DNA of 64,000 nucleotides from Pseudolabrys sp. FHR47 (GTDB lineage Bacteria > Pseudomonadota > Alphaproteobacteria > Rhizobiales > Xanthobacteraceae). Of the stretch, positions 1 through 64,000 are shown piece after piece. The stretch spans positions 248,001-312,000 of the forward strand of contig NZ_CP039740.1 of NCBI RefSeq assembly GCF_005153485.1. Direction: 5' to 3'. The notes under the pieces are model-generated. The model did no database searches, was not told where the DNA came from, and saw nothing but the letters and a program-made list of their open reading frames with translations. Within the stretch, counting starts at the first letter, position 1; each line of letters begins with the position of its first letter. The position numbers were made by a program, and so were the translations under genes.

Positions 1-1584
1 GCCATCGTCAACGCCCGGCACTATGCCGCCCTGTCCGACACCTACGAATCGGCCATTTCCGGCACCCAGAACATCGAGCGCATCAACGGCCTGATCTATG
101 CCGTGGTTGCCGAGTCCCGCGGCATCTATATGCCGAACGAACCGTCGGGCAGAAAACAGTTCGAGGACGGCCTCTCCGATTTCCTGACCCGGATCGAAGC
201 CCTGATGGTCGAGTGGCAGAAGACTGTCGGTCCGGACGATGCCGCTCTGTTCGATCGCTTTGCCAAACGCGTAGCGGAGTTCGTCGCCTACCGGCGCGAG
301 CTCGTGCGTCTGAGCGCTGAGGTTGGTTCGCAGGCCGCACGCGAATGGGGCGAGGCGAGCCGCGACGCCCGCAAGGCGCTCAACGCCGATTTGAACGCAT
401 TGTCCGAGCACTACGCCGCGCGGGCCAACGAGGCCTACAACCTCATCGACGGCGATATCGATCAGGGCATCTGGTGGTTGGCGCTGTTCGCTGCTCTGGC
501 CGCCTTCGCCACCATCGCGCTGCTGTTCATCGCGCGCGGCATCGTCAAGCCGCTCACGGCCATCACGCGCGTGACCGAATCGGTCGCTGGCGGCGCGCAG
601 ATCACATCCATCCCGTTCAGCGACCGCCAGGATGAGATCGGCGCCATGGCGCGCTCGATCGAGATATTCCATCGCGCAATGCTTCATAACCGCGAGCTGA
701 ACCAGACCGTCCTGCAGGACGCCGAGTCCCGTGCCGCGCGCCAGCGCGAGATCAACCAGGAGATCACCCGCTTCTCGAGCGACGTCGAAATGACCCTCTC
801 GGAGCTGGGCCAGATTTCCGATCAGATGCTGGCGGCGTCGACCCAACTCGCCAGAGCGGCCGACGATGCGACGGCCAAGACCGCGCGCGCCGAGCACGCG
901 TCGTCGGACGCCTCCGCCAATGTCCGCGATATCGCGTCCGCGGCCGACCAGCTCTCCGCCTCGGTTAATGAAATCGATCGTCAGGTTGCGCAGTCGAATG
1001 CGATCGCTTCCAAGGCGGTCAGCGAAGCGGGACAGACGAACATCGCAGTGAAAGAGCTTGGCGAAGCCGCCGCCCGCATCGGCGATGTGGTGAAGCTCAT
1101 CACCGATATTGCGGAACAGACCAACCTTCTGGCACTCAATGCCACGATCGAAGCAGCGCGCGCCGGCGAAGCGGGTCGCGGCTTTGCCGTCGTTGCCGGC
1201 GAGGTGAAGGCGCTGGCGGGCCAGACCAGCCGCGCCACCGAAGAGATCAGCGCACAGATCGCCGGCATGCAGCGCGCGACGTCAACGTCAATCACAGCGA
1301 TCAGCACGATCGAACAAACCATCCGCGAGATCGGAAACATCTCGAGCGCAATCGCCGCGGCGGTGACCGAGCAGGGCGCCGCGACCAGCGAGATTGCGCG
1401 CAGCGTCGAAACCGCGGCGCAGCGCACCATCGAGACCGCCAAGGAAGTCAATCTGGTCGGTACCGCGACCGCCGACACCCGCGCCAGCGCCGGCACGGTC
1501 AAAGCCGTCGCCGACGATCTCGGCCAGGTCGCGCACCGCATCCGCTCGCAGGTCGATCAGTTTTTCGAGCGGCTGAGCGCCTAG
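1..1584 (+). CDS. Methyl-accepting chemotaxis protein, 5' end outside window
   Basis: Transmembrane chemoreceptor that signals to CheA/CheW; the ligand is unknown. The reading frame is open from base 1, so the gene begins upstream and 527 residues are visible. A hydrophobic segment at about residues 158-181 ([17 protein letters not shown]) is followed directly by a HAMP linker ([14 protein letters not shown]). A long coiled-coil signalling domain follows, with the conserved hairpin tip [19 protein letters not shown] and then [17 protein letters not shown]. The N-terminal sensor part is only partly seen and looks helical (four-helix-bundle type). Nothing nearby points to a specific stimulus. 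The family assignment is firm. Confidence 0.95.
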
Positions 1585-1594
1585 TTGTTGCCTT

Positions 1595-1703
1595 CACCTC
1601 TCCCAAGGGGAGAGGTCGGATCGCGAAGCGATCCGGGTGAGGGGTTACAAACTAACGGCTTCACTTACCCCCTCACCCCAACCCTCTCCCCCAAGGGGAG
1701 AGG
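1595..1703. repeat. Palindromic intergenic repeat, CCTCTCCC family (copy R1)
   Basis: About 110 bp: a CCTCTCCC/GGGAGAGG hairpin, a variable hairpin (GGATCGCGAAGCGATCC), GGGTGAGGGG, a short centre beginning TTACAAACT, then the inverted arm CCCCTCACCCCAACCCTCTCCCC with a closing hairpin. The same architecture recurs at about 20.6, 25.3, 37.6, 44.6, 45.8 and 56.5-57.0 kb. It fills the gap between the chemoreceptor and yraN. Confidence 0.85.
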
Positions 1704-1747
1704 GAGCAGGCTGAGATCGCGACGACACCTTTGCCGACTTTCCTGTC

Positions 1748-2206
1748 TCAGGTCTCAAACGCACCCTGAATATGCCGCGGCAGCTTGCCGGGCGCGATCA
1801 GGATGGCGTCGAAGCGCAAATCCTTGAAGATCACCTTGGGATTCTGTGCCAGCCAGATCTCGGCGGCCGCGGCGATGCGCGCGCGCTGGCGCGGCGTCAC
1901 GGACCAGGCGGCATCATCGAGCGAGTCGCGTGCCTTGACCTCGACGAAGACAATCGTGTGCCGCCGCCCGGCGACGATATCGATCTCGCCGGCGCCCGAG
2001 CGGAAGCGGCGCGACAGGATGCGATAGCCCTTGCCGATCAGCCATGCCGCGGCGAGGCTCTCCGCCGAAATGCCACGGTTGAAGGCGGCCTGGCGTTCGG
2101 GACTGGCTTCTGTCTTCTCAGCTTTGGCCCGCAGGCCGGGCACGCGCGGATTGCGCGGCAGCTTGGGAAGATTTTGGGGCGGTGATGGATCCTCGTCCTT
2201 CGCCAT
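1748..2206 (-). CDS. yraN: YraN-family (UPF0102) predicted endonuclease-like protein
   Basis: Small PD-(D/E)XK-fold protein of unknown biological role, commonly beside rsmI. The 152-residue product has the family core: [20 protein letters not shown], then [11 protein letters not shown] and FVEVKAR, which carry the E/D...EVK catalytic-type residues, and a helical end. An upstream in-frame TTG is possible, but the ATG two bases after the rsmI stop is the better start. The near-contact with rsmI implies co-transcription. The N-terminal 35 residues ([16 protein letters not shown]) are low-complexity and basic and are not part of the domain. Function beyond the fold is not established. Confidence 0.88.
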
Positions 2207-2208
2207 GA

Positions 2209-3108
2209 TCAATCGCCCCGATCTTTGTTCAGCTCGAGTGCGCGCTGGTAGACATCGCGCCGCGCGCGGCCGGTGGCCGATGCGACTTCGCCGACGGCGT
2301 CCTTCACCGACGCTCGCGCCAGCGCCTCGCGCAGCATGGCGTCGATGTCACTGTCGTCGGTCTGCTGCTCCGGCGGCGGCGCGATGACGATGACGATTTC
2401 GCCGCGCGTCTCGGCGTCGCCGGCATAGTGGCTTGCGAGTGTATCGAGCGGCGCGCGCCGGATTTCCTCGTGAAGCTTGGTGAGTTCGCGGCACACCGCG
2501 GCCTCGCGTGGTCCGAGCCCTTCGGCCAGGTCGGCTAGCGAGGCGGCAAGGCGCGGTCCGGTTTCGAACACGATCAGCGTTGCCGGGATCGAGGCGAGCT
2601 CGGCGATGCGCTTCTGCCGCGCCGCCTGCTTCGGCGGCAGGAAGCCTTCGAAGAAGAAGCGGTCATTCGGCAGGCCGGACAGCGAAAGCGCGGCCAGCGC
2701 CGACGAGGCTCCGGGCACCGTTGTGACATTATGGCCCGCCTCGACCGCTGCGCGCACCAGACGATAGCCGGGATCGGACACCAGCGGCGTGCCGGCGTCC
2801 GACACCAGCGCGACCGTCTGGCCGTTGTCGAGCCGAACGATGATCTTCGGCAACGCCTCGTCCGAATTGTGCTCGTGATAGGCCGTCAGCGGCGTCGCGA
2901 TGCCGTAGCGCTCCGTGAGCTTGCGGGTGACGCGGGTGTCCTCGCAGGCGATCAGGTCGGCGGCAGCAAGCGTGGCCAGCGCGCGCAGGCTAATGTCGCC
3001 GAGATTGCCGATGGGCGTCGCCACCAGATAGAGGCCCGGCTCGAGCGCTGGCGCCTCGATATCGGCGCCGAAAGGCGCATAGCGTCGCGATATTGTCCGT
3101 TCCGTCAT
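2209..3108 (-). CDS. rsmI: 16S rRNA (cytidine1402-2'-O)-methyltransferase RsmI
   Basis: Uses SAM to 2'-O-methylate C1402 in the decoding centre of 16S rRNA. The N-terminal tetrapyrrole-methylase-type domain is clear from [43 protein letters not shown] and [20 protein letters not shown]. The C-terminal part ([20 protein letters not shown]) is the usual short helical domain. Length (about 299 residues) is normal. An ATG start is taken; a GTG nine bases upstream is the alternative. It is followed at once by yraN and lies divergent from the lipoprotein gene downstream on the plus strand, a common arrangement in rhizobia. Confidence 0.95.
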
Positions 3109-3320
3109 GAATGTCACTCTAGCCCGCCGCGTCGATGAAGCGGGCCCGTTGTGCAGCGATTTTGCGCAGCATTTCTCATCCTGTGTCGGCCGTCCGGCGG
3201 GCAGGCGCGGCGATTTGCCAAATTCCCTCGGCTTTTCATCATCTTAACTTTTGCGGGACAAAATGGGCGTCAGGGGTTACGACTTGGCGGAAATTCGCCG
3301 CGGGATGAGGAACGGGGTTA

Positions 3321-4511
3321 TTGGCACGGCAGGCTGACAGAGCGGGGGCAACACGGCGTCGTTTTGGCGGGGTGGCGATTGCCGCCACGCTCACACTTTT
3401 TCTCGCCGCCTGTACGGGCGGAGCGCTCGATCGTCTCGGCGGCGAACCACCGCCCGCCGGTGAACCGGTACAGCCGGCGCAGATCGGCGCCGGGCAGGTT
3501 CGCGTCGGCCTGATTCTGCCGCTGTCGGCGCAGGGCAATGCCGGCGTCGCCGCCACCTCGATGAAGAACGCCGCCGAAATGGCGCTTGCCGAATTCAAGG
3601 AGCCCAATATCCAGCTCCTGGTGAAGGATGACGGCGGTACGCCCCAGGGCGCGCAGGCCGCGGCTCAGCAGGCTCTGGCCGAAGGCGCCGAGATCATCAT
3701 CGGGCCGTTGTTCGCGCAATCGGTCAGCGCGGTGGGCGGCGTCGCGCGCCAGCGCAACATTCCGGTCATCGCCTTCTCGACCGATGCCAGCGTCGCAGCG
3801 CGCGGCGTCTATCTCCTGAGCTTCCTGCCGGAGTCGGACGTCAAGCGCATCGTCGATTTCTCGATCTCGCGCGGCAAGCGTTCCTTCGCGGCGCTGCTGC
3901 CGGACAACGCCTATGGCGCGGTGATCGAAGCCGCGTTCCAGCAGGAAGTGGCGCGCCGCGGCGGCCGCGTCATCGCGCTGGAGAAATATCCGCTCGATCC
4001 GGCGCGCATGGGCGATGCCGTGCGCCGCATCGCGCAGGCCTCAAATCGCGCCGACGCGATTTTCATTCCCGATGGCGCCGACGCCGTGCCGCAGGTCGTG
4101 CAACAGCTTGCTGCCAATAACGTCAACCTCAAGCGCGTGCAGTTGCTCGGCACCGGCCTGTGGGACGAGCAGCGCATTTTCGAAACGCAGGATTTGGCCG
4201 GCGGCTGGTATGCGGCGCCGGACAATGCCGGTTTCCGCAGTTTCGCGCAGCGCTATCGCTCGCGTTACGGCCAGGAGCCGGTGCGCACGGCGACGCTCGC
4301 TTACGACGCGGTGGCGCTGGTCGCGGCGCTGGTGAAGACGCAAGGCGCGCAGCGCTTCAGCGAGCAGATCCTCACCAACGCATCGGGCTTTGCCGGCATC
4401 GACGGCGTGTTCCGCTTCAAGAGCGATGGCACCAACGAGCGCGGCCTTGCCGTGCTGCGCGTCGCACCCGGCGGCGGCCAGCCCGTGAGTCCGGCGCCGA
4501 AGGCGTTTTAA
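3321..4511 (+). CDS. Penicillin-binding protein activator, LpoA-like lipoprotein (periplasmic binding fold)
   Basis: Predicted outer-membrane or periplasmic lipoprotein of 396 residues. The N-terminus is a lipoprotein signal peptide with lipobox LAAC at about residue 30. The remainder is a type I periplasmic-binding fold (Peripla_BP_6): VGLILPLSAQGNAGVAATSMKNAAEMALAEF, LLVKDDGGTPQGAQAAAQQALAEGAEIIIGPLFA and VIAFSTD. In alphaproteobacteria such proteins beside rsmI/yraN are annotated as PBP activators. A branched-chain amino-acid binding protein is less likely, because no ABC transporter genes are adjacent. The start is TTG after a G-rich region. The stop overlaps the stop of convergent hemW by four bases. 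Confidence 0.8.
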   Translation: MARQADRAGATRRRFGGVAIAATLTLFLAACTGGALDRLGGEPPPAGEPVQPAQIGAGQVRVGLILPLSAQGNAGVAATSMKNAAEMALAEFKEPNIQLLVKDDGGTPQGAQAAAQQALAEGAEIIIGPLFAQSVSAVGGVARQRNIPVIAFSTDASVAARGVYLLSFLPESDVKRIVDFSISRGKRSFAALLPDNAYGAVIEAAFQQEVARRGGRVIALEKYPLDPARMGDAVRRIAQASNRADAIFIPDGADAVPQVVQQLAANNVNLKRVQLLGTGLWDEQRIFETQDLAGGWYAAPDNAGFRSFAQRYRSRYGQEPVRTATLAYDAVALVAALVKTQGAQRFSEQILTNASGFAGIDGVFRFKSDGTNERGLAVLRVAPGGGQPVSPAPKAF

Positions 4512-5677
4512 GCCGCGAGATCGGCCACGACTGCATCGAGCAGCGGGAAGCCCGACGGCGTCACGCGCAGGCGGCCATTGGCCATGGTCTCGACAGCGCC
4601 GCCATCCATCAGGAACGCAAGACGACGCGGATCGAGCGTGCGGCCTGACAACGCCGCGAAGCGCTTGGGATCGATGCCTTCGACCAGACGCAGCCCCATC
4701 AGCAGGAACTCGTCGGCGACTTCGCCGGGCTGCAAGGCTTCATCGACGGTGAGGCCGATGCCGCTCTCGTCGATGAGATCGAGCCAGGCTTCCGGCTTGC
4801 GCTCCGTCTCGGTGGCATAGCGGCGGCCATCGATATTGAGGCGGCCATGCGCGCCGGGGCCGACGCCGGCATATTCATGGCCGCGCCAGTAAACGAGATT
4901 GTGCCGGCATTCGGCGCCCGGCCGCGCGTGATTGGACACTTCATAGGCCGGCAGGCCGGCATCGGCGCACACCTGTTGCGTCAGATCGAACAGATCGCGC
5001 GCGAGACCTTCCTCTGGCATGATGAGCTTGCCGGCTTTGTGCAGGCCGTGGAACGGCGTGCCGGGCTCGATGGTGAGCTGATAGAGCGAGAGATGCTCGG
5101 CGGCTTCCGCGATGGCGCGGTTGAGTTCGAGCGCCCAGCCTTCGAGCGTCTGCCGCGGCCGCGTGTAGATGAGATCGAATGAGTAGCGATCGAAGATCGA
5201 GCGCGCCACCGCGATGGCGGCGAGCGCTTCATCGGCGCTGTGCAGGCGGCCGAGTTCTTTCAGCGACTGATCGTCGAGCGCCTGCACACCGAGCGACACG
5301 CGATTGACACCGGCGGCGCGATAGCCGCGAAAGCGCGTTGCCTCGACGCTGGTCGGGTTGGCTTCGAGCGAAATCTCGGCGTCGTTCTTGAGCGTCCAGT
5401 GCTTGCCGATGGTGTTGATGATGCCTTCGACGGTCGAAGGCTGCATCAGCGACGGCGTGCCGCCGCCGAAGAACACCGACGACACCGTGCGCGGCCCGAT
5501 GCGCGCGGCGGTGCTGGCGAGTTCGGTTTGAATGGCGGCGAGATAGCGCGCCTCATCGTAACCGCCATGGCGGACATGGCTGTTGAAGTCGCAGTACGGG
5601 CACTTCGACAGGCAGAACGGCCAGTGGACGTAAACGGCGAAGTCCTGATCGGGCGCGACTGTATTGGTTAACGGCAT
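4508..5677 (-). CDS. hemW: Radical SAM family heme chaperone HemW
   Basis: Resembles oxygen-independent coproporphyrinogen III oxidase, but HemW proteins act as heme chaperones. The 389-residue protein has the radical-SAM cluster motif CLSKCPYCDF near residue 26, FFGGGTPSLM, EANPTSVEATRFRGYRAAGVNRVSLGVQA and a C-terminal HemW domain (GVGPGAHGRLN). The single CxxxCxxC motif without the HemN N-terminal residues favours HemW. The ATG chosen precedes PLTNTVAP; the frame is open further upstream but lacks family similarity there. It lies downstream of rph and rdgB in the conserved rph-rdgB-hemW order. Confidence 0.93.
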   Translation of the reverse strand: MPLTNTVAPDQDFAVYVHWPFCLSKCPYCDFNSHVRHGGYDEARYLAAIQTELASTAARIGPRTVSSVFFGGGTPSLMQPSTVEGIINTIGKHWTLKNDAEISLEANPTSVEATRFRGYRAAGVNRVSLGVQALDDQSLKELGRLHSADEALAAIAVARSIFDRYSFDLIYTRPRQTLEGWALELNRAIAEAAEHLSLYQLTIEPGTPFHGLHKAGKLIMPEEGLARDLFDLTQQVCADAGLPAYEVSNHARPGAECRHNLVYWRGHEYAGVGPGAHGRLNIDGRRYATETERKPEAWLDLIDESGIGLTVDEALQPGEVADEFLLMGLRLVEGIDPKRFAALSGRTLDPRRLAFLMDGGAVETMANGRLRVTPSGFPLLDAVVADLAA

Positions 5678-5760
5678 GTAAACAATATAGGCTACGCCAT
5701 ACGCCCGGGCCAGCAAAACCGCGATTTGGCTGCGGACAAGTATTTAAAATTTTAGCGAAT

Positions 5761-6396
5761 TCACGCGCGCAAACACTTGTTCGCCAGCATCACGAAGGCG
5801 CGGGCGCGGTGCGACAGGCCCATGCCTTTCGGCGGCAATCCGTGCTTTTCGTCGGCGGTCATCTCGCCGAAGGTACGTTCATGACCGTCGGGCAGGAATA
5901 GGGGATCGTAGCCGAAGCCCGCGGTTCCCCGTGGCGGCCAGACGATGACACCATCAACGCGGCCTTCGACTTCCTCGACATGGCCATCCGGCCAGGCGAT
6001 GCACAACGCGGCGATGAAATGCGCGCGGCGCTGTTCCGGCGACGTCGCGCCTTTCTCGACCAGCAAGGTCTGGACCTGATTCATGGCGCCGCGGAAATCC
6101 TTGTCGGGTCCGGCCCAGCGCGCCGAATAGATGCCGGGCTCGCCGCCGAGCGCCTCGACGCACAGCCCGGAGTCATCGGCGAACGCCGCCTGTCCGGTCG
6201 CCTTGGCCGCGCTCATCGCCTTGATGCGCGCATTCACCGCGAAGGTCGTTCCGGTCTCGTCTGGCTCGGCCAGATTGAGCTCGGCCGCCGACGTCGCCGC
6301 GATGCTGTACGGCGCCAGCAATTCGCGCATCTCGGCAAGCTTGCCGGGATTGTGCGTGGCGATGACGACAGAGTTGGTGAGCTGGCGGTGAGCCAC
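5761..6396 (-). CDS. rdgB: XTP/dITP pyrophosphatase (RdgB/HAM1 family)
   Basis: Hydrolyses non-canonical purine nucleotides (dITP, XTP) to monophosphates, preventing their incorporation in DNA. Conserved landmarks are VVIATHNPGKLAEM at the N-terminus, ADDSGLCVEALGGEPGIYSARW, and FGYDPLFLPDGHERTFGEM near the C-terminus; 211 residues is a typical length. The start is GTG, four bases after the rph stop, so translation is probably coupled. Together with rph and hemW it forms a minus-strand operon. Confidence 0.95.
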   Translation of the reverse strand: MAHRQLTNSVVIATHNPGKLAEMRELLAPYSIAATSAAELNLAEPDETGTTFAVNARIKAMSAAKATGQAAFADDSGLCVEALGGEPGIYSARWAGPDKDFRGAMNQVQTLLVEKGATSPEQRRAHFIAALCIAWPDGHVEEVEGRVDGVIVWPPRGTAGFGYDPLFLPDGHERTFGEMTADEKHGLPPKGMGLSHRARAFVMLANKCLRA

Positions 6397-6399
6397 GCG

Positions 6400-7119
6400 T
6401 CAACCCACCGCCATCTTCTGCAATTCGATCAGCTTGCCGGTGCCCTTGCGCGCCAGAGCGAGCAAAGCGAGTAATTGCTCTTCGCTGAACGGCTCCTTCT
6501 CGGCGGTGCCCTGCACCTCGATGATGTTGCCTGATCCGGTCATGACGAAATTGGCGTCGGTGTCGGCTTCGGAATCCTCGGCGTAATCGAGATCGAGCAC
6601 GGCGGTGCCACGGAACACGCCGCAGGATACCGCGGCGACATGATCGCGCAGCACCTTCGCATCGGTCTTGAACATGTCGCGCGCCTTCATCCAGGCAAGG
6701 CAGTCGGCGAGCGCGACCCAAGCGCCGGTGATCGAGGCGGTGCGGGTGCCGCCATCGGCTTGGATGACGTCGCAGTCGATGGTGATCTGGCGTTCGCCGA
6801 GCGCCTGAAGGTCGACGATGGTGCGCACCGAGCGTCCGATCAGGCGCTGGATTTCGACGGTACGGCCGCCCTGCTTGCCGGAGGCGGCCTCACGGCGCGT
6901 GCGGCTGTGGGTAGCGCGGGGCAGCATGCCGTATTCGGCGGTGACCCAGCCCTTGCCCTGGCCCTTGAGCCACGGCGGCAGGCGCTCCTCGAGGCTGGCG
7001 GTGACGAGCACATGGGTTTCGCCGAATTTCACGAAGCAGGAGCCCTCGGCGTATTTGACGACGCCCCGTTCCAGCGACACGGCGCGCATTTCGTCGGGTT
7101 GGCGCTGGCTCGGACGCAT
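6400..7119 (-). CDS. rph: Ribonuclease PH
   Basis: Phosphorolytic 3'-5' exoribonuclease that trims tRNA 3' ends. The product (239 residues) has the full RNase PH core: [68 protein letters not shown] and [17 protein letters not shown]. An in-frame ATG lies 15 bases upstream, but that stretch contains the GAGGAG Shine-Dalgarno for the second ATG, so the inner start is preferred; it also gives the canonical MRPS beginning. In many relatives rph directly faces hrcA; here a copper block of about 4.4 kb separates them. Confidence 0.95.
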
Positions 7120-7148
7120 CGGCTTGCTCCTCATGAACGATCAAATAT

Positions 7149-7183
7149 CCACCGCCGGGCCTTGTAAGTGGGCCCGGCGGTGG
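7149..7183 (-). terminator. Strong hairpin ending the copper operon
   Basis: A perfect 13-bp stem, CCACCGCCGGGCC with GGCCCGGCGGTGG, around a 9-nt loop, lies between the CusF-like gene and rph. On the minus strand it is followed by ATATTTGATC rather than a clean U-run, so it may terminate or only attenuate read-through into rph. Confidence 0.6.
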
Positions 7184-7195
7184 CGGCAAGCGGTC

Positions 7196-7495
7196 TTATT
7201 TGGCCTTCTCGATCCGGGTTACGATGAACTGGCCGTTGACGTTGTCGGCATCGAACTTGATCTTGTCGCCGCTCTTGGCCTTGTCGAGCAGGCTCTTGTC
7301 CTTCACGGCGAAGACCATGGTCATGCCGTCGTCCATGTCGAATTTCTTGATCGGCCCGTGACGGATCGTGATCTTGCTGGCCGAGGCATCGACCTTGGTC
7401 ACGGTGCCGTCGATCAGTGCGGCCTGCGCGGACGCGACCGTCGGCGAGAGCGCCAACGCGAGCACAAGCGCCAAAAGCGTAACGATACTTTTCAT
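7196..7495 (-). CDS. CusF-like periplasmic copper-binding protein
   Basis: Exported 99-residue protein. A signal peptide (MKSIVTLLALVLALALS, cleavage near ASAQA) is followed by a small beta-barrel resembling CusF: GTVTKVDASASKITIRHGPI, then MDDGMTMVFAVKD and AKSGDKIKFDAD. His46, Met58 and Met60 correspond to the His/Met copper ligands of E. coli CusF, while the tryptophan that caps that site is absent. It is the last gene of the copper block, 26 bp after the cupredoxin gene. It probably shuttles Cu(I) in the periplasm to the oxidase or an efflux pump. The family call is good; the exact partner is unknown. Confidence 0.82.
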   Translation of the reverse strand: MKSIVTLLALVLALALSPTVASAQAALIDGTVTKVDASASKITIRHGPIKKFDMDDGMTMVFAVKDKSLLDKAKSGDKIKFDADNVNGQFIVTRIEKAK

Positions 7496-7521
7496 TGTCG
7501 TTCTCCTTTATTTTGTGCCGT

Positions 7522-8004
7522 TTACTTAACAACGACTTTGCCGTGCATGCCGGCTTCGCGATGTCCTGGAATCAGGCAGGCAAATTCAAACGTTCCCGCT
7601 TTGGTGAACTGCCACAGCAACTCGCCGGACTTCTTTGTCGCCACGCGCTTGGCATTCGGATCGTCGTGTTCCATATCCGGAAATTTCTGCATCAATAGGG
7701 CGTGCTTGTCGTTCTCTTTTGGCGTCGCGAGAACGAACTCATGTTCGAGCTCTCCATGGTTTTCCAGGACGAACTTGATCTGCTCGCCACGTTTCACCTC
7801 GACATGGTTGTGGTTGAAGATCATCTTTCCGTCCCCTTCCTTCATCGTGATGACGACGGTGCGCGCCGGCTTCTTGGGATTGCCGGGCTTACCGGCCGAA
7901 AAGGCGGCGTGGCTATGGCCGGGCGCACCCGGTTCGGCGGACACTGGCCCCGTCAGGATGGCGAGAGAAAGAACGAGTGTCGGAAGGATCATTGGCCGTA
8001 TCAT
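7522..8004 (-). CDS. Exported cupredoxin (plastocyanin/azurin-like)
   Basis: Blue-copper-fold protein of 160 residues with a signal peptide (cleavage near PVSAEPG). After a His-containing linker (GHSHAAF) comes a cupredoxin domain. The type 1 copper ligands are visible as His88 (ELEHEF), Cys143, His148 and Met153 in FACLIPGHREAGMHG, spaced C-x4-H-x4-M. It is likely a periplasmic copper carrier or electron-transfer partner of the neighbouring multicopper oxidase. It sits 116 bp downstream of the oxidase gene and 26 bp upstream of the CusF-like gene, on the same strand. Confidence 0.85.
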   Translation of the reverse strand: MIRPMILPTLVLSLAILTGPVSAEPGAPGHSHAAFSAGKPGNPKKPARTVVITMKEGDGKMIFNHNHVEVKRGEQIKFVLENHGELEHEFVLATPKENDKHALLMQKFPDMEHDDPNAKRVATKKSGELLWQFTKAGTFEFACLIPGHREAGMHGKVVVK

Positions 8005-8120
8005 TGCAATTTCGCTCCAGTTTGATTGAGGTTGGTTGCTGTGGTTTCACGCGGACGCATTCGTTACGCGTTCAGTGCGACTGACTGAGGGTTGATGTGA
8101 GGACATCGCCATCCTCTTCG

Positions 8121-9506
8121 TTAGTGTTGCCCCCCTTGACGGTTGGTTCGCGGTTTCACGACCGAGAGTTCGACATTGCCTGGCTTGGTGGAATTGTCGC
8201 TACGACGCATGGCGTCGGGTATGTCGCCCTTGACCTCATAGGCCACAGTTCCCGGCGGATGCTTGTAGGGGCCGGGGTCCTTGTAGTCGTCGCGCGCGAG
8301 GCCTTCGCGCACCTTCACCACCGAGAACATGCCGCCCATTTCGAGCGGCCCGAACTGGCCGAAGCCGGTCATCATCGGCAGCGTGTTGTCGGGCATCGGC
8401 ATTTCCATCGTGCCCATTTCCGCCATGCCTTCCGTTCCCATCGGCATATAGTCCGGTAACAGCTTCCGAACAGCCTTGGTGAGATCTTTCTGCGGCGTAC
8501 CGATGAAGGTCTTCACCTCGTGGCCCATGGCGTTCATGGTGTGATGCGACTTGTGGCAATGAATGGCCCAGTCGCCGGGTTCCTCGGCGGTGAACTCGAT
8601 CGCGCGCATGCCGCCGACCGGAACATCCGTCGTCACTTCCGGCCAACGCGCGCTCTCGCGTACCCAACCGCCGTCCGTGCCTGTCACCTCGAAATGCGGT
8701 CCGTGCAGGTGGATCGGGTGATTGGTCATCGTCAGGTTGCCGATGCGGATACGCACGCGATCGCCTTTCCGTACCACCAGAGGATCGATGCCCGGAAATA
8801 CACGTGAGTTCCAGGTCCACAGATTGAAGTCGGTCATGGTCATGACCTTCGGCAATGATGTGCCGGGGTCGATGTCGTAGCTCGACATGAGAAAGACGAA
8901 GTCGCGGTCGACGCGCCGCTCTTGCGGGTCGCGCGGATGCACGACGATGAAGCCCATCATGCCCATCGCCATCTGCACCATCTCGTCGGCGTGCGGATGA
9001 TACATGAACGTGCCACTGCGTTTGGCGACGAACTCGTAGACAAAGGTCTTGCCCGGCTTGATGTGCGGCTGCGTCAGTCCGCCAACGCCGTCCATGCCGT
9101 TCGGCAAGACAAAGCCATGCCAGTGCACCGTCGTGTGCTCGGGCAACTTGTTGGTGACGAAGATACGCACCTTGTCGCCTTCGACGAATTCGAGCGTCGG
9201 GCCCGGCGATTGGCCGTTATAGCCCCACAGCTTCGCGGTCATGCCGGGCGACAGCTCGCGTTCGACCGGCTCGGCGACGAGGTGAAACTCCTTCCACTCG
9301 CCGTTCATGCGCCAGGGTAGGGACCAGCCGTTAAGCGTGACGACCGGCTGATAGGCTGGGCCGCTGGCCGGTGTGAGCGGCGGCTGCATGGCCGGTGACG
9401 CCGTTGTAACTGCCTCGGGGATCGAGGCGGCCTGCACGCGGCCGCTGATGGCGGCGGCGCCAGCAAGAACAGCCGATGTGCCGATGAGATTGCGTCTTGT
9501 GATCAT
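8121..9506 (-). CDS. Multicopper oxidase, probable periplasmic cuprous oxidase
   Basis: Likely oxidises Cu(I) to less toxic Cu(II) in the periplasm. The protein (461 residues) starts with a twin-arginine-type signal (TRRNLIGTS) and cleaves near GRVQA. Copper-site motifs are complete: HWHG at 128-131, HPHAD at 170-174, HPIHLHG at 263-269 and HCHKSHHTMNAMGH from 316. A methionine-rich segment (YMPMGTEGMAEMGTMEMPM, about residues 353-371) resembles the Met-rich copper-loading regions of CueO/CopA-type oxidases. It lies 13 bp after the TolC-like gene in the copper block. A laccase acting on organic substrates is possible but less likely in this context. Confidence 0.88.
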   Translation of the reverse strand: MITRRNLIGTSAVLAGAAAISGRVQAASIPEAVTTASPAMQPPLTPASGPAYQPVVTLNGWSLPWRMNGEWKEFHLVAEPVERELSPGMTAKLWGYNGQSPGPTLEFVEGDKVRIFVTNKLPEHTTVHWHGFVLPNGMDGVGGLTQPHIKPGKTFVYEFVAKRSGTFMYHPHADEMVQMAMGMMGFIVVHPRDPQERRVDRDFVFLMSSYDIDPGTSLPKVMTMTDFNLWTWNSRVFPGIDPLVVRKGDRVRIRIGNLTMTNHPIHLHGPHFEVTGTDGGWVRESARWPEVTTDVPVGGMRAIEFTAEEPGDWAIHCHKSHHTMNAMGHEVKTFIGTPQKDLTKAVRKLLPDYMPMGTEGMAEMGTMEMPMPDNTLPMMTGFGQFGPLEMGGMFSVVKVREGLARDDYKDPGPYKHPPGTVAYEVKGDIPDAMRRSDNSTKPGNVELSVVKPRTNRQGGQH

Positions 9507-9519
9507 GGTGTCGCTCCGT

Positions 9520-10998
9520 TCAATGGCCGGCCGGCTCGCCGTCGCCGGCCATGGCGGTTGTGCTGGATGGCGAGTCGCTCGGCGCGCCGGCGCCGCCGAT
9601 CACGGCCGCTTGCAGATCGGCGCTGGCGAGCCAGAAGTCGCGCAGCGCGTCGACAGCATTGGCGTTAGCGGCGATCCTCTGCCGCGCCTCCGTGAGCAAG
9701 GCGAAAACGTCGATTTGCATCGCGCCGTAGCGAAGCATCAGTTCCTCGGAGATCATGTTGCGCAGCGGCAGAACGTCACGCTGATAACGCGCTGCTACGT
9801 CATAGCTGGTGCGATAGTTGCGATAGGCCTCGCGCGCCTCTGAACGGGCGTTGACGGCCTTCTGCGCCAGCCGGTTGACGGCTTGCATGTAGGTCTGCTC
9901 GGCTTCCCGTGCGCGCGCTTCTCCGAAATCGAAGAGCGGCACCTGCAAGGTCAACTCGAAGCCACTCTGATGCTTGTGCTCGCCCGTCGCCCGTTCTTCG
10001 ACCCTTTTGTCGAGGTAGCCGCTTTCGAGCACGTTGACGAAGCGCGTGGTCTTGGTGAGCCCGTAGGACTTCGCAAGCGAGTCGAGTTCGCTTCGGGCGA
10101 TCTTGAGATCGACGCGGCTGTTGAGCGCTTCTTCTTCGACCGTCTTCATCGCCGGCGGCCGGTTCGGCAGCGATGGCAGCCGCGACGGCAACTTGAAAGC
10201 GAGATCCTTGCCGGAGAGGCCGAGTGCGCGCACCAGCCGTTCGCGTTCGGAAGTGGCGCGCTGCCGCGCCCGCGCAAGCTCGGTCGTCAGTTCCGTGTGC
10301 AGCAATTGCTGCCGCGATTGGTCGAGCTTGTTCATCGCGCCGCTCGCAGTCATGCGCTTGGCAAGCTCGGCGGTCGTGGAAGAAGCTTCGCTTGACTGCT
10401 CGAGCAAGCCGACAGCCTGCCGCGCGGCCACGGCACGGTAGAACGCTTTTCGTGCATCCGATGCGACGCGTAGCGTTTCGAGCGCGGCGGCAAGTTGCGC
10501 GCGATGGAAACGTTCGGTGGCGATTTCCGCCCGTGCCGGCAGTGTCAAAAGCGCGAGAATATTGGCGGCGATCTTGCGCTCGATCTCGATTTCCGCCGCG
10601 CCGCTGAGCCGCGAGATGGAGATGGACGGGTTGGGCGGCAGCGATTGTTGGACGCGTTGGGCTTCGGCGATGCCGAGCTCATTATAGGCTGCCTGCAGGC
10701 CGCGATTGTTGAACAAGGCGATCTGCACGGCCGTATCCGCGTTCAAGGTTCGCTTGAGCAGGTCGTCGACCTTGACTCGCGCGGCGTCGGCATCTTCGTC
10801 GTTGCGGATCGCGACGACATCCTTGCGCAAATGCCGCGCGGCGATGTCAGTCGTTACGCTCATGCCGCCGTCGGGCGAGAAACTCGCGCAGGCCGGCAAG
10901 AGCAGCAGGGCAGAAAAAGAGAGCAATTGCGTCTTATGACGCCACAGCGTCGACCACCGTCTAAAGACAGTGGCCCGCACACACGTAGGGGCGGACAT
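9520..10998 (-). CDS. TolC/CusC-family outer-membrane efflux lipoprotein
   Basis: Outer-membrane channel component of a tripartite efflux system, 492 residues. The N-terminus carries a hydrophobic stretch and lipobox (LLLLPACAS). Two repeats of the outer-membrane efflux protein fold follow, with long helices (TAVQIALFNNRGLQAAYNELGIAEAQ, about residue 90 on) and the second-repeat start LTLQVPLFDFGEARAREAEQ. It is on the same strand as the oxidase, cupredoxin and CusF-like genes, so a copper role is inferred. No membrane-fusion or RND pump gene is in the window, so its inner-membrane partner must be elsewhere or absent. Confidence 0.85.
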   Translation of the reverse strand: MSAPTCVRATVFRRWSTLWRHKTQLLSFSALLLLPACASFSPDGGMSVTTDIAARHLRKDVVAIRNDEDADAARVKVDDLLKRTLNADTAVQIALFNNRGLQAAYNELGIAEAQRVQQSLPPNPSISISRLSGAAEIEIERKIAANILALLTLPARAEIATERFHRAQLAAALETLRVASDARKAFYRAVAARQAVGLLEQSSEASSTTAELAKRMTASGAMNKLDQSRQQLLHTELTTELARARQRATSERERLVRALGLSGKDLAFKLPSRLPSLPNRPPAMKTVEEEALNSRVDLKIARSELDSLAKSYGLTKTTRFVNVLESGYLDKRVEERATGEHKHQSGFELTLQVPLFDFGEARAREAEQTYMQAVNRLAQKAVNARSEAREAYRNYRTSYDVAARYQRDVLPLRNMISEELMLRYGAMQIDVFALLTEARQRIAANANAVDALRDFWLASADLQAAVIGGAGAPSDSPSSTTAMAGDGEPAGH

Positions 10999-11031
10999 TC
11001 GAATTCCTTATCCGTCGATTGATGAAGCATG

Positions 11032-11054
11032 CGCGTGGCGGGTCACGCCACGCG
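11032..11054 (-). other. Hairpin between copper-block genes
   Basis: CGCGTGGC and GCCACGCG form an 8-bp stem around a 7-nt loop in the 65-bp gap between the His/Cys-rich gene and the TolC-like gene. There is no U-run, so it is more likely an attenuator or mRNA-stability element than a full terminator. Confidence 0.4.
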
Positions 11055-11063
11055 ACGGCTAGG

Positions 11064-11564
11064 TCAAATCGCGGAAAGGTTCCGTGGAGGCCGGTCGATG
11101 CCGCCGGAATCGTGGCCCAACAAGCTCGTGGCCGTGGGCATCGCTACTTGCGACAGGGCAAATAAATGTGCGTCGAGAACGTCGAAAACCGTCGGGGTGG
11201 CGGCTGATACGCAGAAGAGGCCGCAGCAGTCGGCGGGTGCAGTCTGATCGTTGCTGCCAGAAGCCGACGCGGCCTGATTCGCGTCCTCATGCGCCGCTGT
11301 CGCATGATCGTGGCCGTCATGTTTGTCATGGCTCTGGGGCGTCACAGAACGATGGTGATCGGCAATCACAGTCAAGCAATGGGCGGCCGCGGCGCTGCTG
11401 CTGAAGGCAAATGCGGCGGTTGGCCCCACCAAAGTGAGGGCATAGAGCGCGACCGCCAGGGTCGCGGCCCGCTTCCGCCACTGATTGGTTAACCGCGCGA
11501 ACAAGGGTCGAATGCCGTCCTGTGGAAGCCGAACCGGTGGCTCACTACCGGGGGAAAATGGCAT
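11064..11564 (-). CDS. Exported His/Cys-rich protein, DUF2946-like
   Basis: Small protein (166 residues), first gene of the copper block. A single hydrophobic segment (about residues 33-55) serves as signal peptide or anchor. It is followed by a metal-binding-looking region: HCLTVIADHH, then SHDKHDGHDHATAAHED, then ADCCGLFCVSA. This His/Cys spacing and the short C-terminus (IDRPPR) resemble DUF2946 proteins, often found with copper genes. The function is not known; copper sensing, buffering or delivery is inferred from composition and context only. The start ATG faces hrcA across 76 bp, so both promoters lie in that gap. Confidence 0.65.
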   Translation of the reverse strand: MPFSPGSEPPVRLPQDGIRPLFARLTNQWRKRAATLAVALYALTLVGPTAAFAFSSSAAAAHCLTVIADHHRSVTPQSHDKHDGHDHATAAHEDANQAASASGSNDQTAPADCCGLFCVSAATPTVFDVLDAHLFALSQVAMPTATSLLGHDSGGIDRPPRNLSAI

Positions 11565-11640
11565 TGTTGTGCCCGATCCTGCAAGCCCAGCTTGAATAGA
11601 AGCATGTTAATGGTCAATTCTGGGGCAAGGAGTTAGACCA

Positions 11641-12735
11641 GTGGCTTCCCACGACGTCCCGATCGGCTCTTCGCAGGTCAGCCTCGCCGCGCTGAACGAG
11701 CGCTCGCGCGAGATTTTCCGCTCGATCGTCGAGAGCTACCTGACCACCGGCGAGCCGGTGGGCTCGCGGAACCTGTCGCGCATCCTACCGATCACCTTGT
11801 CGCCCGCCTCGGTGCGCAATGTGATGTCGGACCTGGAACACCTCGGTCTCGTCTTCGCCCCGCATACCTCGGCCGGCCGGCTGCCGACCGAACTCGGTCT
11901 GCGCTTCTTCGTCGATGCACTGATGCAGGTCGGCGACCTCACCGAAGAGAACCGCCGCAACATTGAAGCGCAGGTCGTCGGTGCCGGCAGCGGCAAATCG
12001 GTCGAGGCGGTGCTGACCGAAGCCTCGCAAATGCTGTCGGGCCTGACGCGCTCGGCCGGCGTCGTGCTGACCGCCAAGGCGAATGCACGGCTCAAGCATA
12101 TCGAGTTCGTGCGGCTTGAGCCGGAGCGTGCGCTCGCCGTGCTGGTCGGCGAGGACGGGCAGGTGGAAAACCGCGTGCTCAACGTGCCCGCCGGCCTGCC
12201 GACATCGGCGCTGATCGAAGCGGCGAATTTCCTCAACGCGCATATCCGCGGCAAGACCTTGTCGGACCTGCGCGCCGAGATCGAGGCGACCCTGGCGCAA
12301 GGTCAGGCCGAGCTCGATCAATTGACGCAGAAGATCATCGCGGCGGGCCTCGCCAGCTGGTCGGGCGGCGAGACCGACGCGCGCCAGCTCATCGTGCGTG
12401 GGCATGCCAATCTGCTCGAGGACCTGCATGCGCTGGAAGACCTCGAACGCGTGCGCTCGCTGTTCGATGCGCTGGAGACACAGCGCGGCGTCATCGATCT
12501 GCTCGGCCGCGCCGAGGGCGGCGACGGCGTGCGCATTTTCATAGGTTCGGAAAACAAGCTGTTTTCGCTGTCCGGTTCCTCGACCATCGTCGCGCCCTAC
12601 CGCGATAGTGCAGGGCGTATTGTGGGCGTTATCGGTGTCATCGGACCGACGCGGCTCAACTACGCCCGCATCATCCCGATGGTCGATTACACGGCCCGGG
12701 TGGTGAGCCGGCTCTTGTCCGGCGCCGGTCACTAA
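11641..12735 (+). CDS. hrcA: Heat-inducible transcription repressor HrcA
   Basis: Represses chaperone operons by binding CIRCE operators, with GroEL assisting its folding. The 364-residue protein has an N-terminal winged helix ([50 protein letters not shown]) and the C-terminal HrcA effector domain ([49 protein letters not shown]). The start is GTG after a good AAGGAG. No CIRCE inverted repeat (TTAGCACTC-N9-GAGTGCTAA) is visible before hrcA, grpE or dnaK, so its targets are probably groESL copies outside the window. grpE follows after 115 bp. Confidence 0.96.
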
Positions 12736-12779
12736 ATACGCGGACTTTAAGGATTTTTCCCCGGTTCGGGGCCGAAAAG

Positions 12780-12811
12780 CTTGATTTTTGAGGCTGCACG
12801 CCTGATATCCG
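12780..12811 (+). promoter_or_regulatory. RpoH (sigma-32) type promoter for grpE
   Basis: CTTG, 18-bp spacer, CTGATATCCG. This matches the alphaproteobacterial heat-shock consensus CTTG-N17/18-CYTATNTNNG with one mismatch. It ends 39 bp before the grpE start, so grpE can be transcribed separately from hrcA on heat shock. Confidence 0.65.
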
Positions 12812-12850
12812 GGGCAAATCTCCCCATCAGTATGAATTGGATCGATAACG

Positions 12851-13495
12851 ATGACGGACCCGACCGCGCGTAAGGCCGAGAACGACAAGTCGGACGCCAC
12901 GGCGCAGCAAACGCCGAACGCTGCCAATCCGAAGCCCTATGTGATGCCGGACGACCCGGACGACGGACAGACCGATCCGCTCGTGGCCGCGCAGCGCGAA
13001 GCCGCCGAGTACAAGGACAAGCTGCTGCGCACGCTGGCGGAGATGGAGAACCTGCGCCGCCGCACCGAGCGCGAAGTCGCCGACGCGCGTACCTATGGCA
13101 TTACCGGTTTCGCCCGCGACGTTCTCAACGTCGCCGACAACATCAATCGTGCGCTGTCGACGCTGACCCAGGAAGCCCGCGACGCTGCTGATGCGGCGGT
13201 GAAGAGCGTTCTCGAAGGCGTCGAGCTCACCGAGCGTGAGCTGCTCAAGTCGCTGGAGAAGTACAACGTCAAGCAGTTCACGCCGCAGGGCGAGAAGTTC
13301 GATCCGAATAAACATCAGGCGATGTTCGAAGTGCCGACCGCAGACGTGCCCCCCGGTCATGTCGCGCAGGTGATCCAGTCCGGCTACACAATCGGTGAGC
13401 GCGTGCTGCGCCCGGCACTGGTCGGCGTGTCCAAGGCTGCGCCGAAGCCGGCGCCGGCAAGCGACACTTCGCAGCCGAGCGGCGCCGGCAAGTAA
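12851..13495 (+). CDS. grpE: Nucleotide exchange factor GrpE
   Basis: Releases ADP from DnaK. The 214-residue protein has a disordered, charged N-terminus (about 55 residues), a long coiled coil (EYKDKLLRTLAEMENLRRRTEREV) and the C-terminal beta-wing domain (KFDPNKHQAMFEVPTADVPPGHVAQVIQSGYTIGERVLRPALVGVSK). It follows hrcA, as usual in rhizobia, but is separated from dnaK by about 5 kb that includes an iron-linked operon. It has its own heat-shock promoter upstream. The C-terminal 20 residues (APKPAPASDTSQPSGAGK) are a flexible tail. Confidence 0.96.
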   Translation: MTDPTARKAENDKSDATAQQTPNAANPKPYVMPDDPDDGQTDPLVAAQREAAEYKDKLLRTLAEMENLRRRTEREVADARTYGITGFARDVLNVADNINRALSTLTQEARDAADAAVKSVLEGVELTERELLKSLEKYNVKQFTPQGEKFDPNKHQAMFEVPTADVPPGHVAQVIQSGYTIGERVLRPALVGVSKAAPKPAPASDTSQPSGAGK

Positions 13496-13606
13496 GGTCG
13501 GCTTCTTCCGTCAGAGGATGACCGCCATGACCGCGCGCCGCGCATAACCGGCACGCGCTAAGCCGTTGTTTTTACAAAAGTCCGATCTGCGACATATTGT
13601 CGCTAG

Positions 13607-13623
13607 TTTAGATTCGTTCTAAG
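13607..13623 (+). promoter_or_regulatory. Probable Irr box (iron control element)
   Basis: The inverted repeat TTAGATTCGTTCTAA differs at one position from the ICE form TTAGAA-N3-TTCTAA bound by the iron-response regulator Irr in rhizobia. It lies 90 bp upstream of the imelysin-family start, a sensible operator position. Recognised by eye; no weight-matrix score was computed. Confidence 0.6.
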
Positions 13624-13712
13624 TATCTGATTTGTAATGTTTTTCTTGTTGACCCGGCTCCGGCGAGGGGATCACAGTCCGCGCGGCATTCATCGCGACA
13701 GGAGCTGCTCCT

Positions 13713-14534
13713 ATGCCCATCACCGGCGTCACCGCCCGTCTTGCGAAGCTCGGCTACGCCATCCTGGTCGCCACCGCGATCTTTGCACCGGCCCATGCCG
13801 CAACGATGCCGGACGGCATCAAGGCCTATAAGCCTTACATCGTCGCGCACATCGACGCGGCCATTGCCGGCGCCAGGGAAATGCAGACTGCGGCGAAGGC
13901 CGGCGACCTCAAGGCGGCGCAGGCGGCCTGGATCAAGTCTCGCAAGGGCTGGGAGGCGATGGAGCCGGTGACGTCGATTTACTTCGGCGATCTCGACAAG
14001 CTCGTCGACGCCTGGCCGGACGGCAAGACCGGCTATCACGCCATCGAAGTCGTGCTGTTCTCGGCGGGCAAGACCGACGGTCTCGACAAGCCGATCGCCG
14101 ATCTCATCGCCAACATGGACAAGTTCGAGAAGCGGGTGAAGGCGCCGGCCTTCGCCTTCGCGCCGCAGAAGTTGCTCGAGGGCACGGCGAACCTTGCCTA
14201 TGAGGTTGGCGAGGAGAAGTCGGGCGGCGGCGAATCGCCTTATGCCGCGACCTCGATCATCGACATGCAGGAGAACGTCGCCGGCATCGAGTTTGCCTGG
14301 AACACCGTGTTTGCCGACACGCTGAAGAAAAAGGATGCCAAGCTCGCCGGCATCATCGATGAGCGCACGCAAAACCTGAAAAAGCTGGTCGGTGTCGCCG
14401 ACATCAAGAGCATGGAGGCCAAGAAGGTCCACATCGCCGGTGAAGAACTGGCTGCGTTGATGCTCACCGCGGCGCCCAAGCTCGGCCTCAAGCCGTTCAA
14501 GGTCGGCGACGAGGACGACGTGAAGAAAGACTAA
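13713..14534 (+). CDS. Imelysin-family (EfeO/IrpA-like) periplasmic protein
   Basis: Predicted periplasmic iron-linked protein of 273 residues. A signal peptide (cleavage near FAPAHAA) precedes an all-helical imelysin (M75-like) domain containing the GxHxxE signature as GYHAIE at 107-112. It is preceded by WIKSRKGWEAMEPVTSIYFGDLDKLVDAW. Family members take part in iron uptake (EfeO, IrpA), and peptidase activity is doubtful. It is the first gene of a likely operon with a di-heme protein and an OprB-type porin, under a candidate Irr box. Substrate binding is inferred from family and regulation only. Confidence 0.85.
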   Translation: MPITGVTARLAKLGYAILVATAIFAPAHAATMPDGIKAYKPYIVAHIDAAIAGAREMQTAAKAGDLKAAQAAWIKSRKGWEAMEPVTSIYFGDLDKLVDAWPDGKTGYHAIEVVLFSAGKTDGLDKPIADLIANMDKFEKRVKAPAFAFAPQKLLEGTANLAYEVGEEKSGGGESPYAATSIIDMQENVAGIEFAWNTVFADTLKKKDAKLAGIIDERTQNLKKLVGVADIKSMEAKKVHIAGEELAALMLTAAPKLGLKPFKVGDEDDVKKD

Positions 14535-14563
14535 GCGACCCCATCGGAAGTCGGAGCGGTGCA

Positions 14564-15925
14564 ATGAAGGCGCAACAAGCGATCCTGTCGATAGCCATCG
14601 TCGCAACGTTGGTTGCGGCGGTACCGGCCGGCGCGACGCCCGTGATCAGCAAGGACGCCACCTTGCCGGTCGGCAGCGAATTGAACGCGGAATTGCTCGA
14701 CCAGCCGACCGAACTGTTCTCGATGGAAGCTGCCGGCGGCAAGCGCTCTTATCTGTTCAATCTCGGCGACATGCTGTTCTCGTCCTCCGCCATTTTCGGC
14801 GGCAAGGCGCGCGACGCCGGCATGAGCTGCAATTCCTGCCATCAGCAGGGCGCCAGCAATGCGAAACTGTTCGTGCCCGGTCATTCGACCAAGCCGGGCA
14901 CGTTCGACACGTCGGGGCCCTTCTTCAATCCCAAGGCCGACAACGGCATCTTCGACCCGGTGACGGTGCCGAGCCTGCGCGGCGACAAATATCTCGCCCC
15001 CTACGGTCATGATGGCCGTATCGCTTCGCTGCGCGAATTCATCCGCAATGTCATCGTCAATGAATTCGCCGGCGCAGAGCCCTCGGGCCAGGTGCTCGAT
15101 GCGCTGGTGACTTACGTCAACGAGATCAGTTTCCTGCCGAACGGCAAGATCACGTCCGACGGCAAGCTGACCGCGAAGGCGCCTGATGCCGCGCGGCGCG
15201 GCGAGACGGTATTCAACAAGCCGTTCCGTCACGACGTGACCATGAGCTGCGCCACCTGTCACATCGCCAATGCCGCCTTCGTCGATCGCAAAGTTCACGA
15301 TGTCGGGTCAGGCGGCTTCTTCAAGACCAAGACTCTGCTCAACGCCAAATTCAATGCGCCGTACTTCCATGACGGCCGCTACGATTCGCTGAGCGAGGTG
15401 GTGGCGCATTTCGACCAGCACTTCGATCTCGGCTTGAGCCCGACCGAGCGCGAGGATCTCGTCGCCTATCTCGACACCGTCGGCGATGCCGATCGGCCGT
15501 TCACACCGAACACGGTACAAGCCGAGATCGACGAACTCACCGAATTTGCCAGCGTGCTCAATGTCGCCATTTCGGCGCGCGACATCGAAATCGTCGCCCT
15601 GACCGTGGACTCGGTCGGGGCCGAATGGCGTGAAGTCGCCGAGAAATTCACCGACCAGAAGGACACCAGCGTCGAGGGCGGTCTGCCCGAGCGCCTGAAG
15701 GCGCGTGCCGCGGTCCGCGATATGGTCCTGACCTTGCGGCGCATCGCCATGGCGGCGCAGGCGGACGATTTCCCGGAAGCATTGCGCATTTACGCCGAGT
15801 ACAAACAGACGGTCGCCGCAGTGACGCCGTACCTCACGGCCGCCGAACCCTGGTCGCTGTACAACCCCGCGGTGCATGATCGCCATTTCTCAGCACTGCG
15901 CCGGCTTGCCGAATTGGCGAAATAG
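14564..15925 (+). CDS. Di-heme cytochrome c peroxidase-family protein with C-terminal helical extension
   Basis: Exported di-heme protein of 453 residues. Two c-type heme motifs are present: CNSCH at 89-93 and CATCH at 229-233, with the MauG/CcpA-type surroundings (LFNLGDMLFSSSAIFGG, VPSLRGDKYLAPYGHDGR, PYFHDGRYDSLSEVVAHF). Residues after about 315 form a predicted helical domain of some 130 residues (ISARDIEIVALTVDSVGAEW; RAAVRDMVLTLRRIAMAAQ) beyond the usual peroxidase end. Di-heme oxidoreductases occur beside imelysins in other proteobacteria, where an iron redox role is suspected. It sits 29 bp after the imelysin gene. Confidence 0.85.
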   Translation: MKAQQAILSIAIVATLVAAVPAGATPVISKDATLPVGSELNAELLDQPTELFSMEAAGGKRSYLFNLGDMLFSSSAIFGGKARDAGMSCNSCHQQGASNAKLFVPGHSTKPGTFDTSGPFFNPKADNGIFDPVTVPSLRGDKYLAPYGHDGRIASLREFIRNVIVNEFAGAEPSGQVLDALVTYVNEISFLPNGKITSDGKLTAKAPDAARRGETVFNKPFRHDVTMSCATCHIANAAFVDRKVHDVGSGGFFKTKTLLNAKFNAPYFHDGRYDSLSEVVAHFDQHFDLGLSPTEREDLVAYLDTVGDADRPFTPNTVQAEIDELTEFASVLNVAISARDIEIVALTVDSVGAEWREVAEKFTDQKDTSVEGGLPERLKARAAVRDMVLTLRRIAMAAQADDFPEALRIYAEYKQTVAAVTPYLTAAEPWSLYNPAVHDRHFSALRRLAELAK

Positions 15926-15943
15926 AACGATTCAAGTACCTTC

Positions 15944-17359
15944 ATGCCGCCGAGGCTTGGGGGTTCTGTGTCGGTCAATACGAAATCGCGCCGCTTTCTT
16001 GCGGCGATTGCCGTTGCCACCGCGCTGACCCTGACGATCTCCGGCGGCGCCTTCGCTGTCGACAAGACGAAATCCGTGCCGTCGATCTGGGAGCGTGAGA
16101 CGCTGACCGGCGACTGGGGCGGCACCCGCGCGGCCCTCAAGGAAAACTACGGCATTGAAATTACGCTGATCTATATCGGCGAAGTGCTCGGCGTCATGTC
16201 GGGCGGCATCAATCGCACCACAAGCTATGAAGGCCGCCTCGAATTTTCGGTCGACACCGATCTACAGAAGCTGATTGGTCTCGCCGGCGCCAAGACCCAT
16301 TTCAAGCTTTACCAGATCCATGACGGCGGCCGGAACGCGGTCGCCAATGTCGGTTCGATCGCCGACCCAAGCAACATCGACGCTTTGCCAACGACCCGTC
16401 TGTTCACGGCCTGGTACGAGCAGAGCTTTGCCGAGCGCTTCTCGCTGCGCATCGGCCAGCTCGCCGCCGATGACGAATTCATCACCAGCCCGACCGCGGG
16501 CGGCCTGATCAACGGCACTTTCGGCTGGGCCGGACTTCTGGCTTCCGATATCACCAATGGCGGTCCGGCCTATCCGCTCGCCGCGCCGGGCGTGCGGCTG
16601 GCGACGACATTGACCGATAATCTCACGCTGCTCACCGCCGTGTTCGCCGGCGATCCGGCCGGCAAGAACAACTGCACGGTCAGCGCGCAGGAGTGCAATG
16701 AGCACGGTTTGAATTTCGGTCTCGTCGGCGGCGTGCTGTGGATGGGCGAACTGCAATATGCGGTGAACCAGGGCAAAGCCGCGACCGGTCTGCCGGCTGT
16801 TTATAAAATCGGCGGATGGTACTCGAGCAATAACAGGTTTGCCGATCAGCGCTTCGGCGTCGATGCCACCGGCTCGCGCGTATTGTTGAGCGATCCGGCC
16901 TCCACCGGCGCGCTCAACCACAAGGGCAACTGGGGCGTTTACGGCGTCATCGACCAGACGGTGCTGCAGACCAGCGAACGCGCGCTGAGCCTGTTCGTGC
17001 GCGGCGGCTTCTCGCCGTCGGATCGCAACCTGATTTCCTATTACGTCGATGGCGGTGTCGGCCTGAAAGGGCCGTTCCGCGGCCGCCCCGACGATACGCT
17101 GACCTTCGGCGTTGCCTACGCCAAGGTGAGCAAGGACGCAGTTGCTGCCGATATCGATGCCGGCAATGCGGTGGTGCGCAGCGAGGAAGTGGTGTTCGAG
17201 GTGAGTTACGCGGCGCAGCTGGCGCCGTGGTGGACGCTGCAGCCGGACCTGCAATACATCGTGCATCCCGGCGGCAATGTCGCAAATTCAAACGATCCCT
17301 CCGGTGCCGCGATTAAGAACGCGTTCGTTGCCGGATTGCGCTCAACGATCAAGTTTTGA
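15944..17359 (+). CDS. OprB-family carbohydrate-type porin
   Basis: Outer-membrane beta-barrel of 471 residues. A signal peptide (FLAAIAVATALTLTISGGAFA) precedes the OprB hallmark WERETLTGDWGGTRAALKENYGIEI, then alternating strands such as LFTAWYEQSFAERFSLRIGQL, and ends VAGLRSTIKF with a terminal Phe as expected for BAM substrates. OprB relatives are usually sugar porins. Here the operon context (imelysin, di-heme protein, Irr box) suggests it may admit an iron-related or organic-acid ligand. The ATG is followed by a GTG 24 bases in, which has a G-rich run just before it and could be the true start. Confidence 0.85.
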   Translation: MPPRLGGSVSVNTKSRRFLAAIAVATALTLTISGGAFAVDKTKSVPSIWERETLTGDWGGTRAALKENYGIEITLIYIGEVLGVMSGGINRTTSYEGRLEFSVDTDLQKLIGLAGAKTHFKLYQIHDGGRNAVANVGSIADPSNIDALPTTRLFTAWYEQSFAERFSLRIGQLAADDEFITSPTAGGLINGTFGWAGLLASDITNGGPAYPLAAPGVRLATTLTDNLTLLTAVFAGDPAGKNNCTVSAQECNEHGLNFGLVGGVLWMGELQYAVNQGKAATGLPAVYKIGGWYSSNNRFADQRFGVDATGSRVLLSDPASTGALNHKGNWGVYGVIDQTVLQTSERALSLFVRGGFSPSDRNLISYYVDGGVGLKGPFRGRPDDTLTFGVAYAKVSKDAVAADIDAGNAVVRSEEVVFEVSYAAQLAPWWTLQPDLQYIVHPGGNVANSNDPSGAAIKNAFVAGLRSTIKF

Positions 17360-17364
17360 CGGGG

Positions 17365-18318
17365 TCAGCCCCTCGGCTCGACGCTGTCGCGAATTGCGCG
17401 GAAGCGGTTGAACACGCCGTCCCACTGCGCCTCCGAGGCGACGCCGACGATGCGCAGGAAACCCGAGCCGCCGAAGCGGACCCACTGCACCAGTCTCACC
17501 GGCTTGCCGTTGACGCTTTCGGCCTGAGCGCGGATCTCATGGCCGGCGCCATTCGAGATGCGCTGCGGCTCCGAACTCTGCATGCGCATGTTCCGCAGCG
17601 GTGCCTGCGATAGAAGATCGGCGGCGAACTGGCTGCGATTGGCCGCGTCCGGCGCGCCACGGCCGACGGCGACGATCACATAGGGGTAGCTGGTCAGATC
17701 GTCGTCGACGCTGTCGATCAGGATCACGCCGCCGCCCGGCAGAACCGACATGACGCGGAAACCGGCCAGGTCGTCGAGCTTGAACGGCAGCATGGCCAGT
17801 TGCTCCTGGACCGGAGCCGGACGGAAGGTGACGCTACGCAAGGCGTCGCGAACAACCTTGTCGTTGTAGACGTCCCGCGCCTTGTCCGGCACCTGCACGC
17901 TGACCAGAGTGGCGAGATCGCGCACCGGCCCAGTCGCCGACGAGGCGATCAGAAACCATTTGTGAACCTTCTCGCCGTTTTCGGTCTTGGTGCCGCTCAC
18001 CAGAACGCCGATGCCATTTTCGAACGGAAAGGCCTCGCGCTTGACGTTCTCGACCTCCGACTGCGTCTCGGCATGGGCCGACCGCTCCAGGCCTTCCATG
18101 GCCGCCAGCGGCAGGTCGAGGATGGTGATTGCGGCCTTGCGGTCGGCGTCTTCGAAGCCGGGGAAACGGGCCGACGGCGTCATGCCGGCTGGCGCGGTAA
18201 GGCCGACCCGCAGGCCGGGCGGATAGCGGGTCTGGGCGGCGGCGGGCACGGCGAAGGCCGCAAGACAGGCGCAGACCACGATGACGGTGAGGGATCGACG
18301 TGCCGATTGCGCTGCCAT
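17365..18318 (-). CDS. Exported protein of unknown function
   Basis: Not recognised. The 317-residue product begins at an ATG giving MAAQSARRSLTVIVVCACLA, a signal peptide ending near AVPAAAQTR; the frame is open upstream but without homology-like character. The mature part has mixed alpha/beta composition: LRVGLTAPAGMTPSARFPGFEDADRK, KWFLIASSATGPVRDLATLVSVQVPD and WVRFGGSGFLRIVGVASEAQWDGVFNRFRAIRDS. The last segment resembles the end of small lipid- or stress-type domains but no family is assigned. It is convergent with the porin gene (5-bp gap) and divergent from dnaK. Confidence 0.6.
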   Translation of the reverse strand: MAAQSARRSLTVIVVCACLAAFAVPAAAQTRYPPGLRVGLTAPAGMTPSARFPGFEDADRKAAITILDLPLAAMEGLERSAHAETQSEVENVKREAFPFENGIGVLVSGTKTENGEKVHKWFLIASSATGPVRDLATLVSVQVPDKARDVYNDKVVRDALRSVTFRPAPVQEQLAMLPFKLDDLAGFRVMSVLPGGGVILIDSVDDDLTSYPYVIVAVGRGAPDAANRSQFAADLLSQAPLRNMRMQSSEPQRISNGAGHEIRAQAESVNGKPVRLVQWVRFGGSGFLRIVGVASEAQWDGVFNRFRAIRDSVEPRG

Positions 18319-18471
18319 GGGTTGCCGAAGTCCTCTGCCGAATGACCGTCCGGCCGTTTGCCTAACCGCGTCCGGCCGGAACGGCAACGGATAGCCCCCG
18401 GGCAAGGCATTTTCGCGGTCGGCCGAGGGCGTTAACCCGGGCCGCCCGCTCGCATTTTCGTGAACGGCCCG

Positions 18472-18502
18472 CTTGCGGCCCCTATAGCCCCTCCTATATG
18501 AG
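18472..18502 (+). promoter_or_regulatory. RpoH (sigma-32) promoter for dnaK, perfect consensus
   Basis: CTTG, 17-bp spacer, CCTATATGAG: a full match to the alphaproteobacterial heat-shock consensus CTTG-N17/18-CYTATNTNNG. It leaves a 5' leader of roughly 150 nt before the dnaK ATG. Confidence 0.8.
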
Positions 18503-18661
18503 CTTCGAGCCGCTTTAAACGGCGGTTATCGCTTATCCAGGGGGCTGGATCAGGGGTTCGCGGACGAGCCGCGGACACACCTTCGGGCGCCAAATAACCC
18601 AAGGGCAAATCCAAGGGTTTCAGAGGCCCGTCCGGTCTGCCGCAATTGAGAGGTGTTTAAC

Positions 18662-20572
18662 ATGGGCAAGGTCATCGGAATCGACCTCGGCACCACCAAC
18701 TCGTGCGTCGCCGTGATGGAGGGCAAAACGCCCAAGGTCATCGAGAACGCCGAGGGTATGCGTACCACGCCATCGATCGTCGCATTCACGGACGACGGTG
18801 AGCGACTTGTCGGCCAGCCGGCCAAGCGCCAGGCGGTCACCAATCCTGAAAAGACGATCTTCGCGGTCAAGCGCCTCATCGGCCGCCGCTTCGACGACCC
18901 GATGGTCGAGAAGGACAAGAAGCTCGTCCCCTACAAGATTTCCAAGGCCTCGAACGGCGACGCCTGGGTCGAAGAGGAAGGCAAGCAGTATTCGCCTTCG
19001 CAGATCTCGGCCTTCATCCTGCAGAAAATGAAGGAAACGGCCGAAGCCCATCTCGGTCAGAAGGTCGATCAGGCCGTCATCACCGTTCCCGCCTATTTCA
19101 ACGACGCGCAGCGCCAGGCGACCAAGGATGCCGGCAAGATCGCGGGTCTTGAAGTCCTCCGCATCATCAACGAGCCGACCGCGGCCGCGCTCGCCTACGG
19201 TCTCGACAAGGCGAAGCAGGGCATCATCGCCGTCTATGACCTCGGCGGCGGCACCTTCGATATCTCGGTGCTCGAGATCGGCGACGGCGTGTTCGAAGTG
19301 AAGTCCACGAACGGCGACACGTTCCTGGGCGGCGAAGACTTCGACATGGTCCTCGTCAATTATCTCGCGGCCGAGTTCCAGAAGGAGCAGGGCATCGACC
19401 TGCGCAAGGACAAGCTCGCGCTGCAGCGGCTCAAGGAAGCCGCCGAAAAGGCCAAGATCGAGCTGTCGTCGACGACGCAGACCGAAGTCAACCTGCCGTT
19501 CATCACGGCGGACGCTTCCGGCCCGAAGCATCTGACGATCAAGCTGACGCGCGCCAAGCTCGAGGCGCTGGTCGACGACCTCATCCAGAAGACGATCGAG
19601 CCCTGCCGCAAGGCGCTCAAGGATGCCGGCGTCACCGCGGGCGAGATCAACGAAGTGGTCCTGGTCGGCGGCATGACGCGCATGCCGAAGGTGCAGGAAG
19701 TTGTGAAGCAGTTCTTCGGCAAGGAGCCGCACAAGGGCGTCAACCCGGATGAAGTCGTCGCCATCGGCGCCGCCGTCCAGGCCGGCGTGCTGCAGGGCGA
19801 CGTCAAGGACGTGCTGCTGCTCGACGTGACCCCGCTCTCGCTCGGCATCGAAACGCTGGGTGGTGTGTTCACCCGCATCATCGACCGCAACACCACGATC
19901 CCGACCAAGAAGTCGCAGACCTTCTCGACCGCCGAGGACAATCAGAACGCGGTGACCATCCGCGTCTTCCAGGGCGAGCGCGAAATGGCGGCCGACAACA
20001 AGATGCTCGGCCAGTTCGATCTCGTCGGCATTCCGCCGTCGCCGCGCGGCATGCCACAGATTGAAGTGACCTTCGATATCGACGCCAACGGCATCGTCAA
20101 CGTGTCCGCCAAGGACAAGGCGACGAACAAGGAGCAGCAGATCCGCATCCAGGCTTCTGGCGGTCTGTCCGAAGCCGACATCGAGAAGATGGTCAAGGAC
20201 GCGGAGTCTCACGCCGAGGAAGACAAGAAGCGCAAGGCCGCGGTGGAAGCCAAGAACCACGGCGAGGCGCTGGTCCACTCGACCGAGAAGGCGCTCACCG
20301 AACACGGCGCCAAGCTCGCCGATGCCGACCGCGGCGCCATCGAGAACGCAATCGCCGACCTCAAGGAAGCCTTGAAGGGCGACGACTCCGAGGCGATCCA
20401 GCAGAAGACCAATGCGCTGGCGCAGGCCTCGATGAAGCTCGGCGAAGCCATCTACCAGCAGGCTCAGGCTGGTGGTGGTGCCGAAGGCGATGCCGCCAAG
20501 AAGGACGACGACGTGGTCGACGCGGAGTTCACCGAAGTCGACGACGACAAGGGCGGCAAGAAGTCGGCCTGA
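18662..20572 (+). CDS. dnaK: Molecular chaperone DnaK (Hsp70)
   Basis: ATP-dependent chaperone working with DnaJ and GrpE. The 636-residue product is complete: [16 protein letters not shown] at the N-terminus, [44 protein letters not shown], the substrate-binding domain ([20 protein letters not shown]) and an acidic, glycine-containing tail ending in [10 protein letters not shown]. The ATG after GAGAGG is preferred over a GTG nine bases upstream. A perfect RpoH promoter lies about 160 bp upstream. dnaJ follows but is separated by 171 bp containing a palindromic repeat. grpE is not adjacent. Confidence 0.98.
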
Positions 20573-20618
20573 TGATGATGGGCTCGATCAAGATGTCGAG
20601 CGCGAGTCATTCTCTCTT

Positions 20619-20686
20619 CACCTCTCCCCTTGGGGGAGAGGTCGACGCGCCGGGGTCCGCAGGACGCCGGCGCGGCGGGAGAGGGG
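20619..20686. repeat. Palindromic repeat between dnaK and dnaJ (copy R2, short form)
   Basis: The CCTCTCCCC/GGGGAGAGG hairpin is followed by a second hairpin, CGCGCCGG with CCGGCGCG (nested GTCC/GGAC), and a GGGAGAGGGG end. It lacks the TTACAAACT centre of full copies. As RNA it would form a stable structure in the dnaK-dnaJ transcript. Confidence 0.75.
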
Positions 20687-20743
20687 ACCTGCTGCGAAAC
20701 GCGGCAACTTTCCTGCATCAATCAGCGACGCAGCGGCTGCACC

Positions 20744-21889
20744 ATGTCTAAGCGCGACTATTACGAGGTGCTTGGCGTTGCGCGCACCTGCACGGAAGTC
20801 GAGCTGAAGGCTGCGTTCCGCAAGCTCGCCATGCAGCATCACCCGGATCGCAATCCGGGCGATAAGGACTGCGAGCACAAGTTCAAGGAACTCAACGAGG
20901 CCTACGACGTCCTCAAGGACGGCGACAAGCGCGCCGCCTATGATCGCTTCGGCCATGCCGCCTTTGAGCAGGGCGGTGCCGGCGGCGGGCACGGCTTCGG
21001 TGCCGATTTCGCCTCGACCTTCTCCGACATCTTCGAAGACCTGTTCGGCATGAGCGGCCGGCGCGGCGGCGGTTCGGGCCGCGAGCGCGGCTCCGATCTT
21101 CGCTACAACATGGAGATCACGCTCGAGGAGGCCTTTGCTGGCAAGAACGCGCAGGTCAGGATTCCGACCTCGGTGACCTGCGAGGTTTGCTCCGGCACCG
21201 GCGCCAAGGCCGGCACCAAGCCGAAGACCTGTTACACCTGCGGCGGCGCCGGCAAGGTGCGCCATGCGCAAGGCTTCTTCACGCTGGAGCGCACCTGTCC
21301 GACCTGTCACGGCCGGGGGCAGGTGATCGACGATCCGTGCTCGGCCTGTTCGGGTGCCGGCCGCGTAACACGCGAGCGGACACTGCAGGTCAACATCCCG
21401 GCCGGCGTCGAGGACGGCACCCGCATTCGCCTGTCCGGCGAGGGCGAGGCCGGCGTTCGCGGCGGTCCGCCGGGCGACCTCTACATCTTCCTCTCGCTCG
21501 AGCCTCACGAACTCTATCAGCGCGACGGCGCCGATCTGCACTGCCGGGTGCCGATCTCGATGGTGACGGCCGCGTTGGGTAGCGAGATCGAGGTGCCTGC
21601 TATCGACGGTAGCGAAGCTAAGGTCAAAATCCCGGCCGGGACGCAGTCCGGGTCGCGCTTCCGCGTCACCGGCAAGGGTATGCCGGTACTGAGGTCGAAA
21701 CAGACCGGCGACCTTTACGTTCAAGTTGCGGTGGAAACGCCGCAGAAGCTGACCAAACGGCAAAAGGAACTGCTGGCCGAGTTCGAAAAGCTCTCGTCCG
21801 ACCATACTCAGCCTGAATCGTCGGGCTTCCTCAGCCGGGTCCGGACGTTCCTGGACGGGCTCGGGAACGGGGGCAGCTATTCGGCCTGA
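20744..21889 (+). CDS. dnaJ: Co-chaperone DnaJ (Hsp40)
   Basis: Stimulates DnaK ATPase and delivers substrates. The 381-residue protein has a J domain with HPD ([11 protein letters not shown]), a Gly/Phe-rich linker ([16 protein letters not shown]), four CxxCxGxG zinc modules ([32 protein letters not shown]), and C-terminal peptide-binding and dimerisation regions. The ATG giving [13 protein letters not shown] is the canonical start; the frame is open upstream only because it crosses the repeat. Transcription probably comes mostly from the dnaK promoter. Confidence 0.97.
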
Positions 21890-21985
21890 CCGGCTTGAGA
21901 CCCATCCACGGGTGCCCTATACCCCGTGACTGTTACATGACAATATCGGGCAGGTTCCTTCGCCCGGCCCGGGTGCCCATTCGCA

Positions 21986-22588
21986 ATGCAACCCCATCCA
22001 GTCGCCCGCGTCATCAAGAAGCCGCTTCGTCTCGATGACGAAGTACAGTTTCTCCGCACGTGGTTCGAAAAGCCTCTGCGTACCGGCGCGGTGATGCCGT
22101 CCGGCAAGCCGCTGGCGCGCCGCATGGCCAAGTGCGTCGATCCTGAATCGAGCGGCCCGGTGATTGAGCTTGGGCCCGGCACCGGCCCGGTGACCGAGGC
22201 GCTGGTCCAGCGCGGCATTGATCCCAAGCGTCTGATCCTGGTCGAGTTCGATCCGGATTTCTGTCGCCTGCTGCGCACGCGCTATCCTGAGGCCACCGTG
22301 GTGCAGGGCGATGCCTATCGCCTGCGCCGTCTGCTCGAAGGCATTGTGCGCGAGCCGGCCGCCGCGGTCGTGTCGGGTCTGCCGCTGATGACCAAGCCGC
22401 TGCGCACGCGCCTGCGGCTGATCTCCGACGCCATGGCGCTCCTGAAGCCCGGCGCGCCCTTCGTCCAGTTTACCTATGCCGTCGGCTCGCCGATCCCGAA
22501 GGACCTGCACGGCCTCACCGGCAAGCCGTCGGAACTGATCTGGCTCAACGTGCCGCCGGCGCGGGTCTGGACCTACCGCGGCGTTTGA
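21986..22588 (+). CDS. pmtA: Phospholipid N-methyltransferase, PmtA-like
   Basis: SAM-dependent enzyme expected to methylate phosphatidylethanolamine toward phosphatidylcholine, a lipid common in rhizobia. The 200-residue protein shows FLRTWFEKPLRTGAVMPSGKPLARRMA, SAM motif I as VIELGPGTGPVTEALVQRG, ILVEFDPDFCRLLRTRYP, and VVSGLPLMTKPLRTRLRLI. This pattern matches the Sinorhizobium-type Pmt family, and not the longer Rhodobacter type. An rRNA dimethyladenosine transferase is a more remote possibility, as the folds are related. It stands alone between dnaJ and a flavin reductase gene. Confidence 0.78.
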   Translation: MQPHPVARVIKKPLRLDDEVQFLRTWFEKPLRTGAVMPSGKPLARRMAKCVDPESSGPVIELGPGTGPVTEALVQRGIDPKRLILVEFDPDFCRLLRTRYPEATVVQGDAYRLRRLLEGIVREPAAAVVSGLPLMTKPLRTRLRLISDAMALLKPGAPFVQFTYAVGSPIPKDLHGLTGKPSELIWLNVPPARVWTYRGV

Positions 22589-22624
22589 TTCCGGGGCTGC
22601 GCCTGCGTGTGCTAAACACGCATC

Positions 22625-23206
22625 ATGCCCACGCCGAAAATCCTCACCTTCGCGGGATCGACCCGTATCGGCTCGTCCAACGCCAAACTCGCGGCTTTGG
22701 CGGCGAAGGAGCTGACCCTGCTCGATATCGAGGTGACGCGCATATCGCTGCAGGATTATGCGCTGCCACTTTACGATCCGGATCTCGAGGCGCGCAGCGG
22801 CCCGCCGGACGCCGCCTACAAGCTCAAGCACATGATCATGGCCCATCAGGGCGTGTTCATCGCCAGCCCGGATTATTCGGCCTCCGTCACGCCGATGCTC
22901 AAGAACGCGATCGACTGGGTGTCGCGCGTGCGCGAGAAGGGTGATCCGCTCTATGCCGCGTTCCGGAACCGCGTCTTTGCCATCGCCTCGGTGTCGCCGG
23001 AGCCGTCCGGGGGACTGCATTCGCTGCAGGCGCTGCGGCAGATCCTCGAAATCGGCTGCGGCGCGCTGGTGATCCCCGAGCAGCTTGCCATTGCCGGCGA
23101 CGAGGAGGCCTTTGACGAAATGGGCAACATCGCCGATACCCATCTCGTCAACAAGTTTCACGCCCAGTTGTCGCGCCTCGTCGAGCTGGCGCGGATAATG
23201 GGCTAG
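22625..23206 (+). CDS. NADPH-dependent FMN reductase-family protein
   Basis: Flavodoxin-fold oxidoreductase of 193 residues. The FMN phosphate-binding motif is at the N-terminus ([18 protein letters not shown]). PLYDPDLE and the conserved [21 protein letters not shown] follow, the loop that packs on the flavin ring. The physiological acceptor (flavin, quinone, chromate or azo compound) cannot be told from sequence. It lies 21 bp upstream of pyrF on the same strand and may be co-transcribed. Confidence 0.85.
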
Positions 23207-23226
23207 CGCGCGACAAGGAGCATCCG

Positions 23227-23949
23227 TTGCCGATCGACCCGAGAGACCGCCTCATCGTCGCGCTCGACGTGCCGTCGGTCGGTGACGCCGAAGCCATGGT
23301 GTCGCGCATCGGTTCGGCGGCGACGTTCTACAAGATCGGCTACCAGCTCGGCCTCGCCGGCGGCCTGCCTTTCGCGGCCGGGCTGATCGCGGCGGGCAAG
23401 CAGGTGTTTCTCGATTTCAAGCTGCACGACATCGGCAACACCATCACCCACGGCGTCGCCAGCGTCGCCAATATGGGCGCGACCTTTCTCACTGTGCACG
23501 CCTACCCGCAGACGATGAAAGCGGCGGCCCAAGGCGCGCGCGGCTCGAAGCTGAAGATCCTCGCGGTGACCGTACTGACGTCCTATGACGACAATGATCT
23601 CGCCGAGGCTGGTTATGCGCTCAGCGTCGGTCCGCTGGTGGCCAAGCGCGCGGCGCAGGCGCGCAGCATTGGCATCGACGGGCTTGTTTGTTCGCCGGAA
23701 GAAGCCGCCAACCTGCGCGGCATTGTTGGTGACGGCATGTCGCTGGTGACGCCGGGCATTCGCCCCGCCGGCAGCGCCGCCGGCGATCAGAAGCGCATCA
23801 TGACTCCGGCGCGCGCCATTGCCGCTGGCGCCGACTATCTCGTGGTCGGCCGTCCGATCGTCGAAGCCGCCGATCCGAAGGCGGCCGCTCAGGCGATCGT
23901 CGATGAAATTGCTCAGGCCAAGGCGCAACAGCAACAGCAGCAACAATAA
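23227..23949 (+). CDS. pyrF: Orotidine 5'-phosphate decarboxylase
   Basis: Last step of UMP synthesis. The 240-residue protein has the catalytic D-x-K-x-x-D array in [13 protein letters not shown], an N-terminal [11 protein letters not shown] and the phosphate-binding end ([32 protein letters not shown]). The start is TTG, supported by AAGGAG seven bases upstream and the standard protein beginning. An unusual feature is a C-terminal run of seven glutamines encoded by a CAA/CAG repeat just before the stop, outside the catalytic fold. The DUF1330 gene follows after 16 bp. Confidence 0.96.
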
Positions 23950-23965
23950 AAGAAGAGGAAACCAC

Positions 23966-24268
23966 ATGGCCAAGGGCTACTGGATCGGGCGCGTCGATAT
24001 TCATAACGAGGAAGGCTACAAGCCCTATTCGGCGGCGAACGCAGCGATCTTCAAGAAGTACGGCGGACGCTTCATCGTGCGCGGCGGCCCGTTCGAGGCG
24101 CGCGAGGGCGTGGCCCGCAGCCGCAACGTGGTGATCGAGTTTCCGGACTTCGCCACCGCCAAGGCCTGTTACGATTCGCCCGAATACCAGGCGAACATGA
24201 AAATCCGGCTGGCGCATTCGACCGGCGAAATCGTTATCGTCGAGGGCTATGACGGCCCGCAGCCGTAG
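23966..24268 (+). CDS. DUF1330 family protein
   Basis: Small cytoplasmic protein (100 residues) with a ferredoxin-like dimeric alpha/beta barrel fold typical of DUF1330. Features are GYWIGRVDIHNEEGYKPYSAANAAIFKKYGGRFIVRGG, then VVIEFPDFATAKACYDSPEYQ and AHSTGEIVIVEGYDG. The ATG follows a good AGAAGAGGAA ribosome-binding site. Family members have no settled function. It is probably in one transcript with pyrF. Confidence 0.88.
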   Translation: MAKGYWIGRVDIHNEEGYKPYSAANAAIFKKYGGRFIVRGGPFEAREGVARSRNVVIEFPDFATAKACYDSPEYQANMKIRLAHSTGEIVIVEGYDGPQP

Positions 24269-24278
24269 GGCGGGGCCG

Positions 24279-24378
24279 TGTAGCCCGGATGGAGCCAACG
24301 GGTCGGCGCGAAGCGCCGCCCGATGACAGGCTCCGCGAACTCCGGGATAGGATTGTCCCGGGTTTCACCCGGGCTACA
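24279..24378. repeat. Dispersed repeat with TGTAGCCCGG termini
   Basis: A 100-bp unit with perfect inverted ends (TGTAGCCCGG and CCGGGCTACA) and an internal GGCGCGAAGCGCC palindrome. It fills most of the gap between the DUF1330 gene and dapB. It resembles a repeat type widespread in proteobacterial intergenic regions; only one copy is in this window. Confidence 0.7.
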
Positions 24379-24448
24379 AGGGGGCAGAGGTGACAGCCGC
24401 GGCACTCGCCCGCTATACCCGTTGCCTCAACTCCGGGAGCCTTGAGCG

Positions 24449-25264
24449 ATGGCTGAAATGCGTTTGATCGTCACGGGGGCCGGCGGCCGCATGGGCCGCA
24501 CTTTGGTCAAGGCCATTGCCGACAGCAAGGACTTCACGCTCGCCGGCGCGCTGGAAGACGCGCGCTCGCCGCTGCTCGGCTGGGACGCCGGCCATCTCGC
24601 CGGCATCGGCGACAACGGCGTCAAGCTGACGGGCGATATCGCGGCGCTATTGGCCAACGCCGACGGCATTGTCGATTTCACCGCCCCGGCCGCGTCACTC
24701 GAATACGCGGCGCGTGCCGCCGCCGCCGGCAAGGTCCACGTTATCGGCACGACCGGCACCAGCGCCGACGACGATCGCAAAATCGCGCAGGCCGCGCAGA
24801 AGGCGGTCATTGTCAAGTCGGGCAATATGAGCCTCGGCGTTAATCTGCTGGCGGCGCTGACCAAGCGCGTGGCCAAGACGCTGGACCAAATTTACGACAT
24901 CGAAATCCTGGAGATGCATCACAACCAGAAAGTCGATGCGCCGTCGGGTACCGCGCTTCTGCTCGGCCGCGCCGCGGCGGAAGGCCGTGGGATCGATCTC
25001 AGCCAGCGTTCGGTGCGTTCGCGCGACGGCCACACTGGCGCGCGCGAGCCAGGCGATATCGGCTTTGCCACCTTGCGCGGCGGCACCGTGGTCGGCGAAC
25101 ACACCGTGATGTTCGCGGGGCCCGCCGAGCGCATCGAGCTCACCCACAAGGCCGAGGACCGCATGATCTTCGCGCGCGGCGCGCTGCACGCGGCATTATG
25201 GGCGCGTCACCAGAAGCCCGGCCTCTATTCGATGATGGACGTGCTCGGTCTGAAGGATTTTTAG
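24449..25264 (+). CDS. dapB: 4-hydroxy-tetrahydrodipicolinate reductase
   Basis: NAD(P)H-dependent step of the lysine/meso-diaminopimelate pathway. The 271-residue enzyme has the dinucleotide motif [18 protein letters not shown] at the N-terminus, [23 protein letters not shown], and the active-site segment [24 protein letters not shown]. The C-terminus [28 protein letters not shown] is characteristic. The ATG start has weak spacing to GGGAGCC. No other lysine gene is adjacent. Confidence 0.96.
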
Positions 25265-25287
25265 AAGCGGCTCCCACTTGCTCTCTT

Positions 25288-25395
25288 CACCTCTCCCATA
25301 GGGAGAGGTCGACGCGCGTTAGCGTCGGGTGAGGGGTTACAAAGTCGACAGTCAGGAGCCCCCTCACCCCAACCCTCTCCCCGACGGGGAGAGGG
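25288..25395. repeat. Palindromic intergenic repeat, CCTCTCCC family (copy R3)
   Basis: Full-length copy between dapB and gpmI: an arm hairpin CCTCTCCC-ATA-GGGAGAGG, a variable stem GACGC-GCGTTA-GCGTC, GGGTGAGGGG, a TTACAAAG centre, then CCCCTCACCCCAACC with a CTCTCCCCG-A-CGGGGAGAG hairpin. As the two genes converge here, it may also stop both transcripts. Confidence 0.85.
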
Positions 25396-25420
25396 AGTCC
25401 TGCCGCGCGTGCGGAAGCTC

Positions 25421-26944
25421 TTACCCCTGCAGCAACGACGTGCCGGTCATCTCCGCCGGCTTGGACAGGCCCATCAATTCGAGCAAAGTCGGCGCGATGT
25501 CGGCGAGGCGACCTTCCCTGACGACGATGCGGTTGCCGGCGCCCATCAGGATCAGCGGCACCGGATTAAGCGTGTGCGCCGTATGCGGGCCGCCGGTTTC
25601 CGGATCGACCATCATTTCGGCGTTGCCGTGATCGGCGGTGACGAGCAGCGCGCCGCCCATCTGTTCGATGGCCTTGGCGATCCTGCCTAATCCGGTATCG
25701 ACCGTTTCCACCGCCTTGACCGCCGCCGGAATGCTGCCGGTGTGACCGACCATGTCGGCATTGGCGAAGTTCAGTACGATCAGATCGTATTTGCCGGACT
25801 TGATCGCTTCCACCGCTTTTTCCGTCAATTCCGGTGCCGACATCTCCGGCTGCAAATCGTAAGTCGCGACCTTGGGCGAGGGCACCATGATGCGATCTTC
25901 GCCCGTGAACGGCTCTTCGCGTCCGCCGTTGAGAAAGTAGGTGACGTGCGGATACTTCTCGGTTTCCGCCATGCGCAATTGTGTGCGCTGCGCGTCGGCG
26001 ACGACCTCGCCGAGAATGTTGGGAAAGCTCTGCGGCGGGAAGATCGTCGCCATCAGTTTGTCGAGGCCTTCGCTGTACTGCGCCATCCCGACGGCGGCGG
26101 CGACCTTCACCGTGCGCTTGCGCGCGAAGCCGTCGAAGGTGGGATCGAGCATGGCGTCGAGGATCTCGCGCACGCGATCGGCGCGGAAGTTGAAACACAA
26201 TACGCCGTCGCCGTCCTTCATGCCGCTGTAGTCGCCGATGGCGGCCGGCACGATGAACTCGTCGGTGACCTTGTTGGCGTAGGCATCGGCGATGGCGGCC
26301 TGCGCATCGGCAAAGCGCGCGCCTTCGCCGGCAACGATGGCGTCATACGCTTTCGACACGCGGTCCCATCGCTTATCGCGGTCCATAGCGTAATAGCGAC
26401 CGATCACCGTCGCCACTTTCGCCGATGCCGGCAGCGCGGCGGTGAAGGATTTGAGAAAATCGGCCGCCGATTGCGGCGCCGTATCGCGTCCGTCAGTGAG
26501 GGCATGCACCGCCACGGGTACCTTGGCGTCGGTGAGAATCCTTGCGAGTGCCACGGCATGGTTCTGGTGCGAATGCACGCCGCCGGTCGAGACAAGACCG
26601 ATGAGGTGGCAGGTGCCGCCACTGGCTTTCAGCTTGGCGATGAGATCGGTCACCGCCGGCGCCTTGGCGATCTCGCCCGAAGCGATGGCGTCGTCGATGC
26701 GCGGCAGGTCCTGCATCACCACGCGACCCGCGCCGATATTGAGGTGGCCGACTTCGGAATTGCCCATTTGCCCCGTCGGCAGACCGACATCGTTGCCGGA
26801 GGTGCGCAGGAAGCCGTGCGGGCAGGTCGCCCAGAGCCGGTCAAAGGTCGGCGTCTTCGCCTCGTGCACGGCGTTGGCGGTGGCGTCCTCGCGCCAGCCC
26901 CAGCCGTCGAGCACAACCAGCATGACAGGACGGCGTTTTTGCAT
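25421..26944 (-). CDS. gpmI: 2,3-bisphosphoglycerate-independent phosphoglycerate mutase
   Basis: Interconverts 3- and 2-phosphoglycerate with two Mn ions. The 507-residue protein has MLVVLDGWGWRE at the N-terminus, the catalytic serine region GNDVGLPTGQMGNSEVGHLNIGAG, VHSHQNH, the transferase domain (HALTDGRDTAP) and the C-terminal metal site (NFANADMVGHTGS; VTADHGNAE). Length and motifs are normal. It is divergent from the CoA-transferase gene. Confidence 0.97.
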   Translation of the reverse strand: MQKRRPVMLVVLDGWGWREDATANAVHEAKTPTFDRLWATCPHGFLRTSGNDVGLPTGQMGNSEVGHLNIGAGRVVMQDLPRIDDAIASGEIAKAPAVTDLIAKLKASGGTCHLIGLVSTGGVHSHQNHAVALARILTDAKVPVAVHALTDGRDTAPQSAADFLKSFTAALPASAKVATVIGRYYAMDRDKRWDRVSKAYDAIVAGEGARFADAQAAIADAYANKVTDEFIVPAAIGDYSGMKDGDGVLCFNFRADRVREILDAMLDPTFDGFARKRTVKVAAAVGMAQYSEGLDKLMATIFPPQSFPNILGEVVADAQRTQLRMAETEKYPHVTYFLNGGREEPFTGEDRIMVPSPKVATYDLQPEMSAPELTEKAVEAIKSGKYDLIVLNFANADMVGHTGSIPAAVKAVETVDTGLGRIAKAIEQMGGALLVTADHGNAEMMVDPETGGPHTAHTLNPVPLILMGAGNRIVVREGRLADIAPTLLELMGLSKPAEMTGTSLLQG

Positions 26945-27031
26945 TGGAAAATCCCGGTCTCAGTCAATTTCGGGGGTTTTGAAGGATCGCGGTTCTATCG
27001 TCAACTAAACCCGGAATAGGCTGGCGCAAGA

Positions 27032-28477
27032 ATGCCGTCCAACGTAAAGGCCGCTGCCATGATCGATCCGCGCGCTGTGCTCAGCACCATCTGGACCGGG
27101 TTCGGTCACGACCCGGCGGCGCTCGGTCGTGTCGATCTTACCGGCGCCGAGCCGGTATTGCCGTCATCCTTCGCGGTCGGCACGGCGATGCAGGGAACCG
27201 TCGCCGCTTCGGCGCTGGCCGCCGCCGAAATCTGGCGCGCGCGCACCGGCAAGGCGCAGCGCATCGGCAAGGCGCAGCGCATCGGTGTCGACATGCGCGC
27301 GGCGGCCATCGCGGCGCGCAGCGAGCGCTATCTCGAAATCGACGGCAAGCCGGCGCCCGAGCTTTGGGACAAGATCGCCGGGGCCTATCAATGCGGCGAC
27401 GGCCGCTACGTGCGGCTGCACACGAATTTTCCGCATCATCGCGACGGCGTGCTCAAACTGCTTGGCTGCGCCTATGACAAGGCCGCCGTCGCCGAGGCAC
27501 TGAAGGGCTGGAAGGCGTTCGATTTCGAGGACGCGGCGGCGAAAGCCAATCTGGTCGTCGCGGCGATGCGCAGCTTTGACGAATGGGACGCGCATCCGCA
27601 AGGCCAGGCGATCGCGCGGCTGCCACTGATGTCGGTCGAGCGCGTCGGCGATGCCGCGCCGCGCGCATGGCCGCAAGGGACTTGGCCGCAAGGTACGCGT
27701 CCGGTGGCCGGCATAAAGGTGCTCGATCTCACGCGTATCATCGCCGGTCCGGTCGGCACGCTGACACTCGCTGCGCATGGCGCCGATGTCATGCTGGTGA
27801 CGTCGCCCAAGCTGCCGTCGGTGGCGCCGCTGGTGATCGACACCGGCCGCGGCAAGCTCTCGACGCACATCGATCTGCACGACGCGAAAGGCCGCGATAC
27901 TTTTGCCGCTTTGCTGCGCGAGGCCGATATCGTCGTGCAGGGCTATCGGCCCGGCGGCCTCGCCACGCTCGGCTTCGGACCGGAGGAGGCTGCGCGCATT
28001 CGGCCCGGCATCGTCTATGTGTCGCTGTGCGCCTATTCGCATGACGGCCCGTGGGCCGGGCGGCGCGGTTTCGATTCGCTGGTGCAGACGGCGAGCGGCT
28101 TCAACGATGCCGAAGCGAAAGCGGCAGGGAGCGATGGGCCAAGGCCGTTGCCGGCGCAAATCCTCGATCATGCCTCCGGCTATCTGCTCGCCTATGGCGC
28201 CATGACCGCGCTGCTTCGCCAGCGCCGCGAAGGCGGATCATGGCATGTCCGGCTATCGCTGGCGCAGACCGGGCGCTGGTTGCGCTCGCTCGGCCGCATT
28301 GACGGAATGAGCGCAGCCGATCCGGCGCGCAACGATGTGCTCGATTGCCTGGAAGAAAGCCAATCCGGCTTCGGCCGGCTGTCGGCGGTACGACATCCGG
28401 CAACGATGAGCGAGACGCCGCCACATTGGTCGCGGCCCTCGGTGCCGCTCGGCACACACGAGCCGCGTTGGCTCTGA
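27032..28477 (+). CDS. CaiB/BaiF-type (family III) CoA transferase
   Basis: Transfers CoA between carboxylic acids; the substrate is unknown. The 481-residue product has two CoA-transferase-like halves. The second half carries the typical start GIKVLDLTRIIAGPVGTLTLAAHGADVMLV, the STHIDLHDAKGRDTFAALLREADIVVQGYRPGGLATLGFG block and IVYVSLCAYSHDGPWAGRRGFDSLVQTASGF. Two short tandem duplications are seen: the 18-bp unit encoding GKAQRI is doubled near residue 77, and WPQGT is doubled near residue 213. A second in-frame ATG nine codons in is an alternative start. It is convergent with the Ada-like gene. Confidence 0.85.
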   Translation: MPSNVKAAAMIDPRAVLSTIWTGFGHDPAALGRVDLTGAEPVLPSSFAVGTAMQGTVAASALAAAEIWRARTGKAQRIGKAQRIGVDMRAAAIAARSERYLEIDGKPAPELWDKIAGAYQCGDGRYVRLHTNFPHHRDGVLKLLGCAYDKAAVAEALKGWKAFDFEDAAAKANLVVAAMRSFDEWDAHPQGQAIARLPLMSVERVGDAAPRAWPQGTWPQGTRPVAGIKVLDLTRIIAGPVGTLTLAAHGADVMLVTSPKLPSVAPLVIDTGRGKLSTHIDLHDAKGRDTFAALLREADIVVQGYRPGGLATLGFGPEEAARIRPGIVYVSLCAYSHDGPWAGRRGFDSLVQTASGFNDAEAKAAGSDGPRPLPAQILDHASGYLLAYGAMTALLRQRREGGSWHVRLSLAQTGRWLRSLGRIDGMSAADPARNDVLDCLEESQSGFGRLSAVRHPATMSETPPHWSRPSVPLGTHEPRWL

Positions 28478-28478
28478 A

Positions 28479-29396
28479 TTAGTTGCTGTCGACCATGCCG
28501 GCTTCCCAGCCGAGCATCGCGCGCTTGCGCGTGATGCCCCAGTGATAGCCGGTGAGATCGCCGCTCTTGCCGATGACGCGATGGCACGGCACCACGAAGC
28601 TGATCGGATTCTTGCCCACGGCGGCGCCGACCGCGCGCGGCGCTTTCGGTACGCCGGCACGCGCCGCGAGATCGGAATAGGTGGTGAGTTTGCCGAGCGG
28701 GATAGTAAGCAATTTCTCCCACACGCGAACTTCGAAGTCGGTGCCGATTAGCACGACGCGTAGCGGTTGGTCTTCCTTCCATAATGCTGAATCGAAGATG
28801 CGGCGCGCGGTCGGCGCAGTGGCGGCATAATCCTCGATGTAGGTCGCGCGCGGCCAGCGCCGCTTCATGTCGTCGAGCGCGGCGCGCTCCTCGCCAGGAT
28901 CGGCAAACGCCAGCCCGGCAAGGCCGCGCGGCGCCATCATCACCAGCGCCATGCCGAAGGGCGAGGGATGATAACCATAGGTCATGGTCAGGCCTTCGCC
29001 GCAGGCTTTCCATTCGCCGGGCGACATCGACTCGTGCGTGACGAACAGGTCATGCAGACGGCCCGGCCCAGACAGGCCGACTTCATAGGCGGTGTCGAGC
29101 ACGCTCACCGAGGCGCGCAGCAATTCGCGCGCGCTGTCGAGGGTGAGCGCCTGCAGGAAGGCCTTGGGCGGCAGGCCGCACCAGCGGCGGAATAAGTGAT
29201 GGAGTTCCGTCGGCGTGACACCGGCGGCATCGGCAATGGCCTCGACCTCGGGCTGGGCGCGCCAGTTGCCGCGGATATGGGCGATGGCGCGGCGCACGAT
29301 GTCGTAGTCCGCTGCGGCGGTCGACAGTTCGGCAAAGTCGCCGAAGCGGCTGCGGATGGCCGGTTTCGCAGGGGCTATGGCAGTGACTGTGTTCAT
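28479..29396 (-). CDS. AraC-HTH/O6-methylguanine-DNA methyltransferase (Ada-like, no N-terminal zinc domain)
   Basis: Repairs O6-alkylguanine by irreversible transfer to a cysteine. The 305-residue protein has an AraC-type helix-turn-helix region (about residues 30-130: VEAIADAAGVTPTELHHLFRRWCGLPPKAFLQ; LLRASVSVLDTAYEVGLSGPGRLHDLF). The methyltransferase domain with PCHR at 270-273 (active Cys271) follows, after GKLTTYSDLAARAG. The N-terminal AdaA zinc/phosphotriester domain is missing, so methylation sensing through that cysteine cannot occur. Whether it activates transcription is unknown. It converges with the CoA-transferase gene, one base apart. Confidence 0.88.
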   Translation of the reverse strand: MNTVTAIAPAKPAIRSRFGDFAELSTAAADYDIVRRAIAHIRGNWRAQPEVEAIADAAGVTPTELHHLFRRWCGLPPKAFLQALTLDSARELLRASVSVLDTAYEVGLSGPGRLHDLFVTHESMSPGEWKACGEGLTMTYGYHPSPFGMALVMMAPRGLAGLAFADPGEERAALDDMKRRWPRATYIEDYAATAPTARRIFDSALWKEDQPLRVVLIGTDFEVRVWEKLLTIPLGKLTTYSDLAARAGVPKAPRAVGAAVGKNPISFVVPCHRVIGKSGDLTGYHWGITRKRAMLGWEAGMVDSN

Positions 29397-29404
29397 GCCG
29401 GTTA

Positions 29405-29433
29405 TTTAAAACGGTGGCCGCGGGTGGGCCACC
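29405..29433 (-). terminator. Possible terminator after the DUF2244 gene
   Basis: On the minus strand GGTGGCC and GGCCACC form a 7-bp stem with a 7-nt loop, followed by GTTTTAAATAA, directly before the Ada-like start codon. Confidence 0.45.
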
Positions 29434-29445
29434 CGGTTTCTGATG

Positions 29446-29973
29446 TCAGGAAACGGCGCTCCGTACCGGCCCTCGTTTGGCGTCGCCCAGGGCACGGGTC
29501 AGCGCCTCGGCGAAGCCCGCTTTTTCGTCGGGCCCCAGGAAACTGGCGATGGTGAGTTCCTTGCCATGGCTGACGAGGAAAAGCCGGCCGATGCCGTATT
29601 CCTCGTACTCGTCCTTTTCCAGCCGCGCCCAAAGCGGATTGAGCGACCATTCGCGGGCGCGGCCGTTGTGGCTCACTTTCCGCACCGTCAGCACCGACGG
29701 CGTCACCGTGACTTCCTCGAAAGCGGCGGCGCGGCGATAGTTGATGCGGAAGGCGATGAACAACAGCAGCACGTCGAGGCCAAAGAAGCCGAACACCGGC
29801 CAGGCGCCCATCGCCAGGAAGGCGACGCCGGCAAAAAAGCTCACCATGCCGAAAATGACCATCAGCACCAGGAAGCCAATATTGCCCAGCGACCGGTGCG
29901 GTGTGATCACCGCGTAAAACAGGGTCGGCTCGAGCGTGTCGCGCAAGTCGTTGCTGATATTGTCCGCGGTCAT
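29446..29973 (-). CDS. DUF2244 integral membrane protein
   Basis: Inner-membrane protein of 175 residues, unknown role. Two adjacent transmembrane helices (about residues 29-50, IGFLVLMVIFGMVSFFAGVAFLA, and 55-75, WPVFGFFGLDVLLLFIAFRINY) are followed by a soluble beta-rich domain (VTPSVLTVRKVSHNGRAREWSLNPLWARLE; LFLVSHGKELTIASFLGPDEKAGFAEALTRAL). This layout fits DUF2244, found next to nth or cytochrome genes in alphaproteobacteria. Its ATG lies only 22 bp from the divergent nth start, so the two promoters must overlap the opposite coding sequences. Confidence 0.82.
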   Translation of the reverse strand: MTADNISNDLRDTLEPTLFYAVITPHRSLGNIGFLVLMVIFGMVSFFAGVAFLAMGAWPVFGFFGLDVLLLFIAFRINYRRAAAFEEVTVTPSVLTVRKVSHNGRAREWSLNPLWARLEKDEYEEYGIGRLFLVSHGKELTIASFLGPDEKAGFAEALTRALGDAKRGPVRSAVS

Positions 29974-29995
29974 GGGGCCGACTATACGGAAAATC

Positions 29996-30793
29996 ATGGC
30001 GAAAAAATCGGCCCGCAAGAAGGTTTCAGGCTCCGCGAAGCCATCCGTCCGCAAGGCGCTGACGAAGGCGAAAAAGGGCCGCGCGGCCAAGGTGAAGCCG
30101 GCGCCAAAACGTCAGCAGGCCGATCTCAAGGCGGCGCACGGCGTCTCGAAGCCGATGACGGCGGCGCAGATCAGGGAAGCCTTCCGGCGCTGGGAGGCCG
30201 CTAATTCCGAGCCAACCACGGAACTGGCCTACAGCAATCCGTTCACGCTGCTGGTTGCCGTGGTGCTGTCGGCGCAGGCGACCGACGCCGGGGTCAACAA
30301 GGCGACACCGGCTTTATTCGCGCTCGCCGATACGCCGGCCAAGATGGCGGCGCTGGGCGAAGACCGCATTCGCGATCTGATCAAGACCATCGGTTTGTTC
30401 CGCACCAAGGCCAAGAACGTGGCGACGCTGGCGCATATTCTGGTGTCGGAGCATGGCGGCGAGGTGCCGCCAACGCGCGAGGCACTGGAGGCACTGCCCG
30501 GCGTCGGCCGCAAGACGGCGAATGTCGTGCTCAACACCGCGTTCGGCGAGCACACCATCGCGGTCGACACGCACATTTTCCGCGTCGGCAACCGCACCGG
30601 CATGGCGCCGGGCAAGACGGTGCACGATGTCGAGATGAAGCTCGAGGCGGTCATTCCGCCCGAGTACAAGCGCCATGCGCATCACTGGCTGATCCTGCAC
30701 GGCCGCTACACCTGCATCGCGCGCAAGCCATTGTGCGAGCGCTGCGTGATTGCGGATTTGTGCCAGTGGCTGGGGAAATCCGTTGCCGCGTAG
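29996..30793 (+). CDS. nth: Endonuclease III
   Basis: DNA glycosylase/AP lyase for oxidised pyrimidines. Key features of the 265-residue protein are the helix-hairpin-helix LPGVGRKTANVVLN (catalytic Lys173), catalytic Asp191 in VDTHIFRV, and the iron-sulfur cluster cysteines C240-x6-C247-x2-C250-x5-C256. A Lys/Ala-rich, basic N-terminal extension of about 50 residues (MAKKSARKKV...) is longer than in E. coli and may bind DNA. The ATG after TACGGAAAATC is chosen; the frame is open further upstream inside the divergent DUF2244 gene. Confidence 0.95.
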   Translation: MAKKSARKKVSGSAKPSVRKALTKAKKGRAAKVKPAPKRQQADLKAAHGVSKPMTAAQIREAFRRWEAANSEPTTELAYSNPFTLLVAVVLSAQATDAGVNKATPALFALADTPAKMAALGEDRIRDLIKTIGLFRTKAKNVATLAHILVSEHGGEVPPTREALEALPGVGRKTANVVLNTAFGEHTIAVDTHIFRVGNRTGMAPGKTVHDVEMKLEAVIPPEYKRHAHHWLILHGRYTCIARKPLCERCVIADLCQWLGKSVAA

Positions 30794-30800
30794 CAATCTC

Positions 30801-30862
30801 GTCATCATCCGCGTAGGCGGATGATCCAGCAAGTGCTGGGTCCCCGCCTTCGCGGGGACGAC
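30801..30862. repeat. Dispersed hairpin repeat, GTCCCCGC family
   Basis: Two hairpins in tandem, ATCATCCGC/GCGGATGAT and GTCCCCGC/GCGGGGAC. A related unit with the same GTCCCCGC-TTTC-GCGGGGAC end is at about 33.5 kb. It lies between convergent genes and could act as a bidirectional terminator. Confidence 0.65.
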
Positions 30863-30871
30863 GGGTAGAGC

Positions 30872-31600
30872 CTACCGCACCGGCTCGATCAGCTCCGTAC
30901 GCCGGCCTGCCAGCTTTTTGTGAATGTGCACCATGAAGGCCATGGCGAAGACAGGCGTGGCGAAATTGAGGATCGGGATCGACACGAACAGCGCGATCAC
31001 CATGCCGGCCATGAAGACATAGCCGGAGTTGGCCTTGCGCAAGGCCACCGCTTCGGCCGACGGGCGGAAGCGCATCGCGGCGAGATCGAAATATTCGCGG
31101 CTGAGAAGGTAGGCGTTGGCGGCGAATAGGATCAGAAATCCAAAGCCGGCGAACAGCACGAAAGGCAGCGCGACCACGTAGACGAGCAACGACAGAAGCG
31201 CGATCTTGATGCCTTCGACGATGCCCGTCATCAGCGGCAGCGCGGTGCCGACCGGGTCTGCCGGATAATGTTCGCGCTCGACGGCATCGGCCACTTCATC
31301 GACGAAGAAGCTGCCGACGAAGGCAGAGACTGCCGGCATCAGGAACAGCGCGCCTGTGACGATGCCGAGCGTGGCCAAGATCGACAGGAACCAGGCCAGC
31401 CACCCCCAGGCGTCATAAGGCGCCGCCGCGGCCTGTTCGGCCCAAGTGGCGCCGCTGTCCGCGAGATAGGCCAGCAGCCGTTGCAGGCCGATGCCGAGGA
31501 TGACGATCACTAGCACGGCCAGGCCGACAGATTTCCACAGCACGCGGCGCAGCGGCGGGGAGAGGATTTGCGAGAAGGCCTTGAAGGCGGCGTCGAGCAT
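30872..31600 (-). CDS. EI24/CysZ-like inner membrane protein
   Basis: Predicted polytopic membrane protein of 242 residues. Hydrophobic helices occur near residues 22-42 (SVGLAVLVIVILGIGLQRLLAYL), 68-92, 124-160 and 198-222. The EI24/CysZ pattern is seen in SFFVDEVADAVEREHYPADPVG and NAYLLSREYFDLAAMRFRPSAEAVALRKAN. CysZ relatives are sulfate permeases, but no sulfur genes are nearby, so transport of sulfate is only suggested. The start chosen gives MLDAAFKAFSQIL; an earlier start in the same frame cannot be excluded. Confidence 0.75.
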   Translation of the reverse strand: MLDAAFKAFSQILSPPLRRVLWKSVGLAVLVIVILGIGLQRLLAYLADSGATWAEQAAAAPYDAWGWLAWFLSILATLGIVTGALFLMPAVSAFVGSFFVDEVADAVEREHYPADPVGTALPLMTGIVEGIKIALLSLLVYVVALPFVLFAGFGFLILFAANAYLLSREYFDLAAMRFRPSAEAVALRKANSGYVFMAGMVIALFVSIPILNFATPVFAMAFMVHIHKKLAGRRTELIEPVR

Positions 31601-31704
31601 GGAGGGAGAAGTAGGGGCAGGCGAGCATTTGGGCAAGTGCGGTGCGGCGTACACGCTTCCCTATCCCCCCGAGGGGGACAGGAGCTTACCGCACTGAAGG
31701 AGGA

Positions 31705-32511
31705 TCAGGCCGCGCTCTTTGCGGCAACCTCTTCCTCGCCCGGCGCCAGCGCCACCGCTTCGGCGACCGGCAGGTCGGCCCAGGCCACCGTCTTGTAGTC
31801 GAAGCCGCGTTCGATGGTCGGCTTCACCACCTGGAAGTAGGGCGAGATATCGAAGTCGCGCGGCGCATAAAGTGACGAGTGGCGGATTTCGAGAATCTCG
31901 GCGCGCTCGGCTTCGCTTTCGGCGCGGGTGACCTTGGGCAGGATCGGATAACGTACATACTCGAACGCCTGCGCGATCAGCGCCGAACAGATGATGCGTG
32001 TCGGATGGCCGGAGCCGAGCGACAGCATATGACGGCGGAAACGGCGCGGCACCGGCAGCGGAAACAGATAGCGCGCCAGATCGAGGATGTTCTTGACGTC
32101 GTAGTCGAAGCCGATGCGCTCGCAGGCGTAGTTGCAGACGCGAATGCGGTCGTCATCGGACAGTCCGACGGGACGGCAGATGCGCGTATGGGCGTTGCCG
32201 TATTTCGACAGCGGCACGGCGACGACACCGACGCCGAGTTCGGCTTCGACCAAAGTCAGCGCCTCGCCTGTGGGGGATACTCGATCGCCAATCGGGCCGA
32301 CATAAAGGGCGGCATGCGACCAGGTCGATTGCGTGAGATACTTGATGATGCCGGCGATGTGGCTGTTGCCTTCGATCAGCACGACGTCGCCGGGTTTCAG
32401 CACGGCGGCCAGCGCATCGGCGCGGCCGGGCGCGAACTCGTGATAGCCCGTTTCGGGCTTCTCGAGATAACGGGCGATCAGATGCCCGATGCCGTTACTG
32501 ACCCAACCCAT
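31705..32511 (-). CDS. YiiX-like NlpC/P60-superfamily (permuted papain-fold) protein
   Basis: Predicted cysteine hydrolase-like protein, 268 residues. The core shows LKPGDVVLIEGNSHIAGIIKYLTQSTWSHAALYVG (catalytic-type His in WSHAALYVG) and IICSALIAQAFEYVRYP (possible nucleophile Cys), the order expected for a circularly permuted papain fold as in YiiX/YebB. Substrates may be amide or acyl bonds in lipids or peptidoglycan; none is known here. No signal peptide is seen with this start (MGWVSNGIGHLIARY), though an N-terminal amphipathic helix could attach it to membrane. The Ala/Glu-rich C-terminus is probably disordered. Confidence 0.72.
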   Translation of the reverse strand: MGWVSNGIGHLIARYLEKPETGYHEFAPGRADALAAVLKPGDVVLIEGNSHIAGIIKYLTQSTWSHAALYVGPIGDRVSPTGEALTLVEAELGVGVVAVPLSKYGNAHTRICRPVGLSDDDRIRVCNYACERIGFDYDVKNILDLARYLFPLPVPRRFRRHMLSLGSGHPTRIICSALIAQAFEYVRYPILPKVTRAESEAERAEILEIRHSSLYAPRDFDISPYFQVVKPTIERGFDYKTVAWADLPVAEAVALAPGEEEVAAKSAA

Positions 32512-32757
32512 GACCCCACCGGCGCCATCCTGGCGCTCTCGTCGAGACGTTCCCCGGTGCGCTTTGCGCGTCTTGTTGCGGAGCTTAGGGCAGGACAGCT
32601 TGCGAAAAAGTTCATTGGCCGGCGGCCGGCGCAAGGATTCGTTAGGCAAGAAAATGCCCGTTTCGTCGGCATTTTCGAGATTCTTGAGCGGTGAAAGGTA
32701 AGCATTCGCACACCATGTTTGCGTGCGGAACGCGGCGCGCCGTGCTAGCAATCGCGC

Positions 32758-33441
32758 ATGTCACGGACGAACGGCAAAAGACCGAAGGCTCTTATCGCCT
32801 GGTCGAGCGGCAAGGACAGCGCCTGGGCGCTGCATGAGGCGCGCCGAAGCGGCGACTACGATATCGTCGGCGCACTGACCACGGTCACCGACAGCTTCCA
32901 GCGCGTCTCGATGCATGGCGTGCGCGAGGAGTTGCTGGCGGCGCAACTTGCGGCCGCCGAGCTGCCGTCGATGACGGTGCGTATTCCCTATCCGTGCCCG
33001 AACGAAATCTATGAGCGTGCGATGGCGGAGGCGCTCGAGCGCGCACAAGCTGACGGCATCACCCATGTCATCTTCGGCGATCTGTTTCTCGCCGACCTGC
33101 GCGCCTGGCGCGAAGAGAAAATGAAGTCCGTCGGCATGAATTGCGTGTTTCCGCTATGGCAGCGGCCGACCGACGCACTGGCGCGCGACATGATTGCCGG
33201 CGGCGTCGAGGCTTATCTGGCGGTGGTCGATCTCGCCAAACTCGATGCATCGTTCGCGGGCCGCCGTTTCGACGAGGCGCTATTGGCCGACTTGCCCGAC
33301 AGCGTCGACCCCTGCGGCGAGAACGGCGAGTTTCACTCTTTCGTCGCGGCGGGGCCAATGTTCACGCGTCGCATCGCGGTGACGAAAGGCGAGACGGTTG
33401 AACGGGATGGATTCGCGTTTGCGGATTTGGTGGCGGTGTAA
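32758..33441 (+). CDS. Dph6-related adenine nucleotide alpha-hydrolase (ATP pyrophosphatase)
   Basis: PP-loop ATPase-fold protein, 227 residues. The N-terminal PP-loop SSGKDSAWALHEA binds ATP. VSMHGVREELLAAQ and the C-terminal block DPCGENGEFHSFVAAGPMF are signatures of the MJ0570/Dph6 group. In eukaryotes and archaea Dph6 completes diphthamide, a modification bacteria lack, so the bacterial reaction must differ and is unknown. The ATG is eight bases after a short hairpin-poor gap; no operon partner is adjacent. Confidence 0.82.
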   Translation: MSRTNGKRPKALIAWSSGKDSAWALHEARRSGDYDIVGALTTVTDSFQRVSMHGVREELLAAQLAAAELPSMTVRIPYPCPNEIYERAMAEALERAQADGITHVIFGDLFLADLRAWREEKMKSVGMNCVFPLWQRPTDALARDMIAGGVEAYLAVVDLAKLDASFAGRRFDEALLADLPDSVDPCGENGEFHSFVAAGPMFTRRIAVTKGETVERDGFAFADLVAV

Positions 33442-33451
33442 ATCACACACT

Positions 33452-33550
33452 GTCGTCCCGGGCGAGCGCAGCGAGGCCCGGGACCCATAGCCACGGTAGT
33501 CACTATTCGGTACGGCAGGGGATATGGGTCCCCGCTTTCGCGGGGACGAC
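33452..33550. repeat. Dispersed repeat with GTCGTCCC termini
   Basis: A 99-bp unit ending in inverted GTCGTCCC and GGGGACGAC, with an internal CCCGGG...GCCCGGG pairing and a GTCCCCGC-TTTC-GCGGGGAC hairpin. It is found between convergent genes and belongs to a repeat type common in Bradyrhizobium-like genomes. Confidence 0.7.
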
Positions 33551-33555
33551 AATAA

Positions 33556-35964
33556 TCACCCCCTTAGCACCCCACCGGTGCGCTTACCGACCTCGGCCAC
33601 GATCTTCTGCGCCAGCGCGTCGATCTCGGCATCCGTCATGGTCTTGTCGGCGGGCTGGATGGTGACGGCGATGGCCACCGATTTCTTGCCCGGCTCGATG
33701 CCCTTGCCCTCGTAGAGATCGAACACCGAAACGCCCGCGATCAGCTTCTTGTCGGCGTTCTGTGCCGCGCGCACGATGTCGCCCGCCTTCACCTTGGCGT
33801 CGACGACGAAGGCAAAGTCGCGATCCACCGGCTGGAACGGCGACAATTCGAGCAGCGGCTTGGCGCGCGTCGGCCTGGCTTTGGCTGCCGGGATGTTGTC
33901 GAGCAGCACCTCGAAGCCGACCAGCGGGCCGTCGATTTTCAGCGCGGAGAGGATGCGCGGATGGATTTCGCCGAAATGGCCGATGACGTTCTGCGGCCCC
34001 ATCTGGATGGTGCCGGAGCGCCCCGGGTGCAGCCAGGCCGGTCCGCCGGGCACGACCTGCAGCGATTGCATCGGCGCGCCAGCGGCGGCGAGCGCAGCCA
34101 GCGCGTCGGCCTTGGCGTCGAACACGTCGACCGGCTCGCTCTTGGTCGACCAGTGACGGCCGGCGCCCGCGGGCTTGGCTAGCGCGCGCCGAACGCCGCT
34201 CGCGGCGATGAACTGATCTTCCGGTCTGTAGCCCTTGAATATCTGCCCAACCTCGAACAGCGCGACATCAGGATAACCGCGGTCCGCGTTCTTCTGCGCC
34301 GAGGCGATCAGGCCCGGCAGCAGGCTCGGCCGCATGTCGGAAAGTTCGGCCGCGATGGGATTGGCGAGCGCCAGTTCGCTCGCGCCGCCGCCGAACAGTT
34401 CGGCCTCGCGCTTGGGCACGAAGGACCAGGTCACGGCTTCGACGAGACCGCGCGCCGCCAGGCCACGCTTGGCCTTGCGGGTGCGCGACTGGATCGGCGT
34501 CAGCACCGGCTTGCGCGCATCGTCACCGCGCGGGAACGGTGTCGACGGCACGGCGTCGACACCGGTGATGCGCACCAGTTCCTCGACGATATCGGCGCGG
34601 CCGTGGACGTCCGGCCGCCATGACGGCACGGCGACCTTGAAGCGGTCGTTCGGCCCGGCCACGAAGAAGCCAAGGCGCTCCAGCAGGCGCTTGGTCTCGA
34701 CCAGCGGCAGCTTGATGCCGGCAAGACGCTCGAGCTCGCTCACCGGATAATCGATGATGACTTCCTTCGGCTTCGGGTTGCCGACGACGACGATGTCGGA
34801 CGGTTCGCCGCCGCACAGGTCCATGACCAGCTTGGTCGCGAGTTCAAGGCCCGGCACCATGAAGTTCGGATCGACGCCGCGCTCGAAGCGATAGCGCGCA
34901 TCGGTGTTGATGCCGAGCTTGCGGCCGGTCTGGGCGATGTTGAGTTCGTCCCACAGCGCCGATTCGATCAACACGTCGGTGGTCGTCTCGTCGCAGCCCG
35001 ATTCCTCACCGCCCATGACGCCGGCCAGCGATTCCACGGCGCGCTCGTCCGCGATGACGCACATGGCGTTGTCGAGTTCATAGGTGCGCCCGTCGAGCGC
35101 CAGCAGCGTCTCGCCGTTTTTCGCGCGGCGAACCGTAAGATTGCCCTTCACCTTCTTGGCGTCGAACACATGCAGCGGCCGGCCGCGATCGAAGGTGATG
35201 TAATTGGTGATGTCGACCAGCGCGTTGATGGGACGCAGACCGATGGCGGTGAGCCGCTTCTGCATCCATTCCGGCGACGGGCCGTTCTTGAGACCGCGCA
35301 CCAGGCGCAGGCCGAAGCCCGGGCACAGGATCGGGTCCTCGACCGTCACCTTCACCGGACAGGGGAACTTGCCCTCGATGCGCGGCGGCGTGTTTTCGAT
35401 GTACTCGCCGATGAGCGTGGCGCCGAGATCGCGCGCGATGCCATTGACGCTTGTGCAGTCGGGGCGGTTCGGAGTCAGATTGATTTCGATGACCGGCTCG
35501 TTGAGGCCGAGCACTTGCGCGAACGGCGCGCCGATCGGCGCGTCCTCCGGCATCTCGATAATGCCGCTGTGATCGTCGGAGAAGCCGATTTCCGCGCCGG
35601 AGATCATCATGCCTTGCGATTCGACGCCGCGAATCTTGCCGACCGACAATGTGAAGTCCTTGGCCGGAATATAGGTGCCGGGCAGGCCGAGCACGGTCTT
35701 GAGGCCCGCGCGCGCGTTCGGCGCGCCGCAGACGATCTGCAGCGGCGTACCTGAGCCGTTATCGACCTTGCACACGCGCAGGCGGTCGGCGTTCGGATGC
35801 TGCACGGCCTCGAGGATCTGGACGACCTTGAAGGGCTCGTACTCCTTGGCCTTGTCCTCGACGTGCTCGACCTCGAGCCCGATCATGGTGAGCTTCTCGA
35901 CGATCTCGTCGAGCGAGGCCGTTGTGGTGAAGTGATCCTTCAGCCAGGACAGGGTGAATTTCAT
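33556..35964 (-). CDS. pheT: Phenylalanine--tRNA ligase beta subunit
   Basis: Forms the alpha2-beta2 enzyme with PheS. The 802-residue protein begins [20 protein letters not shown], has the tRNA-binding domain ([34 protein letters not shown]), B3/B4 editing domain, the B5 helix-turn-helix region and the C-terminal FDX-ACB domain ([19 protein letters not shown]). Its ATG overlaps the TGA of the upstream membrane-protein gene as ATGA, indicating translational coupling with that gene and not directly with pheS. Length and domains are normal. Confidence 0.97.
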
Positions 35965-36470
35965 AGCGCTCGCTCCGGCTTCCAGAAGAACATGACGGGC
36001 AACAGCAGGAACACGATGAGAGTGAAACCGATCGCGGCGCGAACGCACAGACGATACAGCTCGCGGCGCAGGAATAGCTCATGGCGCATCCATGCCATTC
36101 CGTTCTTGTCGATATCCATGTCGTTCACCCGCCCGATTGACAGGCAGCGGAGGCAACCGATCGCGATAAGCAGGTAGACGCCGATTTCGAATACGACAAT
36201 TCCGGTCTCGACATCATTGGTGGCTACCAGCGGTGCGACCAGTCCAAGACCCGCGATCATGAGCGACACATGGGTCAGCACGCCGGTGGCCTTGCTGTCG
36301 ATATTGGCGAAGGACTCGGCGATGCGTGTCGGCATCTCCGAACTGTGCCGGTCGATGCGATCCGGATAGCTTTCAATCTCATCGGTGCGCCATCCCCGTG
36401 ACAGGACGGCGAAGATCAGATTGTCGAACCGGGAGTGATTGCGTAACCCCTTTGGCTCGGTGTCCGGCAT
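35961..36470 (-). CDS. Small membrane protein of unknown function between pheS and pheT
   Basis: Not recognised with confidence. The 169-residue product has a charged N-terminus of 45 residues, then [20 protein letters not shown] entering TM1 (about 64-83), TM2 (90-110), an amphipathic link ([14 protein letters not shown]) and TM3 (142-163), ending WKPERAL. Its ATG overlaps the pheS stop by one base and its TGA overlaps the pheT ATG, so it is translated in step with both synthetase subunits. The D-S-K-A motif before the first TM is reminiscent of membrane effector domains of the DUF5706/Pycsar type, but that is only a weak visual resemblance. Confidence 0.75.
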
Positions 36471-37552
36471 CACGTGCTCAATCCCCCGGCCAGCGTCGGG
36501 AAGTCGAGCGGGCGGAAGCCATAGTGATTGAGCCAACGCACGTCGGCCTCGAAGAAGGCGCGCAGATCGTTGATGCCGTATTTCAGCATAGCGATGCGAT
36601 CGATGCCCATGCCCCAGGCGAAGCCCTGGTACACATCGGGATCGAGGCCGCAGTTCTTCAGCACATTCGGATGCACCATGCCGCAGCCGAGAATCTCCAG
36701 CCAGTCATTGCCTTCGCCAAAGCGGATTTCTCCCTTGTCGCGGCGGCACTGGATGTCGACTTCCATCGACGGTTCGGTGAACGGAAAGAACGACGGGCGG
36801 AAGCGCATCTTCACGCTGTCGACTTCGAAGAACGCCTTGCAGAATTCCTCGAGGATCCACTTGAGGTGGCCGAGATGCGAGCCCTTGTCGATGACCAGGC
36901 CCTCGACCTGATGAAACATCGGCGTGTGCGTCTGGTCTGAGTCCGAGCGATAGGTGCGGCCGGGGCAGATGACGCGGATCGGCGGCTGCTTCGTGAGCAT
37001 GGTGCGGACCTGCACCGGCGAGGTATGCGTGCGCAGCAGCAGCCGCGAGCCGTCCGGCTTCGGCGGGAAATAGAACGTGTCGTGCATGTCCCGGGCCGGA
37101 TGGCCTTCGGGGAAATTCAGCTTGGTGAAGTTGTAGTCGTCGGTCTCGATATCCGGACCTTCGGCGACCGCGAAACCCATGTCGGCGAAGATCGCGGTGA
37201 GCTCGTCAATCACCTGGCTGATCGGATGAATGCGGCCGGTCTCGGCCTGCGGTTCGCGCACCGGCAGCGTGACGTCGACCGTCTCGGAAGCAATGCGCGC
37301 ATCGAGTGCGGCAGTGGCGAGGCTTTCCTTCGCCGAGGCGATGGCGGCGCCGACGCGGTCCTTGAGGCCGTTGATCGCTGGGCCCTTCTCCTTGCGCTCG
37401 TCCGGCGTCATGGCGCCGAGCGTTTTCAGGAGCGCCGACACCGAGCCGCTTTTGCCGAGCGCGGAGACGCGGACGGCTTCAAGCGCCGCTTCATCCTTGG
37501 CGGCGCCGATGGCGGTGAGAAGTTCGGATTCGAGCTTGGCGATGTCGGACAT
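36470..37552 (-). CDS. pheS: Phenylalanine--tRNA ligase alpha subunit
   Basis: Catalytic subunit of PheRS, class II synthetase fold, 360 residues. Visible features are an N-terminal coiled coil (tRNA-binding), [48 protein letters not shown] (motif 2), [25 protein letters not shown] and the motif 3 region [24 protein letters not shown]. It is preceded by a palindromic repeat that separates it from rplT. Its stop codon overlaps the start of the inserted membrane-protein gene. Confidence 0.97.
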
Positions 37553-37567
37553 TCAGGACCCCGTGCC

Positions 37568-37701
37568 CACCTCCCCCTGGAGGGGGGAGGTCGGCGTGCG
37601 CGAGCACGCCGGGTGGGGGTGATCTTGTCGGGCGAGTGCACCCCACCCCGCTCGCTGTCGCAAATGCTCCAGCGAGCGACCCTCCCCCTGCAGGGGAGGG
37701 T
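37568..37701. repeat. Palindromic repeat between rplT and pheS (copy R4, variant arms)
   Basis: Same layout as the CCTCTCCC family with different arms: ACCTCCCCC/GGGGGAGGT, a variable stem CGGCGTGC-GCGA-GCACGCCG, GGGTGGGGGTG, a short centre, CACCCCACCCC, a second variable stem (CGCTCGCTG / CAGCGAGCG) and a CCCTCCCC-TGCA-GGGGAGGG end. It lies inside the transcript linking rplT to pheS. Confidence 0.8.
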
Positions 37702-37709
37702 AAAGCGAG

Positions 37710-38084
37710 TTAAGCCGCGGCCTGCTGTGCCGGCAGCGCGGCCTTGGCCTTCTCGACGATCGCCGCAAAGGCAGCCGGCTCGTTGATCGCGAGGTCCGAG
37801 AGAACCTTGCGGTCGATGACGAGACCCGACTTGTTGAGGCCGTCGATGAACTTCGAGTAGCTCAGGCCGAACGGACGCACGGCGGCGTTGAGGCGCTGGA
37901 TCCAGAGGGCGCGGAACGTGCGCTTCTTGCGCTTGCGGTCGCGGAACGCGTACTGGCCGGCCTTCTCCACCGCCTGCTTGGCGATGCGGATGGTGTTCTT
38001 GCGGCGGCCGTAAAAGCCTTTGGCGGCCTTGTAGACTTTCTTGTGCTTGGCGTGGGCGGTAACGCCACGTTTAACGCGGGCCAT
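37710..38084 (-). CDS. rplT: 50S ribosomal protein L20
   Basis: Large-subunit assembly protein, which in some bacteria also represses its own operon. The 124-residue product starts [30 protein letters not shown] and has the conserved [29 protein letters not shown] core, ending in an Ala-rich tail ([12 protein letters not shown]). It follows rpmI by 59 bp on the same strand, as expected. A palindromic repeat lies between it and pheS. Confidence 0.97.
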
Positions 38085-38143
38085 GGTGAAACTCCTTCAG
38101 CTAAATCAGCAAACGTATGAGGGGATGACGATCGAGAAGCGGC

Positions 38144-38344
38144 TCAGCCGTTCGGCAGCCAATACTTCTTGATGTTGTCGCCGTCGGTCTTGAACAGCAC
38201 AGCGGTGCCGCGATGCTCGCGGATCTGCTTGGTGGTGCGCTTGATCATGCCGTGACGTTTGCCGGACTGCTGGTACTTCACCTTGCCCGACGCAGTGATT
38301 TTGAAGCGCTTTTTGGCGCCCGATTTGGTCTTCAGTTTGGGCAT
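38144..38344 (-). CDS. rpmI: 50S ribosomal protein L35
   Basis: Small basic ribosomal protein of 66 residues: [20 protein letters not shown], then [21 protein letters not shown] and a C-terminal IKKYWLPNG. An AGGAG sits seven bases before the ATG. It is normally directly after infC, but here 2 kb with two plus-strand genes separate them, so rpmI-rplT needs its own promoter in the 373 bp upstream. Confidence 0.97.
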
Positions 38345-38717
38345 TTTGCTCTCCTAAAGGCCGGTGGCTTAAGCCACAGCCAAAAATCAGCCCAAGGCCA
38401 ACAAGCCTTAAGCCGGTGCTCGGAATTGAGCGGGTATCGCCGCCACGGCAGCCCTTGTCGGCCGGTCGGCGAGAGCGCGGTGTATGCCAGAGCCAGCGGG
38501 GATTATCAACAGGATCGCGGCGAAGGCGGGCCTTTGGCGGGATGCCCGCAGTCGCGGCGCCTAATGACAGTAAATCCAGCTCATACTATCTCAATTCACA
38601 AGGAGAATCATAGTCTTAATAGGTTGCGATACCGCTCCCCATCAGTTATGGTCCGGGTACATCCACAATATCGGAGGCTGGGGCGCCGCAGAGCGCGCAT
38701 AAAGGGGGTGTATTCAC
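38345..38717. other. Noncoding gap between rpmI and the methyltransferase gene
   Basis: No supported gene in 373 bp. It must hold the minus-strand promoter for rpmI-rplT-pheST and the plus-strand promoter for the methyltransferase. Two motifs stand out near rpmI: the palindrome GGCTTAAGCC and a second GCCTTAAGCC. The last 150 bp, toward the methyltransferase, are clearly AT-richer than the surroundings. Confidence 0.6.
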
Positions 38718-39680
38718 ATGAATATATCGGTCAATTATTCTGAGATAAATCAAGCAAAGGTCGATTTTACCGATCTTTATACATCGGAAGATCCAAGGAA
38801 TTACTTCAAGTATCTTGGGCAGCTGGACTATATCATCCCGCATCTGGCGCAGCCGATCTTTGCCCAGCTGATCCGGGCGCGGCAGGAGACGCAGGCCGAA
38901 CCCGTTACGGTCCTCGATGTCGGTTGTTCCTACGCCATCAACGGCGCCCTGATGAAATACGCGCTGGATTATGAGGCGCTGCGCCAGCGTTACACTGCGC
39001 CGTCGCTGCAGGGTCTTAGCAGCGCGGAGGTGCTCGATCTTGATCGCCATTTCTACCGGGCTTGGCCGCGGCATCCGGGCATCAAGGTCATCGGCCTGGA
39101 CGTGTCGGAGAACGCCGTCCGCTACGCCGAAGACGCCGGCATTCTCGACCACGGCCTGGCCATCGATCTGGAAAACCGCGACCCGACCGCGGAAGAGGCG
39201 GCGATCCTTGCCGGCGTCGACATCATCGTCTCGACCGGCTGCGTCGGCTACGTGACCTCAAACACCTTCCAGCGCATTGCCAAAGTGACGCGCAAAGGCC
39301 GGGCGCCTTGGGCCGCCAATTTCGTGCTGCGCATGTTTCCGTTCGACGGCATTGCCAAGACGTTGGCCGATCAGGGCCTCGTCACCGAGCGCTATGAGGG
39401 CGCGACTTTCGTCCAGCGCCGCTTCGCCAGCCGCGAGGAAATGGAAAAGGCGATCACGGCCGTCGAGGCACGTGGGCTTGATACCGACGGCTTCGAGACC
39501 GAAGGGCTGTATCACTCCAACCTGTTCGTCTCCCGTCCGCCGCAGGAAGCCAGGCGGCGAGCCATCCAGGAACTGGTGACGGTGGTGAGCGGCGCCAACA
39601 AGTTGTGGTCGGTCGGTACCAATGTGCTTGGCAGCTACGGCCAGGCCGTGCGCCAGGCGGCCCGAGCACGTCGGGCCTAA
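38718..39680 (+). CDS. Class I SAM-dependent methyltransferase of unknown substrate
   Basis: Rossmann-fold methyltransferase, 320 residues. Motif I is VLDVGCSYAINGAL (about 65-78), and the acidic end of strand 2 is IKVIGLDVSENAVRYAEDAG. DIIVSTGCVGYVTSNTFQRI is the post-I/motif IV region. The ATG is preceded by GGGGGTG at a good distance. The first 130 bases of the gene and its upstream region are AT-rich, whereas the rest matches the GC-rich background, suggesting a mosaic or acquired 5' end. It lies opposite to, and inside, the infC-rpmI interval. The substrate (small molecule, lipid or protein) cannot be deduced. Confidence 0.8.
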   Translation: MNISVNYSEINQAKVDFTDLYTSEDPRNYFKYLGQLDYIIPHLAQPIFAQLIRARQETQAEPVTVLDVGCSYAINGALMKYALDYEALRQRYTAPSLQGLSSAEVLDLDRHFYRAWPRHPGIKVIGLDVSENAVRYAEDAGILDHGLAIDLENRDPTAEEAAILAGVDIIVSTGCVGYVTSNTFQRIAKVTRKGRAPWAANFVLRMFPFDGIAKTLADQGLVTERYEGATFVQRRFASREEMEKAITAVEARGLDTDGFETEGLYHSNLFVSRPPQEARRRAIQELVTVVSGANKLWSVGTNVLGSYGQAVRQAARARRA

Positions 39681-39804
39681 ACCACGGCGGAGAACCAATC
39701 GGTGCGTGTGGCGTTGGCAGCCGGCTGGCTCCAGCGCAGCGCGCTACCGCGCCCTCGCAGTTGCTGCGATGTAGAGTCGACTCGATTCTGGAGGACGACC
39801 GACC

Positions 39805-40170
39805 GTGACACGTTCGATCAAGCTGGCTGGTTTTGTATTGGCTCTGACGATGGCTGCGGGCGCGCCAGCGCAAGCCGCGCCGCATGACGGACGATGGTCG
39901 GTTTTGGTCATCACCGAAAAAGGCAATTGCGATCAGGCCTACCGCTATGAAGTCGCGGTCGGCGACGGCAAAGTCAGCTATGCCGGTCGCGAGCAGGTGG
40001 AGTTCTCGGGCACTGTCGCAACGAGCGGTGTCGTGAAGGTGAACATTCGGCTCGGCGAACAGGGCGCGACCGGCTCCGGCAAACTGTCCGGCGCCAACGG
40101 TGCTGGGACATGGCAGGGGACCGGCAATAACGGGACTTGCGCGGGACGTTGGGAAGCGGAGAAGCGGTAG
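39805..40170 (+). CDS. Small exported protein of unknown function
   Basis: A 121-residue protein with a signal peptide (KLAGFVLALTMAAGAPAQAA) and a beta-rich mature part: HDGRWSVLVITEKGNCDQAYRYEVAVGDGKVSY, then GTVATSGVVKVNIRLGEQGATGSGKLSG and GAGTWQGTGNNGTCAGRWEAEKR. Two cysteines (NCDQ and GTCAG) may form a disulfide. This pattern is common in short periplasmic proteins of rhizobia and no function is known. The start is GTG with GGAGG about 11 bases upstream. It follows the methyltransferase on the same strand. Confidence 0.72.
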   Translation: MTRSIKLAGFVLALTMAAGAPAQAAPHDGRWSVLVITEKGNCDQAYRYEVAVGDGKVSYAGREQVEFSGTVATSGVVKVNIRLGEQGATGSGKLSGANGAGTWQGTGNNGTCAGRWEAEKR

Positions 40171-40183
40171 CTCCGCCTCATCT

Positions 40184-40291
40184 TGAGGTGCGCGCGAAGC
40201 GAGCCATCGAAAGATGGGGCGACCATGTGGTTCGAGACACGTCGCCATAGGTTGGATAACGCGCCTGTGGCGACGCTCGTCACCATGAGGC
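40184..40291. repeat. Dispersed repeat, CCTCATC...GATGGGGC type
   Basis: A repeat of about 108 bp with CCTCATCTTGAGG / CACCATGAGG ends, an internal GCGCGCGAAGCG motif and GGTTCGAGACACGTCGCC. It resembles a unit very common between genes in Bradyrhizobium-type genomes, here somewhat degenerate. It sits between the small exported gene and the infC terminator. Confidence 0.6.
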
Positions 40292-40301
40292 CGGTCGAAA
40301 C

Positions 40302-40328
40302 AAAAAACGCGCCGGTTTCCCCGGCGCG
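40302..40328 (-). terminator. Rho-independent terminator after infC
   Basis: On the minus strand CGCGCCGG-GGAAA-CCGGCGCG is followed by TTTTTTG, a textbook terminator 30 bp after the infC stop. It implies that infC transcription ends here and does not continue into rpmI. The plus strand also has a short T-run (CTTTTC), so it may work in both directions. Confidence 0.85.
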
Positions 40329-40357
40329 CTTTTCATTTCAGTTCAGAGACCGCGCAA

Positions 40358-40900
40358 TTAACGCGGCGCCAGCAGCATGACCATCTGGCGGCCTTCGAAA
40401 CGCGGTTCCGACTCGACTTTGGAAATCTTGTCGGTGTCTTCCTTAACCCGCTGAAGAAGCTTGTAACCGAGTTCCTGGTGCGCCATTTCGCGGCCGCGGA
40501 AACGCAAGGTGATCTTGACCTTGTCGCCTTCCTCGAAGAACCGCTGCATCGAGCGCATCTTCACCTGGTAATCGTGATCGTCGATCATCGGGCGGAGCTT
40601 GATCTCCTTGATCTCGACGACTTTCTGCTTCTTGCGGGCTTCCGCCGCCTTCTTCTGCGCCTGGAATTTGTATTTGCCGTAATCGAGAATCTTGGCGACA
40701 GGCGGGGTGGAATTCGGGGCGATCTCGACGAGATCAAGCCCTGCCGCCTGGGCTAGCCCAATGGCGGTTTCGGTGGAGACGACACCTTTGTTTTCACCGG
40801 TGGCATCGATCAGCTGAACCTCGCGGGAGCGGATCTCTTCATTGACGCGCGGGCCATCCTTGTTCTGGGCGGGCAACGCGGATTTCATCGGACGACGAAT
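40358..40900 (-). CDS. infC: Translation initiation factor IF-3, probable ATT start
   Basis: Binds the 30S subunit and proofreads the start codon. The N-domain ([48 protein letters not shown]) and C-domain ([48 protein letters not shown]) are complete; 180 residues. An ATG is present, but four codons upstream an in-frame ATT gives the beginning (I)RRPMKSALP, resembling the MRRPFK start of other rhizobial IF3, and GGAGAG lies at proper distance before it. Rare ATT starts are the known basis of IF3 autoregulation. It is separated from rpmI by two opposite-strand genes. Confidence 0.95.
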
Positions 40901-41081
40901 GGCACTTCTCTCCTCTGCTGTTGAGACGATGGGCGACTATAGCATCCGGCCCGTCTAAATCCAAAAGGGCCGCGCCGCCGTCTTTTAAAGATCGGTATAA
41001 AGCCGCGATAAGTCAACGCGGTTCCCGGCGGCTTTTTCACGCCACAGGGCTGCGTGGGCCGTATTTTGGGTCGCATTATTT

Positions 41082-42371
41082 TCAATTGAAACGATTGTGT
41101 TGGTGGCCAGGGCGACCGGCCAGTTCGCCATAGAGTGCCAGCATGCGCCCGGCGGTAATCGAGGCGTCGAAATGGTCGATCACCCAGGCGCGGCCACGCC
41201 GGCCCATGGCCAACCGGGCCTGCTCGGGCATGGACATGAGGCGGAACATCGCGGCGGCGAAGGCCTCCGGGTCGCCGGCGGGGCAGCGGATACCGGTCGC
41301 CCGGTTGTCCGGCACCGCCGGCGCGGTCAGGACCACGTCCGGGCCGGCGGCGAGATCGGACACGATGACGGGCCGGGCCATGGCCTGGGCCTCGAGGATG
41401 GTGCGCTGCACGCCCTCGAGTTGCACCGCCGCCGAGACGACGGCCGACGCGGCGGCGTAAGCGGCCGGCATGTCGCGCACCGGCGCCGCCATGCGGACGT
41501 GATCCATCAGCCCATTGGCCAGCACAAGGTCCCACAGCTCGCCGGGATAGGTGGTGCGGCCGCGATCCTCGCCGACGAAGACGCAGACGAAATCGGTCAG
41601 GCCTCGGTCCTTGAGCGCCTTGATGGCCCCGACCACGATATGGTGGCCCTTGCGGCGGACGATGCGGCCGGTAACCAGGAACACCTTGGTCTCCGGTTGA
41701 ACCCCGAAGGCACGGCGGACCGCGGCGACGCGGTCCAACGTCACCGCCCCCGGATCGAAAGCCGCAAAGTCGATTCCCGTCGGCACCACCGCGAGGCGCT
41801 GCCATGGCGTGCCGTAGCGCTGGTGGATGAGGTTGGCGATGTCGTCGCAGGTGGCAATGACGCGGTCGCCGCGCGCCATGACGCCATTGTAAAAGCGCTT
41901 GAACAGATTCTTTTCGCTGAAGCCCTTGGTCCAGCCGGTGACAAAGGCAATGCCGCGGCGCTTCGCCGCGAGCGCCGCGCTCCAGGCGCCGGCGCGGCCG
42001 AGCGCATGAATGACGTCGCAGTCGCGCCGCCGCGCGATGCGCATCAGCGCCACCGCATTGCGCAGCATCACCAGCGGGTTCTTGCTGGCGACATCGAGCG
42101 CGACGAATTCGCCGCCGTGCTTCATGACCTCGCCGATCAGGCGGCCGGACCGCGCCGCGACAATAGCGTGGTGCCCGGCGGATTTGAGAATGCGCACCAG
42201 TTCGATCGCGCCATGTTCAGCGGCGCCTTCGTCGAGCGTCGGCACCACGATCAGCACGGTGATCGGTTTGGCAGCGGCCTTGTTCGAGTTCGCGGGCGGA
42301 GGCGGCGCGAGCGCATCCTCCAAATGCAGCGCGCGGGGCGCTGGAAGTCTCGATATGCCGCTGGAAGCCAT
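41082..42371 (-). CDS. Glycosyltransferase, GT4 family (first of a tandem pair)
   Basis: Predicted GT-B fold sugar transferase of 429 residues. After a Pro/Ala-rich N-terminus comes VLIVVPTLDEGAAEHGAIELVRILKSAGHHAIVAAR. The C-terminal donor-binding half shows VFLVTGRIVRRKGHHIVVGAI, VCVFVGEDRGRTTYPGELW and the E-x7-E-like segment LEGVQRTILEAQAMARPVIVSD. The next gene upstream (33 bp away) encodes a similar protein, so the pair likely arose by duplication and acts in one surface-glycan pathway. Acceptor and donor are unknown. No membrane segment is evident. Confidence 0.85.
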   Translation of the reverse strand: MASSGISRLPAPRALHLEDALAPPPPANSNKAAAKPITVLIVVPTLDEGAAEHGAIELVRILKSAGHHAIVAARSGRLIGEVMKHGGEFVALDVASKNPLVMLRNAVALMRIARRRDCDVIHALGRAGAWSAALAAKRRGIAFVTGWTKGFSEKNLFKRFYNGVMARGDRVIATCDDIANLIHQRYGTPWQRLAVVPTGIDFAAFDPGAVTLDRVAAVRRAFGVQPETKVFLVTGRIVRRKGHHIVVGAIKALKDRGLTDFVCVFVGEDRGRTTYPGELWDLVLANGLMDHVRMAAPVRDMPAAYAAASAVVSAAVQLEGVQRTILEAQAMARPVIVSDLAAGPDVVLTAPAVPDNRATGIRCPAGDPEAFAAAMFRLMSMPEQARLAMGRRGRAWVIDHFDASITAGRMLALYGELAGRPGHQHNRFN

Positions 42372-42404
42372 GAAGCCTTTGCCGAAGCGAAATAAGGAGG
42401 GAGG

Positions 42405-43679
42405 TCAGCGATCGCGCGCCAGCAGCGATGTGTAAACACCGCGGATGGCTTCGGCGACGCTCGATGGCGAGAACATGAACTCGGCGAACTGCCGCGCGCG
42501 GGCGCCGAGCGCCTCGGCGGTGGTGGCGTCGAGCGCCAGCGCGGCGACGGTCGCGCGCGCCAGCTCATTGGCGTTGCCGGGCCGCACGATCCAGCCGGTG
42601 CGCAAATCCTCGCGCATGCGCGGCGGCGCCAGCACGTTCTCCGGCAGCGCGCCGACCGTCGTCGTCACGACAGGGCGGCCCATGGCTTGCGCTTCAGCGG
42701 CGGCGCGACCGGTGAGCGGCGCTTCCAGCGACGGCACGACGACGACATCGGCGGCGGCGAGCGCCGTCGGCATGTCGAGGCAATGTCCGACGATGCGCAG
42801 CAAAGTGTCGATGCCGTGCTCGCGCGCGCGCTTGATCAGCGAATGGCGATAAGCCGGATTGGCGCGGTCGTCGCCGACGAAGACGAAGGCGACGTTGCGG
42901 CTGCCATTCGCCACCATCAGCCGCGCGGCATCCACCATGACCATCTGGCCGTTCCACGGCGCGAGCCGTCCGGGCACCAGGACAATACGCATGTGCGGCA
43001 GCACACCCCAGGCCCGCCGCAGGGCGGCGATGCGATCGACGTTGATGAGCGTCGGGGAAAATCGCTCGGTGTCGACCGCGCGGGGAATAACGGTGATGCG
43101 GTCGGCCGGAATCCGGTAGCGCTCGATCATCGCCCGCGACACGTAACTCGACGGCGCAATGACGCGCGCGCCGAGCGCCAGCGGCCGCTGCAAGAAGGTC
43201 TGCAGAGATGAGTTGGCCGGCAGCCGGTCGGGGAACGACGTCACCGTGTAGACCGGCTGTCGCGCGGTGGCGTTGAGTGCGCTGCGCGCGGCGGCGGCGC
43301 AATGCGCGTGCATGATGTCGATGCGTTCGCCGGCGATGAGTTGCTGCAGATGGCGCGTATTGCCGGTCACGCGCAACGGGTTGACGGTGTCGGTCGTCAT
43401 CGGCAGCCATTCGCCGCCGAAGGCGCGCAATTCGCCGACCAGCGGACCGTCGCCGCCGGCGATGATGGCGCGGGCGCCGGCCTTGAGCAGCGTCAGCGCG
43501 ATCTCGACCGCGGCCTGGCCGACGGCGTCGTCGGCAAGCGACGGAACCATCTGCAGAATCGTGGCGCCGGCCAGCGAGCGCGGCCGGTCCTGCCGCGGCT
43601 GCGGAACGGCTTGCAGCCCCTTGCTTTGCGGGGCCGGTTGCGGCGAAAACTGAATGGCCAAGCGGTCTCTCATCCTCAA
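42405..43679 (-). CDS. Glycosyltransferase, GT4 family (second of a tandem pair)
   Basis: Paralogue of the adjacent glycosyltransferase, 424 residues. Core segments are [63 protein letters not shown] (acceptor side), IVLVPGRLAPWNGQMVMVDAARLM, VAFVFVGDDRANPAYRHSL and the donor-binding stretch APLTGRAAAEAQAMGRPVVTTTVGALPE. Together with its neighbour it probably adds consecutive sugars to LPS or an exopolysaccharide. The hydrolase gene is divergent, only 27 bp away. Confidence 0.85.
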   Translation of the reverse strand: MRMRDRLAIQFSPQPAPQSKGLQAVPQPRQDRPRSLAGATILQMVPSLADDAVGQAAVEIALTLLKAGARAIIAGGDGPLVGELRAFGGEWLPMTTDTVNPLRVTGNTRHLQQLIAGERIDIMHAHCAAAARSALNATARQPVYTVTSFPDRLPANSSLQTFLQRPLALGARVIAPSSYVSRAMIERYRIPADRITVIPRAVDTERFSPTLINVDRIAALRRAWGVLPHMRIVLVPGRLAPWNGQMVMVDAARLMVANGSRNVAFVFVGDDRANPAYRHSLIKRAREHGIDTLLRIVGHCLDMPTALAAADVVVVPSLEAPLTGRAAAEAQAMGRPVVTTTVGALPENVLAPPRMREDLRTGWIVRPGNANELARATVAALALDATTAEALGARARQFAEFMFSPSSVAEAIRGVYTSLLARDR

Positions 43680-43706
43680 CCGGTCTGTTCGCCCTCAACG
43701 AGAATC

Positions 43707-44501
43707 ATGAGCGAAATCCCAGTCACGAATCTGCAAATCACGAATCTTGTTGCCGAATCGCCTCACAGGACCATTGCCGTGCGCGCGCGAGAGAGCAAGG
43801 GGCTGGGCAAAGACAGACCGGGCCTGGTCTGGCTCGGCGGTTTCAAGTCCGACATGAAGGGCACCAAGGCGGTAGCATTGGATGCATGGGCGGAGGCCGA
43901 GGGCCGCGCCTGCCTGCGCTTCGACTATTCCGGCCATGGCGAATCAGGCGGTCGATTCGAGGATGGAACGATCGGCCAGTGGCTCGAGGAGAGTCTGGCG
44001 GTGGTCACGCGCTTCGCCAAGGGGCCGCAGGTGCTGATCGGCTCGTCGATGGGCGGCTGGATTGCGCTTTTGTTGGCTGCGAAGCTGCGCCAGCTCAAAG
44101 ATGCACCGAAGCTTGCCGGCATGGTGCTGATCGCGCCGGCCGTGGATTTCACCGAGGCGCTGATGTGGAAGGCGTTCTCCGACGACATCAAGCGCGAGAT
44201 CGAAACCAAGGGCTTCTGGACGCGGCCGTCTGAATACGACCCGACCGGCTATCCCATCACAAAGGCGCTGATCGAGGACGGCCGCAAACATCTGATGATG
44301 GGCGGCATGATCGAGCCCGGTTGCCCGGTGCACATTTTGCAGGGCGTGCAGGATCCTGACGTGCCGTGGCGTCATGCCATCGAGCTGGTGTCGCGCATTG
44401 CACGCGAGGATGTGGTGCTGACTTTGATCAAGGACGGCGATCATCGCCTGTCGCGGCCGGAGGATCTGGAGCGGCTGATCGCGGCGGTGAAGGAGTTTTG
44501 A
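43707..44501 (+). CDS. Alpha/beta hydrolase, ABHD10-like
   Basis: Serine hydrolase fold, 264 residues. The nucleophile elbow is IGSSMGGWIALLLA (GxSxG). The oxyanion region is LVWLGGFKSDMKGTKA, with LRFDYSGHGESGGRFEDGTIGQWLEE before it, and the catalytic His lies near the C-terminus in IKDGDHRLSRPEDLERL. PGCPVHILQGVQDPDVPWRHAIEL supplies the acid. The pattern matches bacterial relatives of ABHD10, which are thioesterase/carboxylesterase-type. The natural substrate is unknown. The frame is open upstream through the divergent glycosyltransferase, so the ATG giving MSEIPVTNLQI is used. Confidence 0.82.
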   Translation: MSEIPVTNLQITNLVAESPHRTIAVRARESKGLGKDRPGLVWLGGFKSDMKGTKAVALDAWAEAEGRACLRFDYSGHGESGGRFEDGTIGQWLEESLAVVTRFAKGPQVLIGSSMGGWIALLLAAKLRQLKDAPKLAGMVLIAPAVDFTEALMWKAFSDDIKREIETKGFWTRPSEYDPTGYPITKALIEDGRKHLMMGGMIEPGCPVHILQGVQDPDVPWRHAIELVSRIAREDVVLTLIKDGDHRLSRPEDLERLIAAVKEF

Positions 44502-44539
44502 GGGGATTAGGTGATGAAGCGCCAAGTGCTCGGCGCGCT

Positions 44540-44650
44540 CCCTCTCCCCTTGGGGGAGAGGGTTGGGGTGAGGGGGCAAGTGACTCTCGATAGTTTGTAA
44601 CCCCTCACCCGGCGCACTTCGTGCGCCGACCTCTCCCTATGGGAGAGGTG
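44540..44650. repeat. Palindromic repeat, CCTCTCCC family (copy R5), carrying the queG stop
   Basis: Full-length copy with variable stem GGCGCAC-TTC-GTGCGCC and centre AAGTGACTCTCGATAGTTTG. It is in the same orientation as, and nearly identical to, the copy at about 45.8 kb except in the variable stem. The end hairpin CTCTCCCTATGGGAGAG contains, on the minus strand, the TAG stop codon of queG. Confidence 0.88.
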
Positions 44651-45872
44651 AAGCGAGCGCGGCGTCCCACTCCTCACGCACACCCGCATCCTCATCGTCG
44701 CGCTTCAGCGCCATAAACTCCTCGCGTGACTTCAGCCGCGATAGCGCCCATACGGCGGCGCCGCGCACCAGCGGTGATGCATCGTCGAGTAAGCGTTCGG
44801 CCTCCGGCGCCAGCGACGCATCGCCGGAGTTGCCGATGGCATAGAGCACATTGCGCACGAAGCGGTCGCGGCCGGTGCGCTTGATTGAGGTCTTTGTGAA
44901 CAACGCCCGAAATTGCGCATCGTCGAGCCGCACGAGATCGGCGAGCTTCGGCGCGCGTAACGCATCGCGCGCGGCGAGTTTTGCCTCGCGGCCGGCCTGC
45001 GCGAATTTGTTCCACGGGCACACGGCCAGGCAATCGTCGCAGCCATAGATGCGGTTGCCCATGGCGGCACGCAGGTCGCGCGGGATCGGGCCCTTGTGTT
45101 CGATGGTGAGGTAAGAAATGCAGCGCCGTGCGTCGAGCCGATAAGGCTCGGGGAAAGCCGCGGTCGGACAAGCATCAAGGCAGGCGCGACACGAACCGCA
45201 ACTGTCGCTGACAGGTTCATCTGTCGGCAGCTCGAGCGTGGTGAAAATCGCGCCAAGGAATAACCAAGACCCGAATTGGCGCGAAACTAGATTTGTGTGC
45301 TTGCCCTGCCAGCCGAGCCCGGCCTTGGCGGCGAGCGGCTTCTCCATCACCGCCGCCGTATCGACGAACACCTTCACGTCGCCGCCGGCATTCGCCACCA
45401 GCCAGCGTGCGATCTCCTTCAGCCGGGCCTTGATCAGCTCGTGATAGTCGTCGCCTTTGGCATAGACCGAGATCGCCGCGCGGCGCCGCTGCTGCAAGAT
45501 GTCGAGCGGGTTTTGATCCGGCCCGTAATTCATGCCGAGCATGATGACCGAGCGCACGTCGGGCCACAGCGCCAGCGGCGAGCCGCGGCGCGCGGCGGTC
45601 GTCTCCAGCCACGCCATGTCGCCATGCGCGCCGTCGGCGAGGAAGCGCTCGAGTCGCGCCTTGGCTTCCGGCACCGCATCGGGTCGCGTCACGCCAGCGA
45701 CGTCGAAGCCGCGCTCACGCGCGCGTTCGATCAGCGTCGCTTTTATTTCGGTTAGCGAAGCAAGCGGCGCGGCAAACTCAGCGAGCCCCCTCTCCCCTTT
45801 GGGGAGAGGGTTGGGGTGAGGGGGATACTGACTCTCGATAGTTTGTAACCCCTCACCCGACATGCTTCGCAT
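44637..45872 (-). CDS. queG: Epoxyqueuosine reductase QueG, termini supplied by repeats
   Basis: Cobalamin- and FeS-dependent last step of queuosine synthesis in tRNA. The protein has the QueG core: [47 protein letters not shown], ferredoxin-type clusters [17 protein letters not shown] and [14 protein letters not shown], and a C-terminal HEAT-like end ([18 protein letters not shown]). No ATG, GTG or TTG lies in frame between the repeat R6 and the conserved domain. The two usable ATGs are inside R6, the first preceded by GGGAGAGG, so about 30 repeat-encoded residues ([18 protein letters not shown]...) precede the domain. The stop and last residues (SPLP) come from repeat R5. This start gives 411 residues. 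Confidence 0.9.
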
Positions 45873-45900
45873 GTCGACCTCTCCCAATGGGAGAGGTGAA
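45787..45900. repeat. Palindromic repeat, CCTCTCCC family (copy R6), carrying the queG start
   Basis: Full-length copy with variable stem GACATGC-TTC-GCATGTC and centre ATACTGACTCTCGATAGTTTG. On the minus strand its GGGAGAGG arm acts as a Shine-Dalgarno sequence five bases before ATG, and the variable stem contains the two candidate queG start codons. Confidence 0.88.
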
Positions 45901-45919
45901 GATGGGTCGCCGCTGGTGC

Positions 45920-46612
45920 TCAAAAGTCCAGGTCGGCGTAGTGCTTGGCCGGTGGAATGCCGGCCAGCGTCTCCGCCAGCAGCGGACGGAACGACGGGCG
46001 CGATTTCACGCGCGCGTACCAGACCCTCGCTGCCTCGTCTTCGTTCCACGGTACGTCGCCCAGATAATCGACGGATGACAGATGCGCCGCCGCCGCGAGA
46101 TCGGCGAGGCTCAGCCGGTCGCCGGCCAGCCAATTCCGCGAGCGCGCCAGCCAGCCGATATAGGCCAGATGATAGCGGATATTGTGACGCGCCGCGCGCA
46201 AGGCCGCGGTGTCCGGCGGGCCGCCGCCCTGTTCGAGCGTCATGTGGCGCTTGAACACGCGCTCGGTCACCAACGGCCCGGAGACCTCGGCGTGGAATTT
46301 GTCGTTGAACCAGGATGTCAGGCGCCGCACTTCGACCCGGTCGCGCGGTTCGGGTGGTAACAAACCGTTAACCCCTTCGGGCGGCTGCACCGTTTCCTCG
46401 ATGAACTCGGCGATGATCGCGGCGCCCGGCACTGGGGGAATGCCGTCGGTGATCAGTACGGGGATGGTGCCGGCCGGATTGAGCACCAGGAACTCCTCGC
46501 GCCGCTCCCAGAATCGCTCCTCCACCAGACGCACGTCGATGTCATATTCGGCGAGCATCAGGCGGATAAAGCGGGACAGCGGGCAGAGCGGTTGTTGCAG
46601 CAGGGTCAACAT
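45920..46612 (-). CDS. Glutathione S-transferase-fold protein (possibly FzlA-like)
   Basis: GST-like protein, 230 residues. The N-terminal thioredoxin-fold domain is [54 protein letters not shown], followed by the cis-Pro and [13 protein letters not shown] segment. A helical C-terminal domain has [30 protein letters not shown]. Alphaproteobacteria carry a GST-like cell-division protein, FzlA, with a similar VEERxWERRxEFLxLNPAG block, so an FtsZ-related role is possible. Plain glutathione transfer cannot be excluded. It precedes queG by 47 bp on the same strand and faces uppP. Confidence 0.8.
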
Positions 46613-46844
46613 GAACGGGCCTGGGGCAGGCGAATCGGAAAAAGGCGGCAGGGACGCGAGGCGCGGCCCGAACAAACCGGACCACTGCTCTATATAACGA
46701 AACTCCTTCGCGCAAATTGGGCGTAAAGAATGGCGCGCGCCATCCTTTTTCCAATTGCCTCTGCGCCGGCTTTTGCGCCAAAAGCGCGGGCGCGCGTTCC
46801 CCTTTGTCCTGCCTGAGCGTACCCAGCATCCGGAGCGATACCTT

Positions 46845-47684
46845 ATGTCCCTCGACGCAGCGAGCGGTCTGCTGTCCGGCCCCACTCTCGATCTGATCAA
46901 GGCCGCCATCCTCGGCATGGTCGAGGGCCTCACCGAATTCCTGCCGGTGTCGTCGACCGGTCATCTGCTGCTGATGGAAAAGGTGATCGGCTGGGGCGAC
47001 GACGCCTTCGGAAAGTCGTTCGTCATTCTCATCCAGCTCGGCGCCATCCTGGCGCTGCTGACGATCTATTTCGGCCGTCTCTGGTCGCTGGCGACCAACA
47101 TGTTCACGCGCTGGGAGGCAACGCGTTTTGTCATCGGCGTGCTGCTCGCATTTCTGCCCGCGGCGGTGATCGGTGCGCTGTTTGGCAGCTATATCAAGGC
47201 GTATCTGTTCGACGTGCGCATCGTCTGCATTACATTGATTGTTGGCGGCTTCGTGCTGTTGATCGTCGATCGCGTGAAACTCAAGCCGCGTTATTACGAG
47301 GCGACCGAGTTCTCGCTGCCGATGTATTTCGGTATCGGCGTCTGCCAGTGCCTTGCCATGATTCCCGGCGTGTCGCGCTCGGGTTCCACCATCGTCGCCG
47401 CTATGCTGTTTGGCGCAGACCGCCGCGCTGCGGCCGAATTTTCGTTCTGGCTGGCGATGCCGACCATGGTCGGCGCTTTCGCCTATGAGGCCTATAAGAG
47501 CCGCGCCGACCTCACCACCGACCACGTCACGGCCATTGCCGTCGGCTTCGTCCTAGCCTTCATCTTCGGCGTGATCGCGGTGAAAGGCCTGCTGAGCTAC
47601 GTAAAGCGCCATACCTTCGCGCTGTTCGCGTGGTGGCGCATCCTGCTCGGTACGTTCGGAATTTTCGCGCTGTACTTCTGGTAA
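46845..47684 (+). CDS. uppP: Undecaprenyl-diphosphatase (BacA/UppP)
   Basis: Membrane phosphatase that recycles undecaprenyl pyrophosphate for peptidoglycan and O-antigen synthesis. The 279-residue protein has the catalytic motifs EGLTEFLPVSSTGHLLL near the N-terminus and PGVSRSGSTIVAAMLFGADRRAAAEFSFWLAMP, with about eight hydrophobic segments. The ATG after CGGAGCGATACCTT gives the normal beginning MSLDAASGLLSGPTLDLIKAAILGMVEG. It is divergent from the GST-like gene. Confidence 0.96.
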   Translation: MSLDAASGLLSGPTLDLIKAAILGMVEGLTEFLPVSSTGHLLLMEKVIGWGDDAFGKSFVILIQLGAILALLTIYFGRLWSLATNMFTRWEATRFVIGVLLAFLPAAVIGALFGSYIKAYLFDVRIVCITLIVGGFVLLIVDRVKLKPRYYEATEFSLPMYFGIGVCQCLAMIPGVSRSGSTIVAAMLFGADRRAAAEFSFWLAMPTMVGAFAYEAYKSRADLTTDHVTAIAVGFVLAFIFGVIAVKGLLSYVKRHTFALFAWWRILLGTFGIFALYFW

Positions 47685-47695
47685 TCGTTACTCTC

Positions 47696-47779
47696 CGTCA
47701 TGCCCGGCCTTGTGCCGGGCATCCACGTCTTAGCGCAGCAAGAAAGGCATGGATGGCCGGGACAAGCCCGGCCATGACG
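47696..47779. repeat. Dispersed repeat with CGTCATGCCCGGC termini
   Basis: An 84-bp unit with inverted ends CGTCATGCCCGGC and GCCCGGCCATGACG, and an internal GGCCTTGTGCC hairpin. It lies between convergent uppP and the lactate dehydrogenase gene and belongs to a common rhizobial repeat type. Confidence 0.75.
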
Positions 47780-47784
47780 AGGTG

Positions 47785-48948
47785 TCACGTATTCCGCCGC
47801 TTGTCGCTGTAATCGTCGTACAGAACAGCGCGGCTGATCTCGCCGATATCCTTCACCCCGGTCAGCGACATGGCGACGCGCAGTTCCTCGCGCATGAGGT
47901 CGAGCGTCTTGGTGACGCCGGCCTCGCCCATTGCGGCAAGGCCGTAAAGATAGGCGCGGCCGATCAGGCAGCCTTTGGCGCCGAGCGCCAGCGCCTTGAG
48001 CACGTCCTGGCCGCTGCGGATGCCGCCATCCATCAGAATCTCCAGCCGATCGCCGACGGCGTCGGCGATGCGCGGGAGAACGGTGATGGTGCCGGGCGTG
48101 CCGTCAAGCTGGCGGCCGCCGTGGTTCGACACCACAACAGCATCCGCGCCTTCATCGGCCGCGATCTTCGCGTCCTCGGGATCGAGCACGCCCTTGATGA
48201 CCAGCTTGCCGGGCCAGCGTTTGCGGATCCAGCCGAGATCCTTCCACGACAGCGAGCGGTCGAAATTATCGCCGCCCCAGCGTCCGGCCGCCCAGATGTT
48301 GCCCTTCTGGCCGAGGTAGTAATCGACATTGCCGAACGATTTGCGCTTGCCCATCAGCACGCCGGCGAGCCAGCCCGGCTTGGTCATGATGTCCAAGGCA
48401 TTGCGCGCAGTGAGTCGCGGCGGCACCGTGAGGCCGTTCTTGAGATCGCAGTGGCGTTGGCCGCGCATCGGCAAATCGACGGTGACGAACAATGCGCTGC
48501 AGCCGGCCGCCTTGGCGCGATCGATCACCTGCTCGTTGAATCCGGAATCCTTGAACACATAGAGCTGAAACCAGAACGGCCCCTTGATCGCCGAGCGCAC
48601 ATCCTCGATCGAGCAGATCGACATCGTCGACAGCGTGAAGCGGATGCCGGCTGATTCGGCGGCGCGCGCCGCGAGCATCTCGCCATTGCCGTGCATCAGC
48701 CCTGTAAGCCCCGTCGGCGCGATCGCGATCGGCATCGACACGTTTTCGCCGAGCATGGTGGTGGTCAGATCGCGCGTTTCCGCGTCGATCATCACGCGCT
48801 GGCGAAATCGGATGGCGTTGAGGTCGTTGCGGTTGTTGGCGAGCGAGAGCTGGTCGTAGGAACCGTGGTCGATGTATTCGAAGATCGCCTTGGGCACCTT
48901 GCGCCTGGCCAACTGGCGCAAGTCTTCGACATTCGTGATGACCGGCAT
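47785..48948 (-). CDS. lldD: FMN-dependent alpha-hydroxy-acid dehydrogenase, L-lactate dehydrogenase type
   Basis: Oxidises L-lactate or a related 2-hydroxy acid, passing electrons to quinone. The 387-residue TIM-barrel protein has IAPTGLTGLMHGNGEMLAARAAESAGI, FQLYVFKD, LFVTVDLPMRGQRHCDLKNG, and the catalytic region VIKGVLDPEDAKIAADEGADAVVVSNHGGRQLDGTPGTI (His as base, Arg as substrate anchor), then DGGIRSGQDVLKALALGAKGCLIGRAYLYGLAAMG. Length and motifs fit LldD; glycolate or mandelate specificity is not excluded. No lactate permease or regulator is adjacent. Confidence 0.88.
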   Translation of the reverse strand: MPVITNVEDLRQLARRKVPKAIFEYIDHGSYDQLSLANNRNDLNAIRFRQRVMIDAETRDLTTTMLGENVSMPIAIAPTGLTGLMHGNGEMLAARAAESAGIRFTLSTMSICSIEDVRSAIKGPFWFQLYVFKDSGFNEQVIDRAKAAGCSALFVTVDLPMRGQRHCDLKNGLTVPPRLTARNALDIMTKPGWLAGVLMGKRKSFGNVDYYLGQKGNIWAAGRWGGDNFDRSLSWKDLGWIRKRWPGKLVIKGVLDPEDAKIAADEGADAVVVSNHGGRQLDGTPGTITVLPRIADAVGDRLEILMDGGIRSGQDVLKALALGAKGCLIGRAYLYGLAAMGEAGVTKTLDLMREELRVAMSLTGVKDIGEISRAVLYDDYSDKRRNT

Positions 48949-49026
48949 TTCACTCCCCGTACGTTATTGCGTCGCGATCCCTGCCGGCTCTGCGTCCGGC
49001 TTGCTGAACGGGATCGCGTCAGATGG

Positions 49027-50004
49027 TCAGGCTGTCGTGTGGCTTTTGAACTGGCCGGTCCTGCGGAAGCGCCAAAGGTAGGACGGCACAATCGCCTCGA
49101 CCGGTTCCGGCGAGATGCCGATGCCGGGTAGCGTGCGCTTCTCGGCGATCGCGGCGTCGGACACGACGTTGTCGGTACGCAGCATGTCGACCTGGCCGGG
49201 CGTCAGAGTCAGCGGCGACGGCGCGAACTGCAGGAAAAGCGCCTTGATCTTGGCGGCGAAGAACGGCAGCGGCACCAGCAGGCGCCGGCGCCCGATGGTG
49301 GTCAGGATGTACTGCATCAGTTCTTTGAACGTGTAGACGTTCGGGCCGCCGAGTTCGTAGGTCGTGCCGGCATTGAGGCGGCCATCGACGGCATCGGCGA
49401 TGGCGGCAGCGACGTCGCCGACGAAGACCGGCTGGAATTTTGTGTGGCCGCCGCCGATCAGCGGCAGCACGGGCGACATGCGGGCGAGCGCGGCGAAGCG
49501 GTTGAAGAAGTCGTCTTCCGGCCCGAACAGGATCGACGGCCGCATGATGATGGCGTCCGGCTGCGCGGCGCGGACGAGACGCTCGGCCGCGCCCTTGGAG
49601 CGGGCATAGCCGACCTCCGAATTCTCGTCGGCGCCGATCGCGGAGACGTGGACCATGCGGGCGCCCACCGCCTTGGCGGCAAGCGCCACGCGCTCGGCGC
49701 CCTCGGCGTGAACTGCATCGAAGCGCTGGCGGCCGCCTTCCTGGAGGATACCGACCAGATTGATCAGCACCGAGGCGCCCCGGGCCGCTGCTTCGACCGA
49801 GCGGGCGTCGCGGATATTGGCCTGGACGGCATGGATCTGGCCGACCTTGCCGAGCGGCTGGAGGTGGAAGCCTAGTTCCGGCCGGCGCACCGCCACCCGA
49901 ATACGATAACCCCGTTTTGCCAAGGCCCGGACCAGATGGCGGCCGAGAAAGCCGGAGCCGCCGTAAATCGTGACCAGGGTGTCGTCGTTGCTTTTGGCGG
50001 TCAT
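49027..50004 (-). CDS. NDUFA9-like complex I accessory-type NAD(P)-binding protein
   Basis: Atypical short-chain dehydrogenase of 325 residues. The Rossmann motif is VTIYGGSGFLGRHLVRALAKRGYRIRVAVRRPE; LINLVGILQEGGRQRFDAVHAEGAERVALAAKAVG and IIMRPSILFGPEDDFFNRFAAL follow. This matches the alphaproteobacterial proteins related to mitochondrial complex I subunit NDUFA9. Such a protein may associate with complex I or act as a UDP-sugar/quinone-related reductase; the role in bacteria is not settled. The GTG/ATG context gives MTAKSNDDTLVTIYGG. Confidence 0.85.
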   Translation of the reverse strand: MTAKSNDDTLVTIYGGSGFLGRHLVRALAKRGYRIRVAVRRPELGFHLQPLGKVGQIHAVQANIRDARSVEAAARGASVLINLVGILQEGGRQRFDAVHAEGAERVALAAKAVGARMVHVSAIGADENSEVGYARSKGAAERLVRAAQPDAIIMRPSILFGPEDDFFNRFAALARMSPVLPLIGGGHTKFQPVFVGDVAAAIADAVDGRLNAGTTYELGGPNVYTFKELMQYILTTIGRRRLLVPLPFFAAKIKALFLQFAPSPLTLTPGQVDMLRTDNVVSDAAIAEKRTLPGIGISPEPVEAIVPSYLWRFRRTGQFKSHTTA

Positions 50005-50177
50005 GTCGGCGCTCGCGTCCGGGCTAAGTGGATATAGGCCTTACTTTCAGTCTTTATAGGCCGGTTGGAAGCCGCTTCAAGCCCGCGGTCGTAAGGGGAG
50101 CCGCGCGAGGCCGGCAGGCGCCACCGAAGGCGTCAATTGACAAGCCGGACCATGCTCCTTACTAGACCCCGGCCCCT

Positions 50178-50262
<85 letters not shown>

Positions 50263-50409
50263 TTCCAAAGCATTTTTGACGGTTCGGCGCCTCAAGTTGC
50301 TGGATTTGGCGCTTGAAAATGCGGCTCTTTCGTCGTTTGTCCGGCGTAAGATAGCGATTCGGCGGCTGGCCCTTTTTCATGGCACGCGCCTGAACAACCG
50401 GAACTACGC

Positions 50410-51036
50410 ATGACCGTCCGACTGCATCGCGGCGACCTGCCCAACCTCGACGCCTACAAGGGCGCGGTGGCCATCGATACCGAAACGCTCGGGCTCGACG
50501 TCAACCGCGACCGGCTCTGCGTCGTCCAATTGTCGCCCGGCGACGGCTCCGCCGATGTCGTGCAGATCGCGGCCGGACAGAAAAACGCGCCGAACATCGA
50601 AAAGCTGCTCAGCGATCCATCGATCCTGAAAATCTTTCATTACGGCCGCTTCGACATCGGCGTGATGTTCAACGCCTTCGGCGTCATGGCGCAGCCGGTC
50701 TATTGCACCAAGATCGCGTCGCGGCTGGTGCGTACCTACACCGACAAGCACAGCCTGAAGGATCTGACGCGCGAACTGCTCGGCGTCGATCTGTCCAAAC
50801 AGCAGCAGTCGTCCGACTGGGGCGCGCCGGAACTCTCCGACGCCCAGGTGACCTATGCGGCCAGCGACGTGCTGCATCTTCATGCGCTGCGCGACAAGCT
50901 CGACGTCATGCTGGCGCGCGAGGGGCGCACGGCGCTGGCGCAGGCCTGCTTCGGCTTCCTGCCCGAGCGGGTGAAGCTCGATCTCGCCGGCTGGGAAGAC
51001 GAAGATATCTTCTCGCATTCGGTCAAGCCGGGCTGA
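50410..51036 (+). CDS. rnd: Ribonuclease D, short form
   Basis: DEDDy-type 3'-5' exoribonuclease for tRNA/RNA 3' maturation. The 208-residue protein contains the exonuclease motifs VAIDTETLGL (Exo I), HYGRFDIGVM (Exo II) and YAASDVLHLHAL (Exo III with Tyr), but none of the HRDC domains of E. coli RNase D. This short form is usual in alphaproteobacteria. It is first in the run rnd-lptC-lptA-lptB-rpoN-hpf-ptsN. Confidence 0.93.
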   Translation: MTVRLHRGDLPNLDAYKGAVAIDTETLGLDVNRDRLCVVQLSPGDGSADVVQIAAGQKNAPNIEKLLSDPSILKIFHYGRFDIGVMFNAFGVMAQPVYCTKIASRLVRTYTDKHSLKDLTRELLGVDLSKQQQSSDWGAPELSDAQVTYAASDVLHLHALRDKLDVMLAREGRTALAQACFGFLPERVKLDLAGWEDEDIFSHSVKPG

Positions 51037-51177
51037 AAACGTCGTTTTTTGCAGCGTTCACGTGTCCGAATTGCTTTTTTCCGCCGTGCAGGAGCCATAA
51101 TCTAACGGCAGCTTGCGGCGCGATCGGGGGCCGAATTTTTCTAACGGATCAACCAAGGAGCGCGGACGGCGTCCAGC

Positions 51178-51891
51178 ATGAACCGGGTTATCGCGGCCAA
51201 AGTCGATGCCGAGACGGCGCGCGCGCACTGGGTAAGAAGCCAGTCGCAGAACGATCGCGCATTTCGCAATGCGCGCGGCCACAGCCGCATGGTGCGATTC
51301 TTGCGGGTCGCCATTCCGGCGACGATCGTCGTTGCTCTGATCGGTGCGTTTCTTGTTTCCTATTTCAATCCGGCGCGGATGCTGAAGGCGCTGCCGGTCA
51401 ATCTCGACAATCTGGTCGTTTCCGGCACCAAGATCACGATGGAAAAGCCGCGGCTATCGGGCTTCACGAAGGATCAGCGCGCTTATGAATTCGTCGCCGA
51501 GGCGGCTGCGCAGGATCTCACCAAGCCGGACTTCGTCGAGCTTCGTAATATCGACGCCAAGGTGCAGATGGAAGACAAGAGCACGATGAAGATGACGGCG
51601 CTCACCGGGCTCTACAACACCAAGAAGGAAACGCTTCTGCTCGAGCAGCAGATCTTTCTGTCGTCGGACACCGGGTACAAGGGCCGTCTGACCGAGGCTT
51701 TGGTCGACGTGCGGACCGGGAATGTCGTATCGGAGAAGCCTGTCGAACTCGAGATGTTACAAGGCATCCTCAATGCCAACCGGATGCAGATCAACGATTC
51801 GGGCGACGTCATCCGCTTCGAGAAGGGTGTCGCCATGACGGTGATGCTCAATGGTCAGCCGTTGCCCAAAGAGAAGATTCCCGCACGATGA
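51178..51891 (+). CDS. lptC: LPS export periplasmic protein LptC
   Basis: Bitopic inner-membrane protein that passes LPS from LptFG to LptA. The 237-residue product has one transmembrane helix (about residues 41-62, FLRVAIPATIVVALIGAFLVSYF). A periplasmic beta-jellyroll follows (VSGTKITMEKPRLSGFTKDQRAYEFVAEAAAQDLTKPD; DNTKKETLLLEQQIFLSSDTGYKGRLTEA pattern). Sequence conservation in this family is low, but the context with lptA and lptB is decisive. The stop overlaps the lptA ATG as ATGA, so the two are translationally coupled. Confidence 0.9.
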   Translation: MNRVIAAKVDAETARAHWVRSQSQNDRAFRNARGHSRMVRFLRVAIPATIVVALIGAFLVSYFNPARMLKALPVNLDNLVVSGTKITMEKPRLSGFTKDQRAYEFVAEAAAQDLTKPDFVELRNIDAKVQMEDKSTMKMTALTGLYNTKKETLLLEQQIFLSSDTGYKGRLTEALVDVRTGNVVSEKPVELEMLQGILNANRMQINDSGDVIRFEKGVAMTVMLNGQPLPKEKIPAR

Positions 51892-52589
51892 TGTCGCTTC
51901 GATACTTGGGTTCTGTGACTCTCGTCGTGTCCGCGCTGGTGCTCGCCGTTGCGGCCGCGCAAGCGCAGGGACAAGCGCAGCAGAACAAGGGCCCGCCCAA
52001 CGCGCTGCAGGGCTTCTCGCAGAACCGAGACGAGCCGGTGCATATCGAATCCAATACTCTCGAGGTTCGCGACAAGGAGAAGGTCGCGACCTTCTCGGGC
52101 GACGTGCGGGTGAAGCAGGGCGACACCAATATGCGCAGCCGCGACCTGGTCGTGTTCTACGAACAGGAGGGCGGCGCCTCATCCGGCACGCAGTCCGGAG
52201 GCAAGCCGATGCAGGCGGCGACGGCTGGCCCCGGCGGCAGCCAGAAGATCAAGCGGCTCGAAGCGCGCGGCGATGTCGTCGTCACGCAAAAGGACCAGAC
52301 GGCCACGGGCGAGACCGGCATCTTCGATATGAAGACCAATACGGTGACGCTTACCGGCAATGTCATCATGACTCAGGGCAAGAACGTGCTGCGTGGTGAT
52401 AAGCTGATGGTCGATTTGACCACAGGCGTGTCGCGCGTTGAATCCGGCAAGAACAGCCGAGGACGCGTGCAGGGCCTGTTCTTGCCGAGTGGCAATGGCG
52501 AAGCCGCGCCAACGAAGCCTGCGCCGGCCACGCCCCGCGAAGCGCCCAAGGGGTCTCAGGGCCCGCTGCAATTGCGGCCACCCAATTGA
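51888..52589 (+). CDS. lptA: LPS transport periplasmic protein LptA
   Basis: Periplasmic bridge of the LPS export machine. The 233-residue protein has a signal peptide (VTLVVSALVLAVAAAQAQGQ) and an OstA/LptA-type beta-jellyroll: VHIESNTLEVRDKEKVATFSGDVRVKQGDTNMRSRDLVVFYE, RLEARGDVVVTQKDQTATGETGIFDMKTNTVTLTGNVIMTQGKNVLRGDKLMVDLTTG. A Gly/Ser/Gln-rich loop (about 90-115) and a Pro/Ala-rich C-terminus are insertions. It overlaps lptC by four bases, and lptB follows after 169 bp. Confidence 0.93.
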   Translation: MMSLRYLGSVTLVVSALVLAVAAAQAQGQAQQNKGPPNALQGFSQNRDEPVHIESNTLEVRDKEKVATFSGDVRVKQGDTNMRSRDLVVFYEQEGGASSGTQSGGKPMQAATAGPGGSQKIKRLEARGDVVVTQKDQTATGETGIFDMKTNTVTLTGNVIMTQGKNVLRGDKLMVDLTTGVSRVESGKNSRGRVQGLFLPSGNGEAAPTKPAPATPREAPKGSQGPLQLRPPN

Positions 52590-52758
52590 GCCGGTCGCAT
52601 TTGACCCCGTTTTCCGCAACCGGTAGGCCGCAAGTCATGAGTCCGGAGCGCCGATCCGAGTATTTCGAGGCCGGGAATCAGGTAGGATTCTCGCGGCAGT
52701 CTTTGTTTTCGGCCGCGGCTTCCCGCTCCGGCCTTCTCATGCTCCGCGGGGTCACCGG

Positions 52759-53661
52759 GTGAACATCATCTCGCTGTTTCGCCGCCGGCAGCCTGCGCGC
52801 CGCGCCGCTTCGCCGGCACCGGCGAATGCGCCTGTGGTGCGGCAACCCCAGCATCCCGGTCAGCCCGCGCCCCAGCAAGCCCGTCAGCAACAACACCCCC
52901 AGCAGCAGGCGCAGCGCAGCGGCGCGCGCCAGGCGGCGCGGCATTACCTCGCCGCGCACAGCGTGGAGAAGAGTTTCGGCAGCCGCATGGTGGTCAAGGG
53001 CGTGACGCTCTATGTCCGCCGCGGCGAAGCGGTCGGTCTGCTCGGACCCAATGGGGCCGGCAAGACTACCGTGTTTTATATGATCACCGGCCTGATCAAG
53101 GCCGATCGTGGCCGTATCGAACTCGACGGCTATGACGTGACGCCGCTGCCGATGTATCAGCGCGCCCGGCTCGGCGTCGGTTATCTGCCGCAGGAAGCAT
53201 CGATTTTCCGCGGCCTCAATGTCGAAGAGAATATCCGCGCCGTGCTGGAAGTGGTTGAGCCGGACCGCCGCCGCCGCGATGCCGATCTCAAGGCACTGCT
53301 CGAGGAGTTCAACATCACGCGCCTGCGCAAGACCCCGACCATCGCTCTGTCGGGCGGTGAGCGCCGCCGCGTCGAGATTGCGCGCGCACTGGCGACACGG
53401 CCGAGCTACATGCTGCTCGACGAGCCTTTCGCCGGCATCGACCCGATCGCTGTCGGCGATATCCAACAACTTGTCCGACACCTGACCAACCGCGGTATCG
53501 GTGTACTCATCACCGACCACAACGTGCGCGAGACGCTGGGTCTGACCGACCGCGCCTACATCATCTATTCAGGTGAAGTCCTGATGGAGGGCCGCCCGGA
53601 GGATATCGTGAATAACCCGGACGTCCGCCGCCTGTACCTGGGTGAAGAGTTCAGGATGTGA
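52759..53661 (+). CDS. lptB: LPS export ABC transporter ATP-binding protein LptB, with Q-rich N-terminus
   Basis: ATPase that powers LptFG. The 300-residue protein has the Walker A LLGPNGAGKTT (about 96-104), Q-loop VGYLPQEASIFRGLNVEENI, signature LSGGERRRVEIARAL, Walker B YMLLDEPFAGIDP and the switch His in LITDHNVRETL. An extra N-terminal segment of about 60 residues, rich in Gln, Pro, Arg and Ala (QHPGQPAPQQARQQQHPQQQ), precedes the ABC domain and is not present in E. coli LptB. The start is GTG. rpoN follows after 138 bp, as in many proteobacteria. Confidence 0.94.
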   Translation: MNIISLFRRRQPARRAASPAPANAPVVRQPQHPGQPAPQQARQQQHPQQQAQRSGARQAARHYLAAHSVEKSFGSRMVVKGVTLYVRRGEAVGLLGPNGAGKTTVFYMITGLIKADRGRIELDGYDVTPLPMYQRARLGVGYLPQEASIFRGLNVEENIRAVLEVVEPDRRRRDADLKALLEEFNITRLRKTPTIALSGGERRRVEIARALATRPSYMLLDEPFAGIDPIAVGDIQQLVRHLTNRGIGVLITDHNVRETLGLTDRAYIIYSGEVLMEGRPEDIVNNPDVRRLYLGEEFRM

Positions 53662-53799
53662 TTGGGCCAGAGGCCCCGAACCGGTAGCGCCCAGAAAATA
53701 GGCAATGCCGCGGTGCGGAATGCCGGCTTCCCTACACGGAAAAACTGGTATAGCCTGACAAGCAAGAATCGGACCAGTTTCCGCCGGGAAACCCCATAG

Positions 53800-55374
53800 A
53801 TGGCGTTGTCACAACGACTTGAGTTCCGCCAGACGCAAGCGCTGGTGATGACACCGCAGCTGATGCAAGCCATCAAGCTGCTGCAACTGTCGAGTCTCGA
53901 TCTTCAGGCCTATGTCGAAAACGAACTCGAAAAGAATCCGCTGCTCGAGCGCGGCACCGCCGAGGACGGCCCGGCCGAGGCTACTGAGCACGGCACTGGC
54001 GGCGGCGACGCCGGCGACTTCAGCGATAGCGTGGGCGACGGCGGCCACGACGGTGGACAGGAATCCGGATTGGACGGTGCCCAGGACTGGATCGGCGCCG
54101 ATCTTGAGACCAGCCGTTCGTCGATCGAGCAGGGCCTCGGGACTGAACTCGAAAATGTTTTTCCTGATGACGGTGGGGAAAAATCCGCGCCGGCCGAAGC
54201 CCCGCCGCCGGCCTATTCGGAATGGTCCGGCTCGGGCGGGGGTGCCGACGACAGTGACTACAATCTCGAGGCCTTCGTCTCCGCCGAGGTGACGCTCGGG
54301 GATCATCTCGCCGAACAGATGGCGCTGGCGATCGGCGATCATAGGCAGCGCCTGATCGGTCAGTACCTCATCGATATGGTCGACGAGACGGGCTACCTTA
54401 TCGGCGATCTGGAGTCCGTCGCCGACAAGCTCGGCTGCTCTGTCGCCGATGTCGAAGCGGTGTTGTCGATTCTGCAAACGCTCGATCCGCCCGGCATCTG
54501 CGCCCGCAATCTCACCGAATGCCTGTCGCTGCAACTGAAAGAGCGCGATCGCTTCGATCCGGCGATGCAGAAGCTGGTCGAGAACCTGCCGTTGCTGGCC
54601 AAGCGCGATCTCGCGACGCTGCGCCGCCTTTGCGGTGTCGACGATGAGGATCTCGCCGACATGATCGGTGAGATACGTAGTCTCAATCCGAAACCCGGCC
54701 TCGCTTTCGGTTCGACATTGGTGCAACCGATTGTGCCCGACGTCTTCGTGCGCGCGGCACCCGACGGAACCTGGCTGGTGGAACTCAATTCGGACACGCT
54801 GCCGAAGGTTCTCATCGCGCAAAAGTATCACACCCAGGTGTCGAAGACGGCGCGCAGCGATAAGGACAAGGCCTATCTCGCCGATTGCCTGCAGACCGCG
54901 ACATGGCTGGTGCGCGCGCTCGATCAGCGCGCCAAGACCATCCTCAAGGTCTCGAGTGAGATCGTGCGCCAGCAGGACGGCTTCTTCGCCAAGGGCGTGC
55001 AACATCTGCGGCCGCTTAATCTCAAGACCGTCGCCGATGCCATCGGCATGCATGAGTCGACGGTGTCGCGTGTCACCGCCAACAAATACATGGCGACCAG
55101 CCGCGGTATTTTCGAATTGAAATATTTCTTCACGTCGTCGATCGCATCCGCGGACGGGGGCGAGGCGCATTCGGCGGAAGCTGTACGCCATCGCATTCGC
55201 ACGCTGATTGATGCAGAATGTCCCAGTGACGTTTTGTCCGATGACACCATCGTCGAGAAATTGCGTGGTGCCGGCATCGATATTGCGCGCCGCACCGTCG
55301 CCAAATACCGCGAAGCCATGCGCATTCCGTCCTCGGTGCAGCGCCGGCGTGAGAAACTTGCCGCGAATGCATGA
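53800..55374 (+). CDS. rpoN: RNA polymerase sigma-54 factor
   Basis: Alternative sigma factor for nitrogen and other -24/-12 promoters needing enhancer-binding proteins. The 524-residue protein starts with the Gln/Leu-rich region I (MALSQRLEFRQTQALVMTPQLMQAIKLLQLSSLDLQ). It has an acidic region II (about residues 50-160), the core-binding region, the helix-turn-helix (LKTVADAIGMHESTVSRVTANKYM) and the RpoN box ARRTVAKYREAM near the C-terminus. It lies upstream of hpf and ptsN, the usual cluster. Confidence 0.96.
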   Translation: MALSQRLEFRQTQALVMTPQLMQAIKLLQLSSLDLQAYVENELEKNPLLERGTAEDGPAEATEHGTGGGDAGDFSDSVGDGGHDGGQESGLDGAQDWIGADLETSRSSIEQGLGTELENVFPDDGGEKSAPAEAPPPAYSEWSGSGGGADDSDYNLEAFVSAEVTLGDHLAEQMALAIGDHRQRLIGQYLIDMVDETGYLIGDLESVADKLGCSVADVEAVLSILQTLDPPGICARNLTECLSLQLKERDRFDPAMQKLVENLPLLAKRDLATLRRLCGVDDEDLADMIGEIRSLNPKPGLAFGSTLVQPIVPDVFVRAAPDGTWLVELNSDTLPKVLIAQKYHTQVSKTARSDKDKAYLADCLQTATWLVRALDQRAKTILKVSSEIVRQQDGFFAKGVQHLRPLNLKTVADAIGMHESTVSRVTANKYMATSRGIFELKYFFTSSIASADGGEAHSAEAVRHRIRTLIDAECPSDVLSDDTIVEKLRGAGIDIARRTVAKYREAMRIPSSVQRRREKLAANA

Positions 55375-55446
55375 CCGGCCTGCGCGATCGGAGGGCGGAC
55401 GACGAGATTAACGTGGCGTACACGCCGAAAGTTGCACGGACGGCCA

Positions 55447-55476
55447 TTGACCTGCGGAACGATTCCCACATGATAT
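55447..55476 (+). promoter_or_regulatory. Possible housekeeping promoter for hpf-ptsN
   Basis: TTGACC, 18-bp spacer, TGATAT in the 216-bp gap between rpoN and hpf. This is an eye-only match. No -24/-12 sigma-54 motif with proper spacing was found in the gap. Confidence 0.3.
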
Positions 55477-55590
55477 GATTGAGGCTGCTGGGATCACGAC
55501 CGGCACCGCCCGACGCCGGTTGACGTAGACTACACGGAGACTACGAAGAGCCAAGCAGTCCCAATAAGACCAAAGACAAGGAGGCCAGTC

Positions 55591-55902
55591 ATGCCTTTAC
55601 GCGTCTCGGGGAAGAACATCAGCATCGGCACGTCGCTGCAGCAGCGCATTACGGACAGGGTCGAGGAAGCGACCTCTAAATATTTCCGCGGTGGTTATTC
55701 CGGTCACGCCACCGTCGGCCGTGACGGCTTCGGCTTTCGAACGGAATGCGTCTTGCATCTGGATTCCGGTGCCTTGCTCGAAGCGCGTGGAGTGGCCGTC
55801 GATGCGTATGGAAGTGCCGATGAAGCGGCGACCAATATCGAGAAACGACTTCGCCGCTATAAGCGCCGCCGGAAGGACAATCAGGCCCGCCGCGGCGGCT
55901 GA
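55591..55902 (+). CDS. hpf: Ribosome hibernation factor (HPF/RaiA), short or truncated
   Basis: Binds the 30S subunit and silences ribosomes in stationary phase. The 103 residues contain the N-terminal S30AE domain only: MPLRVSGKNISIGTSLQQRITDRVEEATSKYFRGGYSGHATVGRDGFGFRTECVLHLDSG, ending NIEKRLRRYKRRRKDNQARRGG. Rhizobial HPF is normally the long form (near 190 residues) with a C-terminal dimerisation domain. In the +1 frame at the stop, AADVSYNLISHSDS resembles the linker usually found at this point, which suggests a frameshift followed by loss of the C-domain. GGAGG precedes the ATG. Confidence 0.88.
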   Translation: MPLRVSGKNISIGTSLQQRITDRVEEATSKYFRGGYSGHATVGRDGFGFRTECVLHLDSGALLEARGVAVDAYGSADEAATNIEKRLRRYKRRRKDNQARRGG

Positions 55903-56043
55903 CGTGTCATACAATCTAATAAGTCACAGCGATTCCAATCGCTTGCGGCCCATTGACGGCGCCCGATGCGGCTCTTATGGTCCGCCGCCTTCACCCCTCA
56001 AACAACCCGAACAAACGCCCGCCGCCATTTCCGTCACCCGGAC

Positions 56044-56511
56044 ATGACCATGACGCTTACCGATATAGTAGCGCCGGCCGCGATCATTCCGGCGCTCAAG
56101 GTCAACGGCAAGAAGCAAGCGCTGCAGGAACTTGCCGCGCGTGCGGCCGAATTGACCGGGCAAAGCGAGCGCGCGATCTTCGAGATCCTGCTGCAACGGG
56201 AGAAGCTCGGCTCGACCGCGGTCGGCAATGGCATCGCCATTCCGCATGGCAAGCTGCCGAAGCTCGGGCGTCTGTTCGGATTGTTCGCGCGGCTGGAGCG
56301 GCCGATCGACTTCGAGGCGCTCGACTCGCAGCCGGTGGATCTCATTTTCCTGCTGCTGGCGCCGGAAGCCGCGGGCGCCGATCACCTCAAGGCCCTGGCG
56401 CGCGTCGCGCGTATGCTGCGCGATCCCGAGACCGCGCGGAAGCTGCGCGAGTCGAGCGACACCGACGCGCTATACGCCGTGCTGGCCATGCCGCAGAGCA
56501 GCGCGGCTTAG
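56044..56511 (+). CDS. ptsN: PTS IIA-like nitrogen regulatory protein PtsN
   Basis: EIIA-Ntr of the nitrogen phosphotransferase system, a regulator of K+ uptake and nitrogen/carbon balance rather than a sugar transporter. The 155-residue protein carries the phosphorylation site His68 in GNGIAIPHGKLPKLGR, with the family segments ALQELAARAAELTGQSERAIFEILLQREKLGSTAVG and PVDLIFLLLAPEAAGADHLKALARVARMLRDPE. The ATG after CCCGGAC is the family start; upstream sequence in the same frame is not conserved. The palindromic repeat of the DUF559 cassette begins five bases after its stop. Confidence 0.94.
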   Translation: MTMTLTDIVAPAAIIPALKVNGKKQALQELAARAAELTGQSERAIFEILLQREKLGSTAVGNGIAIPHGKLPKLGRLFGLFARLERPIDFEALDSQPVDLIFLLLAPEAAGADHLKALARVARMLRDPETARKLRESSDTDALYAVLAMPQSSAA

Positions 56512-56515
56512 TCTT

Positions 56516-56575
56516 CCCTCTCCCCGCAAAGCGGGGAGAGGGTGGCCCGCATCTTATGCGGGCCGGGTGAGGGGC
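56516..56575. repeat. Left inverted arm of the DUF559 cassette (copy R7a)
   Basis: CCCTCTCCCCGC-AAA-GCGGGGAGAGGG, TGGC, a variable stem CCCGCAT-CT-TATGCGGG, CCGGGTGAGGGGC. Its outer and inner boundaries match the right arm in inverted orientation. Confidence 0.85.
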
Positions 56576-56582
56576 GGTTCCC

Positions 56583-56927
56583 ATGCGGGGGCCAAATCGG
56601 AAAAAGGTTTCGTCTGAGAGACGGTTGCGGCGTCAATCGACGGACGCAGAGATGATCCTGTGGCTGTCGTTGCGCGATCGCCGCTTGTCGGGTTTCAAGT
56701 TCGTCCGGCAGGAAGCTATCGAACCATTTATCGTTGACTTCGTGTGCCGCGATAAACGGCTGATCGTCGAAGTCGATGGCGGGCAACATTCAGAAAATTC
56801 AAAGGACCGAGAGCGTGACCGGAAATTGATTGAGGCCGGTTATCGTGTGCTTCGCTTTTGGAATAACGACGTGTTGCAGAACAAAAATGGTGTTCTTGAA
56901 ACAATTCTCGGCGCGCTGAGAGAGTGA
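56583..56927 (+). CDS. DUF559 (Vsr-like) predicted endonuclease
   Basis: Small PD-(D/E)XK-fold nuclease-like protein of 114 residues. The N-terminus is basic (MRGPNRKKVSSERRLRR). Then come STDAEMILWLSLRDRRLSGFKFVRQEAIEPFIVDFVC (catalytic-type Asp in IVDF), the EVDGGQH motif, and GYRVLRFWNNDVLQNKNGVLETI, the standard DUF559 ending. It is related in fold to the very-short-patch repair nuclease Vsr; cellular substrates are unknown. Its start codon lies eight bases after the left repeat arm and its stop five bases before the right arm. Codon use is more AT-rich than in its neighbours, consistent with transfer. Confidence 0.88.
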   Translation: MRGPNRKKVSSERRLRRQSTDAEMILWLSLRDRRLSGFKFVRQEAIEPFIVDFVCRDKRLIVEVDGGQHSENSKDRERDRKLIEAGYRVLRFWNNDVLQNKNGVLETILGALRE

Positions 56928-56931
56928 CGTT

Positions 56932-56986
56932 GCCCCTCACCCGGCTTGCTGCGCAAGCCACCCTCTCCCCGCAAGCGGGGAGAGGG
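56932..56986. repeat. Right inverted arm of the DUF559 cassette (copy R7b)
   Basis: GCCCCTCACCC, a variable stem GGCTTGC-TGC-GCAAGCC, then ACCCTCTCCCCGC-AA-GCGGGGAGAGGG: the left arm inverted, with a different but still self-complementary stem. Confidence 0.85.
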
Positions 56987-56996
56987 AAAAGGGTGC

Positions 56997-57275
56997 TCAA
57001 TGCACGCTGACAGCTTCGAGCTCGTTGCTCCAGGCGCTGGCCAGCGCGCTCTCGCGCGTGTCGGTCAGCATGATCGGCGTGCCGTCCGCGGCATGCAGCG
57101 CGAACAAAGTTAGGCCGGGCGCGATCTGCGGCGCCTGCGGAAACATGTTGGCGACATCTTCCGAACGGATGGGCTTCACATAAGCCAGCCGCCCGTCGCC
57201 CAGATGCGCCAGCGCATCCTGCGTGATTGCCGCCTCGTTGGTGGTGTTGGTGTCAGCCAGCTTGTGTTGAGTCAT
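56997..57275 (-). CDS. DUF1150 family protein
   Basis: Small protein of 92 residues found next to small heat-shock genes in alphaproteobacteria. The sequence after a polar start is ALAHLGDGRLAYVKPIRSEDVANMFPQAPQIAPGLTLFALHAADGTPIMLTDTRESALASAWSNEL, the family core. No enzymatic motif is present. It follows the Hsp20 gene by 70 bp on the same strand and is probably induced with it by heat. Confidence 0.9.
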   Translation of the reverse strand: MTQHKLADTNTTNEAAITQDALAHLGDGRLAYVKPIRSEDVANMFPQAPQIAPGLTLFALHAADGTPIMLTDTRESALASAWSNELEAVSVH

Positions 57276-57345
57276 GGCCCTCGATCCTTTCCCATTGAAC
57301 GCTTAACGCGGTCGAGTCCTGTTTCGTTGCTTCAAAGTTCCGTCA

Positions 57346-57771
57346 TCATTCCAGATCGTTGATCGCGATCGATCGTACGACCCGCTCCGGCTGCGGCCGG
57401 ACCAGATCGACCGACAGCAACCCGTGCTTCAGGTCGGCGCCCATCACCTCCATGCCGTCGGCCAGCACGAAGGTGCGCTGGAACTGGCGCGCGGCGATGC
57501 CGCGGTGGAGGTACTGACGGGTCTTGTCGTCCTGCTGCCGCCCGCGGATGACCAGTTGGCTTTCCTCGACGGAAACGTCGAGCTGGTCGCGGGTGAACCC
57601 TGCAACGGCCAGCGTGATGCGAAGGCGCTCGGGGTTGTTGTCCTCGCGCGGCAGACGCTCGATGTTGTAGGGCGGGTAGCCATCGGCCCCCTTGGCGACG
57701 CGGTCGAGCACGCGCTCGATTTCATCGAAGCCAAGCAGGAACGGGCTGGAGAGTGACGGCACTCGAGACAT
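57346..57771 (-). CDS. Small heat-shock protein, Hsp20/IbpA family
   Basis: ATP-independent holdase. The 141-residue protein has an N-terminal arm (MSRVPSLSSPFLLGFDEIERVLDR), the alpha-crystallin domain (YPPYNIERLPREDNNPERLRITLAVAGFTRDQLDVSVEESQLVIRGRQ; YLHRGIAARQFQRTFVLADGMEVMGADLKHGLLSVDLVRPQPE) and a short tail. The A-x-x-x-G-L-L-S-V-D-L motif is intact. Transcription starts from a near-consensus RpoH promoter, and the leader folds over the ribosome-binding site, so both transcriptional and translational heat control are expected. The frame upstream of the ATG is leader, not coding. Confidence 0.95.
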   Translation of the reverse strand: MSRVPSLSSPFLLGFDEIERVLDRVAKGADGYPPYNIERLPREDNNPERLRITLAVAGFTRDQLDVSVEESQLVIRGRQQDDKTRQYLHRGIAARQFQRTFVLADGMEVMGADLKHGLLSVDLVRPQPERVVRSIAINDLE

Positions 57772-57778
57772 GGTATCC

Positions 57779-57892
57779 AAAGTCCTCGCTGTGAAGCGAC
57801 TTTGCGGCGAGGCCCCTTTCGGGCGCCCCTGGTCCGGACCCGGGATCCGCCCGGGTTCGGCATTTCCGTCGGGGAAGCGACCGCCACCCTGA
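57779..57892 (-). promoter_or_regulatory. ROSE-like RNA thermometer in the hsp20 leader
   Basis: The leader of about 115 nt ends in a hairpin seven bases before the ATG: AAAGTC pairs with GACTTT, and inside it TCGCT pairs with AGCGA, burying the Shine-Dalgarno region AGCGAGGA. TCGCT fits the UYGCU motif that covers the SD in Bradyrhizobium ROSE elements. A second stem, ACCCGGG/CCCGGGT, and a GC-rich stem lie upstream, as in multi-hairpin ROSE leaders. Seen by eye; no folding energy was computed. Confidence 0.7.
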
Positions 57893-57898
57893 CTGCAG

Positions 57899-57930
57899 CT
57901 AATATGGGCAGGGCCGGTTAAAGGTTCAAG
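57899..57930 (-). promoter_or_regulatory. RpoH (sigma-32) promoter for hsp20
   Basis: Minus-strand CTTG, 18-bp spacer, CCCATATTAG, one mismatch from the alphaproteobacterial heat-shock consensus CYTATNTNNG. It lies about 130 bp before the start codon and leaves a leader long enough for the thermometer hairpins. Confidence 0.75.
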
Positions 57931-57951
57931 AACAAGGGAAATCTGCTCCAA

Positions 57952-58426
57952 AGGGGATTCTTTGCCTCCGCAGCCACCGGATTTTCCCCTGCCGGTCGCT
58001 CCCGGCCAGCCGGCGCCGGTGTCTTACCCTGCACACCCCCGTCCGGCCCATGGACGATCCTGTCTGCTCCGCTGGCGGTCGCCGCGCCAGAGTGGCGGCA
58101 ACCTCCGGTGGCTCCTGCGTGCGTCACGATCGCATGCAGCCGGCGCGCGGCTGAGTGATCGCACATGTTTCATAATCAGCGTCGGCGTCGCGTGATTTAT
58201 AAATTGTCGCGCAAAGCGACGTTCGATGACAACGCCATTACGAACGGATTTCGATTTAACGAAATTTCGTTAAATCACCCGCGTCCAGCGTGGTTAAATT
58301 AATCACGCCTGTTTGCCGTGTTTGACTAAAATTTTCTTAAGAAGCGTCTCAGTTCCTTTTTATCCCGATAAGATCGCTTCGTCCGGCCGCACTTGTTTGT
58401 TCGGTCATGTGAGCGGAGCGTAACCC
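57952..58426. other. Gene-free region upstream of the cell wall hydrolase
   Basis: 475 bp without a supported gene. The first half is GC-rich with CCGGC repeats. The second half (about 58,180-58,380) is AT-rich and holds a 24-bp perfect palindrome, several TTAA words and GTTTGACTAAAATTTTCTTAAG, so it is the likely promoter region of the SleB-like gene. Confidence 0.6.
58253..58276. promoter_or_regulatory. 24-bp perfect palindrome, operator candidate
   Basis: The half-site GATTTAACGAAA is followed directly by its exact complement TTTCGTTAAATC. It lies about 150 bp before the SleB-like gene in an AT-rich stretch. The TTAA words recall CtrA-type sites but their spacing (10 bp) is not the usual 7, so the binding factor is unknown. 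Confidence 0.5.
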
Positions 58427-59737
58427 GTGTTAGCGCGCAGCATAGATAACGATGACTTGGGTCCCACCTTCGAGGAGCGGCTGTTTAGTCGCGGCAAGAC
58501 CGTCAGTATCGCTTTGGCCATCGTAGCCATCGGCATCGCCGCGCTCGATCTCGTCAATGCCAATGCGCTGACGAATGTCTCCGCGCTGATCCGTGACGCC
58601 CGCCTGCATTACGATGAGGTGCCGGGCCGCATCCTTGCCGGCATCCGCCAAATCTCGATTTATGACGATCGCTCGGCAGTCGTTGTCGCCATTCCGCGTG
58701 ATGTGCCGGCACCGAAGCCGGTCGCGCAGTTGCGTCCCGCGGCGACGCTCAACGATCCCGCGAGGCTGACGCCCGTTGCCGCCGAGCGGCAGCGTCTCGC
58801 TCTCAACAAGCCGGAGCCGGTGAAGACTGAAACCGCCAGGGCGAACACGCCGCAGCGTCCCGCCGCGCGAAGCGTCAACAATGCAGCGGTTGCCGCGCTC
58901 GCGGACGTGAAGCACGCCGACGCCGTCGAACTTGCGATGCTGCAGCCGGATCGCGACATGCGCGCCGGCATGGTCACGCTGGCTTCGCTGACGCCGGCAA
59001 GCCCACCGACGCCTGCCGTCGCAGCGAAGCCGGACTACGCCAACGTCCCGGCGCCGCAGGCGCATGCCATGCTCGCTGCGTATGACAATGACGACGCGCC
59101 GCCGGTTCGCCTTGCCAGTCTCAACAGCGGTGAGATGCCGATGAGCTCGATGGCCGCTCAGCCGATGCCGGTCTCGCTGCCGCCGCTTAACATGGTCCCG
59201 ATGCCGGTCCCGGCGCCGGGCGTACCGCCGCCGTCGCCGGCGCAGCGGCTCAATCTCGACGACAAGGAGTACGCCAAGGCGCAGCGCTGCCTCGCCAACG
59301 CGATCTATTGGGAAGCGCGCAGCGAACCGGTGCGCGGCCAGATGGCCGTTGCGCAGGTCGTGATGAACCGCGTGTTCTCGCCGTTCTATCCGAACGATGT
59401 CTGCTCGGTGGTCTACCAGAACGCCCACCGTCACTTGTCGTGCCAGTTCACTTTCGCCTGCGATGGCAAGCGCAAGACGATCACCGAACGCGGTCACTGG
59501 GCGCGCGCCAACCGCATCGCCAAGCAGACGCTCGACGGTCAGATCTACGTGCCGGAGGTCGCCAAGTCGACGCACTACCACGCCGCGTACGTGAACCCGA
59601 TCTGGAATCGCGAGATGAAGAAGCTGGTGCGCTTCGGCCTGCACTCGTTCTATCGGCCCTACGCTTGGGGCAATGGCGCCGAGATGCCGGTGTGGGGCAA
59701 AACGGTGCTGGCCAAGGACGACAGCAAGAAGAAGTAA
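58427..59737 (+). CDS. SleB-like cell wall hydrolase with membrane anchor
   Basis: Predicted peptidoglycan hydrolase, 436 residues. An N-terminal transmembrane helix (about 25-45, VSIALAIVAIGIAALDLVNANAL) anchors a long Pro/Ala-rich periplasmic linker (residues 80-275). The C-terminal Hydrolase_2/SleB domain follows: RCLANAIYWEARSEPVRGQMAVAQVVMNRVFSPFYPNDVCSVVYQN, CQFTFACDG, and KSTHYHAAYVNPIWNREMKKLVRFGLHSFYRP. The Glu in YWEARSE is the probable catalytic acid. The start is GTG. Family members act as lytic transglycosylase-like enzymes; its timing in the cell cycle is unknown. Confidence 0.88.
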   Translation: MLARSIDNDDLGPTFEERLFSRGKTVSIALAIVAIGIAALDLVNANALTNVSALIRDARLHYDEVPGRILAGIRQISIYDDRSAVVVAIPRDVPAPKPVAQLRPAATLNDPARLTPVAAERQRLALNKPEPVKTETARANTPQRPAARSVNNAAVAALADVKHADAVELAMLQPDRDMRAGMVTLASLTPASPPTPAVAAKPDYANVPAPQAHAMLAAYDNDDAPPVRLASLNSGEMPMSSMAAQPMPVSLPPLNMVPMPVPAPGVPPPSPAQRLNLDDKEYAKAQRCLANAIYWEARSEPVRGQMAVAQVVMNRVFSPFYPNDVCSVVYQNAHRHLSCQFTFACDGKRKTITERGHWARANRIAKQTLDGQIYVPEVAKSTHYHAAYVNPIWNREMKKLVRFGLHSFYRPYAWGNGAEMPVWGKTVLAKDDSKKK

Positions 59738-60724
59738 CTAAATCCTCAGCTTCAGCAGTCTGATCGCGTTATCGCGGGCGATCTGCGCGCGCTGGGCGTC
59801 GGAGAGCGGCGCGGCATCGAGCCATCCGCTGCCCTGGCCGATGTCCTCGAACGGCCAGTCGACCGAGAACAACACATGGTCGAGGCCGACTTCGGCCATG
59901 ACGTTCTGCAGCGCCGGTGTATGAAAATTCCCAGCGGTCGTGATGTAGAAATTTTTCCGGAAATAATCGCCGACACTGCGCTGCGCGGCATAGCGATGCG
60001 GCAGCTTCATCCAGCCATTGCGATTGTCGATGCGCCACAGCAGCGCTGGAAGGCCCTCGCCGAGATGGCCGAGGATGATCTTCAGCTTCGGATGCGTGTC
60101 GAACAGGCCTGAACCGATCAGGCGCAATGCGTGGATCGCGGTCTCGGCGCCGAAGGCCCAGTTCGGCCCCAGCATCCACGGGTGCCCCTGATACTGCGGC
60201 GCATGCGCCGGCAGCGGATTGCGCGGGTGTAGATAGAACGGCACGTCGAGGGCCTCGACCGTATGCCAGAACGGGCGATATTCCGGCTGGTCGTAATAGG
60301 TGGCGTTGTCGGCGCTGCCGACTTGCGAGAAGCCATTGACCAGCGCGCCGACGAAACCGAGTTCCTTGACGCAGCGGGTCAGTTCGGCTGCCGCGGCTTC
60401 CGGGTCCTGCATCGGCAGGGCGGCAAAGCCGGCAAAGCGCTTCGGGTGCTTTGCAATGACCGCGGCGAGCGCGTCATTGGCCTTGCGTGCGACGGTGATC
60501 GCCGTTGCGGTGTCGGGAATGGCCTGCACGGCCGGCGCGTTCAGCGACATCACCATCATCTCGATGCCGTGCGCGTCCATGTCGGCGAGGCAGGAGTCGA
60601 TGTTGAGCAGGCGTCGTGACAACTCCGGCCAGACCGGCGCGAAGGCGTGGGGTTCTCCGAGTGTCTCGTCAATGGCGAAATGTTCTTCGAGCGCGATCTT
60701 GCCGTGCATTTCCTTACCGAGCAT
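59738..60724 (-). CDS. Amidohydrolase-family decarboxylase, gamma-resorcylate decarboxylase-like
   Basis: TIM-barrel metal-dependent enzyme of 328 residues. MHGKIALEEHFAIDETLG carries an ExH metal motif; LADMDAHGIEMMVMSLNAPAVQAIPDTATAI, VGALVNGFSQVGSADNATYYDQPEYRPFW, FYLHPRNPLP, ILGHLGEGLPALLWRIDNRNGW and LFSVDWPFEDI follow the order of the gamma-resorcylate (2,6-dihydroxybenzoate) decarboxylase family. Related 5-carboxyvanillate or ACMS-type decarboxylases share the fold. No resorcinol catabolic genes are nearby, so the substrate is unconfirmed. A second ATG five codons in fits the family start better. Confidence 0.82.
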   Translation of the reverse strand: MLGKEMHGKIALEEHFAIDETLGEPHAFAPVWPELSRRLLNIDSCLADMDAHGIEMMVMSLNAPAVQAIPDTATAITVARKANDALAAVIAKHPKRFAGFAALPMQDPEAAAAELTRCVKELGFVGALVNGFSQVGSADNATYYDQPEYRPFWHTVEALDVPFYLHPRNPLPAHAPQYQGHPWMLGPNWAFGAETAIHALRLIGSGLFDTHPKLKIILGHLGEGLPALLWRIDNRNGWMKLPHRYAAQRSVGDYFRKNFYITTAGNFHTPALQNVMAEVGLDHVLFSVDWPFEDIGQGSGWLDAAPLSDAQRAQIARDNAIRLLKLRI

Positions 60725-60748
60725 GTCTTGTCTTGAAAGCCCTTGCCG

Positions 60749-61716
<968 letters not shown>

Positions 61717-61720
<4 letters not shown>

Positions 61721-62745
61721 TCGGCGGCCTCCACCTTCGCGTTTTCCTGGGCGCGGTCGGATGCGATCCTGGCGTCACGTTCGGCATCGCCGAGCGGATA
61801 GTGGCAGCGCACGCCGCCGCCGTTCCAGACCCGCAGCTCGGGCCGGTCGGCGAAGCAGCGCGGCGTTGCATACTGGCAGCGCGGACCGAACAGGCAGCCG
61901 GACGGACGTTCGTACAGGCTCGGCACGGTGCCGGGAATGGTCGCAAGCCGGTCGCCGACGCGGCTCTCGGGCCGCGCCGCCATGAGCGCCGCCGTGTAGG
62001 GATGCTGCGGGTCGGCGAACAGGCGCTCCGTTGCGTTCTGCTCCATCATCTGGCCGGAATACATCACGGCAACGCGCTGTGCCGTCTCCGACACCACGCC
62101 CATATTGTGCGTGATGAGAATGAGCGCCATGCCGCGTTCGCGCTGCAGGCTCATCAGGAGGTCGAGGATCTGTGCCTGGATGGTGACGTCGAGCGCTGTG
62201 GTCGGCTCGTCCGCGATCAGAAGCTTCGGATTGCAGGCAATGGCCATGGCGATCATGACGCGCTGGTTCATGCCGCCGGAAAGCTGGTGCGGATAAGAAT
62301 CGAGGCGCGATTCCGGCGCCGGGATGCCGACTTGCTCGAGCAGTTCGATGGAGCGCTTGCGTGCCGTCTTGCGGTCCATCTTCTCGTGCAGCCGCAAGGT
62401 TTCCATGATCTGGAAACCGACCGTGTAGCAGGGATTCAGGCTGGTCGCCGGCTCCTGGAAGATCATCGACATGTCCTTGCCGACGATGGCGCGGCGCTGC
62501 GCCTCGCTTAAAGCGAGAATGTCCTGTCCGCAGACCCTCAGTTTGTCGGCGCGTACGATGCCGGGATAGGGCACCAACCCCATCGCGGCGAGCATGGCGA
62601 CGCTCTTGCCGGAGCCGGATTCGCCGACAATGCCGAGCACTTCGCCCACCTCGACCTGGAGCGACACGCCGTCGACGGCGCGCAGCAGGCCCTGCGACGA
62701 CGGGAATTCGACGATGAGGTTTTCGATCTCGATTGCGGCCATCAT
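61717..62745 (-). CDS. Peptide/nickel-type ABC transporter ATP-binding protein (DppD-like)
   Basis: Second ATPase subunit of the transporter, 342 residues. Features are [17 protein letters not shown] (Walker A), [18 protein letters not shown] (Q-loop), [19 protein letters not shown] (signature), [20 protein letters not shown] (Walker B) and the C-terminal cysteine cluster ([15 protein letters not shown]). The ATG lies two bases after the DppC stop, and the stop overlaps the DppF start, so the operon is tightly coupled. The substrate is not known; the decarboxylase gene beyond it is on the same strand, which may hint at an aromatic acid or peptide, but that is speculation. Confidence 0.93.
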
Positions 62746-62747
62746 CG

Positions 62748-63659
62748 TCACCGCTTGAGTTTCGGATCGAGGGCATCGCGCAGGCCATCGCCGAGCAGGT
62801 TGAAGGCCAAAACGGTGATCAGGATCATGATGCCGGGGAAGGTGACGACCCACCAGGCGCGCAGCACGAATTCGCGGGCGTCGGCGAGCATGGTGCCCCA
62901 TTCCGGCGTCGGCGGCTGCGCGCCGAGCCCGATGAAGCCGAGCGCCGCGGCATCGAGAATGGCGGTCGAGATGCCGAGCGTGGCCTGCACGATCAAAGGC
63001 GCGGCGCAGTTCGGCAGGATTTCCTTGACGATGAGGCGCAGGTTGCCGGCGCCGGTCAGCTTCGCCGCGGTGACGTAATCCTTCGCCGTTTCGGCGATCA
63101 CGGTCGCGCGCACGATGCGCACATAATGCGGCAGCAGAACGATGGCGACCGCGATCAGCGCATTGATGATGCCGGGTCCGAGAATGGCGACAATGATGAT
63201 AGCGAGCAGCAAGGTCGGCAGCGTCAGGAGAATGTCCATCAGCCTCATGATGGCGATCTCGACGATGCCGCGGAAAAATCCGGCGATCAGGCCGAGAATG
63301 GTGCCGACGGTCACCGACAGCGCCACCACGGCGATGCCGATAAGCAGTGACAGCCGCGCGCCGTAGATGAGCCGCGAAAGCATGTCGCGGCCGATTGCGT
63401 CGGTGCCGAGCCAATGCGCGGTCGTGCCGCCGGCCTGCCATGCCGGCGGTTTCAGGAAAGCCTGCGGGTTGGTCGTGATCGGCGAGTAGGGCGCGAAAAC
63501 TTCGGCCAGCGCGCCGAGCAAGACCAATACAACAATGGTGGCGAGCCCGATGACGGCGCCGCGGTTGGCGGCGAAATAGGAGACGAATTCGACAAACGGA
63601 TGCGGCGGGCCCGCCGGAGCCTTGCGCGCAACAGTCCCGGGTGCGGCGGTCTCGCTCAT
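62748..63659 (-). CDS. Peptide-type ABC transporter permease (DppC-like)
   Basis: Inner-membrane permease of 303 residues. After a cytoplasmic N-terminus come TM1 (about 32-50, [22 protein letters not shown]), the periplasmic loop with [27 protein letters not shown] typical of DppC/OppC, several more helices and the EAA loop region ([28 protein letters not shown]). It overlaps the DppB stop by four bases (ATGA). Confidence 0.94.
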
Positions 63660-64000
63660 CGCTGATGCCTGATGCGCGGATTGATCAGGCCGTAAGCCAT
63701 GTCGACCAGAAGATTGACCGTCATGATGATGGCACCAATGATCAGCGTGCCGCCTTGCAGCACCGGATAATCACGCCGCGCGATGCCGTTGATCAGCCAG
63801 GAGCCGACGCCCGGCCAAGAGAAGATCGTTTCGGTCAGGATGGCGCCGGTGAACAGCACTCCGACCTGCAGGCCGATGACGGTGACGATCGGGATCAGCG
63901 CATTGCGGAAGGCATGTACGGTGACGACGCGCATGTTCGACAAACCCTTGGCGCGCGCCGTGCGGATGTAATCCTCGCCCAGCACTTCGAGCATGGCCGA
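63656..64000 (-). CDS. Peptide-type ABC transporter permease (DppB-like), 5' part outside window
   Basis: Only the C-terminal 114 residues lie in the window; the frame stays open to the last base. The visible part has the EAA loop ([37 protein letters not shown]), a helix with [36 protein letters not shown] and a last helix ([25 protein letters not shown]), typical of DppB/GsiC. It is the upstream neighbour of the DppC-like gene with an ATGA overlap. Confidence 0.93.

Follow-up and report, generated by a model that had tools for sequence, protein, structure and literature searches.

The DUF559 nuclease gene described here is enclosed by two palindromic arms, and similar arms occur as pairs without any gene elsewhere in the same genome. 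This raises the question of whether gene and arms form one mobile unit and, if so, what moves it. Our window is a 64,000-nucleotide stretch of the Pseudolabrys sp. FHR47 genome (G000 in our genome set), and an earlier note on this DNA had read the locus as an autonomous unit with many gene-less derivatives.

Architecture of the cassette

The cassette covers positions 56514-56988 of the window and consists of the following elements:

56514-56575, plus strand: left arm, TM/PIT-like (direct reading and inverted-repeat search)
56516-56542: outer hairpin of the left arm, CCCTCTCCCCGC-AAA-GCGGGGAGAGGG
56544-56564: second hairpin of the left arm, between stem and tail
56565-56574: purine tail of the left arm, GGGTGAGGGG
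56583-56927, plus strand: DUF559 (Vsr-like PD-(D/E)XK) nuclease gene, 114 aa (PF04480, E 3e-38)
56932-56988, minus strand: right arm, inverted copy of the left arm (direct reading and inverted-repeat search)
56933-56942: tail of the right arm, CCCCTCACCC
56943-56959: second hairpin of the right arm
56961-56986: outer hairpin of the right arm

On both sides the order is outer hairpin, second hairpin and G-rich tail, with the tail facing the gene. Direct reading confirmed that two inverted arms frame the gene, and three inverted pairs of 16, 14 and 14 nt with 100% complementarity join the left arm to the right one. The spacing of 8 and 5 bp given in the earlier note had to be corrected to 7 bp on the left and 4 bp on the right. 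The upstream neighbour, which we take to be ptsN-like, ends at 56511, and the downstream neighbour (56997-57275, minus strand) is presumably DUF1150-like.

With the PF04480 profile the 114-aa ORF scored 130 bits (curated cut-off 20.6) at an E-value of 3e-38 and is therefore a member of DUF559. The Pfam search of this ORF returned one further match, to MTES_1575 and below threshold, and neither a RAYT nor a transposase. Comparison of 27 family members gave 18 invariant columns, including E23, D52, E63, D65 and H69, residues which we take to fit a Vsr-like active site. An AlphaFold2 model (pLDDT 83.5) matched 3hrl (E 4e-9), 3r3p, which is I-Bth0305I (3e-5), and 1vsr (4e-3), and the predicted fold is that of Vsr and PD-(D/E)XK homing endonucleases. 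By sequence, two solved relatives were found, and the homing endonuclease I-Bth0305I is one of them. Two other assignments were rejected: a defence system, for which a single match of 54 residues, to DpdF (E 3e-6), was obtained, and phage cargo, the protein being matched by 3 of 50,697 phage records.

Gene-less arm pairs in the window and in the own genome

When palindromes were counted on both strands, CCCTCTCCCCGC with at most one mismatch occurred 7 times in the window vs 0.82 expected, and 0 of 100 shuffles reached 7. Five inverted arm pairs of the window enclose no gene:

1597-1703: gene-less inverted arm pair with a 23-bp centre, TTACAAACTA.. family
25290-25394: gene-less inverted arm pair, TTACAAACTA.. 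family
37570-37699: gene-less inverted arm pair, CCTCCCCC family, with second hairpins
44541-44648: gene-less inverted arm pair, TTACAAACTA.. family, opposite orientation
45789-45896: gene-less inverted arm pair, polymorphic among same-genus relatives

The pairs at about 1597, 25290, 44541 and 45789 have ACCTCTCCC in one arm and CCCTCTCCCC in the other. It can be seen that the gene-less pairs of the window follow the order of the cassette, with the hairpin outside and the tail inside, around a centre of 21-24 bp. The other repeats had been said to share the cassette's arms around a 20-25-bp centre; this holds for the architecture, but these pairs have only part of their letters in common with the cassette arms. 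The closest gene-less pair by letters that we found lies outside the window (L282:9478-9613) and carries CCCTCTCCCCGC on one side of a 12-nt centre. Eight gene-less pairs were present in 400 kb of the own genome, which comprised 16 roughly evenly spaced stretches (5 pairs) and 4 stretches picked for known loci (3 pairs).

Inverted arms at DUF559 genes of other genomes

For quantification, the 250-bp upstream flank of each gene was aligned to the reverse complement of its downstream flank, and a score of at least 16 was counted as a pass. Of 78 DUF559 loci, drawn from several phyla, 59 (76%) had inverted arms vs 3 of 280 neighbouring ORFs (about 1%) and 3 of 610 random intervals, both controls being taken from these loci, the loci being the top scorers of each search rather than a random sample and the named and unnamed sets possibly overlapping. 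We started from 80 named loci, the top part of a larger collection, and removed two artefacts, L170 with poly-C and L124 with a stretch of N; with both retained the count is 61 of 80. Flanking far above chance, which the earlier note had proposed as a test, is thus borne out. Three of 356 control ORFs had arms: two were long ORFs lying between TM units, and the third was a GC-rich match.

The own genome contains five DUF559 matches, and all four of the stand-alone genes found are flanked by inverted arms. In one of these cassettes both flanks carry a different sequence (CCCCTCCCCC / GGGGTGGGGG), and a cassette is thus consistent between its left and right arm. The fifth match (L005, G000 about 1764466-1764774) is the C-terminal DUF559 domain of a methyltransferase-like protein, presumably TrmJ-like, and a gene-less pair lies directly past its stop codon. 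Fusions of DUF559 and of GIY-YIG to such methyltransferases have both been reported (PMC1829167).

On the family level, 94 of 100 genomes had a DUF559 match. Of 34 loci, a set in which the clipped loci L044 and L059 were not properly placed, 25 reached a score of 16, visual reading revealed TM hairpins at six more that scored below this, and L005 had none. A phylum-wide set (29 new loci, one clipped locus dropped) gave arms at 14 of 28 loci, and the association therefore weakens with distance. Genes lacking arms by the flank-alignment test, which had been named as evidence against a mobile unit, thus do exist (19 of the 78 loci, and 14 of 28 phylum-wide).

Left-right arm coherence was 0.71 within a cassette vs 0.30 with other cassettes, a difference inflated because pairs had been picked by their own alignment. 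Arm similarity correlated weakly with protein similarity (rho 0.12 in a Mantel test, 27 of 1000 permutations being as high). Of 30 family-level cassettes processed, 12 (counted by hand) have an ORF that enters the right arm and has an arm-encoded end like PHPNPLPxGERE; loci with such a tail include L001, L040, L041, L045 and L049. A DUF559 gene of Neisseria gonorrhoeae (L405) has TM-like units at either end, which point the same way instead of being inverted.

Relation of the arms to the TM motif

Judged by their letters, the arms resemble an already described element, the PIT/TM motif (PMC4666352). This motif forms an intrastrand triplex of a stem-loop and a third purine strand, has the layout CCCTCNCCC-loop-GGGNGAGGG-N3-GGGNGAGGG, and is dispersed, intergenic and variable between strains; E. 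coli MG1655 carries 23 copies, and five sites are inverted pairs (PMC4666352). The cassette arms resemble it in letters and broadly in layout, and are alike in dispersal, intergenic siting, strain variability and the presence of some inverted pairs. The authors treat PIT/TM only as a DNA motif and a source of instability and report no mobility gene beside it, and their main text does not use the words endonuclease and DUF (PMC4666352). Unlike the consensus, the window arms have a hairpin between stem and tail, a 22-nt stretch taking the place of the 3-nt loop, and many other cassettes fit the consensus layout. Direct reading also showed that the GTAG tag which marks the palindrome end in REPtrons is absent from the window arms.

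Among 398 genomes of the phylum, 98 had the TM pattern (2806 matches; a reversed-pattern control gave 8, counted by reading the table) and 110 a strong DUF559 match (E < 1e-10). The two occurred together in 75 genomes (odds ratio 24.7, Fisher p 3e-33, phylogeny ignored). Arms in genomes without a DUF559 gene had likewise been regarded as speaking against the mobile unit, and this was partly observed, since 23 of the 98 TM-bearing genomes lacked a strong match, 4 of these having a weak one; TM-rich examples with no strong match are G170, G275 and G333. Missing arms and missing DUF559 genes would also fit loss and decay, which have been invoked for missing REPtrons (PMC3733652).

G170, which is listed as 100% complete and has no strong DUF559 match, contains 39 TM copies; 13 pairs (L247-L272) account for 26 of these. 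The spacer of these pairs is short (about 24 bp in most), and unlike the cassettes they have their hairpins inside and their tails outside. The same hairpin-inside order was seen at E. coli lldD-trmL and at a Sinorhizobium cassette whose ends are double. TM motif no. 9 of E. coli lies about 168 bp downstream of the DUF559 gene ycjD, its tail directed away from this gene; ycjD of strain H240 showed a degenerate right arm only and no left arm. A sapF-ycjD-fabI query was covered to at least 80% in one place in 3330 of 5426 E. coli genomes. This site was dropped as an empty-site test since the strains without ycjD beside sapF (three strains, L229-L231) have efflux genes there.

Duplication of the unit and polymorphism of its sites

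Genome G115 contains two cassettes about 35 kb apart which share one 455-bp block of 93.6% identity with both arms inside. The block begins at the foot of the left outer hairpin and ends about 20 bp beyond the right one, and the flanks are otherwise unrelated. The whole unit was thus duplicated as one, in agreement with the earlier reading, and the same unit stands at unrelated sites, as is typical of insertion sequences and transposons. The two proteins differ at 10 of 130 residues, and the dN/dS ratio of about 0.18-0.20 indicates that there is purifying selection between the two copies. With palindromes counted on both strands, G115 gave 85 matches to the cassette unit, mostly arms and many as gene-less pairs; the inverted repeat of its gene-less units extends about 25 bp outside the hairpin.

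The ptsN-DUF1150 junction was compared in 30 same-genus loci, of which two were clipped. Among the 28 readable ones, the cassette was present in two (G000, G002), a solo hairpin in two (G011, G012) and a TM-like hairpin within a 193-bp junction in one (G024); the G011 hairpin is slightly imperfect, was missed by the pattern and was read by eye. The remaining 23 had neither TM hairpin nor gene by the search pattern, not every junction above 150 bp being read by eye, and several relatives have an apparent ordinary terminator there. Sites without the cassette, which the earlier note had proposed to look for at this junction, therefore exist. G000 and G011 have the gene-less pair at 45789, G001, G002 and G013 lack it, and the junction in G012 and G024 holds a pair with different letters. 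A second cassette (L003) lies in a gap between genes which we take to be dnaN and recF. It is absent in G011 and G001, four relatives have other genes in the gap, and G024 gave a 78% match spanning cassette and recF.

At the E. coli hrpB-mrcB site, where shorter alleles were examined in three strains, full, solo-hairpin and empty alleles occur, and the EH2252 allele suggests that a solo hairpin arises by deletion between two hairpins. The filled and empty sites also differ in about 12 bp outside each hairpin. Presence and absence were clear at all sites compared. Exact ends and a target-site duplication were not readable at ptsN-DUF1150, dnaN-recF, the 45789 unit, E. coli hrpB-mrcB and lldD-trmL, nor for a Sinorhizobium plasmid cassette vs Shinella, because the relatives compared were too diverged (roughly 80-90% DNA identity around the window). 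Taken together, the G115 duplication and the unpolarised presence, solo-hairpin and absence alleles support movement of the cassette unit well.

GIY-YIG genes between CGTC-like palindromes

GIY-YIG genes occur near palindromic repeats of this kind. For this reason, and because other palindrome families occupied the same junctions, GIY-YIG genes were tested in G000 and 40 further genomes of the family. Fifty loci with small GIY-YIG nuclease genes were read (L325-L374), four clipped ones were dropped, and inverted arms were found at 32 of the 46 remaining loci vs 0 of 339 random intervals. The arms (CGTCATT.., CCTCATCCTGAGG.., GTCGTCCCCGC..) were CGTC-like by our classifier in 29 of the 32 cases and by eye in the other three, and TM in none (0/32). 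At the DUF559 loci, 58 of 59 were TM and one was TM-like. The classifier consists of regular expressions that we wrote ourselves and that are wider than the published CGTC REP definition; the arms it left undecided (3 GIY-YIG, 1 DUF559) were assigned by eye. Phylum-wide, 7 of 25 GIY-YIG loci had arms (28 new loci, L377-L404, three clipped ones dropped) vs 0 of 165 random intervals, and none was TM by eye.

CGTC REPs are characterized by a CGTC end (in many TGTC or CCTC), a stem beginning with AT and a CCA tail, and they are described as apparently having no dedicated transposase (PMC3733652). Arm class tracks nuclease fold, and each of the two orphan repeat classes thus has its own nuclease candidate. 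Cassettes of GIY-YIG genes with CGTC-like arms would form an independent second system on the same plan.

Possible origin and spread of the cassette

We consider it probable, at roughly 0.6, that the cassette is a mobile element whose one gene, for a small Vsr-like nuclease, lies between inverted structured ends and that the gene-less pairs are its deleted relatives. Unit duplication, flanking rate and polymorphism favour the autonomous unit with MITE-like derivatives put forward in the earlier note, and class-specific pairing in the tested loci and purifying selection in one pair of copies were observed as well; that the nuclease is the driver of movement we infer. Also in favour are the co-occurrence of TM pattern and strong DUF559 match, the matches of the predicted fold, and a published Caulobacter DUF559 protein that is required for a response to DNA damage (PMC12907096). 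Against this reading stand the TM-bearing genomes with no strong DUF559 match, the DUF559 loci without arms, the single degenerate arm at ycjD in a species with 23 TM copies in MG1655, the weak arm-protein correlation and the lack of a readable target-site duplication. The gene-less paired arms would be internally deleted, MITE-like relatives of the cassette, and solo hairpins would remain after recombination or slippage between the two hairpins, which are palindromic and at the same time direct repeats of one another. As to the mechanism, the nuclease may recognise the arm in its folded form, as hairpin or purine triplex, when it is exposed in replication and may cut or nick at its base. Repair or replication would then join the freed ends elsewhere, and gene-less units could thereby be moved in trans.

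The main rival is homing, in which the gene-less pairs spread by other means and the nuclease gene invades their centre; its product would cut alleles that have no gene, and repair would copy the gene in. Such a history would place the gene at the exact centre of a paired unit, where it is found, and is consistent with I-Bth0305I as a solved sequence relative, with the GIY-YIG fold, which is described as also including homing enzymes, and with a weak arm-protein correlation that leaves room for gene exchange between arms. However, gene and arms are common to the two G115 sites as one block with otherwise unrelated flanks, and homing does not account for how the gene-less units spread; we regard it as unlikely. 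It is quite improbable that the arms are moved by a RAYT, another transposase or replication slippage with the nuclease as cargo or as a maintenance enzyme that protects or repairs them, because nuclease fold and arm class pair without a cross case in the tested loci and arms occur at just 3 of 356 control ORFs. This explanation would account for the 23 genomes with TM pattern and no strong DUF559 match. It also agrees with the proposal that a DUF559 protein of Caulobacter, which is responsible for an SOS response in cells without a methyltransferase, has a repair role like that of Vsr (PMC12907096), and with the recombination hot spots of evolving Legionella pneumophila, which include homing endonuclease genes and three segments holding a transposase together with a DUF559 protein (PMC12308824).

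Ordinary terminators or insulating hairpins that surround a small gene by chance deserve hardly any credence. The palindromes of the cassette site do lie between convergent genes, where terminators are expected, and several relatives have an apparent terminator at the same junction. Nevertheless, the inverted-arm rate at DUF559 loci compared with their neighbours led us to reject this explanation; the G115 duplication and the lack of terminator activity reported for TM motifs (PMC4666352) also stand against it.

Extending the mobile-element reading, one may tentatively think of a general class of mobile elements in bacteria, which for us is conceivable rather than probable. Its sole protein would be a small non-transposase nuclease, each fold being tied to its own palindrome superfamily (DUF559 to TM/PIT, GIY-YIG to CGTC-like), and the orphan PIT/TM and CGTC repeats would be its gene-less derivatives. 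Such elements would move through the cleavage of folded arms together with host replication and repair, which to our knowledge is the mechanism of no described transposon. If this is true, short palindromes would have a transposase-free route for their spread. Two widespread repeat superfamilies, the TM motif (PMC4666352) and the CGTC REPs (PMC3733652), are described in publications as lacking a known mobiliser, and a nuclease partner for each class opens a direct test of both mobiliser questions and ties two nuclease families to a possible role.

Comparison with described systems

The earlier note knew of no described system of this type. For the arms this no longer applies, since arms of such a type are already on record as PIT/TM (PMC4666352); a link between DUF559 and TM, or between GIY-YIG and CGTC, was found in no publication among the matches listed, in a search with subscription papers and preprints outside its scope. 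The parallel drawn with REP sequences and RAYTs proved apt. As in the REP/REPIN-RAYT systems (PMC3733652, PMC3116915), one gene lies between palindromes, many gene-less doublets exist and the repeat is enzyme-specific, and like a REPtron the cassette has a single gene between palindromes that also occur gene-less. In contrast to the RAYT, an HUH tyrosine enzyme, the cassette gene encodes a PD-(D/E)XK Vsr-like nuclease (or GIY-YIG) and is not a RAYT. RAYTs are described as single-copy (PMC3116915), whereas G115 holds two near-identical cassettes.

Insertion sequences and their MITEs likewise have inverted terminal repeats and, as proposed for the cassette, internal-deletion derivatives, but the only ORF of the cassette is no transposase and no target-site duplication was readable. 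The free-standing homing endonuclease I-Bth0305I (3r3p) matches the modelled protein in fold and in the size of the catalytic domain (E 3e-5); in contrast, no intron or intein was seen at the cassette site, and the cassette is bounded by dispersed repeats and occurs at many unrelated sites. The Vsr mismatch endonuclease and Caulobacter VsrA have a common fold with the cassette protein, and VsrA has a DUF559 domain (PMC12907096), but the cassette gene lies between palindromic arms and the unit contains no methyltransferase. A DUF559 cassette with nearly identical inverted ends of about 145 bp (score 122) was observed in Legionella anisa (L188).
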